This document shows, piece after piece, positions 1-64,000 of a stretch of 64,000 bases of DNA. Within the stretch, counting starts at the first letter, position 1. Every line of letters starts with the position of its first letter. Source of the stretch: Aurantimicrobium photophilum. Lineage in GTDB: Bacteria; Actinomycetota; Actinomycetes; Actinomycetales; Microbacteriaceae. The stretch is from contig NZ_CP023994.1 in NCBI RefSeq assembly GCF_003194085.1, forward strand, positions 372,001 through 436,000, given 5' to 3'. Below the pieces are notes generated by a model, which did not search any database, was not told the DNA's origin, and was given only the letters and a program-made list of their open reading frames with translations. Both the position numbers and the translations under genes were made by a program.

Positions 1-339
1 GCTCGGTTTATTCGAGCACATGATGTGCTGGTGGAGGAATTCCCTGAATCACTACGCGTGATTGTGCTCAACAAAGTTCGTTCGGGGCTAGATGCCAGGG
101 GTTCTGCCCAAGCAGCTTCCACGCTGAGTCGATTTGCTGGATTGCATGAGGTTCACGAACTAGTCGCAGATGACAAGGCAATGACGTCGTCTTATGCGGC
201 GGGGAGACCACTCAGTAGTTCGGCAAAGAACAGCAAGCTGAGAAAGCAGTTTCAGAAGCTAGCTGGACTATTCAGCCAAGAAACAGGGGTTACTGCTGTG
301 AAGCAAGGCAGATTTCACAGAAAGCGTTTGAGCGCTTAG
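1..339 (+). CDS. MinD/ParA/CpaE-type P-loop ATPase, C-terminal part
   Basis: The frame is open from base 1 and ends with TAG at 337-339, so this is the last 112 residues of a gene that starts outside the window. A hydrophobic strand followed by NKVR (IVLNKVRSGL), then a cysteine-free stretch with VADDKAM and an AAGRPL segment, matches the C-terminal half of MinD/ParA/CpaE-like ATPases: the strand carrying the adenine-binding Asn, then the P.D..........G.PL region. The Walker A motif would lie upstream, so neither the ATPase activity nor the partner (septum placement, partition or pilus assembly) can be told. The gene is followed by two hairpins that form a terminator. Family call is fairly sure, exact role unknown. 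Confidence 0.55.
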   Translation, partial: ARFIRAHDVLVEEFPESLRVIVLNKVRSGLDARGSAQAASTLSRFAGLHEVHELVADDKAMTSSYAAGRPLSSSAKNSKLRKQFQKLAGLFSQETGVTAVKQGRFHRKRLSA

Positions 340-403
340 TTTTCCACTATTTTTGGCAACTCACCGAAATGTCAGTCCAGTCTGTTATATTTTTCTTACA
401 TCC

Positions 404-460
404 CCCAACGTTTCGTCGTTGGGCCTAACGCCCCGAAGCATACTCGGGGCGTTATTTTTT
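404..460 (+). terminator. Double-hairpin intrinsic terminator
   Basis: A 7-bp stem CCCAACG/CGTTGGG (404-410 with 417-423) is followed by an 11-bp perfect stem (426-436 with 444-454, loop AGCATAC) and six T residues (455-460). It ends the ATPase transcript. The stop codon of the facing NYN gene lies at 459-461, and on the minus strand the stem follows A residues, so it may serve the converging gene too. Confidence 0.85.
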
Positions 461-1139
461 ACCAGCCGGATGGTTTTGAAATAACTGCGCCGGTTTTTGG
501 AAGAATCACATTGCTGGGTAGTTGAGACTCGCGCAATGCGCCACGGGAAATCCTGACAGTAAATTCAAAATCACATGCATTGAGACGTTTACTCAGTTTT
601 GGATGTGGCGGAATGTGCGCAAGTTTTGCTTGTGTCTCTAAGCGGATCATTTCCACCGTGGGCGCAAGGTCAGAATCACTTGAAACCATGACGTAGAGGT
701 CAGCTTCGCTTCTGGCAGCGTCGAGGGTCATGCGGGTGCCGAGAGAAACGTCAGAACCCTTTTCTTCCACTTTCCAAATCTTGACCCCGCGACCGAAAGA
801 CCAAGTTTTGGGCATTTTGATTCCCCAAATACGTGATTTCCTTCTTTTTGGCGCAGATGAGGGGTGGACCATGAAATTTCCGAAAACGACCTTCACTCTC
901 TTGAGTGTTGTCAATGCATTCAAATACGTTTTTTGCCTCAGAGGTGCGCCGGGATCGCGCGGGTTTGCTTTCGCTTGTAATTGGGCAGTGAAGTAGTAAA
1001 TTTCTTTGACCTTATAGTCAGGAAGAAGCCTGTCAAATAGCGCTTCTAAATCAACCCATTTGTATTCCGTGCCCAAAAGTGAGCCGTAATAAAGATTGAA
1101 CGCGTCTACATAGACAATTGCGCTCGGTTTGGCCTGCAT
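459..1139 (-). CDS. NYN domain (PIN-like) protein, LabA/DUF88 type
   Basis: A 226-residue soluble protein. Residues 8-17 (IVYVDAFNLY) carry the first acidic residue and Asn of the NYN nuclease fold. Further on, KGSDVSLGTRMTLDA and VSSDSDLAP (about 125-160) give the other conserved Asp residues, so the metal site of this PIN-like family looks complete. NYN proteins are proposed RNases; no substrate can be inferred here. A basic insert at about 95-115 (KRRKSR) might bind nucleic acid. The ATG at 1137-1139 lies 44 bp downstream of the esterase stop on the same strand, so the two may be cotranscribed. Confidence 0.75.
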   Translation of the reverse strand: MQAKPSAIVYVDAFNLYYGSLLGTEYKWVDLEALFDRLLPDYKVKEIYYFTAQLQAKANPRDPGAPLRQKTYLNALTTLKRVKVVFGNFMVHPSSAPKRRKSRIWGIKMPKTWSFGRGVKIWKVEEKGSDVSLGTRMTLDAARSEADLYVMVSSDSDLAPTVEMIRLETQAKLAHIPPHPKLSKRLNACDFEFTVRISRGALRESQLPSNVILPKTGAVISKPSGW

Positions 1140-1183
1140 TTCATAACAATTGCAGGTACCACGGACATTTTCGCCAAGGGAAA

Positions 1184-2221
1184 TTAATCTGTGGAGGAAC
1201 CAATTCTCTCGTTCAGGAACGAGAGTGTCTCATTCAGAGCAGTCTGAGCTGCATCAAGGTTCAGCTTGAACTGATATTCGTGGGGCAAAGGTGGGGTGTA
1301 GTCAGCAGGCCAGAAGAGTTCTGTGACATTCACGCCAAGAGATTGCAGCTTCGCTGCAAAAGGCTTGGAGTTCTCGGCCGTGAGAGGGTCTGCGTTTCCG
1401 CCAGAGATGTACGTGGCAGGGAAGTTGCCGGTCACGTGGTTAATCGTCGACATTTGAGCCATTGCTGGTGAGGTGGTGATGTCACGGTCTCCGGTGTATG
1501 CCCACAAGGACACATCATCTCCCCAGCCCAGGATTCCCTTGGCACCAATCAACGACGTGAGTTGATACACGCCACAGTTGAGCACAACACCTTGCAGCTG
1601 CTCAGGAGAAAGAGTAGGAGTGAAATCCATTTCCTTGGCGAAATCAGGGTTGGTAATCAGTGCAGCAAGTTGGCTTGAAAGCTGTGCTCCGGCTGAGTCC
1701 CCTGCGAGAACAATCTTGCTGGGGTCGATATGGAACTTCTCAGCGTTATCCAGCAAGAACTGGTGTGCTTGGTTGAGTTCAAAAACCGCAGTGGGGTAGG
1801 TCGCTTCGGGACCGTAGGTGTAGTTCAGTCCCACCACGGTGTATCCCTTAGAGGCCAGGATCTCGAAGTAGCTGCGGTCATTGGATTTGTTGCCAGAGAT
1901 CCACGCGCCTCCGTGAGTCCAGATAACCGTGCCCAATTGGGTTGTAGTGCCCGTGGGATAAAACACATCTAGCTGCGTAAAGTCACTGGCTTTGACGTGA
2001 GGCTGGGTTGAATCAGTTGCGTACTGGACGTCCAAGACGGAGTCCACACCGCTAGTGGGGGCGTAGGGGGCCATGATGGCAGCGGTCTTCTTTGCGCCAT
2101 CTTGGAATACCTGGCGAATAATCAAGGCACTAGGCCAAGGGCTCACGGTAAACACGAGAACAGTCACCACCACTAATCCGGCAAGGACAGCTAATGTCCG
2201 CCACAACCACTTCTTACGCAT
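1184..2221 (-). CDS. Membrane-anchored alpha/beta hydrolase (HSL/acetyl-esterase type)
   Basis: The 345-residue protein starts with a basic N-terminus and one hydrophobic segment (about 7-27), consistent with a signal anchor or export signal. HGGAW (103-107) forms the oxyanion hole and GDSAG (174-178) holds the nucleophile Ser176, both typical of hormone-sensitive-lipase-like carboxylesterases. The Asp and His of the triad are likely in GGNADPLT and LPHEYQF near the C-terminus. It probably hydrolyses short-chain esters outside the membrane; the substrate is unknown. The ATG is only 17 bp from the divergent kinase gene and appears leaderless. Confidence 0.8.
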   Translation of the reverse strand: MRKKWLWRTLAVLAGLVVVTVLVFTVSPWPSALIIRQVFQDGAKKTAAIMAPYAPTSGVDSVLDVQYATDSTQPHVKASDFTQLDVFYPTGTTTQLGTVIWTHGGAWISGNKSNDRSYFEILASKGYTVVGLNYTYGPEATYPTAVFELNQAHQFLLDNAEKFHIDPSKIVLAGDSAGAQLSSQLAALITNPDFAKEMDFTPTLSPEQLQGVVLNCGVYQLTSLIGAKGILGWGDDVSLWAYTGDRDITTSPAMAQMSTINHVTGNFPATYISGGNADPLTAENSKPFAAKLQSLGVNVTELFWPADYTPPLPHEYQFKLNLDAAQTALNETLSFLNERIGSSTD

Positions 2222-2238
2222 GACTCTAGGCTAGAGGT
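2222..2238. promoter_or_regulatory. Divergent leaderless promoters sharing one -10 box
   Basis: The 17 bp between the two ATG codons contain TAGGCTA (2227-2233). On the plus strand TAGGCT is followed by 6 nt and the kinase ATG (2239). On the minus strand TAGCCT (2233-2228) is followed by 6 nt and the esterase ATG (2221). The flanks CTCTAG/CTAGAG make the site a near palindrome. No clear -35 was found for either direction. Assignment is by spacing and the -10 consensus. Confidence 0.6.
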
Positions 2239-3738
2239 ATGTCGACCCTCAGTAACATCATGGAATCCCAAGGAATTGGCTCCGCAGCCGATATTGAATG
2301 GCTCCACATGCTCATTGGGGACTGGCAGCTCATTGCTGACCTCGCATTTGCGGACATTGTTCTCTGGGCGCCCACCCAAGATGGTTCCTTCGTTGCGGTT
2401 TCCCATGCTCGTCCCTCCAGCTCAGCAACATTGTTCTATCGCGACTTCGTCGGCCAAAAAATCAAAGCTGAATGGCGCGCACAGGTAGGCGAAGCTTACG
2501 AAACCGCGAGCATCATCGAGTCCTCTTCCCCAGCTTGGTATGAAGAGACCCCTACTCGCGTTCGTGCGGTGCCTGTTATCCGCCGCGTGCGTCAGGGCTC
2601 GACTGACTCCGCACCGAGTAGCCCCATTGCTGTCATCTCCCTTCACACCAATCTCTCTGAGAGCCGTTCACCCAGTCGTCAGGAAATGACCTTCAATTCC
2701 TGCGCCAATGACCTCTTTGACATGATTGCCTCCGGTGACTTCCCAGACCTCGACGCAGCACCTTCACCACGCCGTGGAGCGCCTCGTGCAACAGACGGTC
2801 TTATTCGCCTGGATGTTGACGGTGTTGTCACCTTTGCCAGCCCCAACGCTCTCTCTGCCTTCAACCGCATCGGCTTCGCCGATGAGCTGGAAGGCGAGTC
2901 GCTGGCCGAGGTCACCACTCGTGTGCTCACAGGCAAGATCAATGTCGATGAATCACTTCCTGTTGTTGTCACGGGCCGTGCACCCTGGCGCGCTGACATT
3001 GAAGCCCGTGGTGTGACTGTTTCCTTGCGCACAATCCCTATTCGCCACCTCGGTGAGCGAACCGGTGCGATTGTGCTTTGCCGAGACGTCACAGAGCTGC
3101 GTCACCAAGAGATGGAGCTCATTACTAAGGACGCCACCATCCGTGAGATTCACCACCGTGTGAAAAACAATCTCCAGACAGTTGCTTCGCTTCTGCGTAT
3201 TCAGGCACGCAGAACCCAATCAGACGAAGCACGTGAAGCACTCACACAAGCAATGCGCCGTGTTGCCTCCATTGCCGTTGTTCACGACACCCTTTCTGAA
3301 GGTCTCACCCAAAATGTGGACTTCGATGACGTTTTCAACCGCGTACTGATGCTGAGCGCTGAAGTGGCTGCTATCCACGGCACCACCGTTCACCCACGAC
3401 TCACCGGAAGTTTTGGGGTGCTTCCTAGCGGCTATGCCACACCTCTAGCTCTGGCACTCACAGAACTGGTTACCAACGCGGTAGAACACGGCCTGGCAGG
3501 CCGTGAGGGCACTGTTGTTATTGAAGCGAATCGTTCCGAAGAACTTCTTACCGTCCACATCGTGGACAACGGAACCGGTTTGCCTGAAGGAGCTATTGGA
3601 GATGGTCTAGGAACACAGATTGTGAAGACACTCATTCAAGGTGAGCTCAGTGGATCTATTGAGTGGAATGCTGCTGCCGAAGGCGGAACCGATGTCTTTA
3701 TTGAAATTCCTCTCCGTTTCGCTAACGTCATTGACTAG
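2239..3738 (+). CDS. pdtaS: PdtaS-like sensor histidine kinase
   Basis: A 499-residue soluble kinase. An N-terminal GAF-like domain (about 20-155) precedes a PAS-like segment (about 185-290, RLDVDGVVTFASPNAL). A HisKA_2 dimerisation box follows with the phosphoacceptor in EIHHRVKNNLQ (303-313). The C-terminal HATPase domain has the N box LTELVTNAVEHG, the G1 box DNGTGLP and a second Gly-rich GDGLGTQ. This layout is that of actinobacterial PdtaS, which phosphorylates the ANTAR antiterminator PdtaR. No pdtaR is visible nearby, so the partner must lie elsewhere. The start is the ATG set by the leaderless promoter just upstream. Confidence 0.88.
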   Translation: MSTLSNIMESQGIGSAADIEWLHMLIGDWQLIADLAFADIVLWAPTQDGSFVAVSHARPSSSATLFYRDFVGQKIKAEWRAQVGEAYETASIIESSSPAWYEETPTRVRAVPVIRRVRQGSTDSAPSSPIAVISLHTNLSESRSPSRQEMTFNSCANDLFDMIASGDFPDLDAAPSPRRGAPRATDGLIRLDVDGVVTFASPNALSAFNRIGFADELEGESLAEVTTRVLTGKINVDESLPVVVTGRAPWRADIEARGVTVSLRTIPIRHLGERTGAIVLCRDVTELRHQEMELITKDATIREIHHRVKNNLQTVASLLRIQARRTQSDEAREALTQAMRRVASIAVVHDTLSEGLTQNVDFDDVFNRVLMLSAEVAAIHGTTVHPRLTGSFGVLPSGYATPLALALTELVTNAVEHGLAGREGTVVIEANRSEELLTVHIVDNGTGLPEGAIGDGLGTQIVKTLIQGELSGSIEWNAAAEGGTDVFIEIPLRFANVID

Positions 3739-3767
3739 CCTTCACAGTCAATTCCGAGCCATCTGGC

Positions 3768-3866
3768 TAGAATAAAAGGGAAATGGACGACCCCCCGCCT
3801 GCCCGAACCAGTGACAATTCTTCGTCACTGATGATTTTCGAGCGTGGTGAATCTCATGTTTGCTGA
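3768..3866 (+). promoter_or_regulatory. Probable promoter and possible leaderless leader ORF before the CNNM genes
   Basis: TAGAAT at 3768-3773 is followed after 9 nt by an ATG (3783) opening a 27-codon frame that ends at TGA 3864-3866, inside the start of the first CNNM gene in another frame. The inverted repeat AGTGAC/GTCACT (3810-3815, 3824-3829) lies in this leader. If the short frame is translated, its stop would couple to the GTG at 3844 or ATG at 3856. Coding potential of the short frame is not shown. Confidence 0.35.
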
Positions 3867-5175
3867 GTGGGTAGCTTTCGCAGCCGGTTTAGTTCTTACG
3901 GTTGGGACGGGTTTCTTCGTCGCCGCGGAGTTTGCTCTGGTCAATCTTGACCGGCCAGAACTTGAAGCCCAACGTGATCGTGGCGTTCGAGGCTTAGGCC
4001 TCACCATCAAGGCATTGACCATTACGTCAACCCACCTCTCCAGTGCACAGCTGGGTATCACGTTGACGACGCTCTTGACAGGTTTCTTGATGGAACCTGC
4101 GCTTTCAGCGCTGCTTTTCCAGCCACTTTCGGCTTTGGGGTGGAACGAAGCAGTTATTCGCACCGTCGCCGGAGTGAGCGCCGTTGTCATTGCCACCGTG
4201 CTTTCCATGATTGTGGGAGAACTCGTTCCCAAGAACTTTGCCTTGGCATTACCGCAGGCAACAGCGAAGGTTGTAATCCCTTTCCAGACACTTTTCACCA
4301 CGGTGTTCAAGCCACTCATCGCAGTTCTCAACGGTCTCTCAAATGCGGTACTTCGAAGCTTCGGTCTTGAGCCCAAGGAAGAGCTTTCAGGAGCTCGATC
4401 GGCAGAGGAACTCTCGTCTCTCTTGCGGCGCTCCGCAAGCGAGGGCGCCCTCGAGGAAGACACCGCAACACTGTTGGGCAAGACACTTGCGTTTAGTGAA
4501 CTTTCTGCCAGTGATGTGATGACGCCACGTTTGCGCATTGAATCACTGGAACCAGGAGATTCTGCACGTGCCGTACTTGAGTTGGCCCGTAAGACCGGTT
4601 TCTCTAGATTCCCCGTCACTGAGGATGGCCTCGACGACGTCGTGGGTATTGTTCACGTCAAGAACGCGATTTCAGTGCCGAGGGAACGTCGCAACGACGT
4701 TCCTGTCTCGGCGCTGATGATTGAACCCTTACGCGTCCCAGACACCATGTCCCTTGATGCTTTGCTTGCAGAACTTCGTGGCAAGGGTCTCCAGATGGCT
4801 ATCGTCGTTGATGAATACGGTGGCACGGCAGGTATCGCCACTCTTGAAGACCTCGTTGAAGAACTTGTTGGTGAGGTCGCAGACGAGCATGACCGCACCC
4901 GTGCTGGTGTTGTCAGCTCTGCCGACTACCTCACCTTCCCAGGATCACTTCGACCAGACGAGCTGGAGGAGCGTGCCGGAATTACCGTTCCGGAAGATGA
5001 CAATTACGAAACCGTGGCCGGTTTTGTTATGAGTCAACTGGGACGCATTCCGGAACAAGGTGACATCGTCACTGTTCCCGAAGGTGAATTCAAGGTGGTC
5101 CGCATGGACGGCCGTCGTATTGACCGTCTTCGTTTCACGCCCGTTGTTGTTGAAGTGGGTGAGAGTAATGAGTGA
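3844..5175 (+). CDS. CNNM/CBS/CorC_HlyC membrane protein (hemolysin-family)
   Basis: 443 residues in the order typical of the family. A CNNM transmembrane domain (about 1-190) has the conserved FVAAEFALV near the start and [12 protein letters not shown] later. A CBS pair follows (about 215-345, [57 protein letters not shown]). The last 80 residues form a CorC_HlyC domain. Members are linked to Mg2+ (or other divalent) transport; the old hemolysin name is not evidence of haemolysis. GTG 3844 or ATG 3856 can be the start. The next gene overlaps by 8 bp and is a paralogue, so the two probably form a heteromeric pair. Confidence 0.88.
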
Positions 5176-6220
5176 TTGGGCTGGTCTGATCTGGCTGGTT
5201 GTTCTCCTTGCCGTGAACGCCTTCTTTGTGGCAGCTGAATTCGCAGTTATTTCTGCACGTCGCTCCCAAATTGAGCCGCTTGCCCAAAAGGGCAGCGCTG
5301 CAGCCAAAACTGCGCTTTATGCCATGGAACGCGTGAGTCTGATGCTGGCCACCAGTCAGCTGGGAATCACGGTAGCGTCCTTGCTGATTCTGAACGTCTC
5401 AGAACCCTCAATTCACCACTTGGTTGAGTTGGGACTTTCTGGAACTGGTTTGGATGACGGGTGGATAAGTGGCATCAGCTTCGCTGTTGCCTTAATCTTG
5501 GTCACCTTCCTGCACGTCATCTTTGGGGAAATGGTGCCAAAGAATGCATCGTTCTCCGTTCCTGAAAAGGCCATACTTTTGCTGGCGCCACCTCTTGTCT
5601 TTATTGCTCGGGTTGTAAAGCCTGTTATCTGGGCCATGAACGGTGTGGCCAACGCTGTATTGAGACTTGTTAAGGTTGAACCCCGTGAAGAAGCCAATAG
5701 TGTTTTCTCTCTCAACGAAGTGGCCACCATTGTTTCTCATTCCACTCGAGAGGGAATGATTGAAGACTTCTCAGGAACTTTGTCTGCGGCGTTTGAATTC
5801 ACCACCAAAAAGGCGGGGGATATCAAGGTTGAGCTTGCGAACCTCGTCACCTTGCCCGAGTCGGCAAGCGTGAGCGACCTTGAACAAGCTGTGGCCAAGT
5901 ATGGCTTCTCTCGTTACGTCATCAGCGACGCTGATAACGAACCCATTGGCTATGTCCACCTCAAAGATGTCCTGACCTTCGATGACGACATCTCTGAAGC
6001 TGGAACCCACACTGGACCCATTAAAGCCAAGCGCATTCGCCAGCTGGCCACGTTGACCGAAACCACAGACCTCGAAGACGCTTTGGCAGAACTGCAGCGC
6101 AGCGGTATTCATATTGCTCGAGTTGTTGATCTTCAAGGGAACACCACTGGTGTGTTGTTCTTGGAGGACATCATTGAAGAACTCGTCGGTGAAGTCCAAG
6201 ACGCCACCAGGCGCAGGTAA
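5168..6220 (+). CDS. CNNM/CBS membrane protein, second of the pair
   Basis: A 350-residue paralogue of the preceding gene. It has the CNNM domain (FVAAEFAVISARRSQIEPL near residue 20, FGEMVPKNASFS near 120) and a CBS pair (about 215-340, ending LFLEDIIEELVGEVQ), but stops right after the second CBS and has no CorC_HlyC domain. The ATG at 5168 overlaps the end of the first gene by 8 bp. A longer frame is open further upstream but would sit wholly inside the neighbour. Likely acts with its neighbour in divalent cation handling at the membrane. Confidence 0.85.
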   Translation: MSDWAGLIWLVVLLAVNAFFVAAEFAVISARRSQIEPLAQKGSAAAKTALYAMERVSLMLATSQLGITVASLLILNVSEPSIHHLVELGLSGTGLDDGWISGISFAVALILVTFLHVIFGEMVPKNASFSVPEKAILLLAPPLVFIARVVKPVIWAMNGVANAVLRLVKVEPREEANSVFSLNEVATIVSHSTREGMIEDFSGTLSAAFEFTTKKAGDIKVELANLVTLPESASVSDLEQAVAKYGFSRYVISDADNEPIGYVHLKDVLTFDDDISEAGTHTGPIKAKRIRQLATLTETTDLEDALAELQRSGIHIARVVDLQGNTTGVLFLEDIIEELVGEVQDATRRR

Positions 6221-6234
6221 TCGAGGGATTTGCC

Positions 6235-7071
6235 GTGACGGAACAGATACGAGAATGGGGAGCTGCTGACGCAGCACGCCACATTCGTGTCCCTGGTCCA
6301 CAAGACAACAAATACAGCCACGGGGTTTTGGGAGTCGTTACAGGCTCCGAGAAATATCCAGGAGCTGCTGTACTCGGCGTCGAAGCAGCACACCGTACAG
6401 GCATCGGCATGGTCAGATTCTTAGGAGAAAAGGCCCCTGCAGGCCTCGCCTTGGCACGTCGGCCTGAAACGGTCACCGTTTCTGGGGCCGTCGATGCATG
6501 GATCGTGGGTTCTGGAATGGAATCAACGCCAGGTCTCAATCCTGAACTTCCAGCGCTCGCTCACGCAGCATTAGGACTTCAACCAGTCGTCGTTGATGCT
6601 GGCGGATTAGGTTTCCTCGGCCATGTCTCTGCGCCAGCCATCATTACTCCGCATGAGGGTGAGCTGGAACGACTCGTTCCGCGAAATGGTTCAACGAGAG
6701 AAGAATGGGTTGCTTCAGCAGCTGACCAATTAGGTGTTGTCGTTGTACTCAAAGGGCATGAAACACTTGTCGCAACTCCTGAAGAAGCTACTGGTGGCAG
6801 GTTCCTGGTGAAAGTCACTTCTCCCACAGCATGGCTTGCGACCGCGGGAACGGGAGATGTTCTTGCAGGAATTATTGCGGCAGTTGTTGCCACTCATTCG
6901 GTGAAGAGAGTTCCATCACTTCATGAATTAGCTGAGTTGGCTGCAACTGGAGTCTTTCTGCATGGTAAAGCTGCAGAACTAGCTGGTGAAGATGGGCCAT
7001 TTCCTGCACTTGATGTTGCAGAGTCTGTTGGTCGTGCAGTCGCGTGGGTTCTTTCTGAAGGCAAGCACTAA
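6235..7071 (+). CDS. nnrD: ADP-dependent (S)-NAD(P)H-hydrate dehydratase
   Basis: 278 residues of the ribokinase-like YjeF C-terminal domain. This enzyme dehydrates the damaged S-form of NADHX/NADPHX back to NAD(P)H using ADP. Diagnostic stretches are YSHGVLGVVTGSEKYPGAA near residue 27, the ITPHEGELERL segment near 137 and TAGTGDVLAG (203-212), the anion-hole motif. The N-terminal epimerase domain (NnrE) found in fused homologues is absent, so NnrE must be encoded elsewhere or be missing. GTG at 6235 has GAGGGA upstream. Cotranscribed with the CNNM genes by position. Confidence 0.88.
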   Translation: MTEQIREWGAADAARHIRVPGPQDNKYSHGVLGVVTGSEKYPGAAVLGVEAAHRTGIGMVRFLGEKAPAGLALARRPETVTVSGAVDAWIVGSGMESTPGLNPELPALAHAALGLQPVVVDAGGLGFLGHVSAPAIITPHEGELERLVPRNGSTREEWVASAADQLGVVVVLKGHETLVATPEEATGGRFLVKVTSPTAWLATAGTGDVLAGIIAAVVATHSVKRVPSLHELAELAATGVFLHGKAAELAGEDGPFPALDVAESVGRAVAWVLSEGKH

Positions 7072-7073
7072 AA

Positions 7074-8291
7074 ATGTTTAGGAAAACCTACTGGCTCAAC
7101 CCTGTGCTGATGTGGTCTGCATTTGCAGTGCTCAGCTTGTGGCTGGGATGGCAGGGATATGTTGCTGAGGCCGTTCCCTATGGTGATGTGAGCTTTGTCT
7201 ATGAGTTCTGGGCAGGCCAGGCAGCAGGTGGGGCTGGAATAGTTGGGCTGGATTCACAATGGGTATACCCAGCTGCCGCTTTGATCCCGATTCTCTTGCC
7301 GCTACTTGCCGGGCCGGGACTCTATCCCATTGGCTGGATTGTTTTGGTCACCGCCCTCAATGCGGGGGCGTTCGCATATTTGTTGTACTCGGCCCGTGGA
7401 ACGAAGCGAAACGATCTTCAGCGCACCGCTGCATGGTGGTGGCTTGCATTCCTGCTTTTACTTGGACCGATCTCCGTGGCAAGGCTCGACAGCATCGTCA
7501 CACCGTTAGCAATTGTTGGATTGCTCACTGCCGTGCAGCGCCCGGCAATAGCAGGGGCTCTCCTTGCACTCGCAACATGGATCAAGGTGTGGCCTGCTGC
7601 ATTGATTGCAGCAGTGCTGGTTGCAGTCAACAAGCGCAAAACTGTGTTGCTTTCGGTTGTGATTACTTCCGTGATGATTGTTGCAATCGCGATCATCATA
7701 GGCGGCGCAGCAAATATCTTCAGCTTCCTGGGGGAGCAGACAGATCGCGGGCTCCAAATTGAAGCTCCGCTTGCCACTCCTTTCCTCTGGTTGGCTTCGT
7801 TCCATGAACAGGGATATGCCGTTTACTACGACAGTGTCATTCTTACCTTCCAGGTCATGGGAGATGGCACAGGAACAGTTGCCGAACTCTCCTCAGTCCT
7901 CCTCGGCGTTGGTTTCCTCGGAACTTTGGGCTGGGGTATCTGGCTTCACCGCAAGGGTTCAAGCCCCAGCCATGTTCTACCTGCTGTGGCATTGACCTTG
8001 ACCATGGTGTTGATTGTGTTCAACAAGGTGGGTTCCCCGCAATACATTGGCTGGCTTGCAGCACCGATTATTGCTGGGTTAATCCTTGAGCAAAAAAGGT
8101 TCGTTGCGCCGGCAGTGATTGCCCTTGTGCTTGGTGCACTCACGCAGGGCTTCTACCCGTATCTCTACAACGGTGTGCTCAATGTTCAGCCACTTGAACT
8201 CAGCATTCTCACCTTGCGCAATATAGGTGAGCTCGTCTTGCTGGCCGTCTCTGCTTCGGTGCTCTATGAAGCCAAGAGGCGAGAGATCTGA
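7074..8291 (+). CDS. Polytopic membrane protein, GT87/DUF2029-like glycosyltransferase
   Basis: 405 residues with about ten hydrophobic helices and few charged loops. An acidic residue in LGPISVARLDSIVTPLAI and a following WIKVWPAALI segment resemble the GT87/DUF2029 group, polyprenol-phosphate-dependent mannosyltransferases that work on cell-envelope glycolipids. The acceptor is unknown. It starts 2 bp after nnrD. Its last 28 bp overlap the convergent 3' end of metX, so no terminator separates them. Confidence 0.65.
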   Translation: MFRKTYWLNPVLMWSAFAVLSLWLGWQGYVAEAVPYGDVSFVYEFWAGQAAGGAGIVGLDSQWVYPAAALIPILLPLLAGPGLYPIGWIVLVTALNAGAFAYLLYSARGTKRNDLQRTAAWWWLAFLLLLGPISVARLDSIVTPLAIVGLLTAVQRPAIAGALLALATWIKVWPAALIAAVLVAVNKRKTVLLSVVITSVMIVAIAIIIGGAANIFSFLGEQTDRGLQIEAPLATPFLWLASFHEQGYAVYYDSVILTFQVMGDGTGTVAELSSVLLGVGFLGTLGWGIWLHRKGSSPSHVLPAVALTLTMVLIVFNKVGSPQYIGWLAAPIIAGLILEQKRFVAPAVIALVLGALTQGFYPYLYNGVLNVQPLELSILTLRNIGELVLLAVSASVLYEAKRREI

Positions 8292-9469
8292 GCTCCGACA
8301 AACTCTGATTCAATCAAGAATGCGTCGTGACCAAAGTCTGACTCTAGGAGAGCAGGCTCGTCACCATTGATGTTTCCTGGAATGTGAGCAGCCAGACGCT
8401 TCTGACCTGCAAGTGGGAAGAAGCGGTCACTATCAATGCCGATAATCAGTGTGGGAATCGTGATGGACTCTAGCACCGATTCGATGCTTTCTCTGTTGCG
8501 TCCCAAGTCGTGAGAGTTCATGGCTTCTACGAGCGTCACATAGCTGTTGGCGTCAAAGCGACGAGTGAACTTATTGCCGTGGAAGTCGAGATAGCTGGCA
8601 ACTGCGAAGCGGCCGCCCTTGCCCAGAGGGCTAATGTCACTCTGTGAAGAGCGGTCAAAGCGTTCGTTGAGTTCTGAGGGCGTGCGGAAATTCTGGAATG
8701 AAATTCGGCGCGCAAGTGCAAGGCCGCGGAAGGGGCCTTCGCCATCACGAGCTTCGTAATAGTGACCAGCGCGGAATGCAGGGTCGAGCATGATTGCTTC
8801 GATCTGAACTGTGTTCAGAGCGATTTCATCCGCACTCGTTGCAGGTGGGGCCGCGAGAACAGCCAAGCGTTCCACTCGCTCAGGGAACATGGCTCCCCAT
8901 TCGAGTGCATGCATGCCACCCATGGAGCCACCTATGACAGCCGCCCACTTATCAATACCAATAACGTCAGAGAACTGAGCCTGAGCACGTGCTTGGTCAC
9001 GAATGGTTGTGTAGGGGAAGCGTGAACCCCACTCGTATCCATCTGGAGCAAGAGAAGCAGGTCCAGAAGAACCTTGGCAGCCACCTAGAACGTTTGGTGC
9101 AACGACAAACCACTTGTCAGTGTCGATAGCGAGACCTGAGCCAACTACTTCGTTCCACCAGCCAGCTGTGGTGTGACCGCCACCAGCTGGCCCCACAACA
9201 TGGCTGTCGCCAGTGAGGGCGTGTAGAACAAGCACGGCATTGTCTTTGGCTTCGTTGAGCGTGCCCCAGGTTTCATAGGCAATGCGCACGTGGGGGAGTG
9301 ATCCACCACATTCAAAGTCAAAGGGGCCTAAGTTGGCAAACTGACGGTTGCCGGGGGCATCACCATCACGCCATGCGCCTGTAACGGGGGGCTTTCCGGC
9401 AACAGAACGAACCTGCTCATCAGTAATAAAGCCTGAGGGCAGGTTGTCGGCCGAATCTTGCCAATCCAT
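8264..9469 (-). CDS. metX: Homoserine O-acetyltransferase
   Basis: 401 residues of the alpha/beta-hydrolase acyltransferase family. It transfers an acetyl group from acetyl-CoA to homoserine, feeding MetY in methionine synthesis. The nucleophile Ser182 sits in GGSMGGMHALEWG. The Asp and His are in IGIDSDRFFPL and DFGHDAFLIE. WGTLN and NVLGGCQGSSGP are also conserved. A TAGGCT hexamer (9479-9484) lies 9 nt before the ATG and begins with the TAG stop of the upstream crotonase, so this may be its own near-leaderless promoter. metY lies 1.9 kb away on the same strand. Confidence 0.93.
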   Translation of the reverse strand: MDWQDSADNLPSGFITDEQVRSVAGKPPVTGAWRDGDAPGNRQFANLGPFDFECGGSLPHVRIAYETWGTLNEAKDNAVLVLHALTGDSHVVGPAGGGHTTAGWWNEVVGSGLAIDTDKWFVVAPNVLGGCQGSSGPASLAPDGYEWGSRFPYTTIRDQARAQAQFSDVIGIDKWAAVIGGSMGGMHALEWGAMFPERVERLAVLAAPPATSADEIALNTVQIEAIMLDPAFRAGHYYEARDGEGPFRGLALARRISFQNFRTPSELNERFDRSSQSDISPLGKGGRFAVASYLDFHGNKFTRRFDANSYVTLVEAMNSHDLGRNRESIESVLESITIPTLIIGIDSDRFFPLAGQKRLAAHIPGNINGDEPALLESDFGHDAFLIESEFVGAQISRLLAS

Positions 9470-9478
9470 AGTGGATTA

Positions 9479-9484
9479 AGCCTA
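9479..9484 (-). promoter_or_regulatory. Putative -10 box of metX overlapping a stop codon
   Basis: Read on the minus strand, TAGGCT starts with the TAG stop codon of the crotonase gene (9484-9482) and lies 9 nt ahead of the metX ATG. The same arrangement occurs one gene upstream, where the TAG stop of the PemK gene begins TAGGCA (10286-10281). Confidence 0.45.
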
Positions 9485-10273
9485 CTTGCCTGTGAACTCT
9501 GGCTTTGACCTAGTAGTAAATGCAGCAACGCCTGCGTGGAAGTCTTGGCTGGAAAGAAGCGCGGACAGTTCCTTCGGAAGCTGGCTGAGTGCTTCTTTCT
9601 CAACGACTGCTCGAGCTACACGGGCATTGCGTAACGTGGCCTGAACTGCCAGTGGAGCTTGTTCTGCAATAAGCCCGGCAAGCTCCATTGCTCGTTCCAC
9701 TTGGGTACCAGCTGGAACAACTTCATTGATAAGTCCAATACGAAGTGCTTCTGCAGCGGAGAAGGTTTCTCCGGTGAGGAGATAACGAGAAGCATGTGCC
9801 CAGCCCACGCGCTGAGCAAAGCGCGTTGTTGCCCCGCCAAACGGCATAATTCCGCGAGTGACCTCGAGTTGTCCGAATACAGTGGTTTCATCTGCCACAG
9901 CCAGTTCAGAGGCAAGGATCAATTCCACGCCCAAAGTCAGGCATGTTCCCTGAACTGCCACAATGACAGGCTTGGAAATAGGAGCTGTTGTAATTCCCCA
10001 GGGGTCTATACCGCCTTGAGGAGTGAGATCAAGTCCAGATTGGGAGGCTGTTCCCAAAACATCGCCGAGGTCTAGACCGGCAGTGAAGTGGTCGCCTGCG
10101 GCAGATACGACGACAACGCGGACGTTATCGTCGCGGTCTGCCTCAGCATATTCAAGGGAGAGTTCAGAGAGCATCTGCCTATTGGCAGCATTCATCTTCT
10201 CCGCGCGATTGAGTTGCAGGTGGCGAATGTGACCTACTGTTGATACCAGCAGAATAGCGTTATGCCTTGTCAT
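9482..10273 (-). CDS. Enoyl-CoA hydratase/isomerase family protein (crotonase fold)
   Basis: 263 residues with the crotonase layout. A GDHFTAGLDLGDVL segment forms the first oxyanion region. It is followed by the long conserved stretch from VAVQGTCLTLGVELILASELAVAD to FGQLEVTRGIMPFGGATTRF, which holds the second oxyanion-hole Gly and one of the two usual catalytic acidic positions. It should act on an acyl-CoA, but hydratase, isomerase or hydrolase cannot be separated by sequence. The start is set at ATG 10271-10273 rather than the in-frame TTG one codon upstream, because TAGGCA lies 7 nt before it. Confidence 0.8.
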   Translation of the reverse strand: MTRHNAILLVSTVGHIRHLQLNRAEKMNAANRQMLSELSLEYAEADRDDNVRVVVVSAAGDHFTAGLDLGDVLGTASQSGLDLTPQGGIDPWGITTAPISKPVIVAVQGTCLTLGVELILASELAVADETTVFGQLEVTRGIMPFGGATTRFAQRVGWAHASRYLLTGETFSAAEALRIGLINEVVPAGTQVERAMELAGLIAEQAPLAVQATLRNARVARAVVEKEALSQLPKELSALLSSQDFHAGVAAFTTRSKPEFTGK

Positions 10274-10283
10274 CAAATAATGC

Positions 10284-10649
10284 CTAACAACATTTCTTGA
10301 GTTCTGGAAAAGTAGTCAGAATTTTAGATTGAATTTCACTTAATTGTGTGGGCTTTAAATTACCGAGTTTTTTGTCAATATCTCGGGTTTCTAATGTCCA
10401 AAGACGAGATGTTCTAATGACACTTGTTTTGACGAGACCGCAATTCTGCCAGTCTTCTACTAATACATCGCCGGATGCCGGATTATTTACTCTTGATTCA
10501 CTCCCAGTGACCATCGCTACAAGTGCTGATTCATCATGAGGGTTGAAACTTTTGTGTTCAGACAATACGACGATTGGCCTTTTTTTGAAAGAACTGAGTT
10601 CTTCATTGCTAAAGGGGAACCAAACTAAGTAGATATCACCAGGTTTCAT
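10284..10649 (-). CDS. PemK/MazF-family toxin
   Basis: 121 residues. The N-terminal GDIYLVWFPFSNEE, then KKRPIVVLSE, and a later CGLVKTSVIRTSRLWTLE match the PemK-like fold, where the basic residue near RP and the Ser/Thr after LVK belong to the ribonuclease active site. Members cut mRNA when freed from their antitoxin. The ATG overlaps the TGA of the upstream small gene as ATGA, the classical antitoxin-toxin order. The C-terminus ends in two cysteines (KKCC), which is unusual. Confidence 0.8.
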   Translation of the reverse strand: MKPGDIYLVWFPFSNEELSSFKKRPIVVLSEHKSFNPHDESALVAMVTGSESRVNNPASGDVLVEDWQNCGLVKTSVIRTSRLWTLETRDIDKKLGNLKPTQLSEIQSKILTTFPELKKCC

Positions 10650-10873
10650 AGTTCGTCGTATAGAGCGTCTTCAGCAGAAGACCAATCATTCACCCAGTGG
10701 TGATTTACGTATGCTGGTTCAATTTCTTTAACAATTCGGAGATCAATGAAAGTTGATTGATATTTATTTATTGAAATAGTTCCTGGACCAACAAGAACGT
10801 TCCAACTCTTATCATCGACTGACTGGACCGTGGGCATTGAATAAATGAATTGGGGGATGCGTAAATTGCTCAT
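10646..10873 (-). CDS. Probable antitoxin of the PemK-like toxin
   Basis: 75 residues, ending in an acidic tail (WVNDWSSAEDALYDEL) of the kind seen in antitoxins paired with this toxin subtype, where the tail blocks the toxin groove. No AbrB or ribbon-helix-helix DNA-binding motif is evident in the N-terminal part. Assignment relies on size, the acidic tail and the ATGA overlap with the toxin start. It begins 15 bp after the DUF3467-like gene, so the three make one operon. Confidence 0.65.
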   Translation of the reverse strand: MSNLRIPQFIYSMPTVQSVDDKSWNVLVGPGTISINKYQSTFIDLRIVKEIEPAYVNHHWVNDWSSAEDALYDEL

Positions 10874-10888
10874 TTCAAATTCTCAACT

Positions 10889-11236
10889 TTAATTGGTTTC
10901 TCGTGAAAAATCTGGGTTCCAGGGGGGAGGTGGTTCCGATCTTCCAGATTCTGAGAGCCATTGTTGGCTTTGAATTTCAAGTGCCTTAATAATTTGAAAA
11001 ATTTGTTCAGGTGGAATACGAACTCTGGAACAGACGGTTCCGTTCATTAGCGGCGGCGCTTCACTGCCATCCTCAGTTTTTCGCAACATTGCTGGTTGTA
11101 CTACAGAGATGAAATCTAAGACAAAGGAAGAAGGTGTATGCCAGATACTTGCAAAATCTGCAAAAACTCCAGTTTCTTGTTGATTATCAAGACGAATTTG
11201 CAGCTCGAATGGCAGTTCATTATTTGCAGCAGACAT
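10889..11236 (-). CDS. DUF3467-family protein
   Basis: 115 residues. The GVFADFASIWHTPSSFVLDFISVVQP stretch (about 22-47) and the later RVRIPPEQIFQIIKAL helix are typical of DUF3467, a small family without established function. The C-terminus is proline-rich. It is the first gene of a three-gene operon with the antitoxin and toxin, and TAGAAT lies 7 nt upstream of its ATG. A functional tie to the toxin pair is suggested by position only. Confidence 0.65.
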   Translation of the reverse strand: MSAANNELPFELQIRLDNQQETGVFADFASIWHTPSSFVLDFISVVQPAMLRKTEDGSEAPPLMNGTVCSRVRIPPEQIFQIIKALEIQSQQWLSESGRSEPPPPWNPDFSRETN

Positions 11237-11243
11237 ATTCCAA

Positions 11244-11249
11244 ATTCTA
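11244..11249 (-). promoter_or_regulatory. -10 box of the DUF3467/toxin-antitoxin operon
   Basis: On the minus strand TAGAAT lies 7 nt before the ATG (11236), so the transcript would be leaderless. A TTGATA (11265-11270 on the minus strand) sits about 15 bp further upstream as a possible -35. Confidence 0.5.
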
Positions 11250-11309
11250 CTTAATCTTCAGAGATATCAAGAAAACAATTTGGCGGGTGAAGTTTTTCAA
11301 AAAACTAAG

Positions 11310-11352
11310 GGGGCTTTGCCTTAGAGCAGCTTCTGCTTCAAAGCAAAGCCCC
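11310..11352 (-). terminator. Intrinsic terminator of metY
   Basis: GGGGCTTTGC (11310-11319) pairs with GCAAAGCCCC (11343-11352). An inner GAGCAG/CTGCTTC pairing extends the structure. On the minus strand the stem is followed within a few bases by a run of six T. It lies directly downstream of the metY stop. Confidence 0.8.
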
Positions 11353-11378
11353 TCGACTAGTTACTAGTGCGTTTAGTC

Positions 11379-12686
11379 CTAGATTGCTGCAGCTGCAGCA
11401 AGACCCTTCGCGAGGTCTGCCTTGATGTCTTCGATGTTCTCGAGACCAACAGAAAGACGAACCAATCCAGGAGTCACACCACTGGTCAGCTGCTGTTCAG
11501 GAGTGAGCTGCGAGTGAGTGGTGGACGCTGGGTGGATAACCAATGAACGAACGTCACCAATGTTTGCCAAGTGACTAAACAGGTCAAGGTTGTCCACGAA
11601 TGCCTTACCTGCTTCAACGCCACCCTTGAGTTCGAAGGACAGCACTGCACCAACACCCTTAGGTGCGTAGCGGTTAGCTGCGGTGTACCAGGGGCTGGAG
11701 GGAAGTGCTGCGTAGTTGACAGAAGCAACCTGAGGGTGTGCTTCCAGCCACTCTGCAACAGCAGTTGCATTTTCCACGTGGCGCTCGATACGCAGGCTTA
11801 AGGTTTCGATGCCCTGAATGATTTGCCATGCGCTCGCAGGAGCGATGGAAGAACCGAGGTCACGAAGAAGCTGAACACGTGCCTTGATGATGTAGGCAAT
11901 AGCGTCACCAAGAACGGTGGTGTAGCTCGCGCCATGGTACGAGGGGTCTGGTTCGGTGAGACCTGGGAACTTCTCTACATTCTTAGACCATTCGAACTTG
12001 CCACCGTCCACGATGACACCACCGATAACGGTTCCGTGACCACCGAGGAACTTGGTAGCTGAGTGAACAACGATGTCAGCACCGTGCTCGAGAGGGCGAA
12101 TCAGGTAGGGCGTAGCAATGGTGTTGTCCACGATGAGAGGCACACCAGCTTCGTGGGCAACCTTAGAAACCAGACCGATGTCCAAGATGTTGATACGTGG
12201 GTTACCAATGGTCTCACCGAAGAAGAGCTTGGTGTTGTGGCGAACAGCTGCACGCCATTCATCTGCGTCATCTTGGTTCTCGACGAATGTCACTTCGATA
12301 CCAAGCTTCGCCAGGGTGTACTTGAACAGGTTGTAGGTACCACCGTAGATCGAGCTGGAAGACACAATGTGGTCACCAGCTTCAGCAATGTTCAGAACAG
12401 CAAAAGTTTCAGCTGCTTGACCGGAAGAAACCAGGAGTGCTGCAGTTCCACCCTCAAGTGCTGCAACACGCTGCTCAACGACGTCTTGAGTGGGGTTCTG
12501 GATACGGGTGTAGATGTTTCCAAACTCGGCAAGAGCGAAGAGGTTCTTGGCGTGCTCTGCGTTGTTGAAGACGTAGGAGGTGGTTTGGTAGATCGGAGTC
12601 GCACGAGCGTTAGTGACGGGGTCTGGCTGCGCGCCTGAGTGGATCTGCTTGGTTTCAAACTTCCAGTTTGCTTGGTCGTTGCTCAT
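11379..12686 (-). CDS. metY: O-acetylhomoserine sulfhydrylase (PLP enzyme)
   Basis: 435 residues of the Cys/Met-metabolism PLP family. It condenses O-acetylhomoserine, made by MetX, with sulfide to give homocysteine. The PLP lysine is in VHSATKFLGGHG; IYTRIQNPTQDVVEQRVAALEGG and ETIGNPRINILDI are further family marks. The length and the insert after GGVIVDGGKFEW favour MetY over MetB. The start is ATG 12684-12686, with AAGGAG just upstream; the frame is open for 22 more codons but those lie in the leader. The leader folds so that the ribosome site is paired. Confidence 0.92.
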   Translation of the reverse strand: MSNDQANWKFETKQIHSGAQPDPVTNARATPIYQTTSYVFNNAEHAKNLFALAEFGNIYTRIQNPTQDVVEQRVAALEGGTAALLVSSGQAAETFAVLNIAEAGDHIVSSSSIYGGTYNLFKYTLAKLGIEVTFVENQDDADEWRAAVRHNTKLFFGETIGNPRINILDIGLVSKVAHEAGVPLIVDNTIATPYLIRPLEHGADIVVHSATKFLGGHGTVIGGVIVDGGKFEWSKNVEKFPGLTEPDPSYHGASYTTVLGDAIAYIIKARVQLLRDLGSSIAPASAWQIIQGIETLSLRIERHVENATAVAEWLEAHPQVASVNYAALPSSPWYTAANRYAPKGVGAVLSFELKGGVEAGKAFVDNLDLFSHLANIGDVRSLVIHPASTTHSQLTPEQQLTSGVTPGLVRLSVGLENIEDIKADLAKGLAAAAAI

Positions 12687-12691
12687 GGTGT

Positions 12692-12762
12692 GCTCCTTAG
12701 GCGGGTGGTGAAAACTTGCTTTGACGTTACGCCCGCCAGGAGTAGTACTCAATTGCGCAAGT
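12692..12762 (-). promoter_or_regulatory. metY leader with SD-sequestering stem and possible pseudoknot
   Basis: On the minus strand, CTCCT-GGCGGG (12742-12732) can pair with CCCGCC (12705-12700) and, past a 2-nt bulge, AGGAG (12697-12693), which is the metY Shine-Dalgarno. This gives an 11-bp stem over the ribosome site. In addition ACTTGC (12762-12757) can pair with GCAAGT (12719-12714) in the loop, an H-type pseudoknot layout. Ligand-sensing is inference. The 5' pseudoknot strand lies in the last codons of the upstream acyltransferase, so it needs a transcript that starts further up. Confidence 0.5.
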
Positions 12763-13783
12763 CACGCGGTGTAACAAAGAGCCAATTGAGGTTGGGTTGA
12801 ACAATCGGTTTGAACAGTTTCACCACTGGTTTTGTGGAGAGTAGAACGGTCAATCCAAATGAGCCAATAACGGCTAGGAGGATGTACCAGAGCGGACGCT
12901 CCCCGTCGAGGACACCGTTCTCACGCAGGGGATAGAGCACAAACGTGTGCAGTAAGTAGACATACATTGTTGCTTGGCCAAACTGGGTAAACCAGGTTTG
13001 TTCACGAGGAATCAGAATCAAGAAGGCCATAATCATGGCCGCCGCCACCAGCATGGTGGCGAGACGGCCCAGGCCACCCGACCACTGGTCATATCCAAAG
13101 GTGGCGTAGCCAGAGTCATATGTAATGAAACTGCGGATCTGAGCTTCACGGAGGAAGGGAACACTGACAGCTATGCCCACGGCAACAAGTACCATGAAAA
13201 CAGTTGCAATCACTCGCCATCGAATGACGGATTGTGAGCACAGCGCCATCCAGCGCTCGCCGAGGTTCCATTCACGCAACTGCCAGCCGAATACGAAGAA
13301 GGGTAGGAACCCAAGTACTCGTGCTGCTGAGAAAGTTTGATCGATGGGGAAGTAGCCAGATGCTATGGAAATAATAATGCTGATGAGAAGTGGATATTTC
13401 AGTGCGACCAAATAGGGCAGCACAATTCGCCAAATAGCGAGAGCTAGAAGGAACCAGAGAGTCCATGATGCTCTGGTGAGGTCAAGACGGAAGTTGCCGG
13501 TGTAGAAGAAGAGAACTACGGACCAAATCACTTCAAAGATGATGTACGGAACCAGAATGTCAGTGTACACAGAGCGAATACGCCGGTCATCCGGCGCAGT
13601 TCCCTTGGTGAAGTAGCCAGACACAGCTACAAAGACGGGAACGTGGAACGCGTAGATAAACACATAGAGAGTGAAAGCCGCGTCGTTTTCGCCGACCATC
13701 TTGGTCAAAGTGTGGCCGGCAACCATGAGCGCGATGGCTCCAAAACGGGCGTTATCCCATAACGCGACCCGCTGTGTGCTCAT
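12749..13783 (-). CDS. Acyltransferase 3-family membrane protein
   Basis: 344 residues with about ten transmembrane helices. The N-terminal WDNARFGAIALMVAGHTLTKM and YAFHVPVFVAVSGYFTKG match the acyltransferase-3/fucose-4-O-acetylase-like group, with the catalytic His in VAGHT. Such proteins move acyl groups, often acetyl, onto surface glycans. Substrate unknown. It shares a 7-bp promoter core with the divergent ion-channel gene and ends 62 bp before the metY start on the same strand. Confidence 0.75.
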   Translation of the reverse strand: MSTQRVALWDNARFGAIALMVAGHTLTKMVGENDAAFTLYVFIYAFHVPVFVAVSGYFTKGTAPDDRRIRSVYTDILVPYIIFEVIWSVVLFFYTGNFRLDLTRASWTLWFLLALAIWRIVLPYLVALKYPLLISIIISIASGYFPIDQTFSAARVLGFLPFFVFGWQLREWNLGERWMALCSQSVIRWRVIATVFMVLVAVGIAVSVPFLREAQIRSFITYDSGYATFGYDQWSGGLGRLATMLVAAAMIMAFLILIPREQTWFTQFGQATMYVYLLHTFVLYPLRENGVLDGERPLWYILLAVIGSFGLTVLLSTKPVVKLFKPIVQPNLNWLFVTPRDLRN

Positions 13784-13801
13784 ATTAACTAGCCTAGAAC
13801 T
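13784..13801. promoter_or_regulatory. Divergent leaderless promoters sharing one -10 box (second case)
   Basis: TAGCCTA at 13790-13796 serves both directions. On the plus strand TAGCCT is 6 nt before the channel ATG (13802). On the minus strand TAGGCT (13796-13791) is 7 nt before the acyltransferase ATG (13783). The two start codons are 18 bp apart. The core is the reverse complement of the one at 2227-2233. Confidence 0.6.
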
Positions 13802-14563
13802 ATGGAATCGACTCCAAAGCCAGTCATTATGAACGCTGCAGGCGTTCTCGTGGAAGATACAAGAAGCCCCAAAGAGATCAAGTGGGAGAAATTCACCACA
13901 CTTCCCTTTATCTTCTTGTCTTTCATATTCCTACTGGGCTACTCGGTTCTGATCCTCAACGATGAGGTATTTACCCAGGGCATAGATAAGTACATCCTCC
14001 TGACACTAGGTGTCATCTGGATCATGTTCATCATTGATTACTTTGTTCGACTCACACTTTCCACGAATAAGCGCATCTTTTTCAAGCGCAACGTCATAGA
14101 CCTCATCTCAATGGCAATTCCATTCACGCGCCCATTCTTGCTCTTGATGTATTTATCAAGACTGCGTTGGTTCCGTGGCCGCCAGGGCTCTTCTGTGCGA
14201 GCTCGGCTTGTGGCTTATGCAGCTTCGTTTGCCTTGATGTATATCTACGTACTTTCTTTGGCTGTTTATGCGGCAGAAAGAAATGCAGCCGGTGCCACCA
14301 TCCTCAATTACGGTGACTCAGTGTGGTGGGCCATCGAAACCATCACCACCGTGGGTTATGGCGACATGATCCCGGTTACGATCGCAGGCCGTGTGTATGC
14401 GTCCTTGTTAATGTTGGGCGGTGTGGTGATTGTTGGTGCAACGACAGCTACAGTCATTTCTTACTTGAGCGAAAAAGTCCAGACAGTTCACAAGAAGTCT
14501 CAAGAGCACGCAGCTCACCTCAACGACACCCACAAACACGATGACAATCAACCTCACTCTTGA
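13802..14563 (+). CDS. Potassium channel, voltage-gated-like family
   Basis: 253 residues. Hydrophobic segments at about 31-52, 63-83, 97-118, 136-158 and 190-215 surround a pore loop with the K+ selectivity filter TVGYGD (183-188). A weak S4-like stretch (SRLRWFRGRQGS, about 119-130) carries four arginines, so voltage sensing is possible but not certain. The cytosolic tail is charged and ends HKHDDNQPHS. Its last 23 bp overlap the start of ung. Confidence 0.85.
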   Translation: MESTPKPVIMNAAGVLVEDTRSPKEIKWEKFTTLPFIFLSFIFLLGYSVLILNDEVFTQGIDKYILLTLGVIWIMFIIDYFVRLTLSTNKRIFFKRNVIDLISMAIPFTRPFLLLMYLSRLRWFRGRQGSSVRARLVAYAASFALMYIYVLSLAVYAAERNAAGATILNYGDSVWWAIETITTVGYGDMIPVTIAGRVYASLLMLGGVVIVGATTATVISYLSEKVQTVHKKSQEHAAHLNDTHKHDDNQPHS

Positions 14564-15257
14564 GGATTTAGCTAACAAGGGCTTGATTGATTCGAGCTGG
14601 GTCAATCAACTTCTCCCAGTACAAAGTGTTTTGGATCAGATTGCTCAGAGGCTCAATCAGGAGATTGACGCAGGTGAGCAAATACTCCCCTCCTCATCGA
14701 ACATTTTGAGGGCGTTCACAATTCCATATGACCTGGTCAAAGTTGTCATTGTGGGGCAGGATCCATATCCCACCCCAGGAGACGCGGTCGGATTGTCTTT
14801 TTCTGTTTCTCCCGACAGACATGATCTTCCTCGTAGCTTGAAGAACATCTTCTCTGAACTCCATGCAGACTTAGGTTGCGATTTACCTGCAACGGGGGAC
14901 TTATCTCCTTGGGCGGAGCAAGGAGTCATGTTGCTCAACCGGGTACTCACCGTCCGTTCTGGCGAGGCCGGTTCCCACCGAGGAATCGGATGGGAACAGG
15001 TAACAGAACAGGCCTTGAGGGCACTCAATGACAGAGTGAACAAACCCCTGGCTGCTGTGCTCTGGGGCAATGACGCCAAGTCTGCCACTGAATTCCTAAG
15101 CAATTCAGTGGTGATTGAGTCTGCCCATCCGAGCCCGATGTCTGCTTCACGAGGATTCTTTGGCTCGCGTCCGTTCAGCAAGGTAAATACTGCTCTTGTT
15201 GAAGCTGGGCAAACAGCAATTAATTGGCCATTACCAACTCAATCTGCCTTGTTCTAG
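14541..15257 (+). CDS. ung: Uracil-DNA glycosylase
   Basis: 238 residues, family 1. It removes uracil from DNA as the first step of base-excision repair. GQDPYPTPG (72-80) carries the catalytic Asp74 and the water-activating loop. LLNRVLTVR is the conserved block around residue 135. HPSPMSASRGFFGSRPFS near the C-terminus holds the catalytic His and the minor-groove intercalation loop. The ATG lies inside the end of the ion-channel gene. Confidence 0.95.
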   Translation: MTINLTLEDLANKGLIDSSWVNQLLPVQSVLDQIAQRLNQEIDAGEQILPSSSNILRAFTIPYDLVKVVIVGQDPYPTPGDAVGLSFSVSPDRHDLPRSLKNIFSELHADLGCDLPATGDLSPWAEQGVMLLNRVLTVRSGEAGSHRGIGWEQVTEQALRALNDRVNKPLAAVLWGNDAKSATEFLSNSVVIESAHPSPMSASRGFFGSRPFSKVNTALVEAGQTAINWPLPTQSALF

Positions 15258-15274
15258 TAGGTAGGCTTGTGCTC

Positions 15275-15853
15275 GTGCTTCCCGAGGAATATCTCAAACC
15301 ACGTCAGCTCCCGTTACACCTGCAGAAACGGCCAGAGCCAGAAGCCCCATTCTCTTTCACTATTCGTGAGGCAACAGCTGCTGACCTTCCGGATATCCGA
15401 GAAATCTATAACTACTACGTCCTCAACAGCGTGGTCACGTTTGACGAAGACCAAATGACGCTTAAGGAATGGAAGCAGAAGTTCGCCTATCTTGAGAAAC
15501 TCAAGATGCCTTTCATCGTTGCTGTTTCTCCTGGCCAGCAGGTTCTTGGATATGCCTTAGTAACTCCATGGAAGCAAAAACGTGCTTATCGCTACACCGT
15601 GGAGAACTCCATCTACCTTCGTGCTGCGTCAACCGGCAAAGGCTTGGGTAAAGCACTCATGAAGGAACTCATGGAACGCTCAGAAGCTGCGGGATTGAAA
15701 GAGATCATTGCTGTCATCGCTGATGGGGGAGCTGAGTCCTCGCTCAAACTTCATGAAGACTTTGGTTTCAAAGAAATTGGCCGCATGGGTCGAGTGGGGT
15801 TCAAGTTCGACCGATGGCTGGGGACAGTGCTTCTCCAAAAGACGCTTAAATGA
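15275..15853 (+). CDS. GNAT-family N-acetyltransferase
   Basis: 192 residues from the chosen GTG. The fold begins at FTIREATAADLPDIREIYNYYV, which is close to phosphinothricin-type acetyltransferases. STGKGLGKALM is the acetyl-CoA pyrophosphate loop, and SLKLHEDFGFKEIGRMGRVGFKF is typical of the C-terminus of that subgroup. The substrate is probably a small amine or amino acid. Upstream in-frame TTG (15224) and GTG (15269) exist, but TAGGCT at 15262-15267 sits 7 nt before GTG 15275, which fits a leaderless start. Confidence 0.75.
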   Translation: MLPEEYLKPRQLPLHLQKRPEPEAPFSFTIREATAADLPDIREIYNYYVLNSVVTFDEDQMTLKEWKQKFAYLEKLKMPFIVAVSPGQQVLGYALVTPWKQKRAYRYTVENSIYLRAASTGKGLGKALMKELMERSEAAGLKEIIAVIADGGAESSLKLHEDFGFKEIGRMGRVGFKFDRWLGTVLLQKTLK

Positions 15854-15887
15854 AATAAGGCAGTGAGAATTACTCACGGCCTTATTT
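15853..15887. terminator. Bidirectional intrinsic terminator
   Basis: AAATAAGGC (15853-15861) pairs with GCCTTATTT (15879-15887), with an inner GTGAG/CTCAC. The A/T-rich ends supply a short U tract in both directions. It separates the GNAT gene from the converging whiB gene. Confidence 0.75.
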
Positions 15888-15898
15888 GGTGAAGCTAA

Positions 15899-16147
15899 TT
15901 AGCTAGCGCGACGTGCACGTGCAGCGCGACGCTTGAGAGCGCGACGCTCGTCTTCACTGAGGCCACCCCATACGCCAGAGTCCTGACCGGTCTCGAGAGC
16001 GTACTGAAGGCACATCTCGGTGACGGTGCAGCGAGAGCAGACAACCTTTGCCTTGTCGATCTGGTCGACAGCGGGGCCGGTGTTACCTACTGGGAAGAAC
16101 AGCTCTGGGTCTACTGTGAGACAAGCTGCGTCATTACGCCAATCCAT
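15899..16147 (-). CDS. whiB1: WhiB-family iron-sulfur transcription regulator, WhiB1 type
   Basis: 82 residues. Cys9, Cys37, Cys40 and Cys46 ligate the [4Fe-4S] cluster. The order MDWR, DPELFFPVGNTGPA, GVWGG and SEDERRALKRR is that of WhiB1/WhmE, an essential regulator that binds the primary sigma factor and reacts with NO in mycobacteria. The C-terminal basic tail (RRAARARRAS) contacts DNA. ATG has AAGGAG 9 nt upstream. Two inverted repeats in the upstream 120 bp suggest complex control. Confidence 0.93.
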   Translation of the reverse strand: MDWRNDAACLTVDPELFFPVGNTGPAVDQIDKAKVVCSRCTVTEMCLQYALETGQDSGVWGGLSEDERRALKRRAARARRAS

Positions 16148-16192
16148 GGGGATACTCCTTGTTTGCGGGCATGGGAAAAACCAAGTGAAGAT

Positions 16193-16263
16193 GCATTCGG
16201 ACTAATAAACGAATGCGTGTCGAGAGCCAGTCCCAAGCAATATTCAGAGCGAATATTTGCTTG
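16193..16263. promoter_or_regulatory. Two inverted repeats in the whiB1 upstream region
   Basis: GCATTCG (16193-16199) pairs with CGAATGC (16210-16216). A longer repeat pairs CAAGCAATATTC (16234-16245) with GAATATTTGCTTG (16251-16263), 12 bp with one bulge and a 5-nt loop. Both lie in the 150 bp between divergent whiB1 and the small membrane-protein gene. They could be operators or structured 5' UTR. Confidence 0.5.
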
Positions 16264-16297
16264 CCCACAACGACGTAGGGGCTTATCAACTTAGATA

Positions 16298-16780
16298 ATG
16301 GTTACACGCCTTCAAGTTAAGGTCAAGACTTTTTTCAAAGAAATGCAGGAAATGACCGAAATTACACCTGAAAAACCCAATAATCCGGGCTCAAATGGAC
16401 GCGGACAAAAACGTCGTAGTCCTTTGGCTATCTTCCTAGGTGTGCTGGTGAGCATCGAAGCAATGTTGGTCTCCGCCGGTGCACTCTATTTTCTGAGCAG
16501 AATCTTCCTGGAAACCCCGGATAATCTCACGGGTGCAATTGTGATCTTTGGAATCACACTAGTCATGGCTGTTGGACTTATTGCTACATCCATAGGGACA
16601 TTTAGGGCACAGCCGTGGACCCGTGGGGCGATCCTGACATGGCAAATACTTCAGTTCGCAATTGCTACATCTTTCATACAAGGAATTATTGAATGGCAGC
16701 CTGTGGGATGGACGCTCATCGCTCTATCTTTTGCAACTTGTTTTCTAGTCGTAAAGCAGATGTTGAAACCAACCGACTGA
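16298..16780 (+). CDS. Small four-helix membrane protein, unknown function
   Basis: 160 residues from the first ATG. A basic, Pro/Gly-rich cytosolic N-terminus is followed by four hydrophobic segments (about 44-64, 77-99, 113-128 and 133-150). This size and layout recur in actinobacterial proteins of unknown function. The start is uncertain: ATG 16343 and 16352 are possible, and the TTAGATAATG next to 16298 looks more like a promoter -10 than a leader. No functional motif is visible. Confidence 0.65.
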   Translation: MVTRLQVKVKTFFKEMQEMTEITPEKPNNPGSNGRGQKRRSPLAIFLGVLVSIEAMLVSAGALYFLSRIFLETPDNLTGAIVIFGITLVMAVGLIATSIGTFRAQPWTRGAILTWQILQFAIATSFIQGIIEWQPVGWTLIALSFATCFLVVKQMLKPTD

Positions 16781-16787
16781 ACATAAA

Positions 16788-17111
16788 TTAGGCAATTACT
16801 CCGACACCACTAGCCACGTGGTGTGCGCCACTGCACAACGCGGGCTGGAACGGGCATGCTGGCAATTCGGCAGAGGAGTTGGAAAGTCCAAGTTCTAGAT
16901 TGTGCTCACGGGGAAGTTCTTCAAGAACTCCCTGTAGTGGAGGCCAACTCTGAGGCTCATCGAGATTGAGAGGTCGGGCTACCACCCACTGAACCGCACG
17001 TTCTCCGCGGGGGCCGAATTTGAATGAATCAATAGTGTAGCCGCAACCTGCTTGGTCTAAAGTTTCCAGTACGGATTGTAAAACCAAGAAATCCCCCAAA
17101 AGATGTACCAT
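16788..17111 (-). CDS. Small hypothetical protein
   Basis: 107 residues with no recognised domain. The N-terminal half looks like a compact alpha/beta fold (LLGDFLVLQSVLETLDQAG, RGERAVQWVVARPL). The second half is rich in Pro, Ser and Cys. AAAGGGG lies 6 nt upstream of the ATG, which supports translation. It lies between an XRE regulator gene on the same strand, 68 bp upstream, and a converging membrane-protein gene. Confidence 0.5.
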   Translation of the reverse strand: MVHLLGDFLVLQSVLETLDQAGCGYTIDSFKFGPRGERAVQWVVARPLNLDEPQSWPPLQGVLEELPREHNLELGLSNSSAELPACPFQPALCSGAHHVASGVGVIA

Positions 17112-17132
17112 GACTGCCCCTTTAACTTACCC

Positions 17133-17150
17133 CGTTTTCTCAAGAAAACG
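17133..17150. promoter_or_regulatory. 18-bp inverted repeat, candidate operator of the XRE regulator
   Basis: CGTTTTCT and AGAAAACG form an 8-bp inverted repeat with a 2-bp centre. It lies between the regulator stop and the start of the small hypothetical gene, about 22 bp upstream of that start. The size and symmetry suit an XRE dimer. Confidence 0.4.
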
Positions 17151-17179
17151 ATGATTTGTAGTTTTAGGGGAGAGTAACT

Positions 17180-17413
17180 TTACCCACCGACATGAGCGGT
17201 GAGAAGTTCTTGAGGTTCTACTTCTAGAGCAGCAGAAATGCTGAAGAAGTTAGTCATTGTCGGGGTGTAATGGCCCTGCTCAATGCGATTGATGGTTTTT
17301 CTATCCAGTCCAGCTTTGTGAGCAAGCGCTTCTTGGGAGAGTCCACGACTCTTTCTGAAGTGCTTGATGGCAAGTGCGAACTTGTGCTCGTAGTTGGTGA
17401 TGTCTTCAGACAT
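17180..17413 (-). CDS. XRE-family helix-turn-helix regulator
   Basis: 77 residues, essentially one HTH_3 domain. KHFRKSRGLSQEALAHKAGLDRKTINRIEQGHYTPTMTNFF covers the recognition helix and the following turn. There is no sensor domain. The start is ATG 17411-17413 with AAAGG about 10 nt upstream; a TTG three codons earlier lacks a ribosome site. Targets are unknown; the nearby 18-bp inverted repeat is a candidate. Confidence 0.8.
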   Translation of the reverse strand: MSEDITNYEHKFALAIKHFRKSRGLSQEALAHKAGLDRKTINRIEQGHYTPTMTNFFSISAALEVEPQELLTAHVGG

Positions 17414-17471
17414 CTTTATCAAACCTTTGATTTGGATTTGTACGTATCCTAATAGTAGAGGTTGAGCTGGG

Positions 17472-17939
17472 TTAGAGTCCTAATTTATTGCGAAGGCTAG
17501 CCACGTGACCGGTTGCCTTGACGTTGTAGAGGGGAAGCTCAATCTGTCCGGCCTCGTCAATGACGAAGGTTGAACGAATAACACCCATCACAGTCTTCCC
17601 GTACATCGACTTCTCACCATAAGTAGCGTAAGCGTTGTGGACGGCAAGCTCTGGGTCACTCAGAAGCGGAAAGGTGAGGCTTTCGTTGGTTTCAAACTTC
17701 TTAAGCTTGGCTGGAGCATCTTTGGAAACACCGAGAACAACGTAGCCGGAAGCTGCGAGTGAAGTCAGGCTGTCGCGGAAGTCACAAGCCTGCTTAGTGC
17801 AGCCAGGGGTCGAGGCTGCTGGGTAGAAGTACAGGATGACTTTCTTGCCTGCGTAGTCAGAAAGACTGACGGGGTTACCGTTCTGGTCAGGAAGGGTAAA
17901 TGCGGGTGCTGTGTTTCCAGCTTCAAGGCGTGTACTCAT
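17472..17939 (-). CDS. bcp: Thioredoxin-dependent peroxiredoxin, BCP/PrxQ type
   Basis: 155 residues of the AhpC/TSA fold. It reduces peroxides using thioredoxin or a similar thiol. STPGCTKQACDFRD holds the peroxidatic Cys47 and, five residues on, Cys52, the resolving Cys of the alpha2-type PrxQ group. LYFYPAASTPGC is the usual lead-in. TAACCT on the minus strand (17951-17946) sits 6 nt before the ATG, indicating a leaderless start. Confidence 0.9.
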   Translation of the reverse strand: MSTRLEAGNTAPAFTLPDQNGNPVSLSDYAGKKVILYFYPAASTPGCTKQACDFRDSLTSLAASGYVVLGVSKDAPAKLKKFETNESLTFPLLSDPELAVHNAYATYGEKSMYGKTVMGVIRSTFVIDEAGQIELPLYNVKATGHVASLRNKLGL

Positions 17940-18034
17940 ATGTACAGGTTATTCCTGCAGAGCAAACCCTGCTACTTGGTCTCTGCCAGATAAACTGGAC
18001 ATTCATTCGAAATGGCTAGTTTGAGGTGTGTTAA

Positions 18035-19032
<998 letters not shown>

Positions 19033-19033
<1 letters not shown>

Positions 19034-20430
19034 TGACTGAGTTTGGTAAATCTCTGGGAATCCAGGAGACCAGCATCCCTGGTCTCCTGATTCTTGACCT
19101 CCCCGTTCACGGAGACTCGCGAGGTTGGTTCAAAGAGAACTGGCAGAGAGAGAAGATGCGTGCTGCTGGACTTCCAGATTTTGGGCCTGTACAAAACAAC
19201 ATTTCTTTCAATGACGAAATAGGTGTGACCCGCGGTATTCATGCTGAACCCTGGGACAAGTTTGTATCAGTCGCCAGCGGCAAAATATTCGGTGCATGGG
19301 TTGATCTGCGTGAAGGGGAGTCATTTGGCTCCGTCTTCACAGCAGAAATTGATGCTTCGACAGCAGTATTCGTGCCACGAGGTGTTGCGAACTCTTACCA
19401 AACTCTCGAGGCGGACACTGCATATGTCTATCTCGTCAACGACCACTGGAGTCCAGACGCCGAATACACTTTTGTGAATTTGGCAGATGAAACCATTGGT
19501 ATTCAATGGCCTATTCCACTAGAGAACGCGCTTCTTTCTGAGAAAGACCAAGCACACCCTCGTCTAGATGCCGTAGTACCCATGAGGCCCAAGAAGACCT
19601 TGGTTCTAGGGGCAAACGGACAATTGGGATTAGCACTTCGCAAAGTAATGCCGGAGGCTGATTTTGCCACTCGTGAAGAGTTTGATGTTACAACCCACTC
19701 TGCCTACGTGTCATTCCCCTGGAGACAATACGACACTGTTATTAATGCCTCAGCATTTACTGCAGTAGATGCTGCTGAAACTCCTGAAGGCCGAGCTTCT
19801 GCATGGAAAACAAATGTCACGGCAGTTGGTTGGCTGGCCAAAGCCTGCACTGAAAACCGAATTACATTGGTGCATATCTCCAGTGACTACGTCTTTGATG
19901 GCTCCGCTACATTGCCATACCGTGAAGACGAGCCATTGAGTCCTCTCGGTGTCTACGGCCAGACAAAAGCTGCTGCAGATGCACTCGTTGAAACCGTCCC
20001 ACAGCATTTCGTTCTCCGCACAAGCTGGGTCATTGGAGAAGGGGACAATTTCGTTCGCACCATGGCCTCACTCGCAGAACGAGGGATCAAACCTTCTGTA
20101 GTGAACGATCAAGTTGGCAGATTGACCTTCACCCAAGATCTTGCAGCTGCTATTCAGCACTTACTGGCGACTAGGCCTGCCTATGGGGTCTACAACCTCA
20201 GCAATGAGGGACCTGCTTCCAGCTGGGCAGATATCGCCTCACAGGTCTATGAATTGTTAGGTCATCATTCTGGTGATGTCACCGGAGTTACTACCGCAGA
20301 ATATTTTGCGGGCAAAGAGGGAATTGCTCCTCGTCCACTCAACAGCATGCTTGATCTGTCAAAGATCATTAGCACGGGATTGTCTCCGGCTTCATGGCAA
20401 GAGAGACTTCAGCAGTATCTCTCTAGCTGA
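19033..20430 (+). CDS. rfbCD: Fused dTDP-4-dehydrorhamnose 3,5-epimerase and reductase
   Basis: 465 residues, two enzymes in one chain. Residues 1 to about 185 are an RmlC-type cupin (DSRGWFKENW, TRGIHAEPWDKFVSVASGKIFGAWVD, VPRGVANSY). From 188 on is an RmlD-type reductase with the NADPH loop LGANGQLG (192-199) and YGQTK as YxxxK. Together they finish dTDP-L-rhamnose from the RfbB product. Such fusions occur in other actinobacteria. Its stop directly abuts the stop of convergent galE. Confidence 0.92.
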
Positions 20431-21447
20431 TTAGTATCCTTGGGGGTTTTGGGACTGCCATCTCCAGGCATCCGCGCATGCTTCTGAGATATCGCGAGTT
20501 GAAGACCATCCCAAGAGCTTCTTAGCCAGTGAAGTATCTGCATAACACGCAGCAATGTCGCCAGGACGACGTGGAGTGACTGCGTAGGGAATTGGGCTTC
20601 CAACTACAGCTTCAAAGGCCGTGAGGAGTTCAAATACAGATGTTCCTTGTCCAGTTCCAAGGTTGACGGCGTGGAACCCTGGTTCTGAAAGACCCAGTGC
20701 AGCTACGTGACCTTCGGCAACGTCCATCACGTGGATATAGTCGCGAATACCCGTGCCGTCTGCAGTGTCATAGTCATCACCGAATACGGAGAGCTCAGAG
20801 AGCTTCCCGGATGCCACCTGGGTGATGTATGGCGCCAGATTGTTGGGAATCCCTGCGGGATCTTCACCAATCCTGCCGCTTTTGTGGGCGCCAATGGGGT
20901 TGAAGTAGCGCAAAGCAATCGCTTGGAAAGCTGAATTCGCTGCAACGGTGTCTGTGAGAATGCGTTCACACACAAATTTTGTATAGCCGTAGGGGTTGGT
21001 AATTCCCTCACCTGTCTTAGACGATTCGGTCAGAGGGAGTTCTGTTGAGCTTCCATATACCGTGGCTGAAGAGCTGAAAATGACTTTTGGGGGAGCTGAG
21101 CTCGTTGAGGCATTGATTGCTTTGAGCAGCGAAACCGTGGATCCGATGTTGTTTTCGTAATACTTCAACGGGTTGGCAACTGATTCACCGACTGCCTTAA
21201 ATCCTGCAAAATGCAAGATGGCATCAAAAGATTGCTCGCGCAAAAATGAATGGAACTCGTGCTCATCACATAAATCAATGTTGTGGAACTCAATTGGTTT
21301 GCCTGTGATCTCAGAGACTCTGTTCAGGGACTCAACTGAACTGTTGCTTAGGTTGTCAACGACGACAGGGATGTGTCCTTGTTCTAGCAAAGCTAGCACC
21401 GTGTGAGAGCCGATGTACCCGGCCCCACCTGTTACTAAAACTCTCAC
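20431..21447 (-). CDS. galE: UDP-glucose 4-epimerase
   Basis: 338 residues, the family's normal length. It interconverts UDP-glucose and UDP-galactose. GGAGYIGSHT at the N-terminus binds NAD; SSSATVYG and YGYTK carry the catalytic Ser and Tyr/Lys. RPGDIAACYAD is the C-terminal family mark. GTG start, 14 bp after rsgA on the same strand, so it may be the last gene of an aroA-rsgA-galE transcript. It likely supplies galactose units to the nearby surface glycan loci. Confidence 0.92.
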   Translation of the reverse strand: MRVLVTGGAGYIGSHTVLALLEQGHIPVVVDNLSNSSVESLNRVSEITGKPIEFHNIDLCDEHEFHSFLREQSFDAILHFAGFKAVGESVANPLKYYENNIGSTVSLLKAINASTSSAPPKVIFSSSATVYGSSTELPLTESSKTGEGITNPYGYTKFVCERILTDTVAANSAFQAIALRYFNPIGAHKSGRIGEDPAGIPNNLAPYITQVASGKLSELSVFGDDYDTADGTGIRDYIHVMDVAEGHVAALGLSEPGFHAVNLGTGQGTSVFELLTAFEAVVGSPIPYAVTPRRPGDIAACYADTSLAKKLLGWSSTRDISEACADAWRWQSQNPQGY

Positions 21448-21461
21448 AATTCCCCCGAACC

Positions 21462-22496
21462 CTAAAGAGATTTAAACGTCAAAAGCAAGCGCTGTAAAGA
21501 ATCAATTCTGTGAGCGCCATTAGCTCCCAGTATCCCATCTGCAAGAGCTTCATTGAGTGCGCAATCTGGAGCGTCAGAGAGGTGCGAGCATCCACGAGGA
21601 CATTTCTCAGCTAGTTCAGTTAAGTCGCTGAATGAGCCCAAGATGTTGTCAGGGTTCACGTGCCCGAGGCCGAATGAACGAATACCGGGGGTGTCAATAA
21701 TCCAGCCGTTCCCGAAAGAAGACTCCAACTTGAAACAGATACTTGAGCTTGAGGTGTGACGGCCACGGCCGGTCACTTCGTTGACATGGCCAGTAGCGCG
21801 GTGTGCTCCCGGAACTAGAACGTTGACCAGAGTGGATTTCCCCACGCCGGAGTGGCCCACAGCCACAGTTGTGTGTCCTGCAAGGGCCTGCTGGAGCTCC
21901 TCAAGAGGAACTTGATCAGTACCACTTCGGAAGATGGGAACATCAAGCCCGGCAAAGTTTGCCAGGAATTCAGAAGGATCATGGGTGTCACACTTCGTGA
22001 TGACAATGAGTGGCTTAATTCCTGCATCAAAAGCAGCGACCAGATAGCGGTCTACCAAACGAACCCGTGGTTCAGGGTTTGCTGCAGCAATCACAATCAA
22101 CAGCTGGTCAGCGTTGGCAACAATAACGCGTTCCACTTCGTCAGTGTCATCTGCACTACGACGGAGAACTGTAGACCTTGGGTCGACGCGAACAATTCGT
22201 CCCAGGCTGCCAGGTTCCCCCGTGACATCGCCAACCACGTTGACGAAATCACCAATAACGATGGCGTTCTTACTGAGTTCGCGGGCACGTGAACACGTGA
22301 CGGGTATCTCATTGATGAGAACGGTGTATCGACCACGGTCAACTCCTGTCACCATTCCGGTAACGGCGTCAGCGTGGTCGGGACGGGTTTTGGTGCGGGG
22401 CTTATTTGCTTTGGGGTTCGGACGAATCCGAATGTCTGACTCGTCGTATTGCTCACCGAGTGAGTTCTCGTCAGAGTTTGCAGACCACCAACTCAT
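21462..22496 (-). CDS. rsgA: Ribosome small-subunit-dependent GTPase A
   Basis: 344 residues. The permuted GTPase order is seen: G4 (ITKCD), G1 (GHSGVGKSTLVN), then G3 (DTPGIRSF), preceded by an OB-fold and followed by a zinc knuckle (CPRGCSHLSDAPDC). It acts late in 30S maturation. The start is ATG 22494-22496, which overlaps the aroA stop as ATGA; a longer frame runs back into aroA and is not needed. Confidence 0.93.
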   Translation of the reverse strand: MSWWSANSDENSLGEQYDESDIRIRPNPKANKPRTKTRPDHADAVTGMVTGVDRGRYTVLINEIPVTCSRARELSKNAIVIGDFVNVVGDVTGEPGSLGRIVRVDPRSTVLRRSADDTDEVERVIVANADQLLIVIAAANPEPRVRLVDRYLVAAFDAGIKPLIVITKCDTHDPSEFLANFAGLDVPIFRSGTDQVPLEELQQALAGHTTVAVGHSGVGKSTLVNVLVPGAHRATGHVNEVTGRGRHTSSSSICFKLESSFGNGWIIDTPGIRSFGLGHVNPDNILGSFSDLTELAEKCPRGCSHLSDAPDCALNEALADGILGANGAHRIDSLQRLLLTFKSL

Positions 22497-23872
22497 GAGT
22501 GAGAAGACTCCACAAGTGATGACCACAGTTCAGGGAATTCAGGCAGGGTCTTTGACGTTGTACCAATGTTTTCTATCTCAACACCAGGCACGACAAGGCC
22601 AATAATGGCTCCAGATGTGGCCATGCGGTGGTCTTCGTAGCTCAACCACACTCCGCCATGGAGTTCGGCGGGTTCAATCTGGAGCCCATCCTCGAGCTCA
22701 GTAACCTTGCCGCCAAGTTTGTTTAATTCATTGGCGAGTGCTGCCAAGCGGTCTGTTTCATGGTGGCGAATGTGGCCAATGCCTGTGATCGTGCTGGGAG
22801 TTGTTGCCAGAGCAGCAATTGCCACGATTGCAGGGGCAAGTTCGCCTCCGGTGGTGAGGTCAAGTGTGATGCCGTGCACCACAGGGTTTCCTGCTTCGTC
22901 ACTCTTTCCTGTGACGGTCACCTTGTCACCATCACGAGAGACAGTTGCACCAAAGAGAGGCAAGATCTCAAGTAAGTCGTTGCCCACCTGAGTGGTTTCA
23001 ATAGGCCAACCTGAAATGGTGACAGATCCGCCAGTCACAACTGCAGCAGCCAAGAATGGCGCTGCGTTGGAAAGATCTGGCTCGATCTGAACATTAACGG
23101 CAGAAATGTGGCCTGGCTTGACTATCCAACGGCCAACTTCGGGGCTTTCGACCTTTACTCCACGAGCACGGAGCACCTCGATGGTCATCTCTATGTGGGG
23201 GAGGCTAGGGAGTCGCTCGCCGGAGTGGGTGAGATCAAGCCCGTTTTCAAAGCGAGCGGCAGAAAGCAACAAACCAGAGACAAACTGACTAGAACTCGAT
23301 GCATCAATGGTGAGTGCACCACCGGCTACGTTTCCAGTTCCATGAACAGTGAATGGCAGGCTGCCACGACCTTCATCTGCCACATCCACGCCTAAAGCGC
23401 GGAGCGAGGAGATAGTGGTAGCCATAGGGCGACGACGCGCACCTTCATCGCCATCAAAAGTGGTGGGTCCCAGAGCTAAAGATGCCACGGGAGGAATGAA
23501 ACGCATGACCGTGCCAGCTAGACCACAATCAATGGTGGTTGATCCAATCAGTTCACCAGGGGTGATTTTCCAATCAGGACCGAAAGCACCTTCTCCTGGA
23601 ACTTCAACGATTTCTGCGCCTAGGGACCTCAGCGCCTCGATCATGAGTCGACTGTCTCGTGAATGAAGGGGTCTCTTGATTGTCGAAGGACCATCCGCCA
23701 GAGCAGCAAGAACGAGTTCACGGTTAGTCAACGACTTGGAACCTGGGATTTGAAGCTCTCCAGTAACAGGTTGGCTAGCCTGAGGGGCCTTCCAGTGGCC
23801 TGATACGACACCTGGGACGTCGTTTGACCCGTAAGGGTCAAATTCAGGCCGGGAATAAGGAGAGGTCAACAT
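22493..23872 (-). CDS. aroA: 3-phosphoshikimate 1-carboxyvinyltransferase (EPSP synthase)
   Basis: 459 residues. It joins PEP to shikimate-3-phosphate in the chorismate pathway. GSKSLTNRELVLAALA carries the S3P/PEP-binding Lys and Ser, DGDEGARRRPM the conserved Arg/Asp loop, and DHRMATSGAIIGL the C-terminal motif. ATG with TAACCT 7 nt upstream suggests a leaderless message. The -35 of the opposing sigH promoter lies in its first seven codons. Confidence 0.95.
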   Translation of the reverse strand: MLTSPYSRPEFDPYGSNDVPGVVSGHWKAPQASQPVTGELQIPGSKSLTNRELVLAALADGPSTIKRPLHSRDSRLMIEALRSLGAEIVEVPGEGAFGPDWKITPGELIGSTTIDCGLAGTVMRFIPPVASLALGPTTFDGDEGARRRPMATTISSLRALGVDVADEGRGSLPFTVHGTGNVAGGALTIDASSSSQFVSGLLLSAARFENGLDLTHSGERLPSLPHIEMTIEVLRARGVKVESPEVGRWIVKPGHISAVNVQIEPDLSNAAPFLAAAVVTGGSVTISGWPIETTQVGNDLLEILPLFGATVSRDGDKVTVTGKSDEAGNPVVHGITLDLTTGGELAPAIVAIAALATTPSTITGIGHIRHHETDRLAALANELNKLGGKVTELEDGLQIEPAELHGGVWLSYEDHRMATSGAIIGLVVPGVEIENIGTTSKTLPEFPELWSSLVESSHS

Positions 23873-23877
23873 TTGTT
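23852..23877 (+). promoter_or_regulatory. SigR-type autoregulatory promoter of sigH-rsrA
   Basis: GGAAT (23852-23856), exactly 18 bp, then GTT (23875-23877) matches the consensus of the SigR/SigH redox regulon. It points towards sigH, whose ATG is at 23915 with AGGAG at 23901-23905. The -35 lies inside aroA, and GTT falls between the aroA -10 (TAACCT, 23885-23880 on the minus strand) and the aroA ATG. Confidence 0.75.
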
Positions 23878-23914
23878 CTAGGTTATCGAGGATTTAGCAG
23901 AGGAGTGGGCGCTT

Positions 23915-24538
23915 ATGGCTGGTTCACTCACGTTGGACAGGGCAGGCGTAGGCTTACAACAGATGACTACCGCACCCTCTGCCAAAAGCGCACTGTTTGA
24001 AGAACAGGCCATGGAGCATATTGACAAGCTCTATGCCCATGCCATGCGCAAGACCGGCAACCGCGTAGACGCCAATGATTTGGTGCAAGAAACCTATCTC
24101 AAAGCCTTTGCTGCCTTTGATCAGTTCCAACAGGGAACAAACATCAAAGCCTGGCTGCACCGCATTCTTGAGAATACCTACATCAACCAATACCGCAAGC
24201 TCCAGAACCAGCCCTTTTATTCACCACTTGAGGAATTAGAAGACTGGCAACTCGGAGATGCAGAGAGCAGAACGGCTACTTCCAGCCGTTCTGCAGAGGC
24301 AGAGGCGATTGATCACTTGCCTGCAAGTGCTGTCAAAGACGCACTGCAGGCGATTCCTGAAGACTTCAGAGCTGCTGTCTACTTAGTAGATGTTGAGGGG
24401 TACAGTTACCAGGAGGTAGCCGACATCATGGACACTCCCACGGGGACAGTCATGAGCAGACTTCACCGCGGAAGAAAGCTACTCCGTGAACAATTAGCTG
24501 ACTATGCACGCGAGCAAGGCATTGGAAAGGGCAAGTAA
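23915..24538 (+). CDS. sigH: ECF RNA polymerase sigma factor, SigR/SigH type
   Basis: 207 residues. Region 2 runs from about 30 to 100 ([31 protein letters not shown]). Region 4 covers about 145-195 ([42 protein letters not shown]). It directs thiol-oxidative and heat-stress genes in actinobacteria. The next gene, overlapping by one base, is its redox-sensing anti-sigma factor. A further ATG 16 codons in (23963) is possible, but the ribosome site fits 23915. A consensus SigR promoter upstream indicates autoregulation. Confidence 0.92.
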
Positions 24539-24777
24539 TGGGTGACTGCGGTTGCGACAAGGCCAAGAAGGACCTTGAAGAGTATCTCCACAACGAATTA
24601 TGTAGCGAAGAGGCTGCAGATATTCGTGCACACATGGAGAACTGTGTTGATTGCTCAGATGAACACCGCGTCGGTGTCGTGCTGACCGAAGCTGTGAAAC
24701 GCGCATGCGAAGAGACGGCACCAGAAGAGCTGAAGTCTGAGGTCCTAGAGAAACTGCGCAGTATGCAGCAGCATTAA
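24538..24777 (+). CDS. rsrA: Zinc anti-sigma factor of the RsrA (mycothiol system) type
   Basis: 79 residues. Cys6, His32, Cys36 and Cys39 reproduce the zinc-ligand spacing of RsrA (26 residues, then Hx3Cx2C). Zn-bound RsrA holds SigR; disulfide formation releases it. Further cysteines at 4, 22 and 55 could join the redox switch. It is the last gene before an IS30 insertion. Confidence 0.9.
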   Translation: MGDCGCDKAKKDLEEYLHNELCSEEAADIRAHMENCVDCSDEHRVGVVLTEAVKRACEETAPEELKSEVLEKLRSMQQH

Positions 24778-24826
24778 TTCTTAATTGGTTTAACGAACAA
24801 TGCCCGCGAAATTACTTGGGTTCTAA

Positions 24827-24869
24827 TGGTCGTTGCAACACTCCATCTTTTTGGAGGTTGCAACGACCA
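24827..24869 (+). promoter_or_regulatory. IRL hairpin covering the transposase ribosome site
   Basis: TGGTCGTTGCAAC (24827-24839) pairs with GTTGCAACGACCA (24857-24869), and CTCC (24841-24844) with GGAG (24853-24856): 17 bp with one bulged A. The right arm contains the Shine-Dalgarno GGAGG (24853-24857) and reaches the first base of the ATG. A transcript entering from sigH-rsrA would carry both arms and hide the start site. Confidence 0.6.
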
Positions 24870-26284
24870 TGTCTTTTACCCCGCCGCCCAAACGCACTCG
24901 GAGGCGTTATTCCCTGGCTGAGAAGGCTGCTCTTTTTGAGGCTTTCGAGCGTTTAGGCAATGCCAATGCCGCTGCCAGAGAGCTGGGTTTTCCTATGCTC
25001 ACGTGTTATCAGTGGCTTGTTGCTGCAGGGGTTGATGTTGGTGCGCCTCGTCGGCAGCGCCACAATCTTGTCCGTGAGCACTATTTCCGTCTGCGAGATT
25101 CGGGCGTTCATCGAGTAGATGCGGCGAAGCAGGCAGGTGTTCATATTCGCACTGCCCAAGATTGGGACAGAGGGATAGTGAAGAAAATTCATTCACGCAT
25201 CTATCCTGATGGCCATGTTGTCCACTACAACAAGAGTGTGAATGTTCAGGAACGACTTGTTGATGGTGTTCGTATTTCTGTGTTGGAGAAGGTGCTTGAT
25301 CCGAGGTTTCTCTCACTTGTTGAGCGGGAGAAGATTCGCAGTTTCCACGTCCAGGGCATGAGTATTCGCTCCATGGCTCAGGTGTTGGGCAGGGCTGCTT
25401 CAAGCATCAGCAGGGAACTGCGACGCAATAGGGTCGAGGATGTTTATGAGCCCTACACAGCCCATCGGGTTTCTGTCACACGCAGACAAAGACCGAAAAC
25501 TCGTAAGCTTTTGACACAGCCGATGTTAAAGGCGTTTGTTCAAGAGGGATTAGATAATCAGTGGTCTCCGGAGCAGATTTCTCACAAGTTGGTGGAAGAG
25601 TTTCCCGACAGTCAGGAGATGCGAGTGTCACCGGAGACGATCTATCAAACCTTGTATTTGCAGGCTCGTGGTGGTTTGAAGAAAGAGATCCAATCAGCTC
25701 TTCGCACGGGACGCACCAGGCGCAAACCCCACAACACGGGGCTTGAACGCCGGCCTCGTTTTGCTGATCCGATGGTGATGATTTCTGAACGTCCTGCCGA
25801 AGTTGAAGACAGGGCCGTTCCAGGGCATTGGGAAGGTGATCTCATAGTTGGAACGCAAAACAGGTCAGCGATTGCGACGTTGGTTGAGCGCAGCACACGA
25901 TATGTGATGCTTGCCCATCTCTCCGGTGATCACACTGCAGAAACAGTTCGTGACGCACTAATCAAAACCATGCAGACCCTGCCAGAGCATTTGCGAGGGT
26001 CACTGACGTGGGATCAAGGAATTGAGATGGCAAGGCATAAAGAATTTAGTATCGCCACAGACATGCCTGTCTATTTCTGTGATCCAGCAAGCCCTTGGCA
26101 ACGCGGTTCCAACGAGAACACCAACGGACTCCTCAGACAGTATTTTCCCAAGGGAACAGACTTGTCAGTGTTTGGGCCTGAAGACCTTGAACGAGTCGCC
26201 CTGCAACTCAACGGGCGGCCAAGAAAAACACTCGGCTGGAAAAATCCAGCCGAGTGTTTAAGAGACCTACTAGTGTCGAACTAA
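24869..26284 (+). CDS. IS30-family transposase
   Basis: 471 residues from ATG 24869. An N-terminal HTH (RRRYSLAEKAALFEAF) is followed by an IS30-type second HTH (REKIRSFHVQGMSIRSMAQVLGRAASSISRELRRN). The DDE catalytic core has GHWEGDLIVG, TWDQGIEMARHKEF and the Glu in WQRGSNENTNGLLRQYFPKGTDL. Length is above the usual 320-380 because of the extra N-terminal part. No frameshift. The 3' end of the frame contains a terminator-like hairpin acting on the opposite strand. Confidence 0.92.
   Translation: MSFTPPPKRTRRRYSLAEKAALFEAFERLGNANAAARELGFPMLTCYQWLVAAGVDVGAPRRQRHNLVREHYFRLRDSGVHRVDAAKQAGVHIRTAQDWDRGIVKKIHSRIYPDGHVVHYNKSVNVQERLVDGVRISVLEKVLDPRFLSLVEREKIRSFHVQGMSIRSMAQVLGRAASSISRELRRNRVEDVYEPYTAHRVSVTRRQRPKTRKLLTQPMLKAFVQEGLDNQWSPEQISHKLVEEFPDSQEMRVSPETIYQTLYLQARGGLKKEIQSALRTGRTRRKPHNTGLERRPRFADPMVMISERPAEVEDRAVPGHWEGDLIVGTQNRSAIATLVERSTRYVMLAHLSGDHTAETVRDALIKTMQTLPEHLRGSLTWDQGIEMARHKEFSIATDMPVYFCDPASPWQRGSNENTNGLLRQYFPKGTDLSVFGPEDLERVALQLNGRPRKTLGWKNPAECLRDLLVSN
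26222..26259 (-). terminator. Terminator-like hairpin inside the transposase 3' end, acting leftward
   Basis: A 15-bp perfect stem (26226-26240 with 26245-26259, loop AAAA) is followed on the minus strand by TTCTT directly after TTT of the stem, a workable U tract. It would stop transcripts coming leftward from kgd before they run antisense through the transposase. On the plus strand the tract is poor. Confidence 0.6.
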
Positions 26285-26350
26285 ATCACGTCAGTGTTGC
26301 AACGATCAATTGAATTCGCCTTATCTCGCGGGCATTGTTGTGTGCTTGTG

Positions 26351-29300
26351 TTAGCCGAGGTTGAGTGCTCGTTCGAGAATCTCAGCGGCTTCAACAGCGT
26401 GACGCTTCGCAGATCCCACAGCAGGTGATGCTGAAGCGGGGCGTGAAACGTTGCGCAGAACACGACCTTCAAGTTTGGGTGACACTTCAAGCAACATGAA
26501 GGGCCATGCACCCTGGTTAGCAGGCTCGTCTTGGTACCAGACCAACTCAGCGTTGGGGTAGGTCGCAAGAACTTCGTTGAGCTGCTGCATAGGAGCTGGG
26601 AAGTACTGCTCGAGGCGCACGATAGCTATTGCTGGGTTTGGAGTCTTCTCCAACTCAGCAACGAGGTCGTGGTAAGGCTTACCCGCGGTGAGAATCACGC
26701 GCTTGACTGCGTTGCGGTCAAGCTGGCGTGGGTCATCCAGCACTGGCTCGAAAACACCGTTGGTGAAGTCTTCAACATTGCTGGATGCGCCGCGGAGGCG
26801 GAGCATGGCTTTGGGGGTGAAGACGATCAGTGGCTTACGTGGCTTGCTGTATGCCTGACGGCGGAGCAAGTGGAAGTAAGACGCAGGTGTTGAAGGACGT
26901 GCCACAACCATGTTGTCTTCAGCGCAGAGCTGCAGGAAACGCTCAATTCGTGCGGAGGAGTGGTCAGGACCCTGTCCTTCATATCCGTGGGGCAGAAGCA
27001 TGACAACGGAGGAACGCTGTCCCCACTTTTGCTCGGAAGCAGAGATGTATTCGTCAATCACTGTTTGGGCACCGTCGGCGAAGTCACCGAACTGTGCTTC
27101 CCACATAACCAAAGCGTCTTCACGCTGCACGGAGTAGCCGTATTCGTAGCCGAGAACTGCGTACTCGCTCAGGAGTGAGTCATAGATCCAGAAACGACCC
27201 TGGTCTTCGCTGAGGTTAAGCAGTGGCAACCATTCCTGACCGTTTTCACGGTCGTGGAAGACAGCGTGACGCTGAACGAAGGTTCCGCGGCGCACATCCT
27301 GACCTGTGAGTCGAACAGGCTTTCCTTCGAGAAGGAGCGATCCAAAGGCAAGGAGTTCACCAAAGCCCCAGTCGATGTCACCGTTACGGCTCATCTCAAG
27401 GCGCTTGGCAAGGAGCTGCTGGAGCTTGTTGTGAACAGTGAAGCCTGCAGGAACGTTGTTGAAAGCGTCACCAATGCGGTGAATGACTGAAACGTCCACA
27501 CCAGTGGTGGTGGGAGCAAGCACTTCGTTGTCGAGCAGGTTGCCACCAGTAACGGTGTCATTTGCGCCGACAGTGGACATGGTTCCGGTCTGGGCAGCGT
27601 GAGTTTCAGCAAATGCTGTCTCGAGCTGGCCTTGGAAGTCGCCTTGTGCCTTGTCGAACTCTTCCTGAGTGATGTCACCGCGGCCAACGAGGGCTTCGGT
27701 GTAGAGGCGACGTACGGAACGCTTTGCCTCAATCAAGTTGTACATCAGTGGCTGAGTCATCGAGGGGTCGTCGCCCTCGTTGTGACCGCGGCGACGGTAG
27801 CAGACGAGGTCAATGACAACGTCTTTGTTGAAGCGCTGACGGAATTCGAATGCCAAGCGTGCGACGCGGACAACTGCCTCGGGGTCGTCACCGTTGACGT
27901 GCCAGATAGGAGCCTGGATGGTCTTAGCAACGTCCGTTGCGTAAACGGAAGTTCGTGATGCTTCTGGCAGGGTGGTGAAACCAACCTGGTTGTTGATCAC
28001 GATGTGAACGGTTCCACCAATGCGGTAACCGCGCAGCTGCGACATCTGAAGACCTTCAAGTACAACACCCTGACCAGCCATAGCGGCGTCACCGTGAATC
28101 AACACGGGGAGAGTGGTGAAGGTGCCAATGGGTTTGAGGTCCTGCTTGGCGCGGACGATTCCCTGAAGTACCGAGTTCACGGTCTCAAGGTGCGAAGGGT
28201 TCGCTGCGAGGGAGACCGGAATGGTCTTGCCCTCGGCCGAAGTGAAGACACCCTCAGTTCCGAGGTGGTACTTCACGTCACCCGAGCCCTGAACACTCTT
28301 GGGGTCTTGGGTTCCCTCGAACTCACGGAAGATCTGGCCGTATGTCTTGCCGGCAATGTTGGTCAGAACATTGAGACGACCACGGTGAGCCATTCCAATG
28401 CCAACACCATCGAGTTCAGCGGTAGCTGCATCCTGCAGGATTTCATCCAGCAAAGGGATAACAGACTCTCCACCTTCGAGGCTGAAGCGCTTCTGTCCTA
28501 CGTACTTGGTCTGCAGGAAAGTTTCGAAAGCTTCGGCTTCGTTGAGCTTGCCCAAGATGCGCATCTGCTCATCGTGGCCAGGCTTTTCGTAGGGGCGTTC
28601 GACCTTTTCTTGGATCCACTTGCGCTGTTCAGGGTCCTGGATGTGCATGTATTCCAGGCCCACAGTGCGGCAGTAGGAGTCACGAAGGATTCCAAGAACC
28701 TTGCGCAAAGGAGCAGTGCGGGTTCCACCGATGCCACCCGTAACGAATTCACGGTCGAGATCCCAGAAGGTCAGACCGTGGTTTTCAATTTCGAGGTCGG
28801 GGTGAGTGCGCTGCTTGTACTCAAGTGGATCGATGTCTGCCATGAGGTGGCCGCGAACGCGGTAGGCGTTGATGAGCTCCTGAACACGGGCGGTTTTGTC
28901 GATGGCAGAACCACGGTTGACACTGACGTCAACGCCCCAGTGAATGGGGACATATGGAATACGAAGTGCAGCAAAGATGTCTTCGTAGAAATTCCGTTGA
29001 CCGATAAGCAACTCGTGCACGATCTTGAGGAACTCTCCGGAACCTGCACCCTGGATGACTCTGTGGTCGTAAGTGCTTGTCAAGGTCAGAACCTTGCTGA
29101 TGGCCATCTCGATGAGAGTTTCTTCACTCGCACCCTGGAACTCAGCGGGGTAGTCAAGGGCACCTGCACCAATGATGCAGCCCTGTCCACGCATGAGGCG
29201 AGGTACCGAGTGAACTGTTCCGATTCCACCTGGGTTTGTCAGAGAAACAGTGATTCCCTGGAAGTCTTCAGCAGCTAGCTTGTTGGTGCGTGCCTTGACT

Positions 29301-30049
29301 ACGAGGTCTTCGTAGGCAGCAAGGAATTCACCAAAAGTCATGGTGTCTGCGCGCTTGATGCCAGGAACCATGAGCGCACGAGAGCCGTCAGGCTTTGGCA
29401 CGTCAACAGCGAGACCAAGAGTGACGTGTGCTGGGGAAACAAGTGCAGGCTTGCCATCAACCTCTTCGTAGTAGACGTTCTGGCTGGGGAATGCCTTGAG
29501 AGCCTGGACAAGCGCCCAGCCAATGATGTGGGTGAAGGAAACTTTGCCACCACGTGTGCGCTTGAGGTGGTTATTGATAACGATGCGGTTATCAATGAGA
29601 AGCTTTGCAGGAATGGCACGGACACTTGTAGCTGTGGGAACCGTCAGAGACTGGTCCATGTTGGTGGCAAGAGCCTTTGGCATGCCTTTAAGGATGGTGA
29701 CCACGTCTTGTTCTGCTGATTCAGCAGCAGAGAAATCTTGTGCAATAACAGGTGCATCAGCAGGAATGGGTGCTGTCTGTGCTGGGCGTGAGGTAGTAGT
29801 GGCTACGGGTTGCGTTTCCGTGCCTGCTGTTGCTGTAACAGGGGCAGTTGTCACTGGGGCTGGACTTGCTTGAACAGGAGCAGCTGGTGCGGTAAAGCCT
29901 GACTTAGCTGCGTATTTTTCGAGAGTTGGCCACCAGTTGGGATCAACCGAGTTCTTGTCTACGACGAAGCGCTCGTAGAGCTCTTCAACCATCCACTCGT
30001 TAGCGCCGAATTCCTCGGCAGCTCCGCCATTCTCCGTCTGGTTCGACAC
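26351..30049 (-). CDS. kgd: Multifunctional 2-oxoglutarate dehydrogenase/decarboxylase (Kgd/OdhA)
   Basis: 1232 residues. A short N-terminal segment (NEWMVEELYERFVVDKNSVDPNWW) precedes an Ala/Pro/Thr linker. An E2-type succinyltransferase domain follows (about 105-345, VSFTHIIGWALVQALKAFP, TVSLTNPGGIGTVHSVPRLM, YDHRVIQG) without a lipoyl domain. The ThDP-dependent E1 part runs to the end (GMAHRGRLNVL, HGDAAMAGQG, DPEAVVRVARLAFEFR, RRRGHNEGDDPS). This is the actinobacterial form that works with shared E2/E3 of pyruvate dehydrogenase. In relatives it is inhibited by the FHA protein GarA/OdhI. GTG start. It closes the TCA cycle at succinyl-CoA. Confidence 0.95.
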   Translation of the reverse strand: MSNQTENGGAAEEFGANEWMVEELYERFVVDKNSVDPNWWPTLEKYAAKSGFTAPAAPVQASPAPVTTAPVTATAGTETQPVATTTSRPAQTAPIPADAPVIAQDFSAAESAEQDVVTILKGMPKALATNMDQSLTVPTATSVRAIPAKLLIDNRIVINNHLKRTRGGKVSFTHIIGWALVQALKAFPSQNVYYEEVDGKPALVSPAHVTLGLAVDVPKPDGSRALMVPGIKRADTMTFGEFLAAYEDLVVKARTNKLAAEDFQGITVSLTNPGGIGTVHSVPRLMRGQGCIIGAGALDYPAEFQGASEETLIEMAISKVLTLTSTYDHRVIQGAGSGEFLKIVHELLIGQRNFYEDIFAALRIPYVPIHWGVDVSVNRGSAIDKTARVQELINAYRVRGHLMADIDPLEYKQRTHPDLEIENHGLTFWDLDREFVTGGIGGTRTAPLRKVLGILRDSYCRTVGLEYMHIQDPEQRKWIQEKVERPYEKPGHDEQMRILGKLNEAEAFETFLQTKYVGQKRFSLEGGESVIPLLDEILQDAATAELDGVGIGMAHRGRLNVLTNIAGKTYGQIFREFEGTQDPKSVQGSGDVKYHLGTEGVFTSAEGKTIPVSLAANPSHLETVNSVLQGIVRAKQDLKPIGTFTTLPVLIHGDAAMAGQGVVLEGLQMSQLRGYRIGGTVHIVINNQVGFTTLPEASRTSVYATDVAKTIQAPIWHVNGDDPEAVVRVARLAFEFRQRFNKDVVIDLVCYRRRGHNEGDDPSMTQPLMYNLIEAKRSVRRLYTEALVGRGDITQEEFDKAQGDFQGQLETAFAETHAAQTGTMSTVGANDTVTGGNLLDNEVLAPTTTGVDVSVIHRIGDAFNNVPAGFTVHNKLQQLLAKRLEMSRNGDIDWGFGELLAFGSLLLEGKPVRLTGQDVRRGTFVQRHAVFHDRENGQEWLPLLNLSEDQGRFWIYDSLLSEYAVLGYEYGYSVQREDALVMWEAQFGDFADGAQTVIDEYISASEQKWGQRSSVVMLLPHGYEGQGPDHSSARIERFLQLCAEDNMVVARPSTPASYFHLLRRQAYSKPRKPLIVFTPKAMLRLRGASSNVEDFTNGVFEPVLDDPRQLDRNAVKRVILTAGKPYHDLVAELEKTPNPAIAIVRLEQYFPAPMQQLNEVLATYPNAELVWYQDEPANQGAWPFMLLEVSPKLEGRVLRNVSRPASASPAVGSAKRHAVEAAEILERALNLG

Positions 30050-30204
30050 AGCTAAAGTCGCCCACTCTCCGTTGATTAAATTGGTTTGTAATTTTTGAAT
30101 ACAAACACAAAGATGTCCGTCTTTAACCCTAAACCTAAATCGTTATGCTTGAAGATGGTTCTGGAAGCAAAAGACCTTATTTCGATTTATCCGACAGGAG
30201 AAAA

Positions 30205-31302
30205 ATGTCTGCAAGAAATGCAGCGTTGGATTCCCTGACTGGATTGAGATGGTGGGCAGCATTTGCTGTTTTCTTCTTCCACATGACCGCCTTTGCGCCT
30301 ATTCCTATTTTTCCGCTTTTTGAATACGGAAATTATGGCGTCATGTTTTTCTTCATACTTTCGGGATTTGTTCTTTCGTGGTCATGGAAAGCAGACCTAC
30401 CCGTCCGAGCTTTCTACATGAGGCGGTTTGGTCGTATTTGGCCTTCCGCGTTCGTTGCACTTCTCCTCGCTATTCCTATTTTTTATAGCTTTAATCCTGA
30501 TCCAGCGCACTGGTGGGTTAAGCCTTTTGATCTCGGGATTTTGTTGCTCTCAGTCCCACTTATTCAGGGATGGTGGCTTGCACCAGCCATTCTTTTCTCA
30601 GGCAACCCAGCAGCGTGGACACTCACCTGCGAATTTTTCTTTTATTCCCTGCACCCCCTTTTCCAGCGCGCATACATACGAATTAGTTCACAAGCAGTCT
30701 TGATTGCATTAGTTGCCATATTTGTGGGCATCCTCATTGTGAAGTCGGCTTGCTTTGCTAGCGGGGGACAAGGATGTGTTCCTTTACCACTCCCAATTGA
30801 GCGTTTACCCGAATTCGTTATTGGAATGGGAATAGGTGTCCTAGCGAAGAGAGGGAAACTCCTGAGGTTGTCGCCCTGGATGCCCATTGCAGCGCTAGGT
30901 GTGCTTTTTGTCTATTTATCCTTCGGTTCAGCGCTCGCAATCCCCGAATCGTTTATCCAGCTGTCTCTCTATTTCGCTAATGAAATGACACTTCTTTTGA
31001 TGGCCCTGACAATAGCAAGTGTTGCTCAGAGAGATATTTCTGGAATGAGAACCGGATTTAAGTCTTCATGGTTAGTAAAACTGGGAGAAGTATCGTTTGC
31101 GTTCTATTTGGTTCACGCGACAGTGATGTATGTCTTTGTGGACATCTTTGGACAGTTGGATGTGAGCTGGAAAAACTTGACGTGGTACCCGATAGTTTTA
31201 GTGGCAGGGTTGGTTATTGCTTTTGCGCTCCACGCTTGGGTAGAAAAACCCTTCGAAAAGAAGATCAGACGATTCTCAGACAGAATTAAGCTCTCACAGT
31301 AA
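30205..31302 (+). CDS. OafA-like acyltransferase 3 membrane protein
   Basis: 365 residues from ATG 30205, which has AGGAG 6-7 nt upstream; an in-frame ATG at 30145 overlaps a likely -10 (TATGCT) and is rejected. About ten transmembrane helices. LDSLTGLRWWAAFAVFFFHM contains the catalytic-type His, and MFFFILSGFVLSW plus FYMRRFGRIWPS are the R.xR segment of the family. It probably O-acetylates a surface polysaccharide. First gene of the 21-kb glycan locus. Confidence 0.8.
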   Translation: MSARNAALDSLTGLRWWAAFAVFFFHMTAFAPIPIFPLFEYGNYGVMFFFILSGFVLSWSWKADLPVRAFYMRRFGRIWPSAFVALLLAIPIFYSFNPDPAHWWVKPFDLGILLLSVPLIQGWWLAPAILFSGNPAAWTLTCEFFFYSLHPLFQRAYIRISSQAVLIALVAIFVGILIVKSACFASGGQGCVPLPLPIERLPEFVIGMGIGVLAKRGKLLRLSPWMPIAALGVLFVYLSFGSALAIPESFIQLSLYFANEMTLLLMALTIASVAQRDISGMRTGFKSSWLVKLGEVSFAFYLVHATVMYVFVDIFGQLDVSWKNLTWYPIVLVAGLVIAFALHAWVEKPFEKKIRRFSDRIKLSQ

Positions 31303-31385
31303 GCAGCACACCCCAGCGCCCAGTTTCGATTCATGCCATGTTTTCTTGTCAGGGTTTTTAAGCCTGTCCGGGCTAGAATTGGCTG

Positions 31386-32939
31386 GTGTTATCTAATTCC
31401 TTGAGCAGACTCAAATCGGTCAAATTTCTCAAATTTGTCCCATTTTTTTTGATAGTTGCTCTTGGGGCTTGGGCCTATGCTTCACCGATAGGTTCCAGCC
31501 CAGATGATGACTTCCATCTAACGAGTATTTGGTGCGCTCAACCAACTACTGATCAGATATGTGGGCCTGGAACCACTGCAGCAACCCGTACGGTTCCTGA
31601 AATACTTCTTCAAGCTCCCTGTTACGCATACAAGCCTGAGCTCAGTGCTGCTTGTCTCGACAAAATTGGTTATTCAACAGAACCAACTGTCCTCACTGAC
31701 AGAGGGAATTTTGCCGGTGGCTATCCACCAGTTTTCTACACCGTTATGAATCTTTTCGCCGGTGACGACGTCCAACTTTCAGCTCTCATCATGCGATTTG
31801 TAAATATCTTTCTATTTACCGGGTTGATGACACTTACATTCCTAGCTTTACCCAAGAATCGTCGCGGTGTGCTCCTCTGGAGTTGGATGTTGACTTCAAT
31901 TCCCCTCGGGGCCTTTCTGCTTGCATCCAATAACCCGAGTGCGTGGGCAATGATTGGTGTTGGAATTTCTTGGATTGCATTCCTAGGTTTTATAGAAACA
32001 TCCGGGAAGCAAAGGGTTTTGCTTGGTGTAATAACGCTCTTTACAATTCTTATTGCTGCAGGTTCCCGGGCTGATGGAGCTGTTTACTCCGTCATCGGTC
32101 TGGGGGCAGTAATTCTCCTGAAATTCAGAAAATCAATCCTGAATTGGAGAATTTTTTCAATCTTTGCTGCGGCATTAATTGTCTGTGGACTCTTCTATCT
32201 CAACTCCACTCAAGGAACGTCAGCGATTAATGGCTTTGGGAATCCTGTTACAGCCGTTGGCGGCTTCGGCGGGGAAATCGAAAATGTATCGAAAGACACA
32301 CCTTCTACATTTGCCCTCCTTGCATTCAATGTGTTGAATGCCCCCATGCTGTGGGAAGGAACCTTTGGCTCTTGGGGCCTGGGTTGGTTGGATACTGATC
32401 TGCCCAGCATCGTCTATCTGGGGAGCCTGGCCGCATTCGTTGCAATCGCTTTTATCGGTTTTGGAAACTTGAACAAGCGAAAAATGCTTGTACTCGCAGG
32501 AATAGGTTTGGCACTGTGGGTTTTACCTGTTTATGTTCTCACCAAAGGCGGATCGCATATTGGAACTGAGGTACAACCTCGGTATCTCCTCCCGCTCATC
32601 ATTCTTTTTGCCGGAATTCTCCTAGTCAAGGTGCGTGAGAAGGAACTCAGACTCACCAGAGGCCAGGCATATCTGGTAGCGATCGCTCTCTCAATTGCAA
32701 ATTTTGTATCTCTTCACTTCAACATGCGAAGGTACATCACAGGAATTGATTCGATGGGATGGAACCTTAACCAATCAGTCGAATGGTGGTGGTCAGGATT
32801 TATTCCTCCCATGGCAGTTCTACTGATTGGATCGATTGGCTTTGCAGCCGTTGCCGTCATTGTTGCCCGTGAAATTAATCTTGATGGGTCAACTACCTCC
32901 CCATCATTGAAGAGGCAGGTGGCACTCGATCATGGGTAA
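31386..32939 (+). CDS. DUF2142-family polytopic membrane protein (probable GT-C glycosyltransferase)
   Basis: 517 residues with about twelve hydrophobic segments. The first extracytoplasmic loop has SSPDDDFHLTSIWCAQP, an acidic pattern typical of DUF2142 and suggestive of a GT-C catalytic Asp. A large soluble loop (about 40-115) has several Cys. It probably transfers a sugar from a polyprenyl-phosphate carrier outside the membrane. The adjacent GT2+DUF2304 pair would make that donor. GTG start, with TAGAAT 6 nt upstream. Confidence 0.7.
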   Translation: MLSNSLSRLKSVKFLKFVPFFLIVALGAWAYASPIGSSPDDDFHLTSIWCAQPTTDQICGPGTTAATRTVPEILLQAPCYAYKPELSAACLDKIGYSTEPTVLTDRGNFAGGYPPVFYTVMNLFAGDDVQLSALIMRFVNIFLFTGLMTLTFLALPKNRRGVLLWSWMLTSIPLGAFLLASNNPSAWAMIGVGISWIAFLGFIETSGKQRVLLGVITLFTILIAAGSRADGAVYSVIGLGAVILLKFRKSILNWRIFSIFAAALIVCGLFYLNSTQGTSAINGFGNPVTAVGGFGGEIENVSKDTPSTFALLAFNVLNAPMLWEGTFGSWGLGWLDTDLPSIVYLGSLAAFVAIAFIGFGNLNKRKMLVLAGIGLALWVLPVYVLTKGGSHIGTEVQPRYLLPLIILFAGILLVKVREKELRLTRGQAYLVAIALSIANFVSLHFNMRRYITGIDSMGWNLNQSVEWWWSGFIPPMAVLLIGSIGFAAVAVIVAREINLDGSTTSPSLKRQVALDHG

Positions 32940-33597
32940 TACCTGGGTAGTTATCCCACTTTTTAATGAGGAAACAGTTATTGCAGACGTCGTCTCGCAT
33001 GTGCGGACTGTCTTTCCTTTTGTGGTCTGTATTGACGACGGCAGCAGCGATAACTCTGTTTCTGAGGCAAAACGTGCCGGAGCGGTAGTCATCCAGCACC
33101 CCATCAATTTGGGACAGGGTGCGGCTCTTCAGACTGGATTTGATTTTGCTCTTAGCGACTCAATGATGACGGAGGTCATCACTTTTGATGCAGACGGTCA
33201 GCACAGCCTTGATGATGCATTTGGCATGTTAGAACTTTTACGCGCTCGAAAGCTCGATGTGGTTATTGGCTCCCGGTTCCTTGATTCCCGAACGCAGCTG
33301 GGGTTTGCAAAACGACTAGTGCTAAAAATGGCAGCGCTTTTTACCCGTCTCACTTCGGGAATGTCACTGACAGACGCTCACAACGGGTTGCGAGTCATCA
33401 ATAGGGACACCTTGAAGAGATTTAGGTTGAGACAAAACAGAATGGCTCATGCCTCGGAAATTGTTGACATTTTTAGTGAACTCAAATTGGAGTGGGCTGA
33501 ATACCCCACGCATATTGTTTACTCCGAATACTCCAAAGCTAAGGGTCAGTCCTTGCTCAATTCAGTCAATATTCTCGTAGAGTTACTTTTCAAGTGA
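32932..33597 (+). CDS. Family 2 glycosyltransferase, polyprenyl-phosphate sugar synthase type
   Basis: 221 residues of the GT-A fold. WVVIPLFNEETVIADVV opens the nucleotide-binding part, CIDDGSSDNS and ITFDADGQHS are the Asp motifs, and SRFLDSRTQLG follows. This is the DPM1/DPG-synthase-like subgroup, which loads a sugar onto dolichyl- or undecaprenyl-phosphate. It has no membrane helices itself; the following DUF2304 protein may anchor it. Its start overlaps the DUF2142 gene by 8 bp. Confidence 0.88.
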   Translation: MGNTWVVIPLFNEETVIADVVSHVRTVFPFVVCIDDGSSDNSVSEAKRAGAVVIQHPINLGQGAALQTGFDFALSDSMMTEVITFDADGQHSLDDAFGMLELLRARKLDVVIGSRFLDSRTQLGFAKRLVLKMAALFTRLTSGMSLTDAHNGLRVINRDTLKRFRLRQNRMAHASEIVDIFSELKLEWAEYPTHIVYSEYSKAKGQSLLNSVNILVELLFK

Positions 33598-33604
33598 GGT
33601 CACA

Positions 33605-33961
33605 ATGACAATAGTTTTTCAAATCTGTGCAGTCATTGCGATTGTTTTTGCGGGTGTATTCCTCTTTCGAGGCGGGGGGGCACGTCATCAAGCACTTCGC
33701 AGAGTCTTTATGTTTCTTTTCATCCTTGCGGCTGCGTCGTCGGTATTCTTCCCACAAGCTTGGACTTGGGTGGCTAATCTTTTCGGAATCGGCAGAGGCG
33801 CCGATCTTTTGCTTTACCTCTTGGTGTTAATCTTTATCGGTTTCGTGGCAAACACCTACAGACGTTTTCGTCAGCTTGAGACTTCACTGACAACAGTGGC
33901 TCGGGAATTAGCACTACTCAAGAATCAATATTCCGACAATGAGACTTCGAGCACCTCGTGA
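33605..33961 (+). CDS. DUF2304 membrane protein
   Basis: 118 residues with three hydrophobic segments (about 3-20, 30-50 and 60-80) and a C-terminal coiled-coil-like tail (RRFRQLETSLTTVARELALLKNQ). DUF2304 genes commonly follow GT2 genes of the polyprenyl-phosphate type, and the product is thought to be a membrane partner. GAGGT precedes the ATG. The stop overlaps the ABC gene start as GTGA. Confidence 0.75.
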   Translation: MTIVFQICAVIAIVFAGVFLFRGGGARHQALRRVFMFLFILAAASSVFFPQAWTWVANLFGIGRGADLLLYLLVLIFIGFVANTYRRFRQLETSLTTVARELALLKNQYSDNETSSTS

Positions 33962-35763
33962 AGTTGATCATCCAAACACTTCGAGATTTACTTCCTCTGT
34001 TACCAGCAGGTGCAAGAAGATTTTTTGGGATTTATATAGGCGCCACGAGCTTTATTACTTTGCTCGATGTCGCAGCGATGGCGTTACTTGCACTACTCAT
34101 CACACCAATAGTCAACTCCAAGCCAATTGAGATGCCCATCATCGGTCAAATAAGTCTCTCAGCTGCTCCTGTGCTTGTCCTCATTGCATGTGGCCTCATC
34201 ATTCTAAAAAGCGCACTTTCTGTCTTTCTTCAGTGGGTTGCAACTAGACGATTTGCTACGTATGAACTTCAGATTGGTGAGCGGATGTTCACCAGTTACA
34301 TCCATTCCTCATGGGAGGAACGTTCCAAGCGAACGGTGGCCGAAATCACACGAATCGCTGATGCGGGTATTGCAAACACAGTTATGGGTTTTTTGCTCCC
34401 GCTTGCTAAAGTCCCGAGTCTGTTCCTCACATTTGGATTGATTCTTCTCGTTCTTTTGATTGCTGACCCCATTACTGCGTTGGTTGCTCTGGTTTACTTA
34501 GCTTTGGTTGCATTCATCGTGAATAAGGTAGTGACCAAGCGAGCACTCAACGCGGGGCAAGTTAATCTCAATTACAGTTACCGAGTTGCGATCCTGATGA
34601 CCGAGATGGTGGATGCACTCAAGGAATTGAGCCTTCGAGGCAAACTTGGTCAAGTAGCTGATGTTGTCACCCGGAACCGACAAATCGCTGTGAGGGCTCG
34701 GGCAAATATCTCGTTCCTTGGGATCATCCCACTGTATGCCTTTGAAGCGGCCCTTGTAGGCGGGTTCATTCTTGTAGGTATTGCGGGATTCTTCACCGGA
34801 GGGGCCAGTGGGGCACTCGCCTCAGTCGCACTTTTTGCGGCGACCGGATTTCGGCTTATCCCCGCAATTAATGGATTGCAAAGCAGCATTGTTCAGGGAA
34901 ATGCGAGTAGTCCAGCGGCACGGGACGTAATCGACGACCTGAATAGATTAAGTAAAACGGAACAGGATGATTTCCAGAGGGTTGACTCTGAGATCCTTCC
35001 ACCTCAACCTCACCACATCAATCTGAAGAATGTCACTTTTACCTATCACTCCTCGACAAATCAAGTTTTACGAGGTCTAAATCTTGATATCCCTCTTGGT
35101 AGCTCATTGGGGATTGTGGGTCCCTCAGGTGCAGGAAAATCAACACTTATTGACCTTCTACTCGGATTGAGCGTACCTACGGGAGGGTCGATTGAAATCG
35201 ACGGTGTTGCCCTGACAAATGTGATTCACGCTTGGAGAGATCGAGTAGGTTACGTTCCTCAGCGTGTTGCTCTCTTTGATGGAAGCATCGCTCAAAATGT
35301 TGCGCTGACCTGGGACGCAGATTTCAACAGGGACAAGGTTATTGAAGCCCTTGAGCGAGCACAGCTTGGAGCACTCGTGAATTCTCGAGAAGGTGGAATC
35401 GACGCCAAAATTGGTGAACGAGGTTTCTCCCTTTCTGGAGGTCAGCAACAACGCCTTGGGATTGCCAGGGCTCTGTATTCAGATCCTTTAGTGCTAGTTC
35501 TGGATGAAGCGACAAGCTCATTAGATACAAAAACCGAAGACGATGTTACTCAAGCTATCCGAGCTCTTCGAGGTGAAGTAACACTCATTTCGGTTGCTCA
35601 CCGACTCTCAACAATCAAAGATTATGACCAAGTTTGCTACCTAGAGGACGGTCTAATTGTAGGTAAAGGAACTTTCACAGATTTAGCGCGCCAGCTGCCC
35701 GCTTTTGGTGAACAAGTTGCCCTTGCTGGTTTGTCACAGAAGTTACGCATTCAAGGCGATTAG
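33958..35763 (+). CDS. ABC half-transporter (exporter/flippase type)
   Basis: 601 residues. An N-terminal six-helix domain (about 20-310) is followed by an ATPase with Walker A GPSGAGKSTL (about 382), signature LSGGQQQRLG, Walker B LVLVLDEATSSLD and the switch His in SVAHRLS. It resembles MsbA/PglK-type homodimeric exporters. In this setting, flipping a lipid-linked glycan is the most likely job, but a lipid or other cargo cannot be ruled out. GTG start in an operon with close overlaps both sides. Confidence 0.85.
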   Translation: MKLIIQTLRDLLPLLPAGARRFFGIYIGATSFITLLDVAAMALLALLITPIVNSKPIEMPIIGQISLSAAPVLVLIACGLIILKSALSVFLQWVATRRFATYELQIGERMFTSYIHSSWEERSKRTVAEITRIADAGIANTVMGFLLPLAKVPSLFLTFGLILLVLLIADPITALVALVYLALVAFIVNKVVTKRALNAGQVNLNYSYRVAILMTEMVDALKELSLRGKLGQVADVVTRNRQIAVRARANISFLGIIPLYAFEAALVGGFILVGIAGFFTGGASGALASVALFAATGFRLIPAINGLQSSIVQGNASSPAARDVIDDLNRLSKTEQDDFQRVDSEILPPQPHHINLKNVTFTYHSSTNQVLRGLNLDIPLGSSLGIVGPSGAGKSTLIDLLLGLSVPTGGSIEIDGVALTNVIHAWRDRVGYVPQRVALFDGSIAQNVALTWDADFNRDKVIEALERAQLGALVNSREGGIDAKIGERGFSLSGGQQQRLGIARALYSDPLVLVLDEATSSLDTKTEDDVTQAIRALRGEVTLISVAHRLSTIKDYDQVCYLEDGLIVGKGTFTDLARQLPAFGEQVALAGLSQKLRIQGD

Positions 35764-35764
35764 C

Positions 35765-37021
35765 GTGAGCTACGGTCGGTTAGACAGACTCCTTCAAGCG
35801 AGGAATTCATGGCCTAAGTGGTTGAACACTGCCATAGATTCAGTCGCTGATAACCCATCAGGATTAATTGGAAGGCTTGCATCCTTGAGATACAGGCCGC
35901 GTGGGCCACTCCCGGATGTGTCGAAGAGCGGTAAGAATCTGTTTACCGTTGCAATAGGTCCTGTGAACTATTCAAACCAGGGCACTTTGTGGGCTAAATC
36001 CCTCTCCAAAAAATATCCAGAAGTTTCAACTTCCACTTTCGCAATTGAGGTCCCTGGTGGCTTCAACTTTCCTTCTGATGTGATAATCCCAATGGATTTC
36101 TATCAGCGCTCCTCACGTTGGCAAAAAGCTCAGATTGAGGCATTGTCTAAGTTCAGTCACGTATTAGTCGAGGCGGAAGAGCCTCTTGTTGGACGTCTGT
36201 TCCAACGATCTGTTGAAAAAGAGTCAGTTTTTCTCAATAATCGCGGTGTGAGCGTGGCATACATAGCGCACGGAACAGATGTTCGTATCCCAGATAAACA
36301 TGCGAAGAGAACGAAATGGTCTCCATATCTAGACCCAACTTTGTACATCAATCGCCTGAATGCACTCGCGACAAAAAATGTAGATTTCTTGAACTCAATC
36401 GGCAGCCCTGTGTTTGTGTCGACGCCAGATTTACTTCTTGATTTGCCCAACGCGAAATGGTGCCCAGTAGTAGTCGAAATAGAAAAATGGTCGACACTCA
36501 GGGAAACTACCAGGAGACCAGGCCCAATTCGTGTTGTCCATGCACCAAGTGTGCAGACAATAAAGGGGACACATCTCATCGAACCGGCTCTGAACAAACT
36601 TCATCAACAAGGAATCATTGAATATCGAGAACTTCGAGGTATTCCATCCCGGCTGATGCCAGAAGAAATTTCTTGGGCTGATGTTGTTTTGGATCAGTTC
36701 CGGTTGGGATCCTATGGTGTCGCGGCAGTAGAAGCCATGGCGGCTCATAAAGTCGTCATCGGACACATTATTCCGGAAGTCCGTGAACTGATTCAGGGTC
36801 ACACCGGACTGGAGCTTCCCATTATCGAAGCAACACCAGACAACCTGGAATCAGTTTTAATTAATTTGGTTGCTCATCCATTGAAAATGGATGAGCTTAA
36901 GTCTGCTGGCGGCAAATATGCTTCACGGTTACATGACGGTGCTTTGAGCGCTGAGATATTGATGAATAATTGGATAAGGCCGGTCCAGAAAGAATCCATA
37001 GTTGGGGGTATCTCTCAGTGA
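35765..37021 (+). CDS. Glycosyltransferase, paralogue 1 of 3
   Basis: 418 residues from GTG 35765, one base after the ABC gene stop. A GT-B-like protein. A first domain has AIGPVNYSNQGTLWAKSL and YIAHGTDVRIPDKH. A second has FVSTPDLLLDLPNAKWCPVV and VVLDQFRLGSYGVAAVEAMAAHKVVIGHI, the segment that in GT4 enzymes holds the nucleotide-sugar Glu. Closely related to the genes at 37018 and 39377. Donor and acceptor unknown. Confidence 0.75.
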   Translation: MSYGRLDRLLQARNSWPKWLNTAIDSVADNPSGLIGRLASLRYRPRGPLPDVSKSGKNLFTVAIGPVNYSNQGTLWAKSLSKKYPEVSTSTFAIEVPGGFNFPSDVIIPMDFYQRSSRWQKAQIEALSKFSHVLVEAEEPLVGRLFQRSVEKESVFLNNRGVSVAYIAHGTDVRIPDKHAKRTKWSPYLDPTLYINRLNALATKNVDFLNSIGSPVFVSTPDLLLDLPNAKWCPVVVEIEKWSTLRETTRRPGPIRVVHAPSVQTIKGTHLIEPALNKLHQQGIIEYRELRGIPSRLMPEEISWADVVLDQFRLGSYGVAAVEAMAAHKVVIGHIIPEVRELIQGHTGLELPIIEATPDNLESVLINLVAHPLKMDELKSAGGKYASRLHDGALSAEILMNNWIRPVQKESIVGGISQ

Positions 37022-38226
37022 ACCCCACACTTGAAAAAATATGGAAGTTAATTCCCAAATTTGCTCAAGATTTCATCGCATCCACGGTTGACCGAGTTAG
37101 CGGAAATGAAATTCCTGCACCTGCTAGTTGTGATCAGAGTAAAGCTTTTCGCGTATTTATTGCACCCGCAAATTACGCGGGACAAGGTTATCGCTGGGCT
37201 AGAGCTTTGGAACAAAATGAAAATATCTCAGCGAGAAACATGGTTTATGCAGAGATAAACCCCTTTGGGTATGACGTCGATTTCCCCGTTAGGTGGAGGA
37301 CAGTAACCCATTCTCGGAAGTGGCAACGTGAACAATTAGAGACGCTCACAAGCAATTTCACGCACGTGATTATCGAAGCTGAGTTCCCACCCCTCGGCGG
37401 AATGTTTGGCGAGAACGTTCTCAAACAGGTTGAAGCATTACGCGCCGGGGGAGTAAACGTCGCAATGGTCTGCCACGGCTCTGACATTCGACTCCCTAGT
37501 CGCCATAAAGAATTGGAGCCATGGTCTCCGTTTGTTAACGATGACTGGGTCCCCGTTGAAAAACTTGAAAAAGTCATGGTGAAAAACCGCCAGTTACTTG
37601 ATGAGATTGATGCCCCAACATTTGTTTCAACTCCTGGCTTGTTGCTGGATGTTCCTTATGCTCATTTGCTTCCAGTGGTTATTGATCCATCGCGTTGGGC
37701 AACATCTCAACCAGTATTAAAGAGAACGCGACTAAAAGTTGTGCATATCCCTTCTAATCCTTTAGTTAAGGGAACAGCAGAAATTTCTGAGGCACTCACT
37801 CGTTTACACAACGAAGAAATCATCGAGTACATCCAGGTATCAGGAGTTACGCATGAAGAGATGCCAAAGATTTTTGGAAACTGTGACATAGTTCTGGATC
37901 AGTTCAGATTGGGCGATTACGGAGTTGCTGCGTGTGAAGCCATGGCGGCAGGCCGATTGGTTGTTTCTCACGTCAGCAAGCAAGCACGAGAACTCATTGT
38001 CCAAGAGACTGGGCTATCCCTCCCAATCGTTGAGGCAAATATTGACAACATTGAGCAGGTATTGAGGAATATTGCCTTGAACTCTGAACATTATTCTGAA
38101 ATTGCAGCACAGGGCCCCTCATTCATCAATTACGTTCATGATGGAGCTTTTTCCAGAAGAGTTCTAGAACGAAACTTCCTTTTCGCTGAAAATAAGTTCT
38201 CACACGCAAATCAGGAGAACTCGTGA
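37018..38226 (+). CDS. Glycosyltransferase, paralogue 2 of 3
   Basis: 402 residues; GTG 37018 overlaps the previous stop as GTGA. It shares with paralogue 1 the blocks IAPANYAGQGYRWARAL, MVCHGSDIRLPSRH, FVSTPGLLLDVPYAHLLPVV and IVLDQFRLGDYGVAACEAMAAGRLV. Differences are spread over the whole length, so the duplication is not recent. Likely adds one residue of the repeat unit. Confidence 0.75.
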   Translation: MNPTLEKIWKLIPKFAQDFIASTVDRVSGNEIPAPASCDQSKAFRVFIAPANYAGQGYRWARALEQNENISARNMVYAEINPFGYDVDFPVRWRTVTHSRKWQREQLETLTSNFTHVIIEAEFPPLGGMFGENVLKQVEALRAGGVNVAMVCHGSDIRLPSRHKELEPWSPFVNDDWVPVEKLEKVMVKNRQLLDEIDAPTFVSTPGLLLDVPYAHLLPVVIDPSRWATSQPVLKRTRLKVVHIPSNPLVKGTAEISEALTRLHNEEIIEYIQVSGVTHEEMPKIFGNCDIVLDQFRLGDYGVAACEAMAAGRLVVSHVSKQARELIVQETGLSLPIVEANIDNIEQVLRNIALNSEHYSEIAAQGPSFINYVHDGAFSRRVLERNFLFAENKFSHANQENS

Positions 38227-39380
38227 AGGTAATCATTGCCAGCAGAATTTTCTCTCCAGAACCTGCCGCTGCATCTTTCATGCTTGAAGCTGTGGCACGG
38301 GCATTTGTTGCCGCAGGTGATGAAGTCGAAGTCATAACTTCCTCGCTACCTCGAGGGCAGAAAGAAATTACCCCTGAAGGTTTCTCCATTTCGCGCGCTC
38401 CGGTTCTCCGCGACCGAAGCGGATATCTCCGTGGGTACCTCCCATATATGTCTTTTGATATTCCTTTGTTTTTTAGACTGTTGTTTCGCCAACGTCCGGA
38501 TCTTTATTTCATTGAACCGCCTCCTACTTCTGGGGCTGTGATGAGGCTCGTGGCTTGGCTAAAGCGAAAACCATATTTTTATGACGCTGCAGATATTTGG
38601 TCAGATGCCGCAGCCTTGGCTACGAGTAATCGATTCGTACTTTCTATTTTGCGCAAAATAGAACTTTTTTCGTTACAGGGTGCCCGTGAGATATTCACAA
38701 TTTCGACGGGTGTAGAAAAAAGGCTAAAGGAGCTAGGTGTCAATACTGATGTCACAGTTGTAGGTTTCGGTGTTGACACAGAAATTTTTCATTTTGACCA
38801 AAAAGAATCTGACGCTCAAAAATACTTTGTCTATGCGGGCACTTATTCAGAACCTCACGGGGCATCAGTTTTCATTCAGGCATTTTCAGAATTTTCTCGC
38901 CTGAATCCCTCATTCAAGCTCATATTTGTGGGAAATGGTTCGGAACGAAATGTTCTTGAACAGCTGGCATCTGATCTCGCACTTGACGCTATAGAGTTCA
39001 GAAATCCTGTACCTCCGGAAGAGCTCAACGACATCCTCAACGGAGCAGTTGCTTCACTCGCAAGTTTGAAGCCAGGAACAGGCTATGAATATGCATTTAC
39101 AACCAAGATTTATGCATCATTAGCTGCTGGCTGTCCTGTCATTTTTTCGGGGGCTGGACCAACTCATCAGTTCATGAGGAGAATCGATGCGAGCCTTTCA
39201 TCGGGGGTTTCTGTTGATTTTGATTCTCTGCAAGTACTCGAAGCGATGACTCTTGTCGCACAGTCACCTCTTTCTCCTAAGGGTCGAAAAACTTTAAGCC
39301 ATTGGTCGAGAGGACATTTCTCCATTGACGTCATTGCCAGAAACATTGTGAGTTCTATTCACCGGGCGACTAAATCATGA
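38223..39380 (+). CDS. Family 4 glycosyltransferase (WcaI-like)
   Basis: 385 residues. IIASRIFSPEPAAASFMLEAVARAF at the N-terminus is typical of WcaI/WbuB-like GT4 enzymes. FVYAGTYSEPHGASVFIQAF opens the donor domain, and FTTKIYASLAAGCPVIFSG holds the C-terminal nucleotide-binding loop. GTG start overlapping the previous gene by 4 bp. It sits between paralogues 2 and 3 and is not closely related to them. Confidence 0.82.
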   Translation: MKVIIASRIFSPEPAAASFMLEAVARAFVAAGDEVEVITSSLPRGQKEITPEGFSISRAPVLRDRSGYLRGYLPYMSFDIPLFFRLLFRQRPDLYFIEPPPTSGAVMRLVAWLKRKPYFYDAADIWSDAAALATSNRFVLSILRKIELFSLQGAREIFTISTGVEKRLKELGVNTDVTVVGFGVDTEIFHFDQKESDAQKYFVYAGTYSEPHGASVFIQAFSEFSRLNPSFKLIFVGNGSERNVLEQLASDLALDAIEFRNPVPPEELNDILNGAVASLASLKPGTGYEYAFTTKIYASLAAGCPVIFSGAGPTHQFMRRIDASLSSGVSVDFDSLQVLEAMTLVAQSPLSPKGRKTLSHWSRGHFSIDVIARNIVSSIHRATKS

Positions 39381-40642
39381 CCTCATTCTCGACAAAATTA
39401 TCAAGTATCGCAGCTCAGTTGATGAGCAATCGAAGCAAGATTCCCAAATTTGTCAATGTACTTATTGACGATGTTGCAAAAAGGCCAGATGGAATTCTTG
39501 CGAGAATTGTCGACTCACTTTTGTTGGCTACTCAAGCAGCTCCTGTCGTTACTCAAGTTCCAAAATCGTCAATCAGGCTGTTTATCGGACCTACAAACTA
39601 TGCGGGGCAGGGATACGCCTGGTCTAGGGCTTTAGAAGCATCAAATCCGAATCTCAAAGCATGCAATCTTGAAATTGAACTTCCCGGGAGCTTTCAGTTT
39701 CCTACAGATTCTAAAGCTTCAATTTCAGCCTATAACCGTTCAGGTAAGTGGCAGAGAAAAGAACTTGAGGCAGTCCAATCTTTTACACATGTGCTCTATG
39801 AGGCAGAGCGGCCATTATTCGGAAGCTTGTTTCATCGCAATGTCAAAAAAGAAGTGAACGCACTCATTAGCGCTGAAGTTTCAGTTGCTTTGATTTGCCA
39901 TGGAACAGATGTGCGATCTCCAATGAAGCATGTTTCATTGACTGAATGGTCTCCCTATGTTGATGAGGTTCGACTAGCGACCCAACATCAAAAAGAGGTT
40001 GATGCCAACCTCAAACTCATTGCAGACCTTCAAGTTCCGACTTTTGTCTCCACTCCAGACCTACTTCTCGACCTACCTGAAGCGCATTGGTGCCCTGTTG
40101 TTGTAGATACCGGGGTTTGGCTTCCCACTCAAGAGCCGTTGAAGAAAACCAGACCTGTCGTTGCGCACATTCCGAGTATGGGGAATATCAAAGGAACGCA
40201 TTTAATCCATGACACACTCATGAGTCTTGATAGTGAAGGATTAATTGATTACCAGGCTCTTCACGGTGTACCAGCCTTCGAAATGCCGAAGGTTATTGCC
40301 GCGGCGGATATCGTTTTGGATCAATTCAGAATCGGTTCATACGGAGTCGCAGCTGTAGAAGCAATGTCGACAGGAAGAGTTGTCGTTGGACATGTCGCTC
40401 AAGAAGTGCGATCAATTGTGATGTCTCAGACGGGACGCAAACTTCCTATAGTAGAAGCAACTCCCTCTACCCTGGCCAAAGTCCTCAGAGAAATTTGCTT
40501 GAACAGAGATTCTTTCCAACAAATTGCTCGTGATGGCTACGAGTTTGCTCGCGCGATACACAGTGGTAAATACAGTTCGAAGGTGTTGGAGACACACTGG
40601 ATTGCAGATAGCCAAGAACAACCTTTAGCGAAAGACGATTGA
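39377..40642 (+). CDS. Glycosyltransferase, paralogue 3 of 3
   Basis: 421 residues. Same blocks as paralogues 1 and 2: FIGPTNYAGQGYAWSRAL, LICHGTDVRSPMKH, FVSTPDLLLDLPEAHWCPVV and IVLDQFRIGSYGVAAVEAMSTGRVV. In the last block it is nearer to paralogue 1. ATG overlaps the GT4 stop (ATGA). Confidence 0.75.
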   Translation: MTSFSTKLSSIAAQLMSNRSKIPKFVNVLIDDVAKRPDGILARIVDSLLLATQAAPVVTQVPKSSIRLFIGPTNYAGQGYAWSRALEASNPNLKACNLEIELPGSFQFPTDSKASISAYNRSGKWQRKELEAVQSFTHVLYEAERPLFGSLFHRNVKKEVNALISAEVSVALICHGTDVRSPMKHVSLTEWSPYVDEVRLATQHQKEVDANLKLIADLQVPTFVSTPDLLLDLPEAHWCPVVVDTGVWLPTQEPLKKTRPVVAHIPSMGNIKGTHLIHDTLMSLDSEGLIDYQALHGVPAFEMPKVIAAADIVLDQFRIGSYGVAAVEAMSTGRVVVGHVAQEVRSIVMSQTGRKLPIVEATPSTLAKVLREICLNRDSFQQIARDGYEFARAIHSGKYSSKVLETHWIADSQEQPLAKDD

Positions 40643-40645
40643 AAA

Positions 40646-41713
40646 ATGATGAGCACTCCATTAGTTGATGTGGTTATCCCAGTTCATTCACAAACACGCC
40701 CAATTTCGCGTGCAGTGTCGTCTGTTCTCGACCACACCGATGCAGCGGTTCGTGTCAATGTAGTCGCTCACAACATCAGTGAGAAAGTCATTTCGGATAA
40801 CCTTGGCGCATTGGTCAATGACCCTCGGGTTCGATTGCTCCATTTAGAAGACGGAATTGCGAGCCCTGCTGGCCCGATGAACTTTGGCCTAGATCACTGC
40901 ACTGCAAAGTTTGTTGCGGTGATGGGTAGTGATGATGAATTTCAAGCCGGTGCGATTGATTCCTGGCTACATGTTCAGTCAGAAGGTCGCGCTGACTTTG
41001 TTATTGCCCAGATTCGAAACGTTGGCGGAGGGCTAGTTCCATCTCCGCCTGCCAGACCTCGACGCAGATTCAATCTAGATCCAGTTAAAGATCGGTTGTC
41101 ATACAGAAGTGCTCCCCTTGGACTTCTTTCGAGGGAAAAGTTTCCACAATTAAGGTTTGCGGCAAATTTAGCCTCTGGTGAGGACCTACCCTACGTAACT
41201 GAACTCTGGTTTACAGGGAAAAATATTGCATTTGACCGAACCGGTCCGGCATACCTCGTGCATGCGGATGCAGATGACCGAGTGACTTCTGCCCCCCGAC
41301 CGATTTCAGAAGACTTCGCATTTCTTGAACTTATTTTTGAATCAACGTGGGGGAAGACTGCGACAGAAGGTGAACGCTCTGCGGTTGGCATAAAGATGAT
41401 TAGAGGCCATTTGTTCGATGCTGTAGTGAACAGAGCGAAGTCAGGTTTCATCGCTTCTGAACGTGAAGCCTTGGCGCACGTAGCAAACTACATCAGTAGT
41501 TGGTCGGGAGGTGCCGAGAAATATCTTTCAATTCTTGACCACCAGGTGTTTACTGGGATTCTGCAAAACAGCCTCTCAACCGAAAAAATGATGGAACTCA
41601 TCTCGAAAAGATGGAATTACCGTTCAGTTGATGTTTTAGTGACAAAAAATCCTCTACGAATTTTTCATAGCCAAGCTCCCTTGAGGACCTATATTGGTGG
41701 CTATTTCGTTTAG
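40646..41713 (+). CDS. Family 2 glycosyltransferase
   Basis: 355 residues. VDVVIPVHSQTRPISRAVSSVLDHT opens a GT-A fold and FVAVMGSDDEFQAGAI holds the DxD-like metal motif. The C-terminal part (about 230-355) has no clear match. The stop TAG shares the tetramer TTAG with the TAA stop of the convergent oxidoreductase gene. End of the plus-strand run of the locus. Confidence 0.78.
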   Translation: MMSTPLVDVVIPVHSQTRPISRAVSSVLDHTDAAVRVNVVAHNISEKVISDNLGALVNDPRVRLLHLEDGIASPAGPMNFGLDHCTAKFVAVMGSDDEFQAGAIDSWLHVQSEGRADFVIAQIRNVGGGLVPSPPARPRRRFNLDPVKDRLSYRSAPLGLLSREKFPQLRFAANLASGEDLPYVTELWFTGKNIAFDRTGPAYLVHADADDRVTSAPRPISEDFAFLELIFESTWGKTATEGERSAVGIKMIRGHLFDAVVNRAKSGFIASEREALAHVANYISSWSGGAEKYLSILDHQVFTGILQNSLSTEKMMELISKRWNYRSVDVLVTKNPLRIFHSQAPLRTYIGGYFV

Positions 41714-42690
41714 GAAAGACGGCTATTGAGCCCATCCTGAGCCATTTCTTCGGCAATTCGCACAACATCTGTTCCTTCAGCGAGGGTAACGATGTGGGAG
41801 ACGTCCCCTGTCAGTACCGCATCCCTAAATGCTTCATGCTCTGCAGCAAGTGGCTCTTTTTTATCTAATGCGAATCGTGTGACATCGCCTTCGGCAACGC
41901 CTCGGAAGGCCGCTACTCCAGACCAAGATTCACCGAAGGTTCCGTTCTGGAAATGAGTGAGGTCAGCTGTCAGAGTGTCGATAACAAGACCCCCCTTTTC
42001 TCCAGTAATGACAGTGGTCCGCTCCTTGAAAGGGGTGAGCCAGTTGACTGTGTGTGAGGTTATGGTTCCCCCGCTCAACGTCCCGACAGCCACCAACATA
42101 TCTTCGTGGTCTCGGCCACTTTGGTGGGCTGTTCGCGCGTTGACGCTGACAAACTTTTGCTGGCTCACCCAGGCTGTGAGATCTATATCGTGGGAGGCTA
42201 AATCCTTAATAACCCCAACATCAGCAATTCTTCCGGGGAAGGGTCCTTGGCGACGAGTGCTAATTTGATATATCTCACCGAGGATTCCATCCTCGAGGCG
42301 CTTGCGGGCAGATTGGACAGCTGGGTTATAGCGCTCGATGTGTCCTACTCCACCAATTAAATCTTTGCTGGCGAACAAATCACGAAGTTCTCCCGCGGCA
42401 ACAGTTGTTGAGGCTACTGGCTTCTCAATGAGTGCGTGGATACCACGCTCTGCCAGTGCTTTTCCGATATCTAGGTGATAGATGGTTGGAGCTGCTACAA
42501 CGCAGTAGTCGAAGCCAAGATCTAAAAACTCATCAAGGTTTTTGTAGACAGGCTTGCCCTCAACAGTTGGTCCTACTGAATCCGCAGGATCGTAAACTCC
42601 AAGGAAATCGACTCCCTCAAGATTGTTTAGAATTCTGCTGTGGTGGCGACCCATTACTCCAAGACCGAGAACTCCAGCGCGAAGTGTCAT
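41710..42690 (-). CDS. Gfo/Idh/MocA oxidoreductase (WlbA/WbpB-like)
   Basis: 326 residues. GVLGLGVMGRHHSRIL is the NAD-binding loop and ALIEKPVAST the conserved EKP motif with the catalytic Lys. VKDLASHDIDL gives the catalytic-region Asp/His. With the two genes upstream it makes a set like WbpB-WbpE-WbpD (WlbA-WlbC-WlbB), where this enzyme oxidises C3 of a UDP-sugar. The specific substrate is inferred from context. Confidence 0.85.
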   Translation of the reverse strand: MTLRAGVLGLGVMGRHHSRILNNLEGVDFLGVYDPADSVGPTVEGKPVYKNLDEFLDLGFDYCVVAAPTIYHLDIGKALAERGIHALIEKPVASTTVAAGELRDLFASKDLIGGVGHIERYNPAVQSARKRLEDGILGEIYQISTRRQGPFPGRIADVGVIKDLASHDIDLTAWVSQQKFVSVNARTAHQSGRDHEDMLVAVGTLSGGTITSHTVNWLTPFKERTTVITGEKGGLVIDTLTADLTHFQNGTFGESWSGVAAFRGVAEGDVTRFALDKKEPLAAEHEAFRDAVLTGDVSHIVTLAEGTDVVRIAEEMAQDGLNSRLS

Positions 42691-43766
42691 TAGCTTCCTG
42701 CCTTAGCAACTGAGTTAACAACCTTAACGATTGTTTCCAAGTCGCGTTTTTTGAGAGCTGGATGCACAGGCAGCGAAAGAACTTGCTGCGCAATTCGCTC
42801 CGTTGCAGGAAGATCTAGCTCCAACTGGAAAGAAGGAAGGCGGTGAATTGGTGTGGGGTAGTAAACACCATTTCCCACTCCGCGCTTAGTTAGTTCAGCA
42901 GCAAATGCATCACGATCTGTGTCGACGACCTTTATTGTGTACTGGTGGAAAACATGTTCCATTCCGGGAGCAGTAGATGGAGTGACTACACCTTCCAAGT
43001 TTGCGTTGAGGAACGCGGCGTTGGATTGACGCTGTTCCGTCCATTTTGGCAATTTCTTCAGCTGCTCACGGCCAATTGCCGCGTGAATGTCAGTCATTCG
43101 AGTGTTGAAACCGACGACTTCGTTCTGATAGCGAATTTCCATTCCCTGGTTGCGAAGAACCTTAACCATTCTGGCTAATTCATCTGAAGGAGTAGTTACC
43201 ATTCCACCTTCGCCGCTTGTCATGTTCTTGGTGGGGTAAAAGGAGAAACTTGCTGCAAGTCCCCAAGCGCCAACAGGGATTCCATTAATCTTTGCCCCAT
43301 GGGCCTGTGCGGCGTCCTCGAAAACTAGCAACCCGTGCTTTTCCGCAATCTCATTGACTGCAACCATGTTCGCAGGATGACCATAAAGGTGAACAGGCAT
43401 AATTGCGCGAGTTCGCTTGGTAATTGCTGCTTCAATTTTGCTCGGGTCAAGATTGAAGTGATTCTCTTCGATATCAACAAAAACCGGAGTTGCACCAGTG
43501 AGAGCTACTGAATTTGCAGTTGCTGCGAAGCTAAATGACGGGACAATAACTTCGTCACCAGCCTTGATTCCCGCAGCGATGAAGGCCATGTGAAGTGCTG
43601 AAGTACCTGAATTAAGCGCTACTGAGTGGCGACCGTCGACATGGTGAGAAAATTCTTTTTCGAAAGCTGCTACTTCAGGACCTTGAGCAAGTCCACCGCT
43701 GCGGAGAACACGATCTACAGCTCGTCGCTCTTCTTTTCCAATAATTGGGTTAGCTGCAGGAATCAT
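42690..43766 (-). CDS. DegT/DnrJ/EryC1-type sugar aminotransferase (WbpE-like)
   Basis: 358 residues. PLP Lys in FSFYPTKNMTSGEGGMV; ALNSGTSALHMAFIAAGIKAGDEVIVPSFSFAAT binds the cofactor phosphate, and FEDAAQAHGA has the pyridine-N Asp. It would transaminate the 3-keto sugar made by the downstream oxidoreductase. Starts and stops share single bases with both neighbours (TAATG-type joins), so expression is surely coupled. Confidence 0.9.
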   Translation of the reverse strand: MIPAANPIIGKEERRAVDRVLRSGGLAQGPEVAAFEKEFSHHVDGRHSVALNSGTSALHMAFIAAGIKAGDEVIVPSFSFAATANSVALTGATPVFVDIEENHFNLDPSKIEAAITKRTRAIMPVHLYGHPANMVAVNEIAEKHGLLVFEDAAQAHGAKINGIPVGAWGLAASFSFYPTKNMTSGEGGMVTTPSDELARMVKVLRNQGMEIRYQNEVVGFNTRMTDIHAAIGREQLKKLPKWTEQRQSNAAFLNANLEGVVTPSTAPGMEHVFHQYTIKVVDTDRDAFAAELTKRGVGNGVYYPTPIHRLPSFQLELDLPATERIAQQVLSLPVHPALKKRDLETIVKVVNSVAKAGS

Positions 43767-44374
43767 TACGCCTCAATCTCAACTAGTTTGTTTGGCTCGA
43801 CCTCACGGTAACGAGCATGTGTTACTGGACAAATCCATTCATTGTTATCAACTGAGCGCAGAGGATGTCCTGCGGTACCAACCCAGCCAATTCTCTTTGC
43901 AGGGCTACCTACAACGAGGGCAAAATCAGGAACATCTTTAACCACTACAGAGCCAGCACCCACAAGTGCCCATCTGCCGATAACAATAGGTGCAATACAG
44001 GTACTATTTGCTCCAATTGATGCCCCCTCTAAAATTTCTACACCGACTGGCTTCCAGTCAGCTGCTGATTTCTGAGATCCATCAGCATTTATTGCCCGGG
44101 GAAAATGATCATTAGTTAGAACTACCGCAGGTCCAATGAATACACCCTTTGCTAATTTTGCTGGTTCGTACACGAGAGCGTAATTCTGAATTTTACAATT
44201 CTCTCCAACTTGCACACCTGTGCCGACATAAGCTCCTCGCCCCACAATTGAGTTCGCGCCGATTACCGCGTTTTCGCGAACTTGTGCGTAGTGCCAAACC
44301 TTTGCACCAGATTCGATTGAGGCATTTTCTGCAACATCTGCAGTGGGGTGCGTATAGCCCTCTGGGGTAGCCAT
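43766..44374 (-). CDS. Hexapeptide-repeat sugar N-acetyltransferase (WbpD/WlbB-like)
   Basis: 202 residues from ATG 44372-44374, which has GGAG 6 nt upstream; the longer open frame is leader. Left-handed beta-helix repeats run from about 10 to 150 (ADVAENASIESGAKVWHYAQVRENAVIGANSIVGRGAYVG). TNDHFPRA carries the active-site Asn/Asp-His of this group. The C-terminal extension (WICPVTHARYREVEPNKLVEIEA) keeps one Cys. First gene of the trio that builds a 3-acetamido sugar. Confidence 0.88.
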   Translation of the reverse strand: MATPEGYTHPTADVAENASIESGAKVWHYAQVRENAVIGANSIVGRGAYVGTGVQVGENCKIQNYALVYEPAKLAKGVFIGPAVVLTNDHFPRAINADGSQKSAADWKPVGVEILEGASIGANSTCIAPIVIGRWALVGAGSVVVKDVPDFALVVGSPAKRIGWVGTAGHPLRSVDNNEWICPVTHARYREVEPNKLVEIEA

Positions 44375-44582
44375 ATTTCTCCAAGTCAAGGATGTTACTT
44401 GTTGAAGTAACGAGTCTCTATCGTATCCGATTTGGGTTTTTGATTGACTTACCTCGCCGTGATTTAAACCTTTGAAACGCACCTTGGCATTCAATAAATT
44501 AATGGTGAGAAATGCATTACAAACCAGGGGGCTAACACTTTTCGAAAACAAATTGGGTGTGTTTCACAGTCAAATCCAAGCT

Positions 44583-44606
44583 TCAAGTGAAACTTGAGAC
44601 TATTCT
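44583..44606 (+). promoter_or_regulatory. Leaderless promoter with adjoining inverted repeat before the FG-GAP gene
   Basis: TATTCT (44601-44606) lies 6 nt before the GTG at 44613. Just upstream TCAAGT-GAA-ACTTGA (44583-44597) is a perfect 6-bp inverted repeat with a 3-nt centre, in the -35 to -10 spacer region, where a repressor could sit. Only symmetry and position support the operator role. Confidence 0.4.
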
Positions 44607-44612
44607 GGTTCT

Positions 44613-47009
44613 GTGAAGGGGACACGAAATCAGGTCCGCGGCTTCCTTAGGTCGATCGCGCTATCGAGTGTTGCCACTTTGGCTGCCGCTTTCATTGTTT
44701 TCTTGGGACCTAGCTCTAAGGCACAAGCACTTTCTCCAAGTGATTTCAATCCCGGAAATATCATTAGTGATGCAGTTATGTTTAACGGCCTGTCACTAGC
44801 CCCTGCTGACATACAGAATTTTTTGAATTCACAAGTGCCGAGGTGCACTCTTAACGACCCAGGAAAGCCTGCCGGTGGAATTTACACTTTCCCCGGAGGC
44901 GGCCAAGTTCTTCTTGCAAACAGCTGCATCAAAGACTACGTCGAGTCGGTTCCCAATCTCACAGGAGATGCTTATTGCGCCGCCCTAACTGGGGGAACTC
45001 TTTCTGCAGCTGAAATCATTTACCGGGTAGGTGTGTCCTGTAACGTCAGCCAGAAAGCTTTGCTTGTTTTGCTTGAAAAAGAACAACAGCTTATTTCAGA
45101 TTCTTTCCCGGCTGCTTCACAAATTTCAAGTGCAACTGGCTTCAATTGCCCCGACACTGCCCCATGCTCTGCAACTAGCGCTGGATTCTTCCGACAAGTT
45201 TATTCAGCAGCTCGACAATTACAGGTTTATGGCACTCAAGAATTCAATTGGTACCCTGTCGGCGCTTATACAAACGTCAGGTTTCACCCCAACGCCGCTT
45301 GTGGCTCCACCCCAGTATTAATTCAAAACCGTGCGACGGCTGCTCTGTATTACTACACGCCATATCAGCCCAATGCAGCAGCGCTTGCGAACATAAGCGG
45401 ATTTGGTGATTCATGCTCGGCATACGGAAATAGAAATTTCTGGAGAATCTTCACTTCTTGGTTTGGATCCACTCAAATACCTTCATCGTTTAGCTCTGGT
45501 GTTTTCGCGAGAGATTCAGCGGGAGATCTTTGGATATATCCCGGTACGGGAAACGGGAGTTGGTTCCCCCCAACCAAAGTAGGAGTCGGGTGGCAAGGAC
45601 TGAACTCACTCATTGGCACCGGCGACATCAGCGGTGATGGTAATCGTGATGTGGTCGGCATCGATTCTGCAGGAACAGTTTGGCTTTACCCGTCAAATGG
45701 CTTAATGGGGTGGTCGTCACGTGTTCAGGTAGCCAATGGACTTTCCCCTCAAACTTTCCTGATTAGTCCTGGGGATTTTGACGGCAATGGTGTTCCTGAC
45801 TTTATTGCTCGGGATCAAGCAGGTGATCTCTGGCTTTATTCTGGACTAGGTCACGGAAGGATTGCTCCTCCAAAGAAAATTGGTAACGGCTGGACAGGAT
45901 TTACCGCTATTTTCGGCGCGGGAGATATGAACTCTGACGGACTTGTAGATCTCATCGGAAGAAATGCCTCAGGAGAGCTCTGGTTATACCCCTCTGCAGG
46001 AGGTGGACTCTGGAAGATGCCCATACAAATGGGTTGGGGTTGGCAGGGTATGACCTCAATTAGCGGACCTGGAGATTTTGATGGGGATGGAATTCCAGAT
46101 GTAATGGGGCGCCACAACAATGGCGGACTCTACCTCTACAGCGGAAACGGACTCGCAGGTTTTAAATCAGGGAAACAAATTGGTGTTGGCTGGCAAGGAA
46201 TGGACACCATTTTTGGTGTAGGAACAGCAAGCACTGGCCCTTTTGTTGAACCAGCTGGTGCAGGTGACCTCAATGGAGATGGAACGAGAGATGTTCTAGC
46301 AGTCAATACTTCACAAGAGCTCTGGCTTTACCCTGGGAACAAAGCGGGTGCCTGGCTTGCTCCTCGGAAGCTAGCTTCGAATTGGTCCATGGGACAGGGC
46401 ATGACCAGTGTGGGTGACTTTAATGAAGATGGCACGAGAGATTTTATGATCAAAGATGCCAACGGCACTTTGAGCATTTTTAGTATTGACTCCCAGTCCA
46501 ACGTCTCAGCTTTGTCCTCTATAGGTTCTGGTTGGAACATTATGAACCTCATTATCGGAGTTGGGGACATGTCGGGAGATGGACATTCTGACCTACTTTC
46601 GAGAGATAATTCCGGTTCACTTTGGTTATATCCCGGCAATGGAAGCGGGGGCTGGTTGACTCGGATTCAGGTTGGTTCTGGTTGGAATACGATGAGCTCA
46701 ATCTTGTATGCCGGAGACTTCAGTGGTGACGGACTTCCTGACATCATCTCTTGCGACAATGCAGGGAAATTATGGCTATACCCAAGCAATGGTGCAAGCG
46801 GTTGGGGAACACCTTCACAAATTGGCTGGGGATGGCAGGGTTATTCATTCTTGATGAGTCCAGGTGATTTCTCCGGAGATGGAAAAACAGACCTACTTAC
46901 CCGTGATCCCAACGGCACACTTCGCCTTTATGCGGGAAATGGAAGAGCTGGCTGGCTTTCCCAGACGCCTATTGGTGTCGGTTGGAATACCATTGCATGG
47001 CTTGGCTAA
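44613..47009 (+). CDS. Secreted FG-GAP/VCBS-type beta-propeller repeat protein
   Basis: 798 residues. Signal peptide at about 1-40 (basic start, long hydrophobic core, cut near KAQA-LSPSD). Residues 40-290 form a Cys-containing domain (MFNGLSLAPADIQNFLNSQ, GSTPVLIQNRATAALYYYTPYQPN) seen in other actinobacterial exported proteins. Then come about ten repeats of roughly 50 residues with the pattern DxxGxLWLYPGNG..GW..........GWQGM..I.G.GDxxGDGxxDLL.RD. The GDxxGDGxxD loops are Ca2+-binding sites of the FG-GAP type. Ligand, probably a glycan or protein, is unknown. The stop shares CTAA with that of the lipoprotein gene. Confidence 0.85.
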   Translation: MKGTRNQVRGFLRSIALSSVATLAAAFIVFLGPSSKAQALSPSDFNPGNIISDAVMFNGLSLAPADIQNFLNSQVPRCTLNDPGKPAGGIYTFPGGGQVLLANSCIKDYVESVPNLTGDAYCAALTGGTLSAAEIIYRVGVSCNVSQKALLVLLEKEQQLISDSFPAASQISSATGFNCPDTAPCSATSAGFFRQVYSAARQLQVYGTQEFNWYPVGAYTNVRFHPNAACGSTPVLIQNRATAALYYYTPYQPNAAALANISGFGDSCSAYGNRNFWRIFTSWFGSTQIPSSFSSGVFARDSAGDLWIYPGTGNGSWFPPTKVGVGWQGLNSLIGTGDISGDGNRDVVGIDSAGTVWLYPSNGLMGWSSRVQVANGLSPQTFLISPGDFDGNGVPDFIARDQAGDLWLYSGLGHGRIAPPKKIGNGWTGFTAIFGAGDMNSDGLVDLIGRNASGELWLYPSAGGGLWKMPIQMGWGWQGMTSISGPGDFDGDGIPDVMGRHNNGGLYLYSGNGLAGFKSGKQIGVGWQGMDTIFGVGTASTGPFVEPAGAGDLNGDGTRDVLAVNTSQELWLYPGNKAGAWLAPRKLASNWSMGQGMTSVGDFNEDGTRDFMIKDANGTLSIFSIDSQSNVSALSSIGSGWNIMNLIIGVGDMSGDGHSDLLSRDNSGSLWLYPGNGSGGWLTRIQVGSGWNTMSSILYAGDFSGDGLPDIISCDNAGKLWLYPSNGASGWGTPSQIGWGWQGYSFLMSPGDFSGDGKTDLLTRDPNGTLRLYAGNGRAGWLSQTPIGVGWNTIAWLG

Positions 47010-47620
47010 TTTGGAACGTTTGCCTTGACTATTCCGGCTAGTGCCGAGGCTTGTAACCCATCGCTAATACTCAAAGATGCAATTGCCACCCAATAATTCT
47101 TGTAGACAAATTGCAATTGCCCAATACCTTCTGAGAAATTGAAATAACTGACTAAGTCTTCTCCAATTTCCTGAGGTGTATATATCCCTGCCGACGAAAG
47201 CGCTGCGGATTTAAAGGCAGCACTATTTGTGGTGAGTTTGACAATAGCTATCTCAGTTTCACTTGTTGAACTAAGGTTGCTGATTTGGCAGGCTATCCCA
47301 CCTAAAGACTCGATTTCTTTTGTTGCTGGGGTCAGACCAAGGCGGACATCTGGAATAAGGGCAAGGTTTGGATTAAGTTCATACAGCGCTTGAGGAGTTA
47401 GGACAGCTTCGCAGTTGATGTTTCCTGAAGGATCTGGCTGCAACTTTCCATCTATGTTGCTGTTCGTTGAAGTGGGCGTTTCAATCTTTGAAGCATTTGT
47501 AGGCTTCGTTGCCTTCACCGATTCCGATGAAGTGGTGGTAGGCACCTCTTGATAGCAGGAAGTTAATGAGACAGCAATTATTCCAGCGAATGTTAGAACC
47601 CAAATCTTGCTTCGTTGCAT
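47006..47620 (-). CDS. Putative lipoprotein, unknown function
   Basis: 204 residues from ATG 47618-47620 (GGGGATAG upstream). The N-terminus has a hydrophobic core ending in the lipobox LTSC, so it should be anchored by a lipidated Cys (residue 22). A Thr/Ser-rich spacer of about 40 residues precedes a soluble domain with two further Cys ([16 protein letters not shown]) that might pair. A -10-like TAGACT (minus strand, 47656-47651) is upstream. Role unknown. Confidence 0.7.
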
Positions 47621-47787
47621 TTCTATCCCCAACTGTTAGATCGTGTATTCAGTCTAGGCTTCGTAACTTTCCTGCTCGGGTAGACTTTTATCATTATTGC
47701 CACATCAGAATCCGCAGTAGGGGAAACCGTGCACAAGAATCTTGCTTCAAGAAGTGGTTCTCACCTATCGATGGGACTCGATTCATA

Positions 47788-48669
47788 ATGAAAGGCATTA
47801 TTCTCGCAGGCGGTTCTGGTACGCGTTTGTGGCCGATAACCAAAGGTATTTCTAAGCAACTAATGCCCATTTACGACAAGCCGATGATCTACTATCCCTT
47901 GTCTACCTTGATGATGGCTGGGATTAAAGACATCCTCATCATCACAACCCCAGAGTACTTAGAGCAATTCAGAGGACTATTAGGCGATGGTTCTCAACTC
48001 GGCATGAGCTTTTCTTTCGAAGTTCAACCAAGCCCAGATGGCCTCGCTCAAGCATTCATCATTGGAGAACAATTCATTGGTGAGGATTCAGTAGCGTTGG
48101 TACTGGGTGACAACATTTTCCATGGTGCAGGGCTTGGAACTGCACTTGCAAACAACCACGATATTAAAGGCGCACTTATTTTTGCTGCGCATGTTGCAGA
48201 ACCCTCTGCATACGGAGTTGTGGAGTTTGATTCAGAAAATCGTGCTATCTCAATTGAAGAAAAGCCTGCCGATCCAAAGAGTAACTACGCCGTGCCGGGG
48301 CTCTATTTTTATGACAATTCAGTAATTGATGTTTCCAAATCGATTAAACCCAGCGACCGGGGTGAGTTAGAAATCTCATCTGTCAATGAGAATTATTTGA
48401 AGCAAGGCTCACTTAATGTTCAAGTTCTTGATCGCGCGGTTGCCTGGTTAGATACCGGAACAGTTGACTCCATGATTCAAGCTTCTGAATATGTTCGAGT
48501 AATTGAACAACGGCAGGGCTTCAAAATTGGCTGTATTGAAGAAATCGCTTGGCGTAATGGTTGGGTAAGTGATAACGAGCTGGCCTCACTTGCAGAACCT
48601 CTAAAGAAGAGCGGCTACGGAGAGTATCTTCAGGGTTTACTGATAGAAAATTATCGTGAAGTCCGATAA
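47788..48669 (+). CDS. rfbA: Glucose-1-phosphate thymidylyltransferase
   Basis: 293 residues from ATG 47788. [31 protein letters not shown] is the nucleotide- and metal-binding start, and VLGDNIFHG and EEKP are conserved inner motifs. It makes dTDP-glucose, the first step to dTDP-rhamnose; RfbB and the RfbCD fusion are at 18-20 kb. The frame is open 74 codons further upstream without homology. TAGACT at 47681-47686 is a likely promoter, leaving about 95 nt of leader. Confidence 0.95.
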
Positions 48670-49531
48670 CGCTCGTAATTCCCGTATCGGGCCTTTCAAA
48701 TATATTTCATCAATTTGGGCTGCTAGAGAAGTCCTATATAACCTGACACTTCGTGAAATTCGTGGCCAATATAAGCGAACCGCTTTAGGCCAATTGTGGT
48801 CCCTTGCGAATCCTTTGGCAGCGATGCTGATTTACACATTTATTTTTTCATTTTTGTTCAGACTCCCTTTACAAGAGGGCGAACCAAGTGGTCTCAAGTC
48901 CTATGCTTTGTGGCTTTTGGTCGGCCTTCTACCTTGGATGTTTTTTTCTAGAGTCATGAACATGGGTACAGGCGTTCTTGTAGTTAATGCACCCCTGATT
49001 CAAAAGGTTTATTTCCCACGGGCAATCATGCCACTCTCACTCGTTGGAGTTGTTGGTTTCAACTGGCTCTTTGAAATGGGAGTCCTGGTTGTTGCATTGC
49101 TCATTGCAGGGGCTTTTGTTTTGCCATGGCTGCCTCTGGTTCTAGTAGTTATGGCTCTACTGGGCCTTTTTGCTGCTGGCATTGCACTGATTTTTTCAAT
49201 TACAAATGTGAACTTTCGGGATGTGGAACACGCTGTAACTGTGTTCACTCAGATTTGGCTCTATCTCACCCCGGTCATTTATCCGATTTCTTTGGTAGAG
49301 ACACAGTCCCAGCGTTTAGGTGGCCTTTTCGGCACAAACATAACACTCTTGGGACTTTATGAAGTCAATCCTCTGGTCAGTTATATCTCAGCCTTCCGCA
49401 ATTTGCTCTATGACAACCGCATGCCTTCCGCGGAAATTTGGTTGGGCTGCATTGGCTGGAGTATTTTGGCGCTCGGATTTGGGCTCGCATTGTTTGCTCG
49501 ATATGAGAAAAGATTGGCGGAATTACTGTGA
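48656..49531 (+). CDS. ABC-2 polysaccharide exporter permease (Wzm type)
   Basis: 291 residues. A cytosolic N-terminal part ([29 protein letters not shown]) is the usual amphipathic entry to six membrane helices. [27 protein letters not shown] is the family block. It exports a finished O-antigen- or teichoic-acid-like chain with the ATPase encoded next. GTG overlaps rfbA by 14 bp. Confidence 0.88.
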
Positions 49532-50268
49532 ATGAAGTTGCAGTTCGTGTCGACCATCTTGGAAAGAAATTTCGGATTTATTCGGAGCGCAACCAAAGCC
49601 TCAAGTCTGCACTCATGCGTGGTCGTGTATCAAAATATGACCAATTTTGGGCACTCCGTGACTTCTCGCTAGAAGTTGAAAAGGGAACAACGCTCGGTCT
49701 AGTCGGCGGAAATGGTTCAGGGAAATCAACTCTTCTGAAAACTTTGGCCAAGATTTACTGGCCAGACGAAGGTGACATTGAATACTTCGGCCGCATGTCA
49801 GCGTTACTTGAAGTGGGCTCTGGGTTCCACCCTGAATTAACGGGGCGGGAAAACATTTTCCTTAATGGTTCTATTTTGGGCATGAAACGTAAGGAAATTG
49901 AAAAGCGTTATGAGCAAATAGTTGAATTTTCAGGCGTCAGAGAATTCATTGACCAACCCGTTAAAAACTATTCCTCAGGAATGTATGTTCGTCTAGGATT
50001 TTCTGTTGCAATCCACGTTGAGCCGGACATTCTCGTGGTTGATGAGGTTCTTGCAGTTGGAGATGCCGCATTCCAAGAACAATGCTTTGAAAGATTTCGT
50101 GAACTCAAGCGCCAGGGAACGACGATAATTTTGGTGAGCCACGACATGGATGCAGTTAATGGTTTGTGTGATCAAGTCGCTTGGGTTAACAAAGGAAAAC
50201 TGCAGCAACTAGGTCCTGCCCGTTCGGTCACGCATGCCTACCTCAAAAACTCAGGGGAAAAGAAATAA
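49528..50268 (+). CDS. ABC polysaccharide exporter ATPase (Wzt type)
   Basis: 246 residues. Walker [13 protein letters not shown], signature [12 protein letters not shown] and Walker [33 protein letters not shown] is typical of Wzt/TagH ATPases. It lacks the C-terminal carbohydrate-binding domain that long Wzt proteins use to read a terminal cap, so export should not depend on such a cap. GTG start overlaps the permease by 4 bp. Confidence 0.9.
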
Positions 50269-51653
50269 TGCCGAATGTTCTCATTGTCACAGGAGATACT
50301 TTGGGCGCTGCAATGGCAGGTCCAGCAATCCGAGCCCTTGAGATGGCAAAAGCTCTTTCTCAAGTTTCCACTGTCATTCTTGCCGCAACCGTGCCAACAA
50401 CTTTTGTGCACGACGGTTTTGACGTAGTCGATGCAACGGACAGCAACCTTCGTGGACTTGTGAGATGGTCGGACATCATTGTGTTCCAAGGCGCTCTGCT
50501 GTCAACACATCCGTGGATCGCTAAGACGGACAAAATTATTGTTGCCGATGTCTATGACCCGATGCATTTAGAGACCTTAGAGCAACAAAAACACATTCCA
50601 GCAGGAATACGTTTCGTTGAAACCTTGGATATTGTTGCCATCTTCAATGAGCAACTCGTACGAGCAGATTTTTTGCTTTGTGCTTCAGAAAAACAAAGAG
50701 ATCTCTGGATCGGCCAACTTGCTTCTGTAGGTCGCTTAAACCCACTCACCTACGACCGCGACACAAGTCTAAGAACTTTAATCGATGTCGTTCCTTTTGG
50801 AATTCAAGAAGCACCACCTCAGCAACACAAGCATGGGATTCGTGGGGTCATTCCTGGAATTGGAATGGATGACAAAGTCGTTCTATGGGGTGGGGGAATC
50901 TACAACTGGTTTGACCCACTCACATTAATCCTTGCAATTGCGAAGGTCTCCCAAAGTCACCCAGACATCAAACTTGTATTTATGGGAACTCAACATCCCA
51001 ATCCACATGTCCCCGAAATGAAGATGTCTTTTGAAGCACGAGAGCTCTCGAAAGAACTTGGTCTGGAGGGTAAACATGTTTTCTTCAATGAGGGTTGGGT
51101 GCCTTATAACGAAAGAGCTGATTTTCTCTTAGATGCTGATCTTGGCGTAAGTACCCACCTTGATCATTTGGAAACCGCATTTAGTTTCCGAACTCGTATC
51201 TTGGATTATCTCTGGGCAGGCTTGCCGATTGTCGCGACGAGTGGAGACACTTTTGAAGCGATTATTGAATCAAACATTCTTGGAAAAACAGTTCCGCCAG
51301 GTGATGTAGAGCACCTTGCTTCTGCAATCACAGAACTGCTCTACGACCAGAAGCTTTCACAGGCAGTTCGAGTAAACGTGAATCACTACTCAAGAAATTT
51401 AAAATGGAATTTAGTACTTCAGCCACTGATTGAATTTGTAATTGCCTCCCAACATGCAGCAGATTACAACAGCGGATTCTCTCTAGGCATCACCAAACTC
51501 GCACATGTTGGGAGACGAACACTGAGGCAGAGGATCTTCATGTATTCGCTAAGTGTCAAGTTGAATGGCTTCAAGTATTCAACTGATTTGTTCTTGAAAA
51601 ATCTCTTTGGGAAAACACTGAGAAAATTCAAAAAACTAATTCACGTCGATTAG
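50268..51653 (+). CDS. Family 4 glycosyltransferase
   Basis: 461 residues, GT-B fold. GDTLGAAMAGPAIRALEMAKAL at the N-terminus and VVLWGGGIYNWFDPLTLILAIAKV starting the donor domain. FSFRTRILDYLWAGLPIVATSGDTFEAII contains the nucleotide-sugar contact region. The C-terminal 60 residues are basic and may bind the membrane. Last gene of the glycan locus, directly followed by the tRNA-linked insertion array. Confidence 0.82.
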   Translation: MPNVLIVTGDTLGAAMAGPAIRALEMAKALSQVSTVILAATVPTTFVHDGFDVVDATDSNLRGLVRWSDIIVFQGALLSTHPWIAKTDKIIVADVYDPMHLETLEQQKHIPAGIRFVETLDIVAIFNEQLVRADFLLCASEKQRDLWIGQLASVGRLNPLTYDRDTSLRTLIDVVPFGIQEAPPQQHKHGIRGVIPGIGMDDKVVLWGGGIYNWFDPLTLILAIAKVSQSHPDIKLVFMGTQHPNPHVPEMKMSFEARELSKELGLEGKHVFFNEGWVPYNERADFLLDADLGVSTHLDHLETAFSFRTRILDYLWAGLPIVATSGDTFEAIIESNILGKTVPPGDVEHLASAITELLYDQKLSQAVRVNVNHYSRNLKWNLVLQPLIEFVIASQHAADYNSGFSLGITKLAHVGRRTLRQRIFMYSLSVKLNGFKYSTDLFLKNLFGKTLRKFKKLIHVD

Positions 51654-51657
51654 ACAA

Positions 51658-51673
51658 CAAGTGCCCTCGAGAG
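51658..51673 (+). repeat. 16-bp tRNA-derived direct repeat, copy 1
   Basis: CAAGTGCCCTCGAGAG, identical to 52037-52052, 53369-53384 and 53748-53763. The last of these is the native site: 12 bp of the 3' end of tRNA-Arg plus 4 bp downstream. This copy marks the outer edge of the insertion array and still has the original flank on its left. Confidence 0.9.
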
Positions 51674-52036
51674 TGTCTAGGTTCACGACATCGTTGATAT
51701 CTCTCCCACAACATCGTTGATACTCCAACCCTGACCGCGCTGAACCCCTCGGGGGTTCACATTTCGATGTCTTGCAACATTGATCAAGGAATTTGATATC
51801 TGTTCTGCTTGAGACGAATCGATTCGTTCACTTCAAGCTAAGAAACCTACATCCGCGCTGGTGCAAGACAAGATGGCAGATTCACTTCATCGGCTTCTTG
51901 CCCGCCAAGCAGCGCTAGTGCGGTGCTCTAAATCAACGGGGCATCAAGGAAATAATCCAACAGGCATGATGCGACAACTCGTTGCAATAACAACGAAGTC
52001 TCGAGGCATATATCAACTATGTCTCGAGACTTCACA
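51674..52036 (+). mobile_element. 363-bp non-autonomous IS481-like element, copy A
   Basis: Starts TGTCTAGGTTCACGAC and ends with TTCACA, the complement of TGTGAA. The two 27-bp ends match at about 20 positions, with the shared inner block GACAT(C/A)GTTGATAT. No credible gene is inside. It has an 8-bp hairpin TGAACCCC/GGGGTTCA (51741-51759) and a 14-bp palindrome ACGAATCGATTCGT (51814-51827). Copy B (53385-53747) has the same length and differs at about two bases. Flanked by 16-bp direct repeats. Confidence 0.75.
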
Positions 52037-52052
52037 CAAGTGCCCTCGAGAG
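52037..52052 (+). repeat. 16-bp tRNA-derived direct repeat, copy 2
   Basis: CAAGTGCCCTCGAGAG between element A and the transposase-bearing IS481 element. Confidence 0.9.
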
Positions 52053-53368
52053 TGTCTAGGTTCACGACCTTGTTGACACATGAGTCGCGTCCTTATTAAC
52101 ACTAGATGAGTCGCGTCCTTGTTGACACTCTGGAGCAATGTCGAAACAACGCGTCGTCGTCCTCTCTATCGTCCACCAAGGCCTAACAGTCACTGAAGCA
52201 GCCAGAACTCATGGCTTCTCCAGAGCCCATATCTACACCCTCCTCAAGCGTTATCAAGAAGGTGGCCTTGACGCTGTCGAACCTCAATCGTCCAGGCCGA
52301 AGTCCTCACCACATGCCCTCAGCGATGAACTGCGTTTGCGCATTATTCAATTGCGCATCCATCTCGATGCAGAAGGACTCGATCATGGACCTGAAAGCAT
52401 TCAACCCTTCCTCACTACTGAAGGCTTCACCGCGCCGTCCACATCCACAATCAGACGTGTTCTCCACCAGGCAGGACTCATCACCCCGGAGCCGAAGAAA
52501 AGACCTAAATCTTCTTTCCTCAGTTTCGAAGCAGACCAACCCAACGAAACCTGGCAGTCGGATTTCACCCACTGGTCATTAGCTGACGGGCGCGATATTG
52601 AAATCATTAACTGGCTCGATGACCATTCCAGAAAGCTACTTTCCATCACGGCCTATGACCGCATCACCGGCCCCATAGTTGTTGAAACATTCACGGCAAA
52701 CATCAACAAATACGGGCCTCCCCAGTCCACACTCACCGACAACGGGGTTGTTTACACTGCTCGCTTCACCAAAGGCAAAAACGCGTTTGAATACTTCTTG
52801 GCAGAGCTTGGAATCGTTCAAAAGAACGGCAAGCCCTACCATCCTCAAACCCAAGGCAAAATCGAACGCTTCCACCAAACACTGAAAAAATGACTGCGCA
52901 GCAGAGAACCAGCACACACTCTCGCAGAACTCCAACAACAACTCGATGAGTTCCAAGAAATCTATAACCACCACAGACCACACCGCGCATTGGGCAAAAG
53001 AACACCCGAAGAGGTTTATCAAGCTGGAGTGAAAGCACACCCCGTCAAAGAATCCGTTTCACACGACTGGCGCACCCGCTATGACAAAGTCGACAAAGGA
53101 GGAAAACTCACCCTCAGACGCGCAGGAAAACTTCACCACATGAGCGTCGGCGCGGCACATGCCGGAGAAGAAGTTCTTATGTTGATCGACCAAACAACCG
53201 TCATCGTGACACTGCAACACAGTGGAGAAGTCCTCAGTCAACATCACATAGAACCAGAAAGAAACTACTGGCGAGACCAACTAAAAAGTCCAGGCCGATG
53301 GCCTGGACTTTCATAATTTTGTCAACAAGGTCGGGACTCATCTGTCAACAAGGTCCCGACTCATCACA
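52053..53368 (+). mobile_element. IS481-family insertion sequence, 1316 bp
   Basis: Ends TGTCTAGG... and ...CATCACA. The left end and the reversed right end share GACCTTGTTGACA and then ATGAGTC at the same distance from the tip. Each end carries a second inner copy of the ATGAGTC...CTTGTTGACA block (about 52106-52129; 53319-53342), likely extra transposase sites. The first 16 bp are identical to those of elements A and B. Flanked by the 16-bp direct repeats. The transposase has an in-frame stop. Confidence 0.85.
52138..53316 (+). pseudogene. IS481-family transposase interrupted by an in-frame TGA
   Basis: An intact frame would give 392 codons. TGA at 52891-52893 stops it after 251 residues; the same frame continues homologous to the end at 53316 (LRSREPAHTLAELQQQLDEF, then YNHHRPHRALGKRTPEE). 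The stop most likely replaces TGG (Trp) of the family's ERFHQTLKKWL. The HTH (LTVTEAARTHGFSRAHIYTLLKRY) and all three catalytic residues (WQSDFTHW, TDNGVVYT, QGKIERF) come before the stop. Whether the 251-residue form works is unknown. TGGAG precedes the ATG. Confidence 0.88.
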
Positions 53369-53384
53369 CAAGTGCCCTCGAGAG
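53369..53384 (+). repeat. 16-bp tRNA-derived direct repeat, copy 3
   Basis: CAAGTGCCCTCGAGAG between the IS481 element and element B. Confidence 0.9.
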
Positions 53385-53747
53385 TGTCTAGGTTCACGAC
53401 ATCGTTGATATCTGTCCCACAACATCGTTGATACTCCAACCCTGACCGCGCTGAACCCCTCGGGGGTTCACATTTCGATGTCTTGCAACATTGATCAAGG
53501 AATTTGATATCTGTTCTGCTTGAGACGAATCGATTCGTTCACTTCAAGCTAAGAAACCTACATCCGCGCTGGTGCAAGACAAGATGGCAGATTCACTTCA
53601 TCGGCTTCTTGCCCGCCAAGCAGCGCTAGTGCGGTGCTCTAAATCAACGGGGCATCAAGGAAATAATCCAACAGGCATGATGCGACAACTCGTTGCAATA
53701 ACAACGAAGTCTCGAGACATATATCAACTATGTCTCGAGACTTCACA
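53385..53747 (+). mobile_element. 363-bp non-autonomous IS481-like element, copy B
   Basis: Near-identical to element A. Near its right end a 16-bp perfect stem (53706-53721 with 53729-53744, loop TATCAAC) replaces a one-mismatch stem in A. Transcripts of the tRNA gene, running leftward, enter this hairpin within about 8 bp of the tRNA end, and it is followed on that strand by a T-rich stretch, so it may act as the tRNA terminator. Confidence 0.75.
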
Positions 53748-53763
53748 CAAGTGCCCTCGAGAG
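53748..53763 (+). repeat. 16-bp repeat copy 4: native target at the tRNA-Arg 3' end
   Basis: CAAGTGCCCTCGAGAG covers the acceptor 3' strand, discriminator and part of the T arm of tRNA-Arg, plus four downstream bases. Confidence 0.9.
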
Positions 53764-53824
53764 GATTCGAACCTCCGACCTTTGGTACCGGAAACCAATG
53801 CTCTATCCCCTGAGCTACGAGGGC
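53752..53824 (-). tRNA. tRNA-Arg (anticodon CCG)
   Basis: 73 nt on the minus strand. Acceptor GCCCTCG pairs with CGAGGGC, followed by discriminator A; CCA is not encoded. D stem GCTC/GAGC, anticodon stem TTGGT/ACCAA around loop TTCCGGT with anticodon CCG, and T arm GGAGG-TTCGAAT-CCTCT. The last 12 nt lie in the 16-bp repeat shared with the insertion array, so the gene is intact despite three insertions at its end. argS starts 60 bp away in the other direction. Confidence 0.95.
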
Positions 53825-53869
53825 GGGATTGAACAAGGCTATCAGTCGGGTTGAATACGAGTCCCCCGA

Positions 53870-53875
53870 TAGAAT
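53870..53875 (+). promoter_or_regulatory. -10 box of argS
   Basis: TAGAAT, 8 nt before the GTG at 53884, with no Shine-Dalgarno between. Indicates a leaderless argS message. Confidence 0.5.
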
Positions 53876-53883
53876 TGTCCATT

Positions 53884-55548
53884 GTGACCCCACAAGACCT
53901 TGCACGCGAACTATTTGAACGCATTCTCGTCGTTGCCCAGCGTGGAAGCTTCGAGACTTCCAATCTGGTGGCAGACGAAGTAGTACTAGAACGTCCCAAG
54001 AATCGCGACCATGGAGATTGGGCATCCAGTATTTCTCTCAAATTGGCAAAGCCATGGGGGTTGAACCCTCGCGAACTTGCAACCCAACTGGCCCTGGAAC
54101 TTGAATCAGTTCAAGGAATCGCTTCTGTTGAAGTCGCAGGTCCTGGCTTCATCAACATTCGCCTAGATGCAGCTTCAGCAGGTGCTCTTGCCAAAACCAT
54201 CGTTGACGTTGCTTCTGAATATGGCAATGGAGACGTTTACCGCGGGGTGAAGCTCAATCTTGAGTTTGTCTCAGCGAACCCCACAGGCCCTATCCATATG
54301 GGCGGTACCCGTTGGGCTGCTGTTGGTGACTCTTTAGCGCGTATTCTTCAAGCTGCTGGTGGTGAAGTTACCCGCGAGTACTACTTCAATGACCATGGTG
54401 CACAGATTGATCGCTTCTCACGAAGCCTCATTGCCGCTCATTTGGGTGAGCCAGCTCCAGAGGATGGCTATGGCGGTGCATATATCCATGACATCGCAGA
54501 ACGTGTTGCAGCTGCCTATGCACAAGACCTCTCAGTACTTCCTCGAGATGAAATGCAGGAAGTATTCCGCTCTATTGGTGTGGAACTCATGTTCGGTGAA
54601 ATCAAAGCTAGCCTGCATGAATTCGGTGTGGACTTTGATGTCTACTTCCACGAGGACTCACTCCATGAGTCTCGAGCAGTTGAACGCGCAGTTGAGCGTC
54701 TTCGCCAGCAAGGCCACATCTTCGAACAAGATGGGGCAACCTGGCTGCGCACAACTGATCTCGGAGACGACAAAGACCGCGTAATTATCAAGAGCGATGG
54801 TCAGGCTGCCTATATCGCCGGAGACCTTGCGTATTACTTAGATAAGCGTGAGCGTGGCTTTGATCGCAACATCATCATGTTAGGTGCAGATCACCACGGT
54901 TATGTTGCCCGAATGATGGCGATGTGTGCTGCGTTTGGTGACGAACCAGGTGTAAACCTCGAAATCATGATTGGCCAGATGGTCAATCTTGTTCGTGACG
55001 GACAGCCCATGCGCATGAGTAAGCGTGCAGGAACAATTGTCACTCTCGAAGATCTGGTTGAAGCAGTCGGTGTAGATGCCGGTCGTTATGCCCTTGTGCG
55101 CAGCTCTAGCGACTCTCAGCTCGATATTGATCTTGACCTTCTAGGCAAAAAGACCAATGACAACCCTGTCTTTTATGTGCAATATGCCCATGCCCGAACC
55201 TGTGCTGTCGCGCGCAACGCAAAAGCTTCTGGTGTGCGCCGTGAAGATGGTTTTGCGCCCGAGCTGCTGGACCACGAGGCAGAGTCTCAACTACTAGGTG
55301 TCCTGCAAGAGTTCCCTCGCATTGTGGCGCAGGCAGCGGAGCTTCGAGAGCCCCACCGCGTTGCTCGCTATATCGAAGAAGTAGCCGGCTACTACCACCG
55401 CTGGTATGACAAGTGCCGTGTTATTCCACAGGCAGATGAAGAAGTAACAGATCTTCAACGCACACGTCTATGGCTCAATGATGCGACCGGTCATGTTATT
55501 CGTAATGGTCTTGGCTTGTTAGGTGTTTCCGCTCCGGAGCGCATGTAA
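53884..55548 (+). CDS. argS: Arginyl-tRNA synthetase
   Basis: 554 residues, class I. An N-terminal Arg-tRNA-synthetase domain (about 1-85) precedes the catalytic fold with the HIGH-type motif as [12 protein letters not shown] and the KMSKS-type loop as [26 protein letters not shown] is also conserved. The C-terminal DALR anticodon-binding domain ends [13 protein letters not shown]. Chosen start GTG 53884, 8 nt after TAGAAT; a TTG at 53851 would place 11 unlikely residues in front. It stands next to the tRNA-Arg gene it charges. Confidence 0.95.
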
Positions 55549-55576
55549 CCAGTTCGCGTGGGTGTTTTCACTCGCC

Positions 55577-55637
55577 TAGAATTGAGGTTCACCGCAAATA
55601 GTGCTTGGTGAAAGGCTTCAGGGACCAAGCCGGGTCC
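55577..55637 (+). promoter_or_regulatory. Promoter and structured leader of the lysA-hom-thrC-thrB operon
   Basis: TAGAAT (55577-55582) would start transcription near 55589, leaving about 95 nt before the lysA GTG. In that leader GCTTGGT (55603-55609) pairs with ACCAAGC (55624-55630), while GGACC (55622-55626) can instead pair with GGTCC (55633-55637). The two hairpins share bases and exclude each other, as in attenuators. No lysine riboswitch core or run of Lys/Thr codons was recognised. Confidence 0.4.
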
Positions 55638-55683
55638 GCTCGCCCACACTTTTACTCTGATATTTATCTCAAGAGGTATTCCT

Positions 55684-57111
55684 GTGGTTGCTAACCCGCT
55701 TGCTCCACACTGGCTCGACGCCAGTGTGGATGACAACGCGTTGATTGGTGACATTTGGTCATCAAATACCTTACGTAATCCCTCGGGTGAGCTTGAAGTT
55801 GCTGGAGTTCCTGTTTCTTCTCTGGCGGCTCAATTCGGCACCCCAGTATTTGTTGTGGATGAAGCTCACGCACGTCATCGTGCTGAACAGGTCAGATCAG
55901 CTTTTGATGCTGCACTTGGCGCTGTCGGGACCACAGCAAAGGTTTACTACGCAGGTAAAGCTTTCCTTTGTACTGAAGTAGTTCGTTGGGTTTCCGAAGC
56001 AGGACTCAATGTTGACGTTGCTAGTGGGGGAGAGCTTGCTGTGGCGCTCGCCGCCGGACTCGATCCAGCCCGCATCGGCCTGCACGGAAACAACAAGTCG
56101 CAGGCTGAAATCGAGCGTGCTGTTGATCTCGGTATCGGCACCATCGTTATCGATTCGTTTGTTGAGATCGGACGAGTTGCTGATGCTGCTCGTCGTGCCG
56201 GCAAAACTCAACGCGTTCGTCTTCGCGTGAACAGTGGTGTTCACGCACACACTCACAGCTTTCTTGCTACCGCGCATGAAGATCAGAAGTTCGGCGTCAC
56301 CATTTCTGACGCTCCTGCGCTTGTTACTGAGATTCGCTCACATGATTCTCTGGAGTTTGTTGGTCTTCACTGCCACATCGGTTCCCAGATCTTCGGAACA
56401 GATGGTTTTGCTGAATCGGCTGCACGATTGCTGACTCTGCACGCAGAACTCCTTAGGGGTGGTCCAGTTCCCGAGCTGAACCTCGGTGGAGGCTTCGGAA
56501 TTGCCTACACACCTGCAGATGAGCCGACTCCTATTGAAGAAATCGCTCAGGAGATTGCTTCTGTCGTTGCTGCAGAGTGCGCTCGTCTTGGTATTGAAAT
56601 TCCAGTTATCTGTGTTGAACCTGGTCGTGCGGTGATTGGCACGTCCACCTTCACTCTCTATGAAGTGGGAACCACCAAAGATGTCACCGTTGAAGTCGTT
56701 GATGTAAACGGTGTCCCCACTGGCGAATCTGCAGTACGCAAGTACGTCAGCGTTGACGGCGGCATGAGCGACAACGCACGCCCTGCGCTTTATGGGGCTG
56801 ATTATTCAGTTCGCATAGCAAACCGAGTTTCTGATTCTGAGCCCGCGCTGGTGCGTATTGCAGGTAAGCACTGTGAATCCGGAGACATTCTTGTCTATGC
56901 GGATTACCTTCCGGGGGATGTCCACCCAGGTGACCTACTCGCCATTCCTGCTACCGGCGCATACTGCTGGTCGCTTGCCAGTAATTACAACTACTTAACA
57001 CGACCTCCGGTCGTGGCCGTGAAAGACGGCGCCGCACGCGTGATTGTGCGCGGCGAAACCGAAGAAGACCTCTTAGCGCGCGACATGGGCGTTATCCGAA
57101 AGGCACAGTAA
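55684..57111 (+). CDS. lysA: Diaminopimelate decarboxylase
   Basis: 475 residues, fold III PLP enzyme. It makes lysine from meso-diaminopimelate. PLP Lys in VYYAGKAFLC. FVGLHCHIGSQI, LNLGGGFGIAYT and CVEPGRAVIG bind the cofactor phosphate, and GKHCESGDILVY has the active-site Cys from the partner subunit. GTG start with AGAGG upstream. Its stop overlaps the hom ATG (TAATG). Confidence 0.95.
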   Translation: MVANPLAPHWLDASVDDNALIGDIWSSNTLRNPSGELEVAGVPVSSLAAQFGTPVFVVDEAHARHRAEQVRSAFDAALGAVGTTAKVYYAGKAFLCTEVVRWVSEAGLNVDVASGGELAVALAAGLDPARIGLHGNNKSQAEIERAVDLGIGTIVIDSFVEIGRVADAARRAGKTQRVRLRVNSGVHAHTHSFLATAHEDQKFGVTISDAPALVTEIRSHDSLEFVGLHCHIGSQIFGTDGFAESAARLLTLHAELLRGGPVPELNLGGGFGIAYTPADEPTPIEEIAQEIASVVAAECARLGIEIPVICVEPGRAVIGTSTFTLYEVGTTKDVTVEVVDVNGVPTGESAVRKYVSVDGGMSDNARPALYGADYSVRIANRVSDSEPALVRIAGKHCESGDILVYADYLPGDVHPGDLLAIPATGAYCWSLASNYNYLTRPPVVAVKDGAARVIVRGETEEDLLARDMGVIRKAQ

Positions 57112-58439
57112 TGATTGAGTACCGTAACGTCCGCGTAGCTTTGCTGGGTGGTGGAACCGTCGGAGCGCAGGTAGCGCGATTGCTTCTGGAACACAAAGAA
57201 GAGTTTGCTTCTCGCGTGGGGGCTAGCTTGGAGCTCACCGGCATTGCCGTGCGCAACTTGGACGCAGCGCGTTCTGCAGATCTGCCCAAGGAGCTCTTCA
57301 CAACTGACGCAGAATCTTTGATTCTGGGAGCCGACATTGTCATCGAGGTCATGGGTGGTCTGGAGCCAGCTCGGAGCTACATTCTGCAGGCCATTAACTC
57401 GGGTGCTGATGTTGTCACCGCAAACAAGGCACTTCTTGCTACTCACGGAACAGAATTATTCGAGGCAGCCGAGCGCGTAGGCGCTCAGCTCTACTTCGAA
57501 GCTGCTGTTGCGGGTGCAATCCCGATCATTCGCCCACTGCGTGAAAGCCTTGCCGGTGACCGCGTCAAGCGCATCATGGGCATTGTGAACGGAACCACCA
57601 ACTACATCTTGGACAAGATGGACACCGAAGGCGCGTCATTCGATGACGCGCTTGCCGTGGCCACTGAGCTGGGATATGCCGAAGCAGATCCCACCGCAGA
57701 CGTTGATGCTTTTGATGCAGCTCAAAAAGCTTCCATTCTGGCCAGCCTCGCCTTCCACACCACGATTCCTTTGGAAAGTGTTCACCGTGAAGGTATCCGC
57801 GCGATCTCGGGTAAGACCGTTGAACTAGCAAAGAAGGCTGGTTACGTGGTCAAGCTCCTCGCAGTTTGCGAGCGCTTGACCGACCCAGCCACTGGTGAAG
57901 AAGGCGTCTCTGCGCGTGTTTACCCTGCATTGATTTCCCGTGAGCACCCACTTGCCGCGGTTCACAAGGCCAACAACGCAGTCTTCGTTGAGGCAGAAGC
58001 AGCTGGCTCGCTGATGTTCTATGGCGCAGGTGCTGGGGGCCCCGAGACTGCTTCTGCAGTTCTGGGTGATCTCGTCTCTGCTGCACGACGTCACGTAATC
58101 GGCGGTCCTGGTTTGGGTGCTTCTACTCACGCGAACCTGCCTGTGTTGCCCATTAGCGCGATCACAACCCGCTACCACGTGACCCTGCTGGTCTTTGACC
58201 GTCCTGGTGTTCTGGCCTCGGTTGCTGAAGAGTTTGCCAAGCACGGTGTTTCGGTCGAATTGGTTGAGCAAGGCACATTTGGTAGTGAGGCGGTGTCTGG
58301 AGAGGCTGCTCCGACGGCTACGCTAGTTATTGGCACGCACGCAGCTCTTGAGTCTGATCTGGCGGCCACCGTTTCCGCTCTCGCGCAGCTGGATGCCGTG
58401 AGCTCAGTGGTTTCGGTTCTACGAGTTGAAGGAGCCTAA
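57111..58439 (+). CDS. hom: Homoserine dehydrogenase
   Basis: 442 residues. [17 protein letters not shown] is the NAD(P) loop, [11 protein letters not shown] and [25 protein letters not shown] the catalytic block with Asp/Lys. The C-terminal ACT domain (about 360-440, [25 protein letters not shown]) usually mediates threonine feedback. It supplies homoserine for both threonine (thrC-thrB next door) and methionine (metX at 8-9 kb). Confidence 0.95.
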
Positions 58440-58440
58440 A

Positions 58441-59526
58441 TTGGCACACCAGTGGCGTGGCGTTCTGCCCGAGTATGCAGACCGTCTGAACATTTCTGAT
58501 GCAACCCCCATCATCACCTTGGGTGAAGGTGGCACGCCACTGATTGAAGCTAAGGCTCTCTCGGCACGCACTGGTGCACGTGTCTTCGTGAAGTACGAAG
58601 GAATGAACCCTACGGGTTCATTCAAGGACCGCGGTATGACCATGGCCATCTCGAAGGCTGTGGAGCACGGTGCCAAGGCAGTTATCTGTGCTTCCACCGG
58701 TAACACCAGTGCTTCTGCTGCGGCCTATGCAACTCACGCAGGTATTTCTGCCGCTGTACTTATTCCTGAGGGCAAGATCTCCATGGGAAAGCTCAGCCAG
58801 GCTGTTGCTCACAACGCTGAAATTATTCAGATCGAAGGAAACTTCGATGACTGCCTCGACATCGCGCGTGACCTCGCAGCTAACTACCCTGTTCACCTCG
58901 TGAACTCGGTGAACCCAGACCGCATCGAAGGCCAGAAGACTGCTGCATATGAAGTAGTTGAAGTTCTCCAGGACGCTCCTGACTTCCACTTTGTTCCCGT
59001 AGGTAACGCGGGTAACTACACCGCATACTTCCGTGGGTACAGTGAAGAACTCGAACGTGGTGCTGCAACCAAGCTTCCTCGTATGTTCGGTTTCCAGGCA
59101 GCTGGTTCAGCACCTATCGTGCTCGGCCACCCCGTCAAGAACCCCGAAACTATTGCAAGTGCTATCCGTATTGGTAACCCTGCTTCTTGGGAGTTTGCAC
59201 TCGGTGCACGCGACACCAGCAATGGCTACTTTGGTGCCATTGATGACGCAGGCATCCTTGCTGCACAGCGGATCCTTTCTGCTGAGGTCGGCATCTTCGT
59301 AGAGCCAGCTTCTGCAATCTCTGTTGCTGGTCTTCTGGAGCGTGCTGAGAACGGCCACATTCCAGCAGGTTCCACCGTTGTGTTGACCGTGACCGGTCAC
59401 GGCCTCAAGGACCCCCTCTGGGCTCTCAAGAAGGCTGACGGCACCGAAGTAGCTCCTACTGTTGTTCCAGTCAGCACCGAAGAGGTTGCTGGCGTACTTG
59501 GCTTGGTCAAGGGCGCTTCTCACTAA
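58441..59526 (+). CDS. thrC: Threonine synthase
   Basis: 361 residues, PLP fold II. PLP Lys in [26 protein letters not shown] and [15 protein letters not shown] are phosphate- and cofactor-binding. The start is the TTG at 58441, one base after the hom stop, because AAGGAG sits 6 nt before it; a TTG at 58426 falls inside hom with no ribosome site. Confidence 0.93.
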
Positions 59527-60476
59527 TGTCTTCAGGGTCCATGCAGGTGCCGGTAGGCAGAGCGGTTACCGTTCGCGTACCGGCTACTTCGGCAAACTTG
59601 GGCCCCGGCTTTGACACCCTTGGACTTGCTTTAGGTTTCTACGACGAGCTCGAGGTTTCCACTCGATCTGAACCAGGTGCAACTGTCGATGTCATCGGTG
59701 AAGGTGCAGCAGATAGTGCTGCTCCGGTATCCACCGACTCTTCCAACTTGGTTGTTCAGTCCATTGCTCACGCTTTCGCGCATGCGGGCGTGGCAATGCC
59801 TGGACTGAACCTTCGTGCACACAACCAGATTCCTCACAGCCGCGGCATGGGTTCCTCTAGTGCGGCGATTGTTTCTGGTTTGGTTGCGGCTCAAGGTTTG
59901 CTCGAGGGAATCTTTGACTTCGACGCAGATACCCTGCTGCGTCTTGCTACTGATCTTGAAGGCCACCCCGACAATGTCGCGCCTGCGCTTTTCGGTGGCC
60001 TGACAATTGCGTGGACCACTGAAGATGGTCCCCGCTGCAAGCGTTTGCTCGTTCACCGAGGTGTTTCACCTCTTGTGTTGGTGCCCTCCTTCACCATGTC
60101 GACAAAGCAGGCTCGTGCTTTGCAGCCAGAGAGTGTTCCTCACGAAGACGCGATCTTCAACGTGTCACGCTCTTCTCTGCTTGTCGCTGCGCTCACGCAG
60201 AGCCCCGAGCTGTTGTTTGAATCAACAGAAGACAAGCTCCACCAGGATTATCGTGCTGAGGCAATGCCTCAGACCAGTACCTTGATCAAGCTTCTTCGTG
60301 AGCACGGCTTCGCAGCTGTTGTTTCTGGTGCTGGTCCATCCATATTGGTGCTGTGCTCAGATCCTGCACAGCGCGTCGAAGCAGCAAAGCTTGTTGCTCA
60401 GCACGAAGAGAGCCCGTGGCGAGCTCTCATGCTTGCTGTGGACTTCGCAGGCGCTTCCTACGCACCTGCTGAATAA
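59526..60476 (+). CDS. thrB: Homoserine kinase
   Basis: 316 residues of the GHMP kinase family. VPATSANLGPGFDTLGLAL is the substrate-binding start, PHSRGMGSSSAAIVSG the ATP loop, and AVVSGAGPSILVL the C-terminal motif. It phosphorylates homoserine for ThrC. ATG overlaps the thrC stop (TAATG). An ATG five codons in is a possible alternative. Confidence 0.94.
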   Translation: MSSGSMQVPVGRAVTVRVPATSANLGPGFDTLGLALGFYDELEVSTRSEPGATVDVIGEGAADSAAPVSTDSSNLVVQSIAHAFAHAGVAMPGLNLRAHNQIPHSRGMGSSSAAIVSGLVAAQGLLEGIFDFDADTLLRLATDLEGHPDNVAPALFGGLTIAWTTEDGPRCKRLLVHRGVSPLVLVPSFTMSTKQARALQPESVPHEDAIFNVSRSSLLVAALTQSPELLFESTEDKLHQDYRAEAMPQTSTLIKLLREHGFAAVVSGAGPSILVLCSDPAQRVEAAKLVAQHEESPWRALMLAVDFAGASYAPAE

Positions 60477-60482
60477 CCACTG

Positions 60483-61355
60483 CTACGTAGTTGCTTTTCT
60501 GGCCTGAAGCCAGAAGCGCAGGGCCAGACCTAAGCGGATTACTCCGCGCACTGGCGCCCAGAGGATGCCCTTGTATTTCACATGGATAAAGCGCATGGCG
60601 CTTTCATGGTGAATACGAAGCATGGTCTTCTTGATGGCCTTGGTGGATTCGCCACCGATATGGGTAATCGAAACTTCAGGAACATAGAGGTTGGTGTAAC
60701 CGAGCTTGCCTAGTCGGTATCCCAGATCCACGTCTTCGAAATACATGAAGTAGTGGTCATCGAAGCCTCCTACTTGTGTGAACAAGTCCCTGCGGACGGC
60801 AAGGCAGGCGCCTGAAACCCAGCCGGTAGAAACTGTCTTGTTCTGAAGATGTGCTTCCGAAAGATAGTTCTTGGTCCACGGGTTAGTGAGCCAAATATTG
60901 GCAAAAAATGCGTGCCCCACTCCGTTACGAATGGAAGGGATAGAACGTGCTGAGGGGTAAACAGAGCCGTCTTCGTTGTAAATTCGAGGTCCAGCCACGC
61001 CAACCTTTGAGTCCTGAACTGCATTTCTGAGTGACGCAACCGTCTCCGGGTTCAGTTCACTATCTGGATTGCACACCAACAGAGTCGTGAGTTCCTTATG
61101 GAGGCCAGGAACTGCTTTGTTCACCGCTGAACCGTAACCGACGTTTGCGTCAAGCTTGAGTAGGTTGACACCAAGCTTCTTGGTGAGCTTCTCAGTAACT
61201 TCAACGTCTGCAGAGTTGTTGTCCACTACTGTGATCTGGCTGGGGGAGGCGACTGACTTCACTGCACTGGTGAGGAAGTCAGCAAACTGCGCGCTGGAGT
61301 TGTAGCTCACGGTAATGATGGCTACATCGCTGGGGGCAGTTGTCTTTTGAGTCAT
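60483..61355 (-). CDS. Family 2 glycosyltransferase, rhamnosyltransferase-like
   Basis: 290 residues from ATG 61353-61355 (AAGGA upstream). VAIITVSYNSSAQFADFL starts the GT-A fold, VVDNNSAD and VCNPDSELNPE carry the Asp motifs, and STGWVSGACLAVRRDLFTQVGGFDDHYFMYFEDVDLGYRLGK is the strong C-terminal block of WbbL-like rhamnosyltransferases. A single gene outside the main glycan locus, convergent with thrB. Use of the dTDP-rhamnose made by the Rfb enzymes is inference. Confidence 0.85.
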   Translation of the reverse strand: MTQKTTAPSDVAIITVSYNSSAQFADFLTSAVKSVASPSQITVVDNNSADVEVTEKLTKKLGVNLLKLDANVGYGSAVNKAVPGLHKELTTLLVCNPDSELNPETVASLRNAVQDSKVGVAGPRIYNEDGSVYPSARSIPSIRNGVGHAFFANIWLTNPWTKNYLSEAHLQNKTVSTGWVSGACLAVRRDLFTQVGGFDDHYFMYFEDVDLGYRLGKLGYTNLYVPEVSITHIGGESTKAIKKTMLRIHHESAMRFIHVKYKGILWAPVRGVIRLGLALRFWLQARKATT

Positions 61356-61501
61356 GAGAATTTTCCTTCCCCAGACTACAAGCACAGTCCATCACTGGCT
61401 TGAACCGGAGGGTTCCCAGGTTTAAGTACAGCAAACTGCTACTATGTAAGTGCACCGGTTGAAGTCGCGAAATCTCGCGAAAGCCTCCCGGAGCATTCAC
61501 C

Positions 61502-61517
61502 AGTTCGATATCGAACT
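61502..61517. promoter_or_regulatory. 16-bp perfect palindrome upstream of rho
   Basis: AGTTCGATATCGAACT lies 100 bp before the rho ATG, in the 262 bp between rho and the divergent glycosyltransferase gene. A second repeat, TCGCGA-AATC-TCGCGA (61467-61482), lies 20 bp away. No clear assignment. The rest of the gap shows no gene. Confidence 0.4.
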
Positions 61518-61617
61518 TCTGTAACACCTCATTTCGCACTACCTCCACACAGCCCACATTTTCGAATGCAGCGGCTTGGAAAAGCTCTAGTGCACTAAAT
61601 ATCTATAAGGAGAACTC

Positions 61618-63390
61618 ATGTCTGAGAACTCGATCAATGAAACCCCCGCTGCAGAAGCAGCACCCCGCAAGCGCACTTCTCGTCGCGCAACCGTGACCGC
61701 TCCCGTGGCATCTGCTGACGCAGTGTCCGGTGCAGTCTCAGTAAGTGCTTCAAACCACGTGAACTCAAGTGACGCTGGCGTTCCTGCGCTGGCACCTGCT
61801 CTCCAGGCCAGCGCTGAGGAAGCACCACGTCGTGGACGTGGACGCCCAGCCAAGAAGACTGTCGACGCTACTGCTGAAGCTCCCGCAACCGAATCTGCTG
61901 CACCAGCAGAAGCTGGCGAAGCAGGTCCACGTCGTGGACGTGGCCGCGGTCGCAACGCCGAAGCCGCTGAAAGTAACGGCGACGCAGAGAACAACAACTC
62001 TTCTGAGGGTGCAGCTGAGGGCGACAACGCCGAAGGTGATCGCCCCAGCCGTAACCGCAACCGCAACCGCAACCGTCGCGACCGTAACGATCGCACCGAA
62101 GGCGACAATGGAAGCCGTAACAACGGCCCCGAGTCCGAAGGCGAAGAGCGCTTCGACCGTAATGACCGCAACAACCGCAACAACCGTCAGCGTGACCGCC
62201 GTCGCGGTGGCCGGATGGGTGACGAAGTTGAACCAGAAATTCTTGAAGACGACGTCCTGATTCCTATCGCAGGTATCTTGGACGTTCTCGACAACTACGC
62301 CTTCGTGCGCACTTCCGGCTACCTTCCCGGAAACAACGACGTCTATGTCTCGCTCGGCCAAGTTAAGAAGTACAACCTGCGCAAGGGTGACGCTGTCATT
62401 GGTTCTATCAAGCAGCCACGCGATGGTGAGGGCTTCGGCCGTCAGAAGTACAACGCACTGGTCAAGATTGACTCCATCAATGGTCAGACCATTGAAGAAG
62501 CAGCAACCCGCGTCGACTTCCAGTCCTTGACTCCTCTCTACCCACAGGAGCGTCTGCGTCTAGAGACCGAGTCCTCCAAGATCACTGGTCGCATCATTGA
62601 CCTGGTTTCGCCCATTGGTAAGGGTCAGCGTGGTCTGATTGTTGCACCGCCCAAGGCTGGCAAGACCATCGTCATGCAGCAGATTGCGAACGCCATTGCC
62701 CAGAACAACCCTGAGGTTCACCTCATGGTTGTTCTCGTCGACGAGCGTCCCGAAGAAGTGACCGACATGGAGCGCACCGTCAAGGGTGAAGTTATTGCTT
62801 CCACATTTGACCGCCCTGCAGAAGATCACACCATGGTGGCAGAGCTCGCTATCGAGCGCGCAAAGCGCCTCGTCGAGCTCGGCCAGGATGTTGTTGTTCT
62901 CCTCGACTCCATCACTCGCCTCGGACGCGCATACAACCTGGCAGCGCCTGCTTCCGGTCGTATTCTCTCCGGTGGTGTTGATGCAGCTGCGCTTTACCCA
63001 CCCAAGAAGTTCTTTGGTGCCGCTCGCAACATTGAGAACGGTGGCTCACTGACCATCATCGCTTCGGCACTGGTTGAGACCGGTTCGAAGATGGATGAAG
63101 TCATCTTCGAAGAGTTCAAGGGGACCGGAAACATGGAGCTTCGCCTGTCGCGTTCACTCGCAGACAAGCGCATCTTCCCTGCTGTTGACGTCAACGCGTC
63201 GGGTACTCGCCGCGAAGAAATGTTGATGGGGCCTGACGAAGTCAAGGTCACTTGGAAGCTTCGCCGCGCTCTTGCTGGTCTTGACCAGCAGCAGGCGCTG
63301 GAAAGTGTTGTGGGCAAGCTCAAGGAGACTGCAACCAACGTTGAGTTCCTCATGTTGATGCAGAAGTCCAACGCTTCCAAGGAGGACTAA
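61618..63390 (+). CDS. rho: Transcription termination factor Rho
   Basis: 590 residues. Residues 1 to about 200 are a low-complexity insertion, Ala/Glu-rich and then Arg/Asn-rich (RNRNRNRNRRDRNDR around 142-156), found in actinobacterial Rho and thought to add RNA contacts. The cold-shock-like RNA domain (about 215-300, GILDVLDNYAFVRTSGYLPG) and the RecA-type ATPase follow, with Walker A APPKAGKTIVMQ, VDERPEEVTDM and the R loop LSGGVDAAAL. TAAGGAG precedes the ATG. prfA follows after 3 bp. Confidence 0.96.
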   Translation: MSENSINETPAAEAAPRKRTSRRATVTAPVASADAVSGAVSVSASNHVNSSDAGVPALAPALQASAEEAPRRGRGRPAKKTVDATAEAPATESAAPAEAGEAGPRRGRGRGRNAEAAESNGDAENNNSSEGAAEGDNAEGDRPSRNRNRNRNRRDRNDRTEGDNGSRNNGPESEGEERFDRNDRNNRNNRQRDRRRGGRMGDEVEPEILEDDVLIPIAGILDVLDNYAFVRTSGYLPGNNDVYVSLGQVKKYNLRKGDAVIGSIKQPRDGEGFGRQKYNALVKIDSINGQTIEEAATRVDFQSLTPLYPQERLRLETESSKITGRIIDLVSPIGKGQRGLIVAPPKAGKTIVMQQIANAIAQNNPEVHLMVVLVDERPEEVTDMERTVKGEVIASTFDRPAEDHTMVAELAIERAKRLVELGQDVVVLLDSITRLGRAYNLAAPASGRILSGGVDAAALYPPKKFFGAARNIENGGSLTIIASALVETGSKMDEVIFEEFKGTGNMELRLSRSLADKRIFPAVDVNASGTRREEMLMGPDEVKVTWKLRRALAGLDQQQALESVVGKLKETATNVEFLMLMQKSNASKED

Positions 63391-63393
63391 CCC

Positions 63394-64000
63394 GTGCTTT
63401 CTTCTGTACAAGGCCTTCTCGCCGAGTACGAAGAGCTGCAGGTTCAGCTCTCCGACCCGGCCGTGCACGCTGACGCTGCACGCTCGAAGAAGCTCAACCG
63501 CCGTTATGCCGAACTCAGCCAGATCAAGACTGCATATGAGCAGTTGAACGCTCTGGAAGAGGACTTGGCTGCAGCTAAGGAACTTGCTAAGGAAGACGAA
63601 GCATTCGCTGCTGAGATTCCCGCACTCGAGGAAGCAATTCCAGGAGCTCAGGAGAAGCTGCGCCGTTTACTCATTCCTCGTGACCCCGATGATGGCCGTG
63701 ACGTGATCATGGAAATCAAGGGTGGTGAAGGTGGCGCTGAAAGCCAGCTCTTCGTAGCTGACCTTCTGCGTATGTATCTCCACTACGCCGAGTCCAAGGG
63801 CTGGAAGACAGAAGTTCTGGATAAGACCGAGTCCGACCTTGGTGGCTACAAGGACGTTCAAGTTGCCATCAAGGGCAACTCGAACGACCCAGCACAGGGT
63901 GTCTGGGCTCACCTGAAATATGAAGGTGGTGTGCACCGCGTTCAGCGCGTTCCCGCAACCGAGTCTCAGGGCCGTATTCACACCTCTGCTGCCGGTGTCC
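63394..64000 (+). CDS. prfA: Peptide chain release factor 1, N-terminal part
   Basis: GTG at 63394, with AAGGAGGA 9-10 nt upstream at the end of rho, opens a frame that runs off the window after 202 codons. A helical domain 1 ([30 protein letters not shown]) precedes [21 protein letters not shown] and [23 protein letters not shown], the RF1 core just before the GGQ loop, which is outside. The anticodon-like PxT motif is also not reached, so RF1 rather than RF2 is judged from the rho-prfA gene order and the N-terminus. Confidence 0.92.

Follow-up and report, generated by a model that had tools for sequence, protein, structure and literature searches.

IS481-type elements stacked at the 3' end of a tRNA-Arg gene, and relatives beside the T-arm of many other tRNA genes

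In Aurantimicrobium photophilum (assembly GCF_003194085.1), whose genome is a single contig of 1.748 Mb, a tRNA-Arg(CCG) gene is adjoined at its 3' end by three insertion elements. The window analyzed here is the whole 64,000-nt stretch of contig NZ_CP023994.1 from 372,001 to 436,000, forward strand. As had been predicted, four identical 16-mers bound elements of 363, 1316 and 363 bp: CAAGTGCCCTCGAGAG occurs in the window as four exact copies, at 51658, 52037, 53369 and 53748, the fourth of which overlaps the 3' end of the tRNA-Arg(CCG) gene at 53751–53824 (minus strand). Chance repeats are ruled out as their source, as shuffles led us to expect a mean of 0.03 copies with up to 2 mismatches allowed. 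The parts of the array are the following.

51658..51673, no strand: distal target-duplication copy CAAGTGCCCTCGAGAG, starting 4 bp past the stop codon of a reading frame that ends at 51653
51674..52036, plus strand: 363-bp element without a transposase frame, TGTCTAGG...TTCACA
52037..52052, no strand: target-duplication copy 2
52053..53368, plus strand: 1316-bp IS481-family element, TGTCTAGG...TCACA
52138..53316, plus strand: transposase reading frame (HTH-HTH-RNase H-type DDE-beta domain, fold taken from a relative), interrupted by TGA at 52891–52893
53285..53311, plus strand: 12-pair hairpin where the transposase frame ends, a terminator-like candidate (2 sites in the scan, 2.6 on average in shuffles)
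53369..53384, no strand: target-duplication copy 3
53385..53747, plus strand: second 363-bp element, adjoining the tRNA
53748..53763, no strand: tRNA-proximal duplication copy, tRNA positions 62–77 (numbered by hand from the T-loop)
53751..53824, minus strand: tRNA-Arg(CCG), the target, sequence intact
53764..53773, minus strand: T-arm sequence GATTCGAACC (tRNA sense GGTTCGAATC), immediately next to the cut

All three elements begin TGTCTAGGTTCACGAC and finish ...TCACA. The 363-bp elements differ from each other at 2 positions and, since the reading-frame list holds no transposase frame inside them, are taken as non-autonomous. The duplicated positions 62–77 span the T-stem 3' half, the acceptor 3' strand, the discriminator and four flanking nucleotides, and the tRNA-proximal copy therefore completes the gene. 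The original prediction had each element rebuilding the tRNA; only the proximal 16-mer belongs to tRNA-Arg(CCG) today. Its proposal that the gene is spared through the 16-bp duplication agrees with the whole tRNA-Arg(CCG) sequence, and the tRNA presumably continues to function after insertion.

The 1316-bp element belongs to the DDE elements of the IS481 family. It has one long frame that matches known families, the transposase, which is interrupted in the window's copy by the in-frame TGA at 52891 and is open over 392 aa in the second genomic copy. The protein scores 258.6 bits against the IS481 model NF033577, above the cut-off of 224, and carries rve domains (RNase H-type DDE); the fold of a relative is closest to TnsB and IstA. 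D142, D201 and E243 are invariant across 34 aligned relatives and, by our own assignment, would form the DDE catalytic triad. Left ends of the elements read TGT..., and right ends, picked by the ACA rule, read TGTgatG... in reverse complement. The sole long frame in the 1316-bp element is this DDE transposase with its rve domains, and family searches, which covered the long frame, gave no TnsC ATPase with TniQ/TnsD selector, no Cas1-type integrase and no tyrosine or serine recombinase. A likeness to the T-arm in the element left end (GGTTCAC, compared with GGTTCGA) was dropped, because the conserved core, TTCA-N-GAC, mostly reflects the imperfect inverted repeat.

Genome-wide, all exact left ends (5/5) lie at 3 of the 41 tRNA genes, and among 38 testable tRNA genes (39 tests, one gene being tested twice) only these three have, downstream, a duplication to which an element end is joined. 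The only other full copy of the 1316-bp element is in tRNA-Thr, where it adjoins the T-arm and has an exact 16-bp duplication, ATGGGGCCGCCTAGGG, different from that at tRNA-Arg; a related 376-bp element sits at tRNA-Ser with a diverged duplication (3/16 mismatches). These duplications differ in sequence and occupy the same tRNA positions, which rules out one fixed 16-bp target sequence and indicates targeting of a position within the tRNA gene. The case against the prediction, copies at unrelated sites that have short duplications, was looked for, and none of the five fits it.

Relatives come mostly from Actinomycetota, and also from bins labelled Chloroflexi and Armatimonadota. Clade A, which is monophyletic (SH-aLRT 97), comprises 143 records, 129 of them with a usable right end (10 others reach a contig end and 4 are truncated). 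This count leaves out 22 records below 210 bits; one of these, L210, also adjoins a tRNA-Pro. In 103 of the 129 records the ACA end lies 15, 16 or 17 bp (50, 51 and 2 records) ahead of a T-arm motif that was defined strictly. Applied to stretches further out, this rule gave 0/118, and in shuffles 2/1290; chance T-arm matches are thereby ruled out. Among the remaining 26 records, another element comes next in 17, the motif missed a tRNA in 4, and 5 have no tRNA; the last five, whose right ends are readable, represent four insertions (L055, L063/L186, L122 and L127). The 103 records reduce to 95 unique insertions (L048.1 and L176.1, for one, are the same place): 84 at complete tRNA genes, which cover 14 amino-acid types and 26 anticodons, 10 at tRNA 3' fragments with 24–47 nt, T-arm included, in common with a tRNA, and one (L100) whose contig stops 38 nt past the element, so that it is counted with neither the complete tRNAs nor the fragments.

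The left duplication was found in 73 of the 95 unique insertions and is exact in 55, with 53 different sequences. The exact duplications measure 15 bp (28 cases), 16 bp (26) or 17 bp (one), at or just past the 2–15 bp, mostly 6, listed for IS481 (ISfinder as cited in PMC10045372). The prediction took IS481 duplications to be mostly shorter; as a refinement, the same source already has several members making ~15-bp duplications. In the 15 differing duplication pairs with a complete tRNA, 7/7 acceptor pairs are kept in the tRNA-proximal copy in 15/15 and in the distal copy in 14/15; because most of the pairs differ only at positions 75–77, drift of the distal copy is little informative and was set aside as evidence. 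A further refinement is that the feature shared by the sites is the T-arm beside the cut and not the duplicated sequence. Conservation of the T-arm beside the cut proves little alone, since all tRNAs conserve it and the motif fixed some of its letters. The specificity for tRNA is strong, if not demonstrably absolute, given the four clade A insertions without a T-arm; alternatively, their flanks were exchanged later. With five of five left ends at tRNAs and relatives at 14 tRNA types, the predicted tie between a DDE transposase and a tRNA 3' end is supported, and more generally than stated, for many tRNAs and for tRNA 3' fragments too.

Stacked elements occur at 10 tRNA loci, the tRNA-Arg described here and nine further ones, and in two more places where the contig stops before any tRNA, as expected if the same place can be re-entered. 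Empty sites, which the original prediction proposed to seek in relatives, exist as well: five congeners carry the tRNA without the element.

Positions, orientation, duplications, stacks, empty sites and clade distribution can be read directly from the DNA, and we consider it very probable that the array represents three IS481-type insertions into one re-usable site, made by a T-arm-directed DDE transposase and completed by gap repair. A single DDE transposase, with two N-terminal HTH units, an RNase H core and a C-terminal beta domain, would carry the TGT/ACA ends to the T-arm, where one element end would be joined beside it, at the junction of tRNA positions 61 and 62, and the second 15–16 bp away, just beyond the tRNA 3' end. 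Gap repair would double positions 62–77; the tRNA-proximal copy would complete the gene and rebuild the T-arm and 3' end as a fresh target, and the next element would enter between the tRNA and the older elements, which is the order of insertions we infer for the array. The 363- and 376-bp elements, with the same outer left end, would be carried along and so mobilized. The transposase itself presumably reads the T-arm DNA; alternatively, guidance could come from a host factor or from the shape that the T-arm palindrome gives to the DNA.

A preference of the transposase for palindromic or hairpin-forming DNA (T-arm plus stem) by the cut, and not for the T-arm letters, seems to us doubtful. The T-arm is a near-palindrome, the sister-element insertion L196 also lies between inverted repeats (by eye), and IS481-family elements of P. 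fluorescens are described as sitting in REP sequences (PMC11708052), but no clade A insertion at a non-tRNA hairpin was noticed in an unsystematic look that took in insertions other than the four lacking a T-arm. That a host protein or process tied to tRNA genes directs the insertions is unlikely; its precedent, the involvement of XerC at dif sites for IS1202-family elements of the ISAjo2 group, is given in PMC10132070 as suggested, not shown. Also used are the 10 fragments that lack a complete tRNA gene, with similarity over as little as 24 nt, and this argues against tRNA transcription or processing being required. We also count against it that we know of no bacterial T-arm DNA-binding factor.

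Passive movement of the elements by a tyrosine integrase at tRNA att sites could draw on the fact that tRNA 3' ends are classic integrase sites, and at L172 a PF00589 integrase gene comes after the tRNA fragment adjoining the element. The TGT/ACA ends, the lone DDE gene and the fixed-position duplications in 14 tRNA types are nevertheless unlike the att core of one tRNA, and no integrase frame was seen inside the window's elements, making this explanation scarcely credible. We hold it quite improbable that the window's array is a tandem duplication or an assembly artefact in place of three insertions. With so few differences between the 363-bp elements, either could have been copied from its counterpart by recombination, and the L146/L147 junctions suggest recombination between stacks; yet the middle element is different and has the same duplication, the genome assembled as one contig, and other genomes stack clearly different elements (L048/L176, L070/L185 and L076).

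A second IS481 clade, clade B, lies at tRNA 3' ends in 17/17 cases, in the opposite orientation and with a shift of ~6 bp. A first search of 199 family genomes at E <= 1e-80 returned only the query's own genome, and a class-wide search found more. The sister clades of both tRNA clades share the long duplication but not the tRNA target. Six sister insertions with 14–15 bp duplications (L072/L191, L192, L193, L195, L196 and L197) have no adjoining T-arm, and 8/15 long-frame relatives have a 14–16 bp duplication, those eight likewise not next to a T-arm. These insertions refute the notion that every IS481 element with a long duplication is sited at a tRNA. Within 260 bp to the left, a T-arm was found at 0/16 long-frame loci (the left flank of L235 is nearly absent), and ARAGORN placed no tRNA beside the 16. 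No long duplication was found in the remaining sister loci L190, L194, L198, L199 and L202–L204, the repeats at L194 being an artefact of its missing left flank. Since the sister clades share the duplication length but not the target, tRNA targeting probably arose twice. We lean towards the wider reading that two long-duplication IS481 clades independently gained single-protein recognition of the T-arm, which is the DNA motif that varies least among tRNA genes, the two clades being opposed in orientation and register; one simple enzyme would then open up, in any host, dozens of sites per genome that are safe and can be used again, and would give entry into the tRNA-derived att sites of integrative elements.

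Clade A has in common with ISRe46, ISLxc2 and other IS481 members the NF033577 transposase family, TGT/ACA ends and a single DDE gene. The targets reported for those elements, NCTAGN for ISLxc2 and ISRe46 (PMC2516522, PMC6794481) and REP sequences, with 4 bp, for the P. fluorescens element (PMC11708052), contrast with the tRNA T-arm here. The term "tRNA" is absent from the main text of PMC10045372, PMC2516522 and PMC6794481, and we found no earlier report of tRNA-targeting IS481 elements in the open-access literature, a scope that excludes preprints and ISfinder. The ISAjo2 group (IS1202 family, pdif/dif hunters) is alike in being simple insertion sequences with one TnsB-like transposase and a fixed target and orientation, and its site choice is thought to reside in the transposase (PMC10132070). 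As described, however, that group uses Xer sites (dif/pdif), makes 5-bp duplications and encodes 441–457 aa; with its T-arm target, 15–16 bp duplication and 392-aa transposase, the present element falls outside it. Casposons enter tRNA gene 3' ends in some genomes. They are described as duplicating their target (PMC6614799, PMC4046053), and are large elements with a Cas1-type integrase, whereas here a DDE transposase acts in a 1.3-kb insertion sequence. Tn7-like elements and CAST have a fold-related DDE transposase, TGT/ACA ends and tRNA genes among their attachment sites (PMC11406308), but use selectors (TnsD/TniQ) or a guide RNA where there is one gene only here. The eukaryotic Dada transposons are DDE elements specific for tRNA or snRNA genes (PMC3706591); by that account they have another transposase group, a 6–7 bp duplication inside the gene and a tRNA of their own for each family, in contrast to the many tRNA kinds, the constant 3' end and the whole gene sequence seen here.

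Simple insertion sequences are usually viewed as near-random or short-motif inserters able to break genes. Clade A, in many actinobacterial genomes, appears to strike one position in many tRNA genes, leaving them unbroken, repeatedly and with one protein. A DDE transposase would take its place with integrases, casposons and CRISPR-associated transposons among the specialists for tRNA 3' ends. If the wider reading is true, the elements would parallel, in bacteria, the eukaryotic transposons that target tRNA genes, and would be compact, general inserters with site specificity. Whether a small transposase recognizes the T-arm becomes directly testable, small tools for safe-site DNA insertion are suggested, and the elements give rise to tRNA 3' repeats, which might be taken in error for integrase att sites. 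On other replicons, no relatives were found among 50,697 phage records at E <= 1e-30, and in viral contigs 4 stretches fit the peptide pattern and 0 were confirmed; one of 72,556 plasmid records (E <= 1e-60) has a relative, and it is sited at a tRNA 3' fragment.

The stack of three elements that the original prediction had placed at the 3' end of tRNA-Arg(CCG) is borne out in the window sequence, where four exact copies of a 16-mer (tRNA positions 62–77) bound the elements. From left to right the array reads:

16-mer
363-bp element
16-mer
1316-bp element, coding an IS481-family transposase
16-mer
second 363-bp element
16-mer, overlapping the end of tRNA-Arg(CCG)

The array is flanked on one side by a reading frame with its stop at 51653 and on the other by tRNA-Arg(CCG), past which lies an arginyl-tRNA synthetase-like frame (the name is our reading of the translation). 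The transposase of the 1316-bp element matches NF033577 at 258.6 bits (cut-off 224) and is broken in the window copy by an in-frame TGA; the reading-frame list shows no transposase frame in the 363-bp elements. An 18-pair hairpin is possible at 53704–53746, where the tRNA-proximal 363-bp element ends, immediately downstream of the tRNA on the tRNA strand. It is not above the shuffle mean in the hairpin scan, and may have a role in ending or processing the tRNA transcript.

The tests that follow are all comparative. If the transposase recognizes tRNA 3' ends, as had been proposed, further copies should lie at such sites, and the one other full copy in this genome does, as does a short relative. 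A DNA search of the genome found a single other full copy of the 1316-bp element (G000:C1:303734–305049), with five differences from the window copy and a transposase open over 392 aa. Its site is the tRNA-Thr(CGT) 3' end, where the exact 16-bp duplication ATGGGGCCGCCTAGGG differs in its letters from the one in the window and covers the same part of the tRNA. Related to the 363-bp elements is one of 376 bp, with no transposase frame, at tRNA-Ser(GGA) (G000:C1:265793–266168, about 1794–2169 of locus L041); its duplication has diverged, with 13 of 16 positions alike and three different, and it is presumably an older insertion. Exact matches to the left end number five in the genome, all of them the five elements described above; there are none at one or two mismatches, and at three mismatches there are 20, against 20 in all of the reversed control. 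Of 41 tRNA genes, 38 could be tested for a downstream copy of positions 62–77 (39 tests, one gene twice, with 1.0 to 3.6 kb of flank), and a duplication joined to an element end was found at three: Arg(CCG), Thr(CGT), and Ser(GGA). Five other tests reach three to four mismatches, none joined to an element end. Another transposase gene of partial similarity, with a 346-aa frame, is present in three copies, and no tRNA was found in the scanned stretches around them.

At E ≤ 1e-30, 45 of 299 genomes of the family carry relatives of the transposase, the sister group included, these genomes and those of the class search being draws from larger groups; a scan of the species-genome collection contributed the best 80 of 147 relatives. 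The relatives of the 1316-bp element itself (clade A, at least 210 bits) comprise 143 records, of which ten lie at a contig end and four are truncated, leaving 129 usable. With all loci oriented by the transposase, 103 of the 129 end in ACA 15, 16, or 17 bp (50, 51, and 2 records) before an opposite-strand T-arm, a count that rests on motif rules chosen here; the same rule fits none of 118 stretches 900–1300 bp out and two of 1,290 shuffles. In these records the transposase gene and the tRNA are convergent, and among the 143 a left-side tRNA within 450 bp was called in L140 and L147.1 alone. By our own reading of printed flanks and tRNA calls, 17 of the remaining 26 run into another element (13 after merging places seen twice), four (L084, L101, L104, and L152) have a tRNA missed by the motif, L084 being disturbed by N letters, and five, representing four insertions (L055, L063/L186, L122, and L127), have a readable right end with no tRNA or T-arm. 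These four may be off-target insertions or insertions whose flanks were exchanged later.

The 103 records reduce to 95 unique insertions: 84 at complete tRNAs (14 amino-acid types, 26 anticodons), ten at tRNA fragments, and one (L100) cut by a contig end. A left duplication was detected in 73 of the 95 when up to five mismatches were allowed and is exact in 55, with 53 different duplication sequences in clade A. The duplicated letters vary freely, and the adjoining ten letters are the T-arm. Six T-arm positions are identical in 96 of 96 rows, which proves little alone, since two are required by the motif and others partly so, and the T-arm is common to tRNAs anyway. The fragments say more. The ten clade A fragments, and another on an Arthrobacter megaplasmid, resemble tRNAs over just 24–47 nt when compared with a library of 132 tRNA sequences; the shortest (L137) has little beyond the acceptor 3' strand and T-arm, and at L177 the match starts within the duplication and covers the T-arm, and the acceptor differs in its outer letters. 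As far as these sequences go, insertion does not need a whole tRNA gene, because insertions also lie at tRNA 3' fragments, and a second clade described below points the same way. The megaplasmid case, on a 754-kb replicon (NZ_CP012477.1), is the only plasmid record of 72,556 with a relative at E ≤ 1e-60. At L172 (about 2800–4209) a clade A element lies at a tRNA 3' fragment, and a tyrosine integrase gene (PF00589) comes after the fragment, a layout resembling the att site of an integrative element, so that a ride on horizontal transfer is possible for the clade A element there.

Repeated entry at one tRNA site, also predicted, would account for the stacks carried by ten tRNA loci: the window, L048/L176, L051/L182, L067/L183, L070/L185, L076, L078, L146, L147, and L171. 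The second element is a deleted copy in L078 and lacks a transposase match in L171; some stacks combine clearly different elements, and in L082 and L121 element follows element until the contig ends before any tRNA. Stacks of this kind would arise if every insertion renewed the target on the side facing the tRNA, and by that reasoning we infer that the tRNA-proximal element is the youngest. Similar element copies occur in two stacks of the same record (OX638350.1), L146 and L147, which lie at tRNA-Met and tRNA-Arg. Inside L146 one junction bears the duplication found at the tRNA of the other stack, a sign that the two stacks may have recombined.

Empty sites with a single repeat copy, a further expectation, were found in five of seven other genomes of the genus that were searched (L154, L155, L161, L162, and L163). 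There tRNA-Arg(CCG) carries one copy of the core GCCCTCGAGAG, with no second copy in the locus; the core is kept and the 16-mer varies in its outer letters. The sixth congener (L156) has a tRNA found by ARAGORN and not matched by the motif, and the seventh gave a weak match only.

Three distant relatives (L188, L200, and L201; 30%–34% identity) have the tRNA on the opposite side. When P0002, one of the three, was searched against 345 genomes of the class, 24 had matches, long-frame relatives included, and this second clade (clade B) grew to 17 loci: the three starting loci and 14 more (L213–L224, L236, and L241). All 17 elements begin 29–30 nt past the T that opens the T-loop of a same-strand tRNA, the TG fitting the element start having been chosen in L213, L219, and L220, where a nearer TG exists. 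They lie directly after tRNA 3' ends, joined at about tRNA 67|68 and 82/83, in an orientation opposite to clade A and a register shifted by about 6 bp. Duplications of about 15–16 bp are seen in eight of the 17 (two with one mismatch), a count that leaves out the internal repeat of L224. No T-arm was found at the corresponding position in 16 long-frame relatives.

In a tree of 80 proteins, made by a quick method with a short search and a long outgroup row, clade A (45 rows, support 97), clade B (13 rows, 90), the long-frame group (11 rows, 93), and another long-duplication group (10 rows, 100) are each monophyletic; clade A pairs with the last (95) and clade B with the long-frame group (99). 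Both sister groups show 14–16 bp duplications away from tRNAs. One origin of tRNA targeting followed by losses is possible. Taken together, these pairings and the long duplications off tRNAs in both sister groups argue that the long duplication is probably ancestral and that tRNA targeting probably arose twice.

In the portions of the open-access literature consulted, we found no report of a simple IS, of the IS481 family or any other, with tRNA genes as its specific target; earlier knowledge of single members is possible. IS481 duplications are given as 2–15 bp, mostly 6, several being of about 15, in PMC10045372, whose main text does not contain "tRNA". IS1202-family elements hunt dif sites with one transposase (PMC10132070), Tn7-like elements have tRNA attachment sites (PMC11406308), and the Dada elements are eukaryotic (PMC3706591). 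IS and tRNA in actinobacteria are treated in PMC9569102 and PMC3751702, in the consulted passages of which no link of IS481 to tRNA genes as targets was found.

In the AlphaFold model made for L073, a close relative (mean pLDDT 82.7 with a 34-row alignment), helical units at the N terminus are accompanied by a core like that of RNase H and a beta domain at the C terminus (domain names are our own reading). Among solved structures, ShCAST TnsB (E 8.5e-16), IS21 IstA, and MuA come closest in fold, with low overall TM-scores of 0.3–0.4 by query length that probably reflect different domain placement.

Among 15 long-frame loci (L225–L235 and L237–L240; frames of 587–612 aa from the match start), eight have duplications of 14–16 bp. 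In L228, L229, L238, and L240 a similar stretch like TTGNNNNNGTAGGGAAAG starts 30 bp before the duplication, and is perhaps another fixed target.
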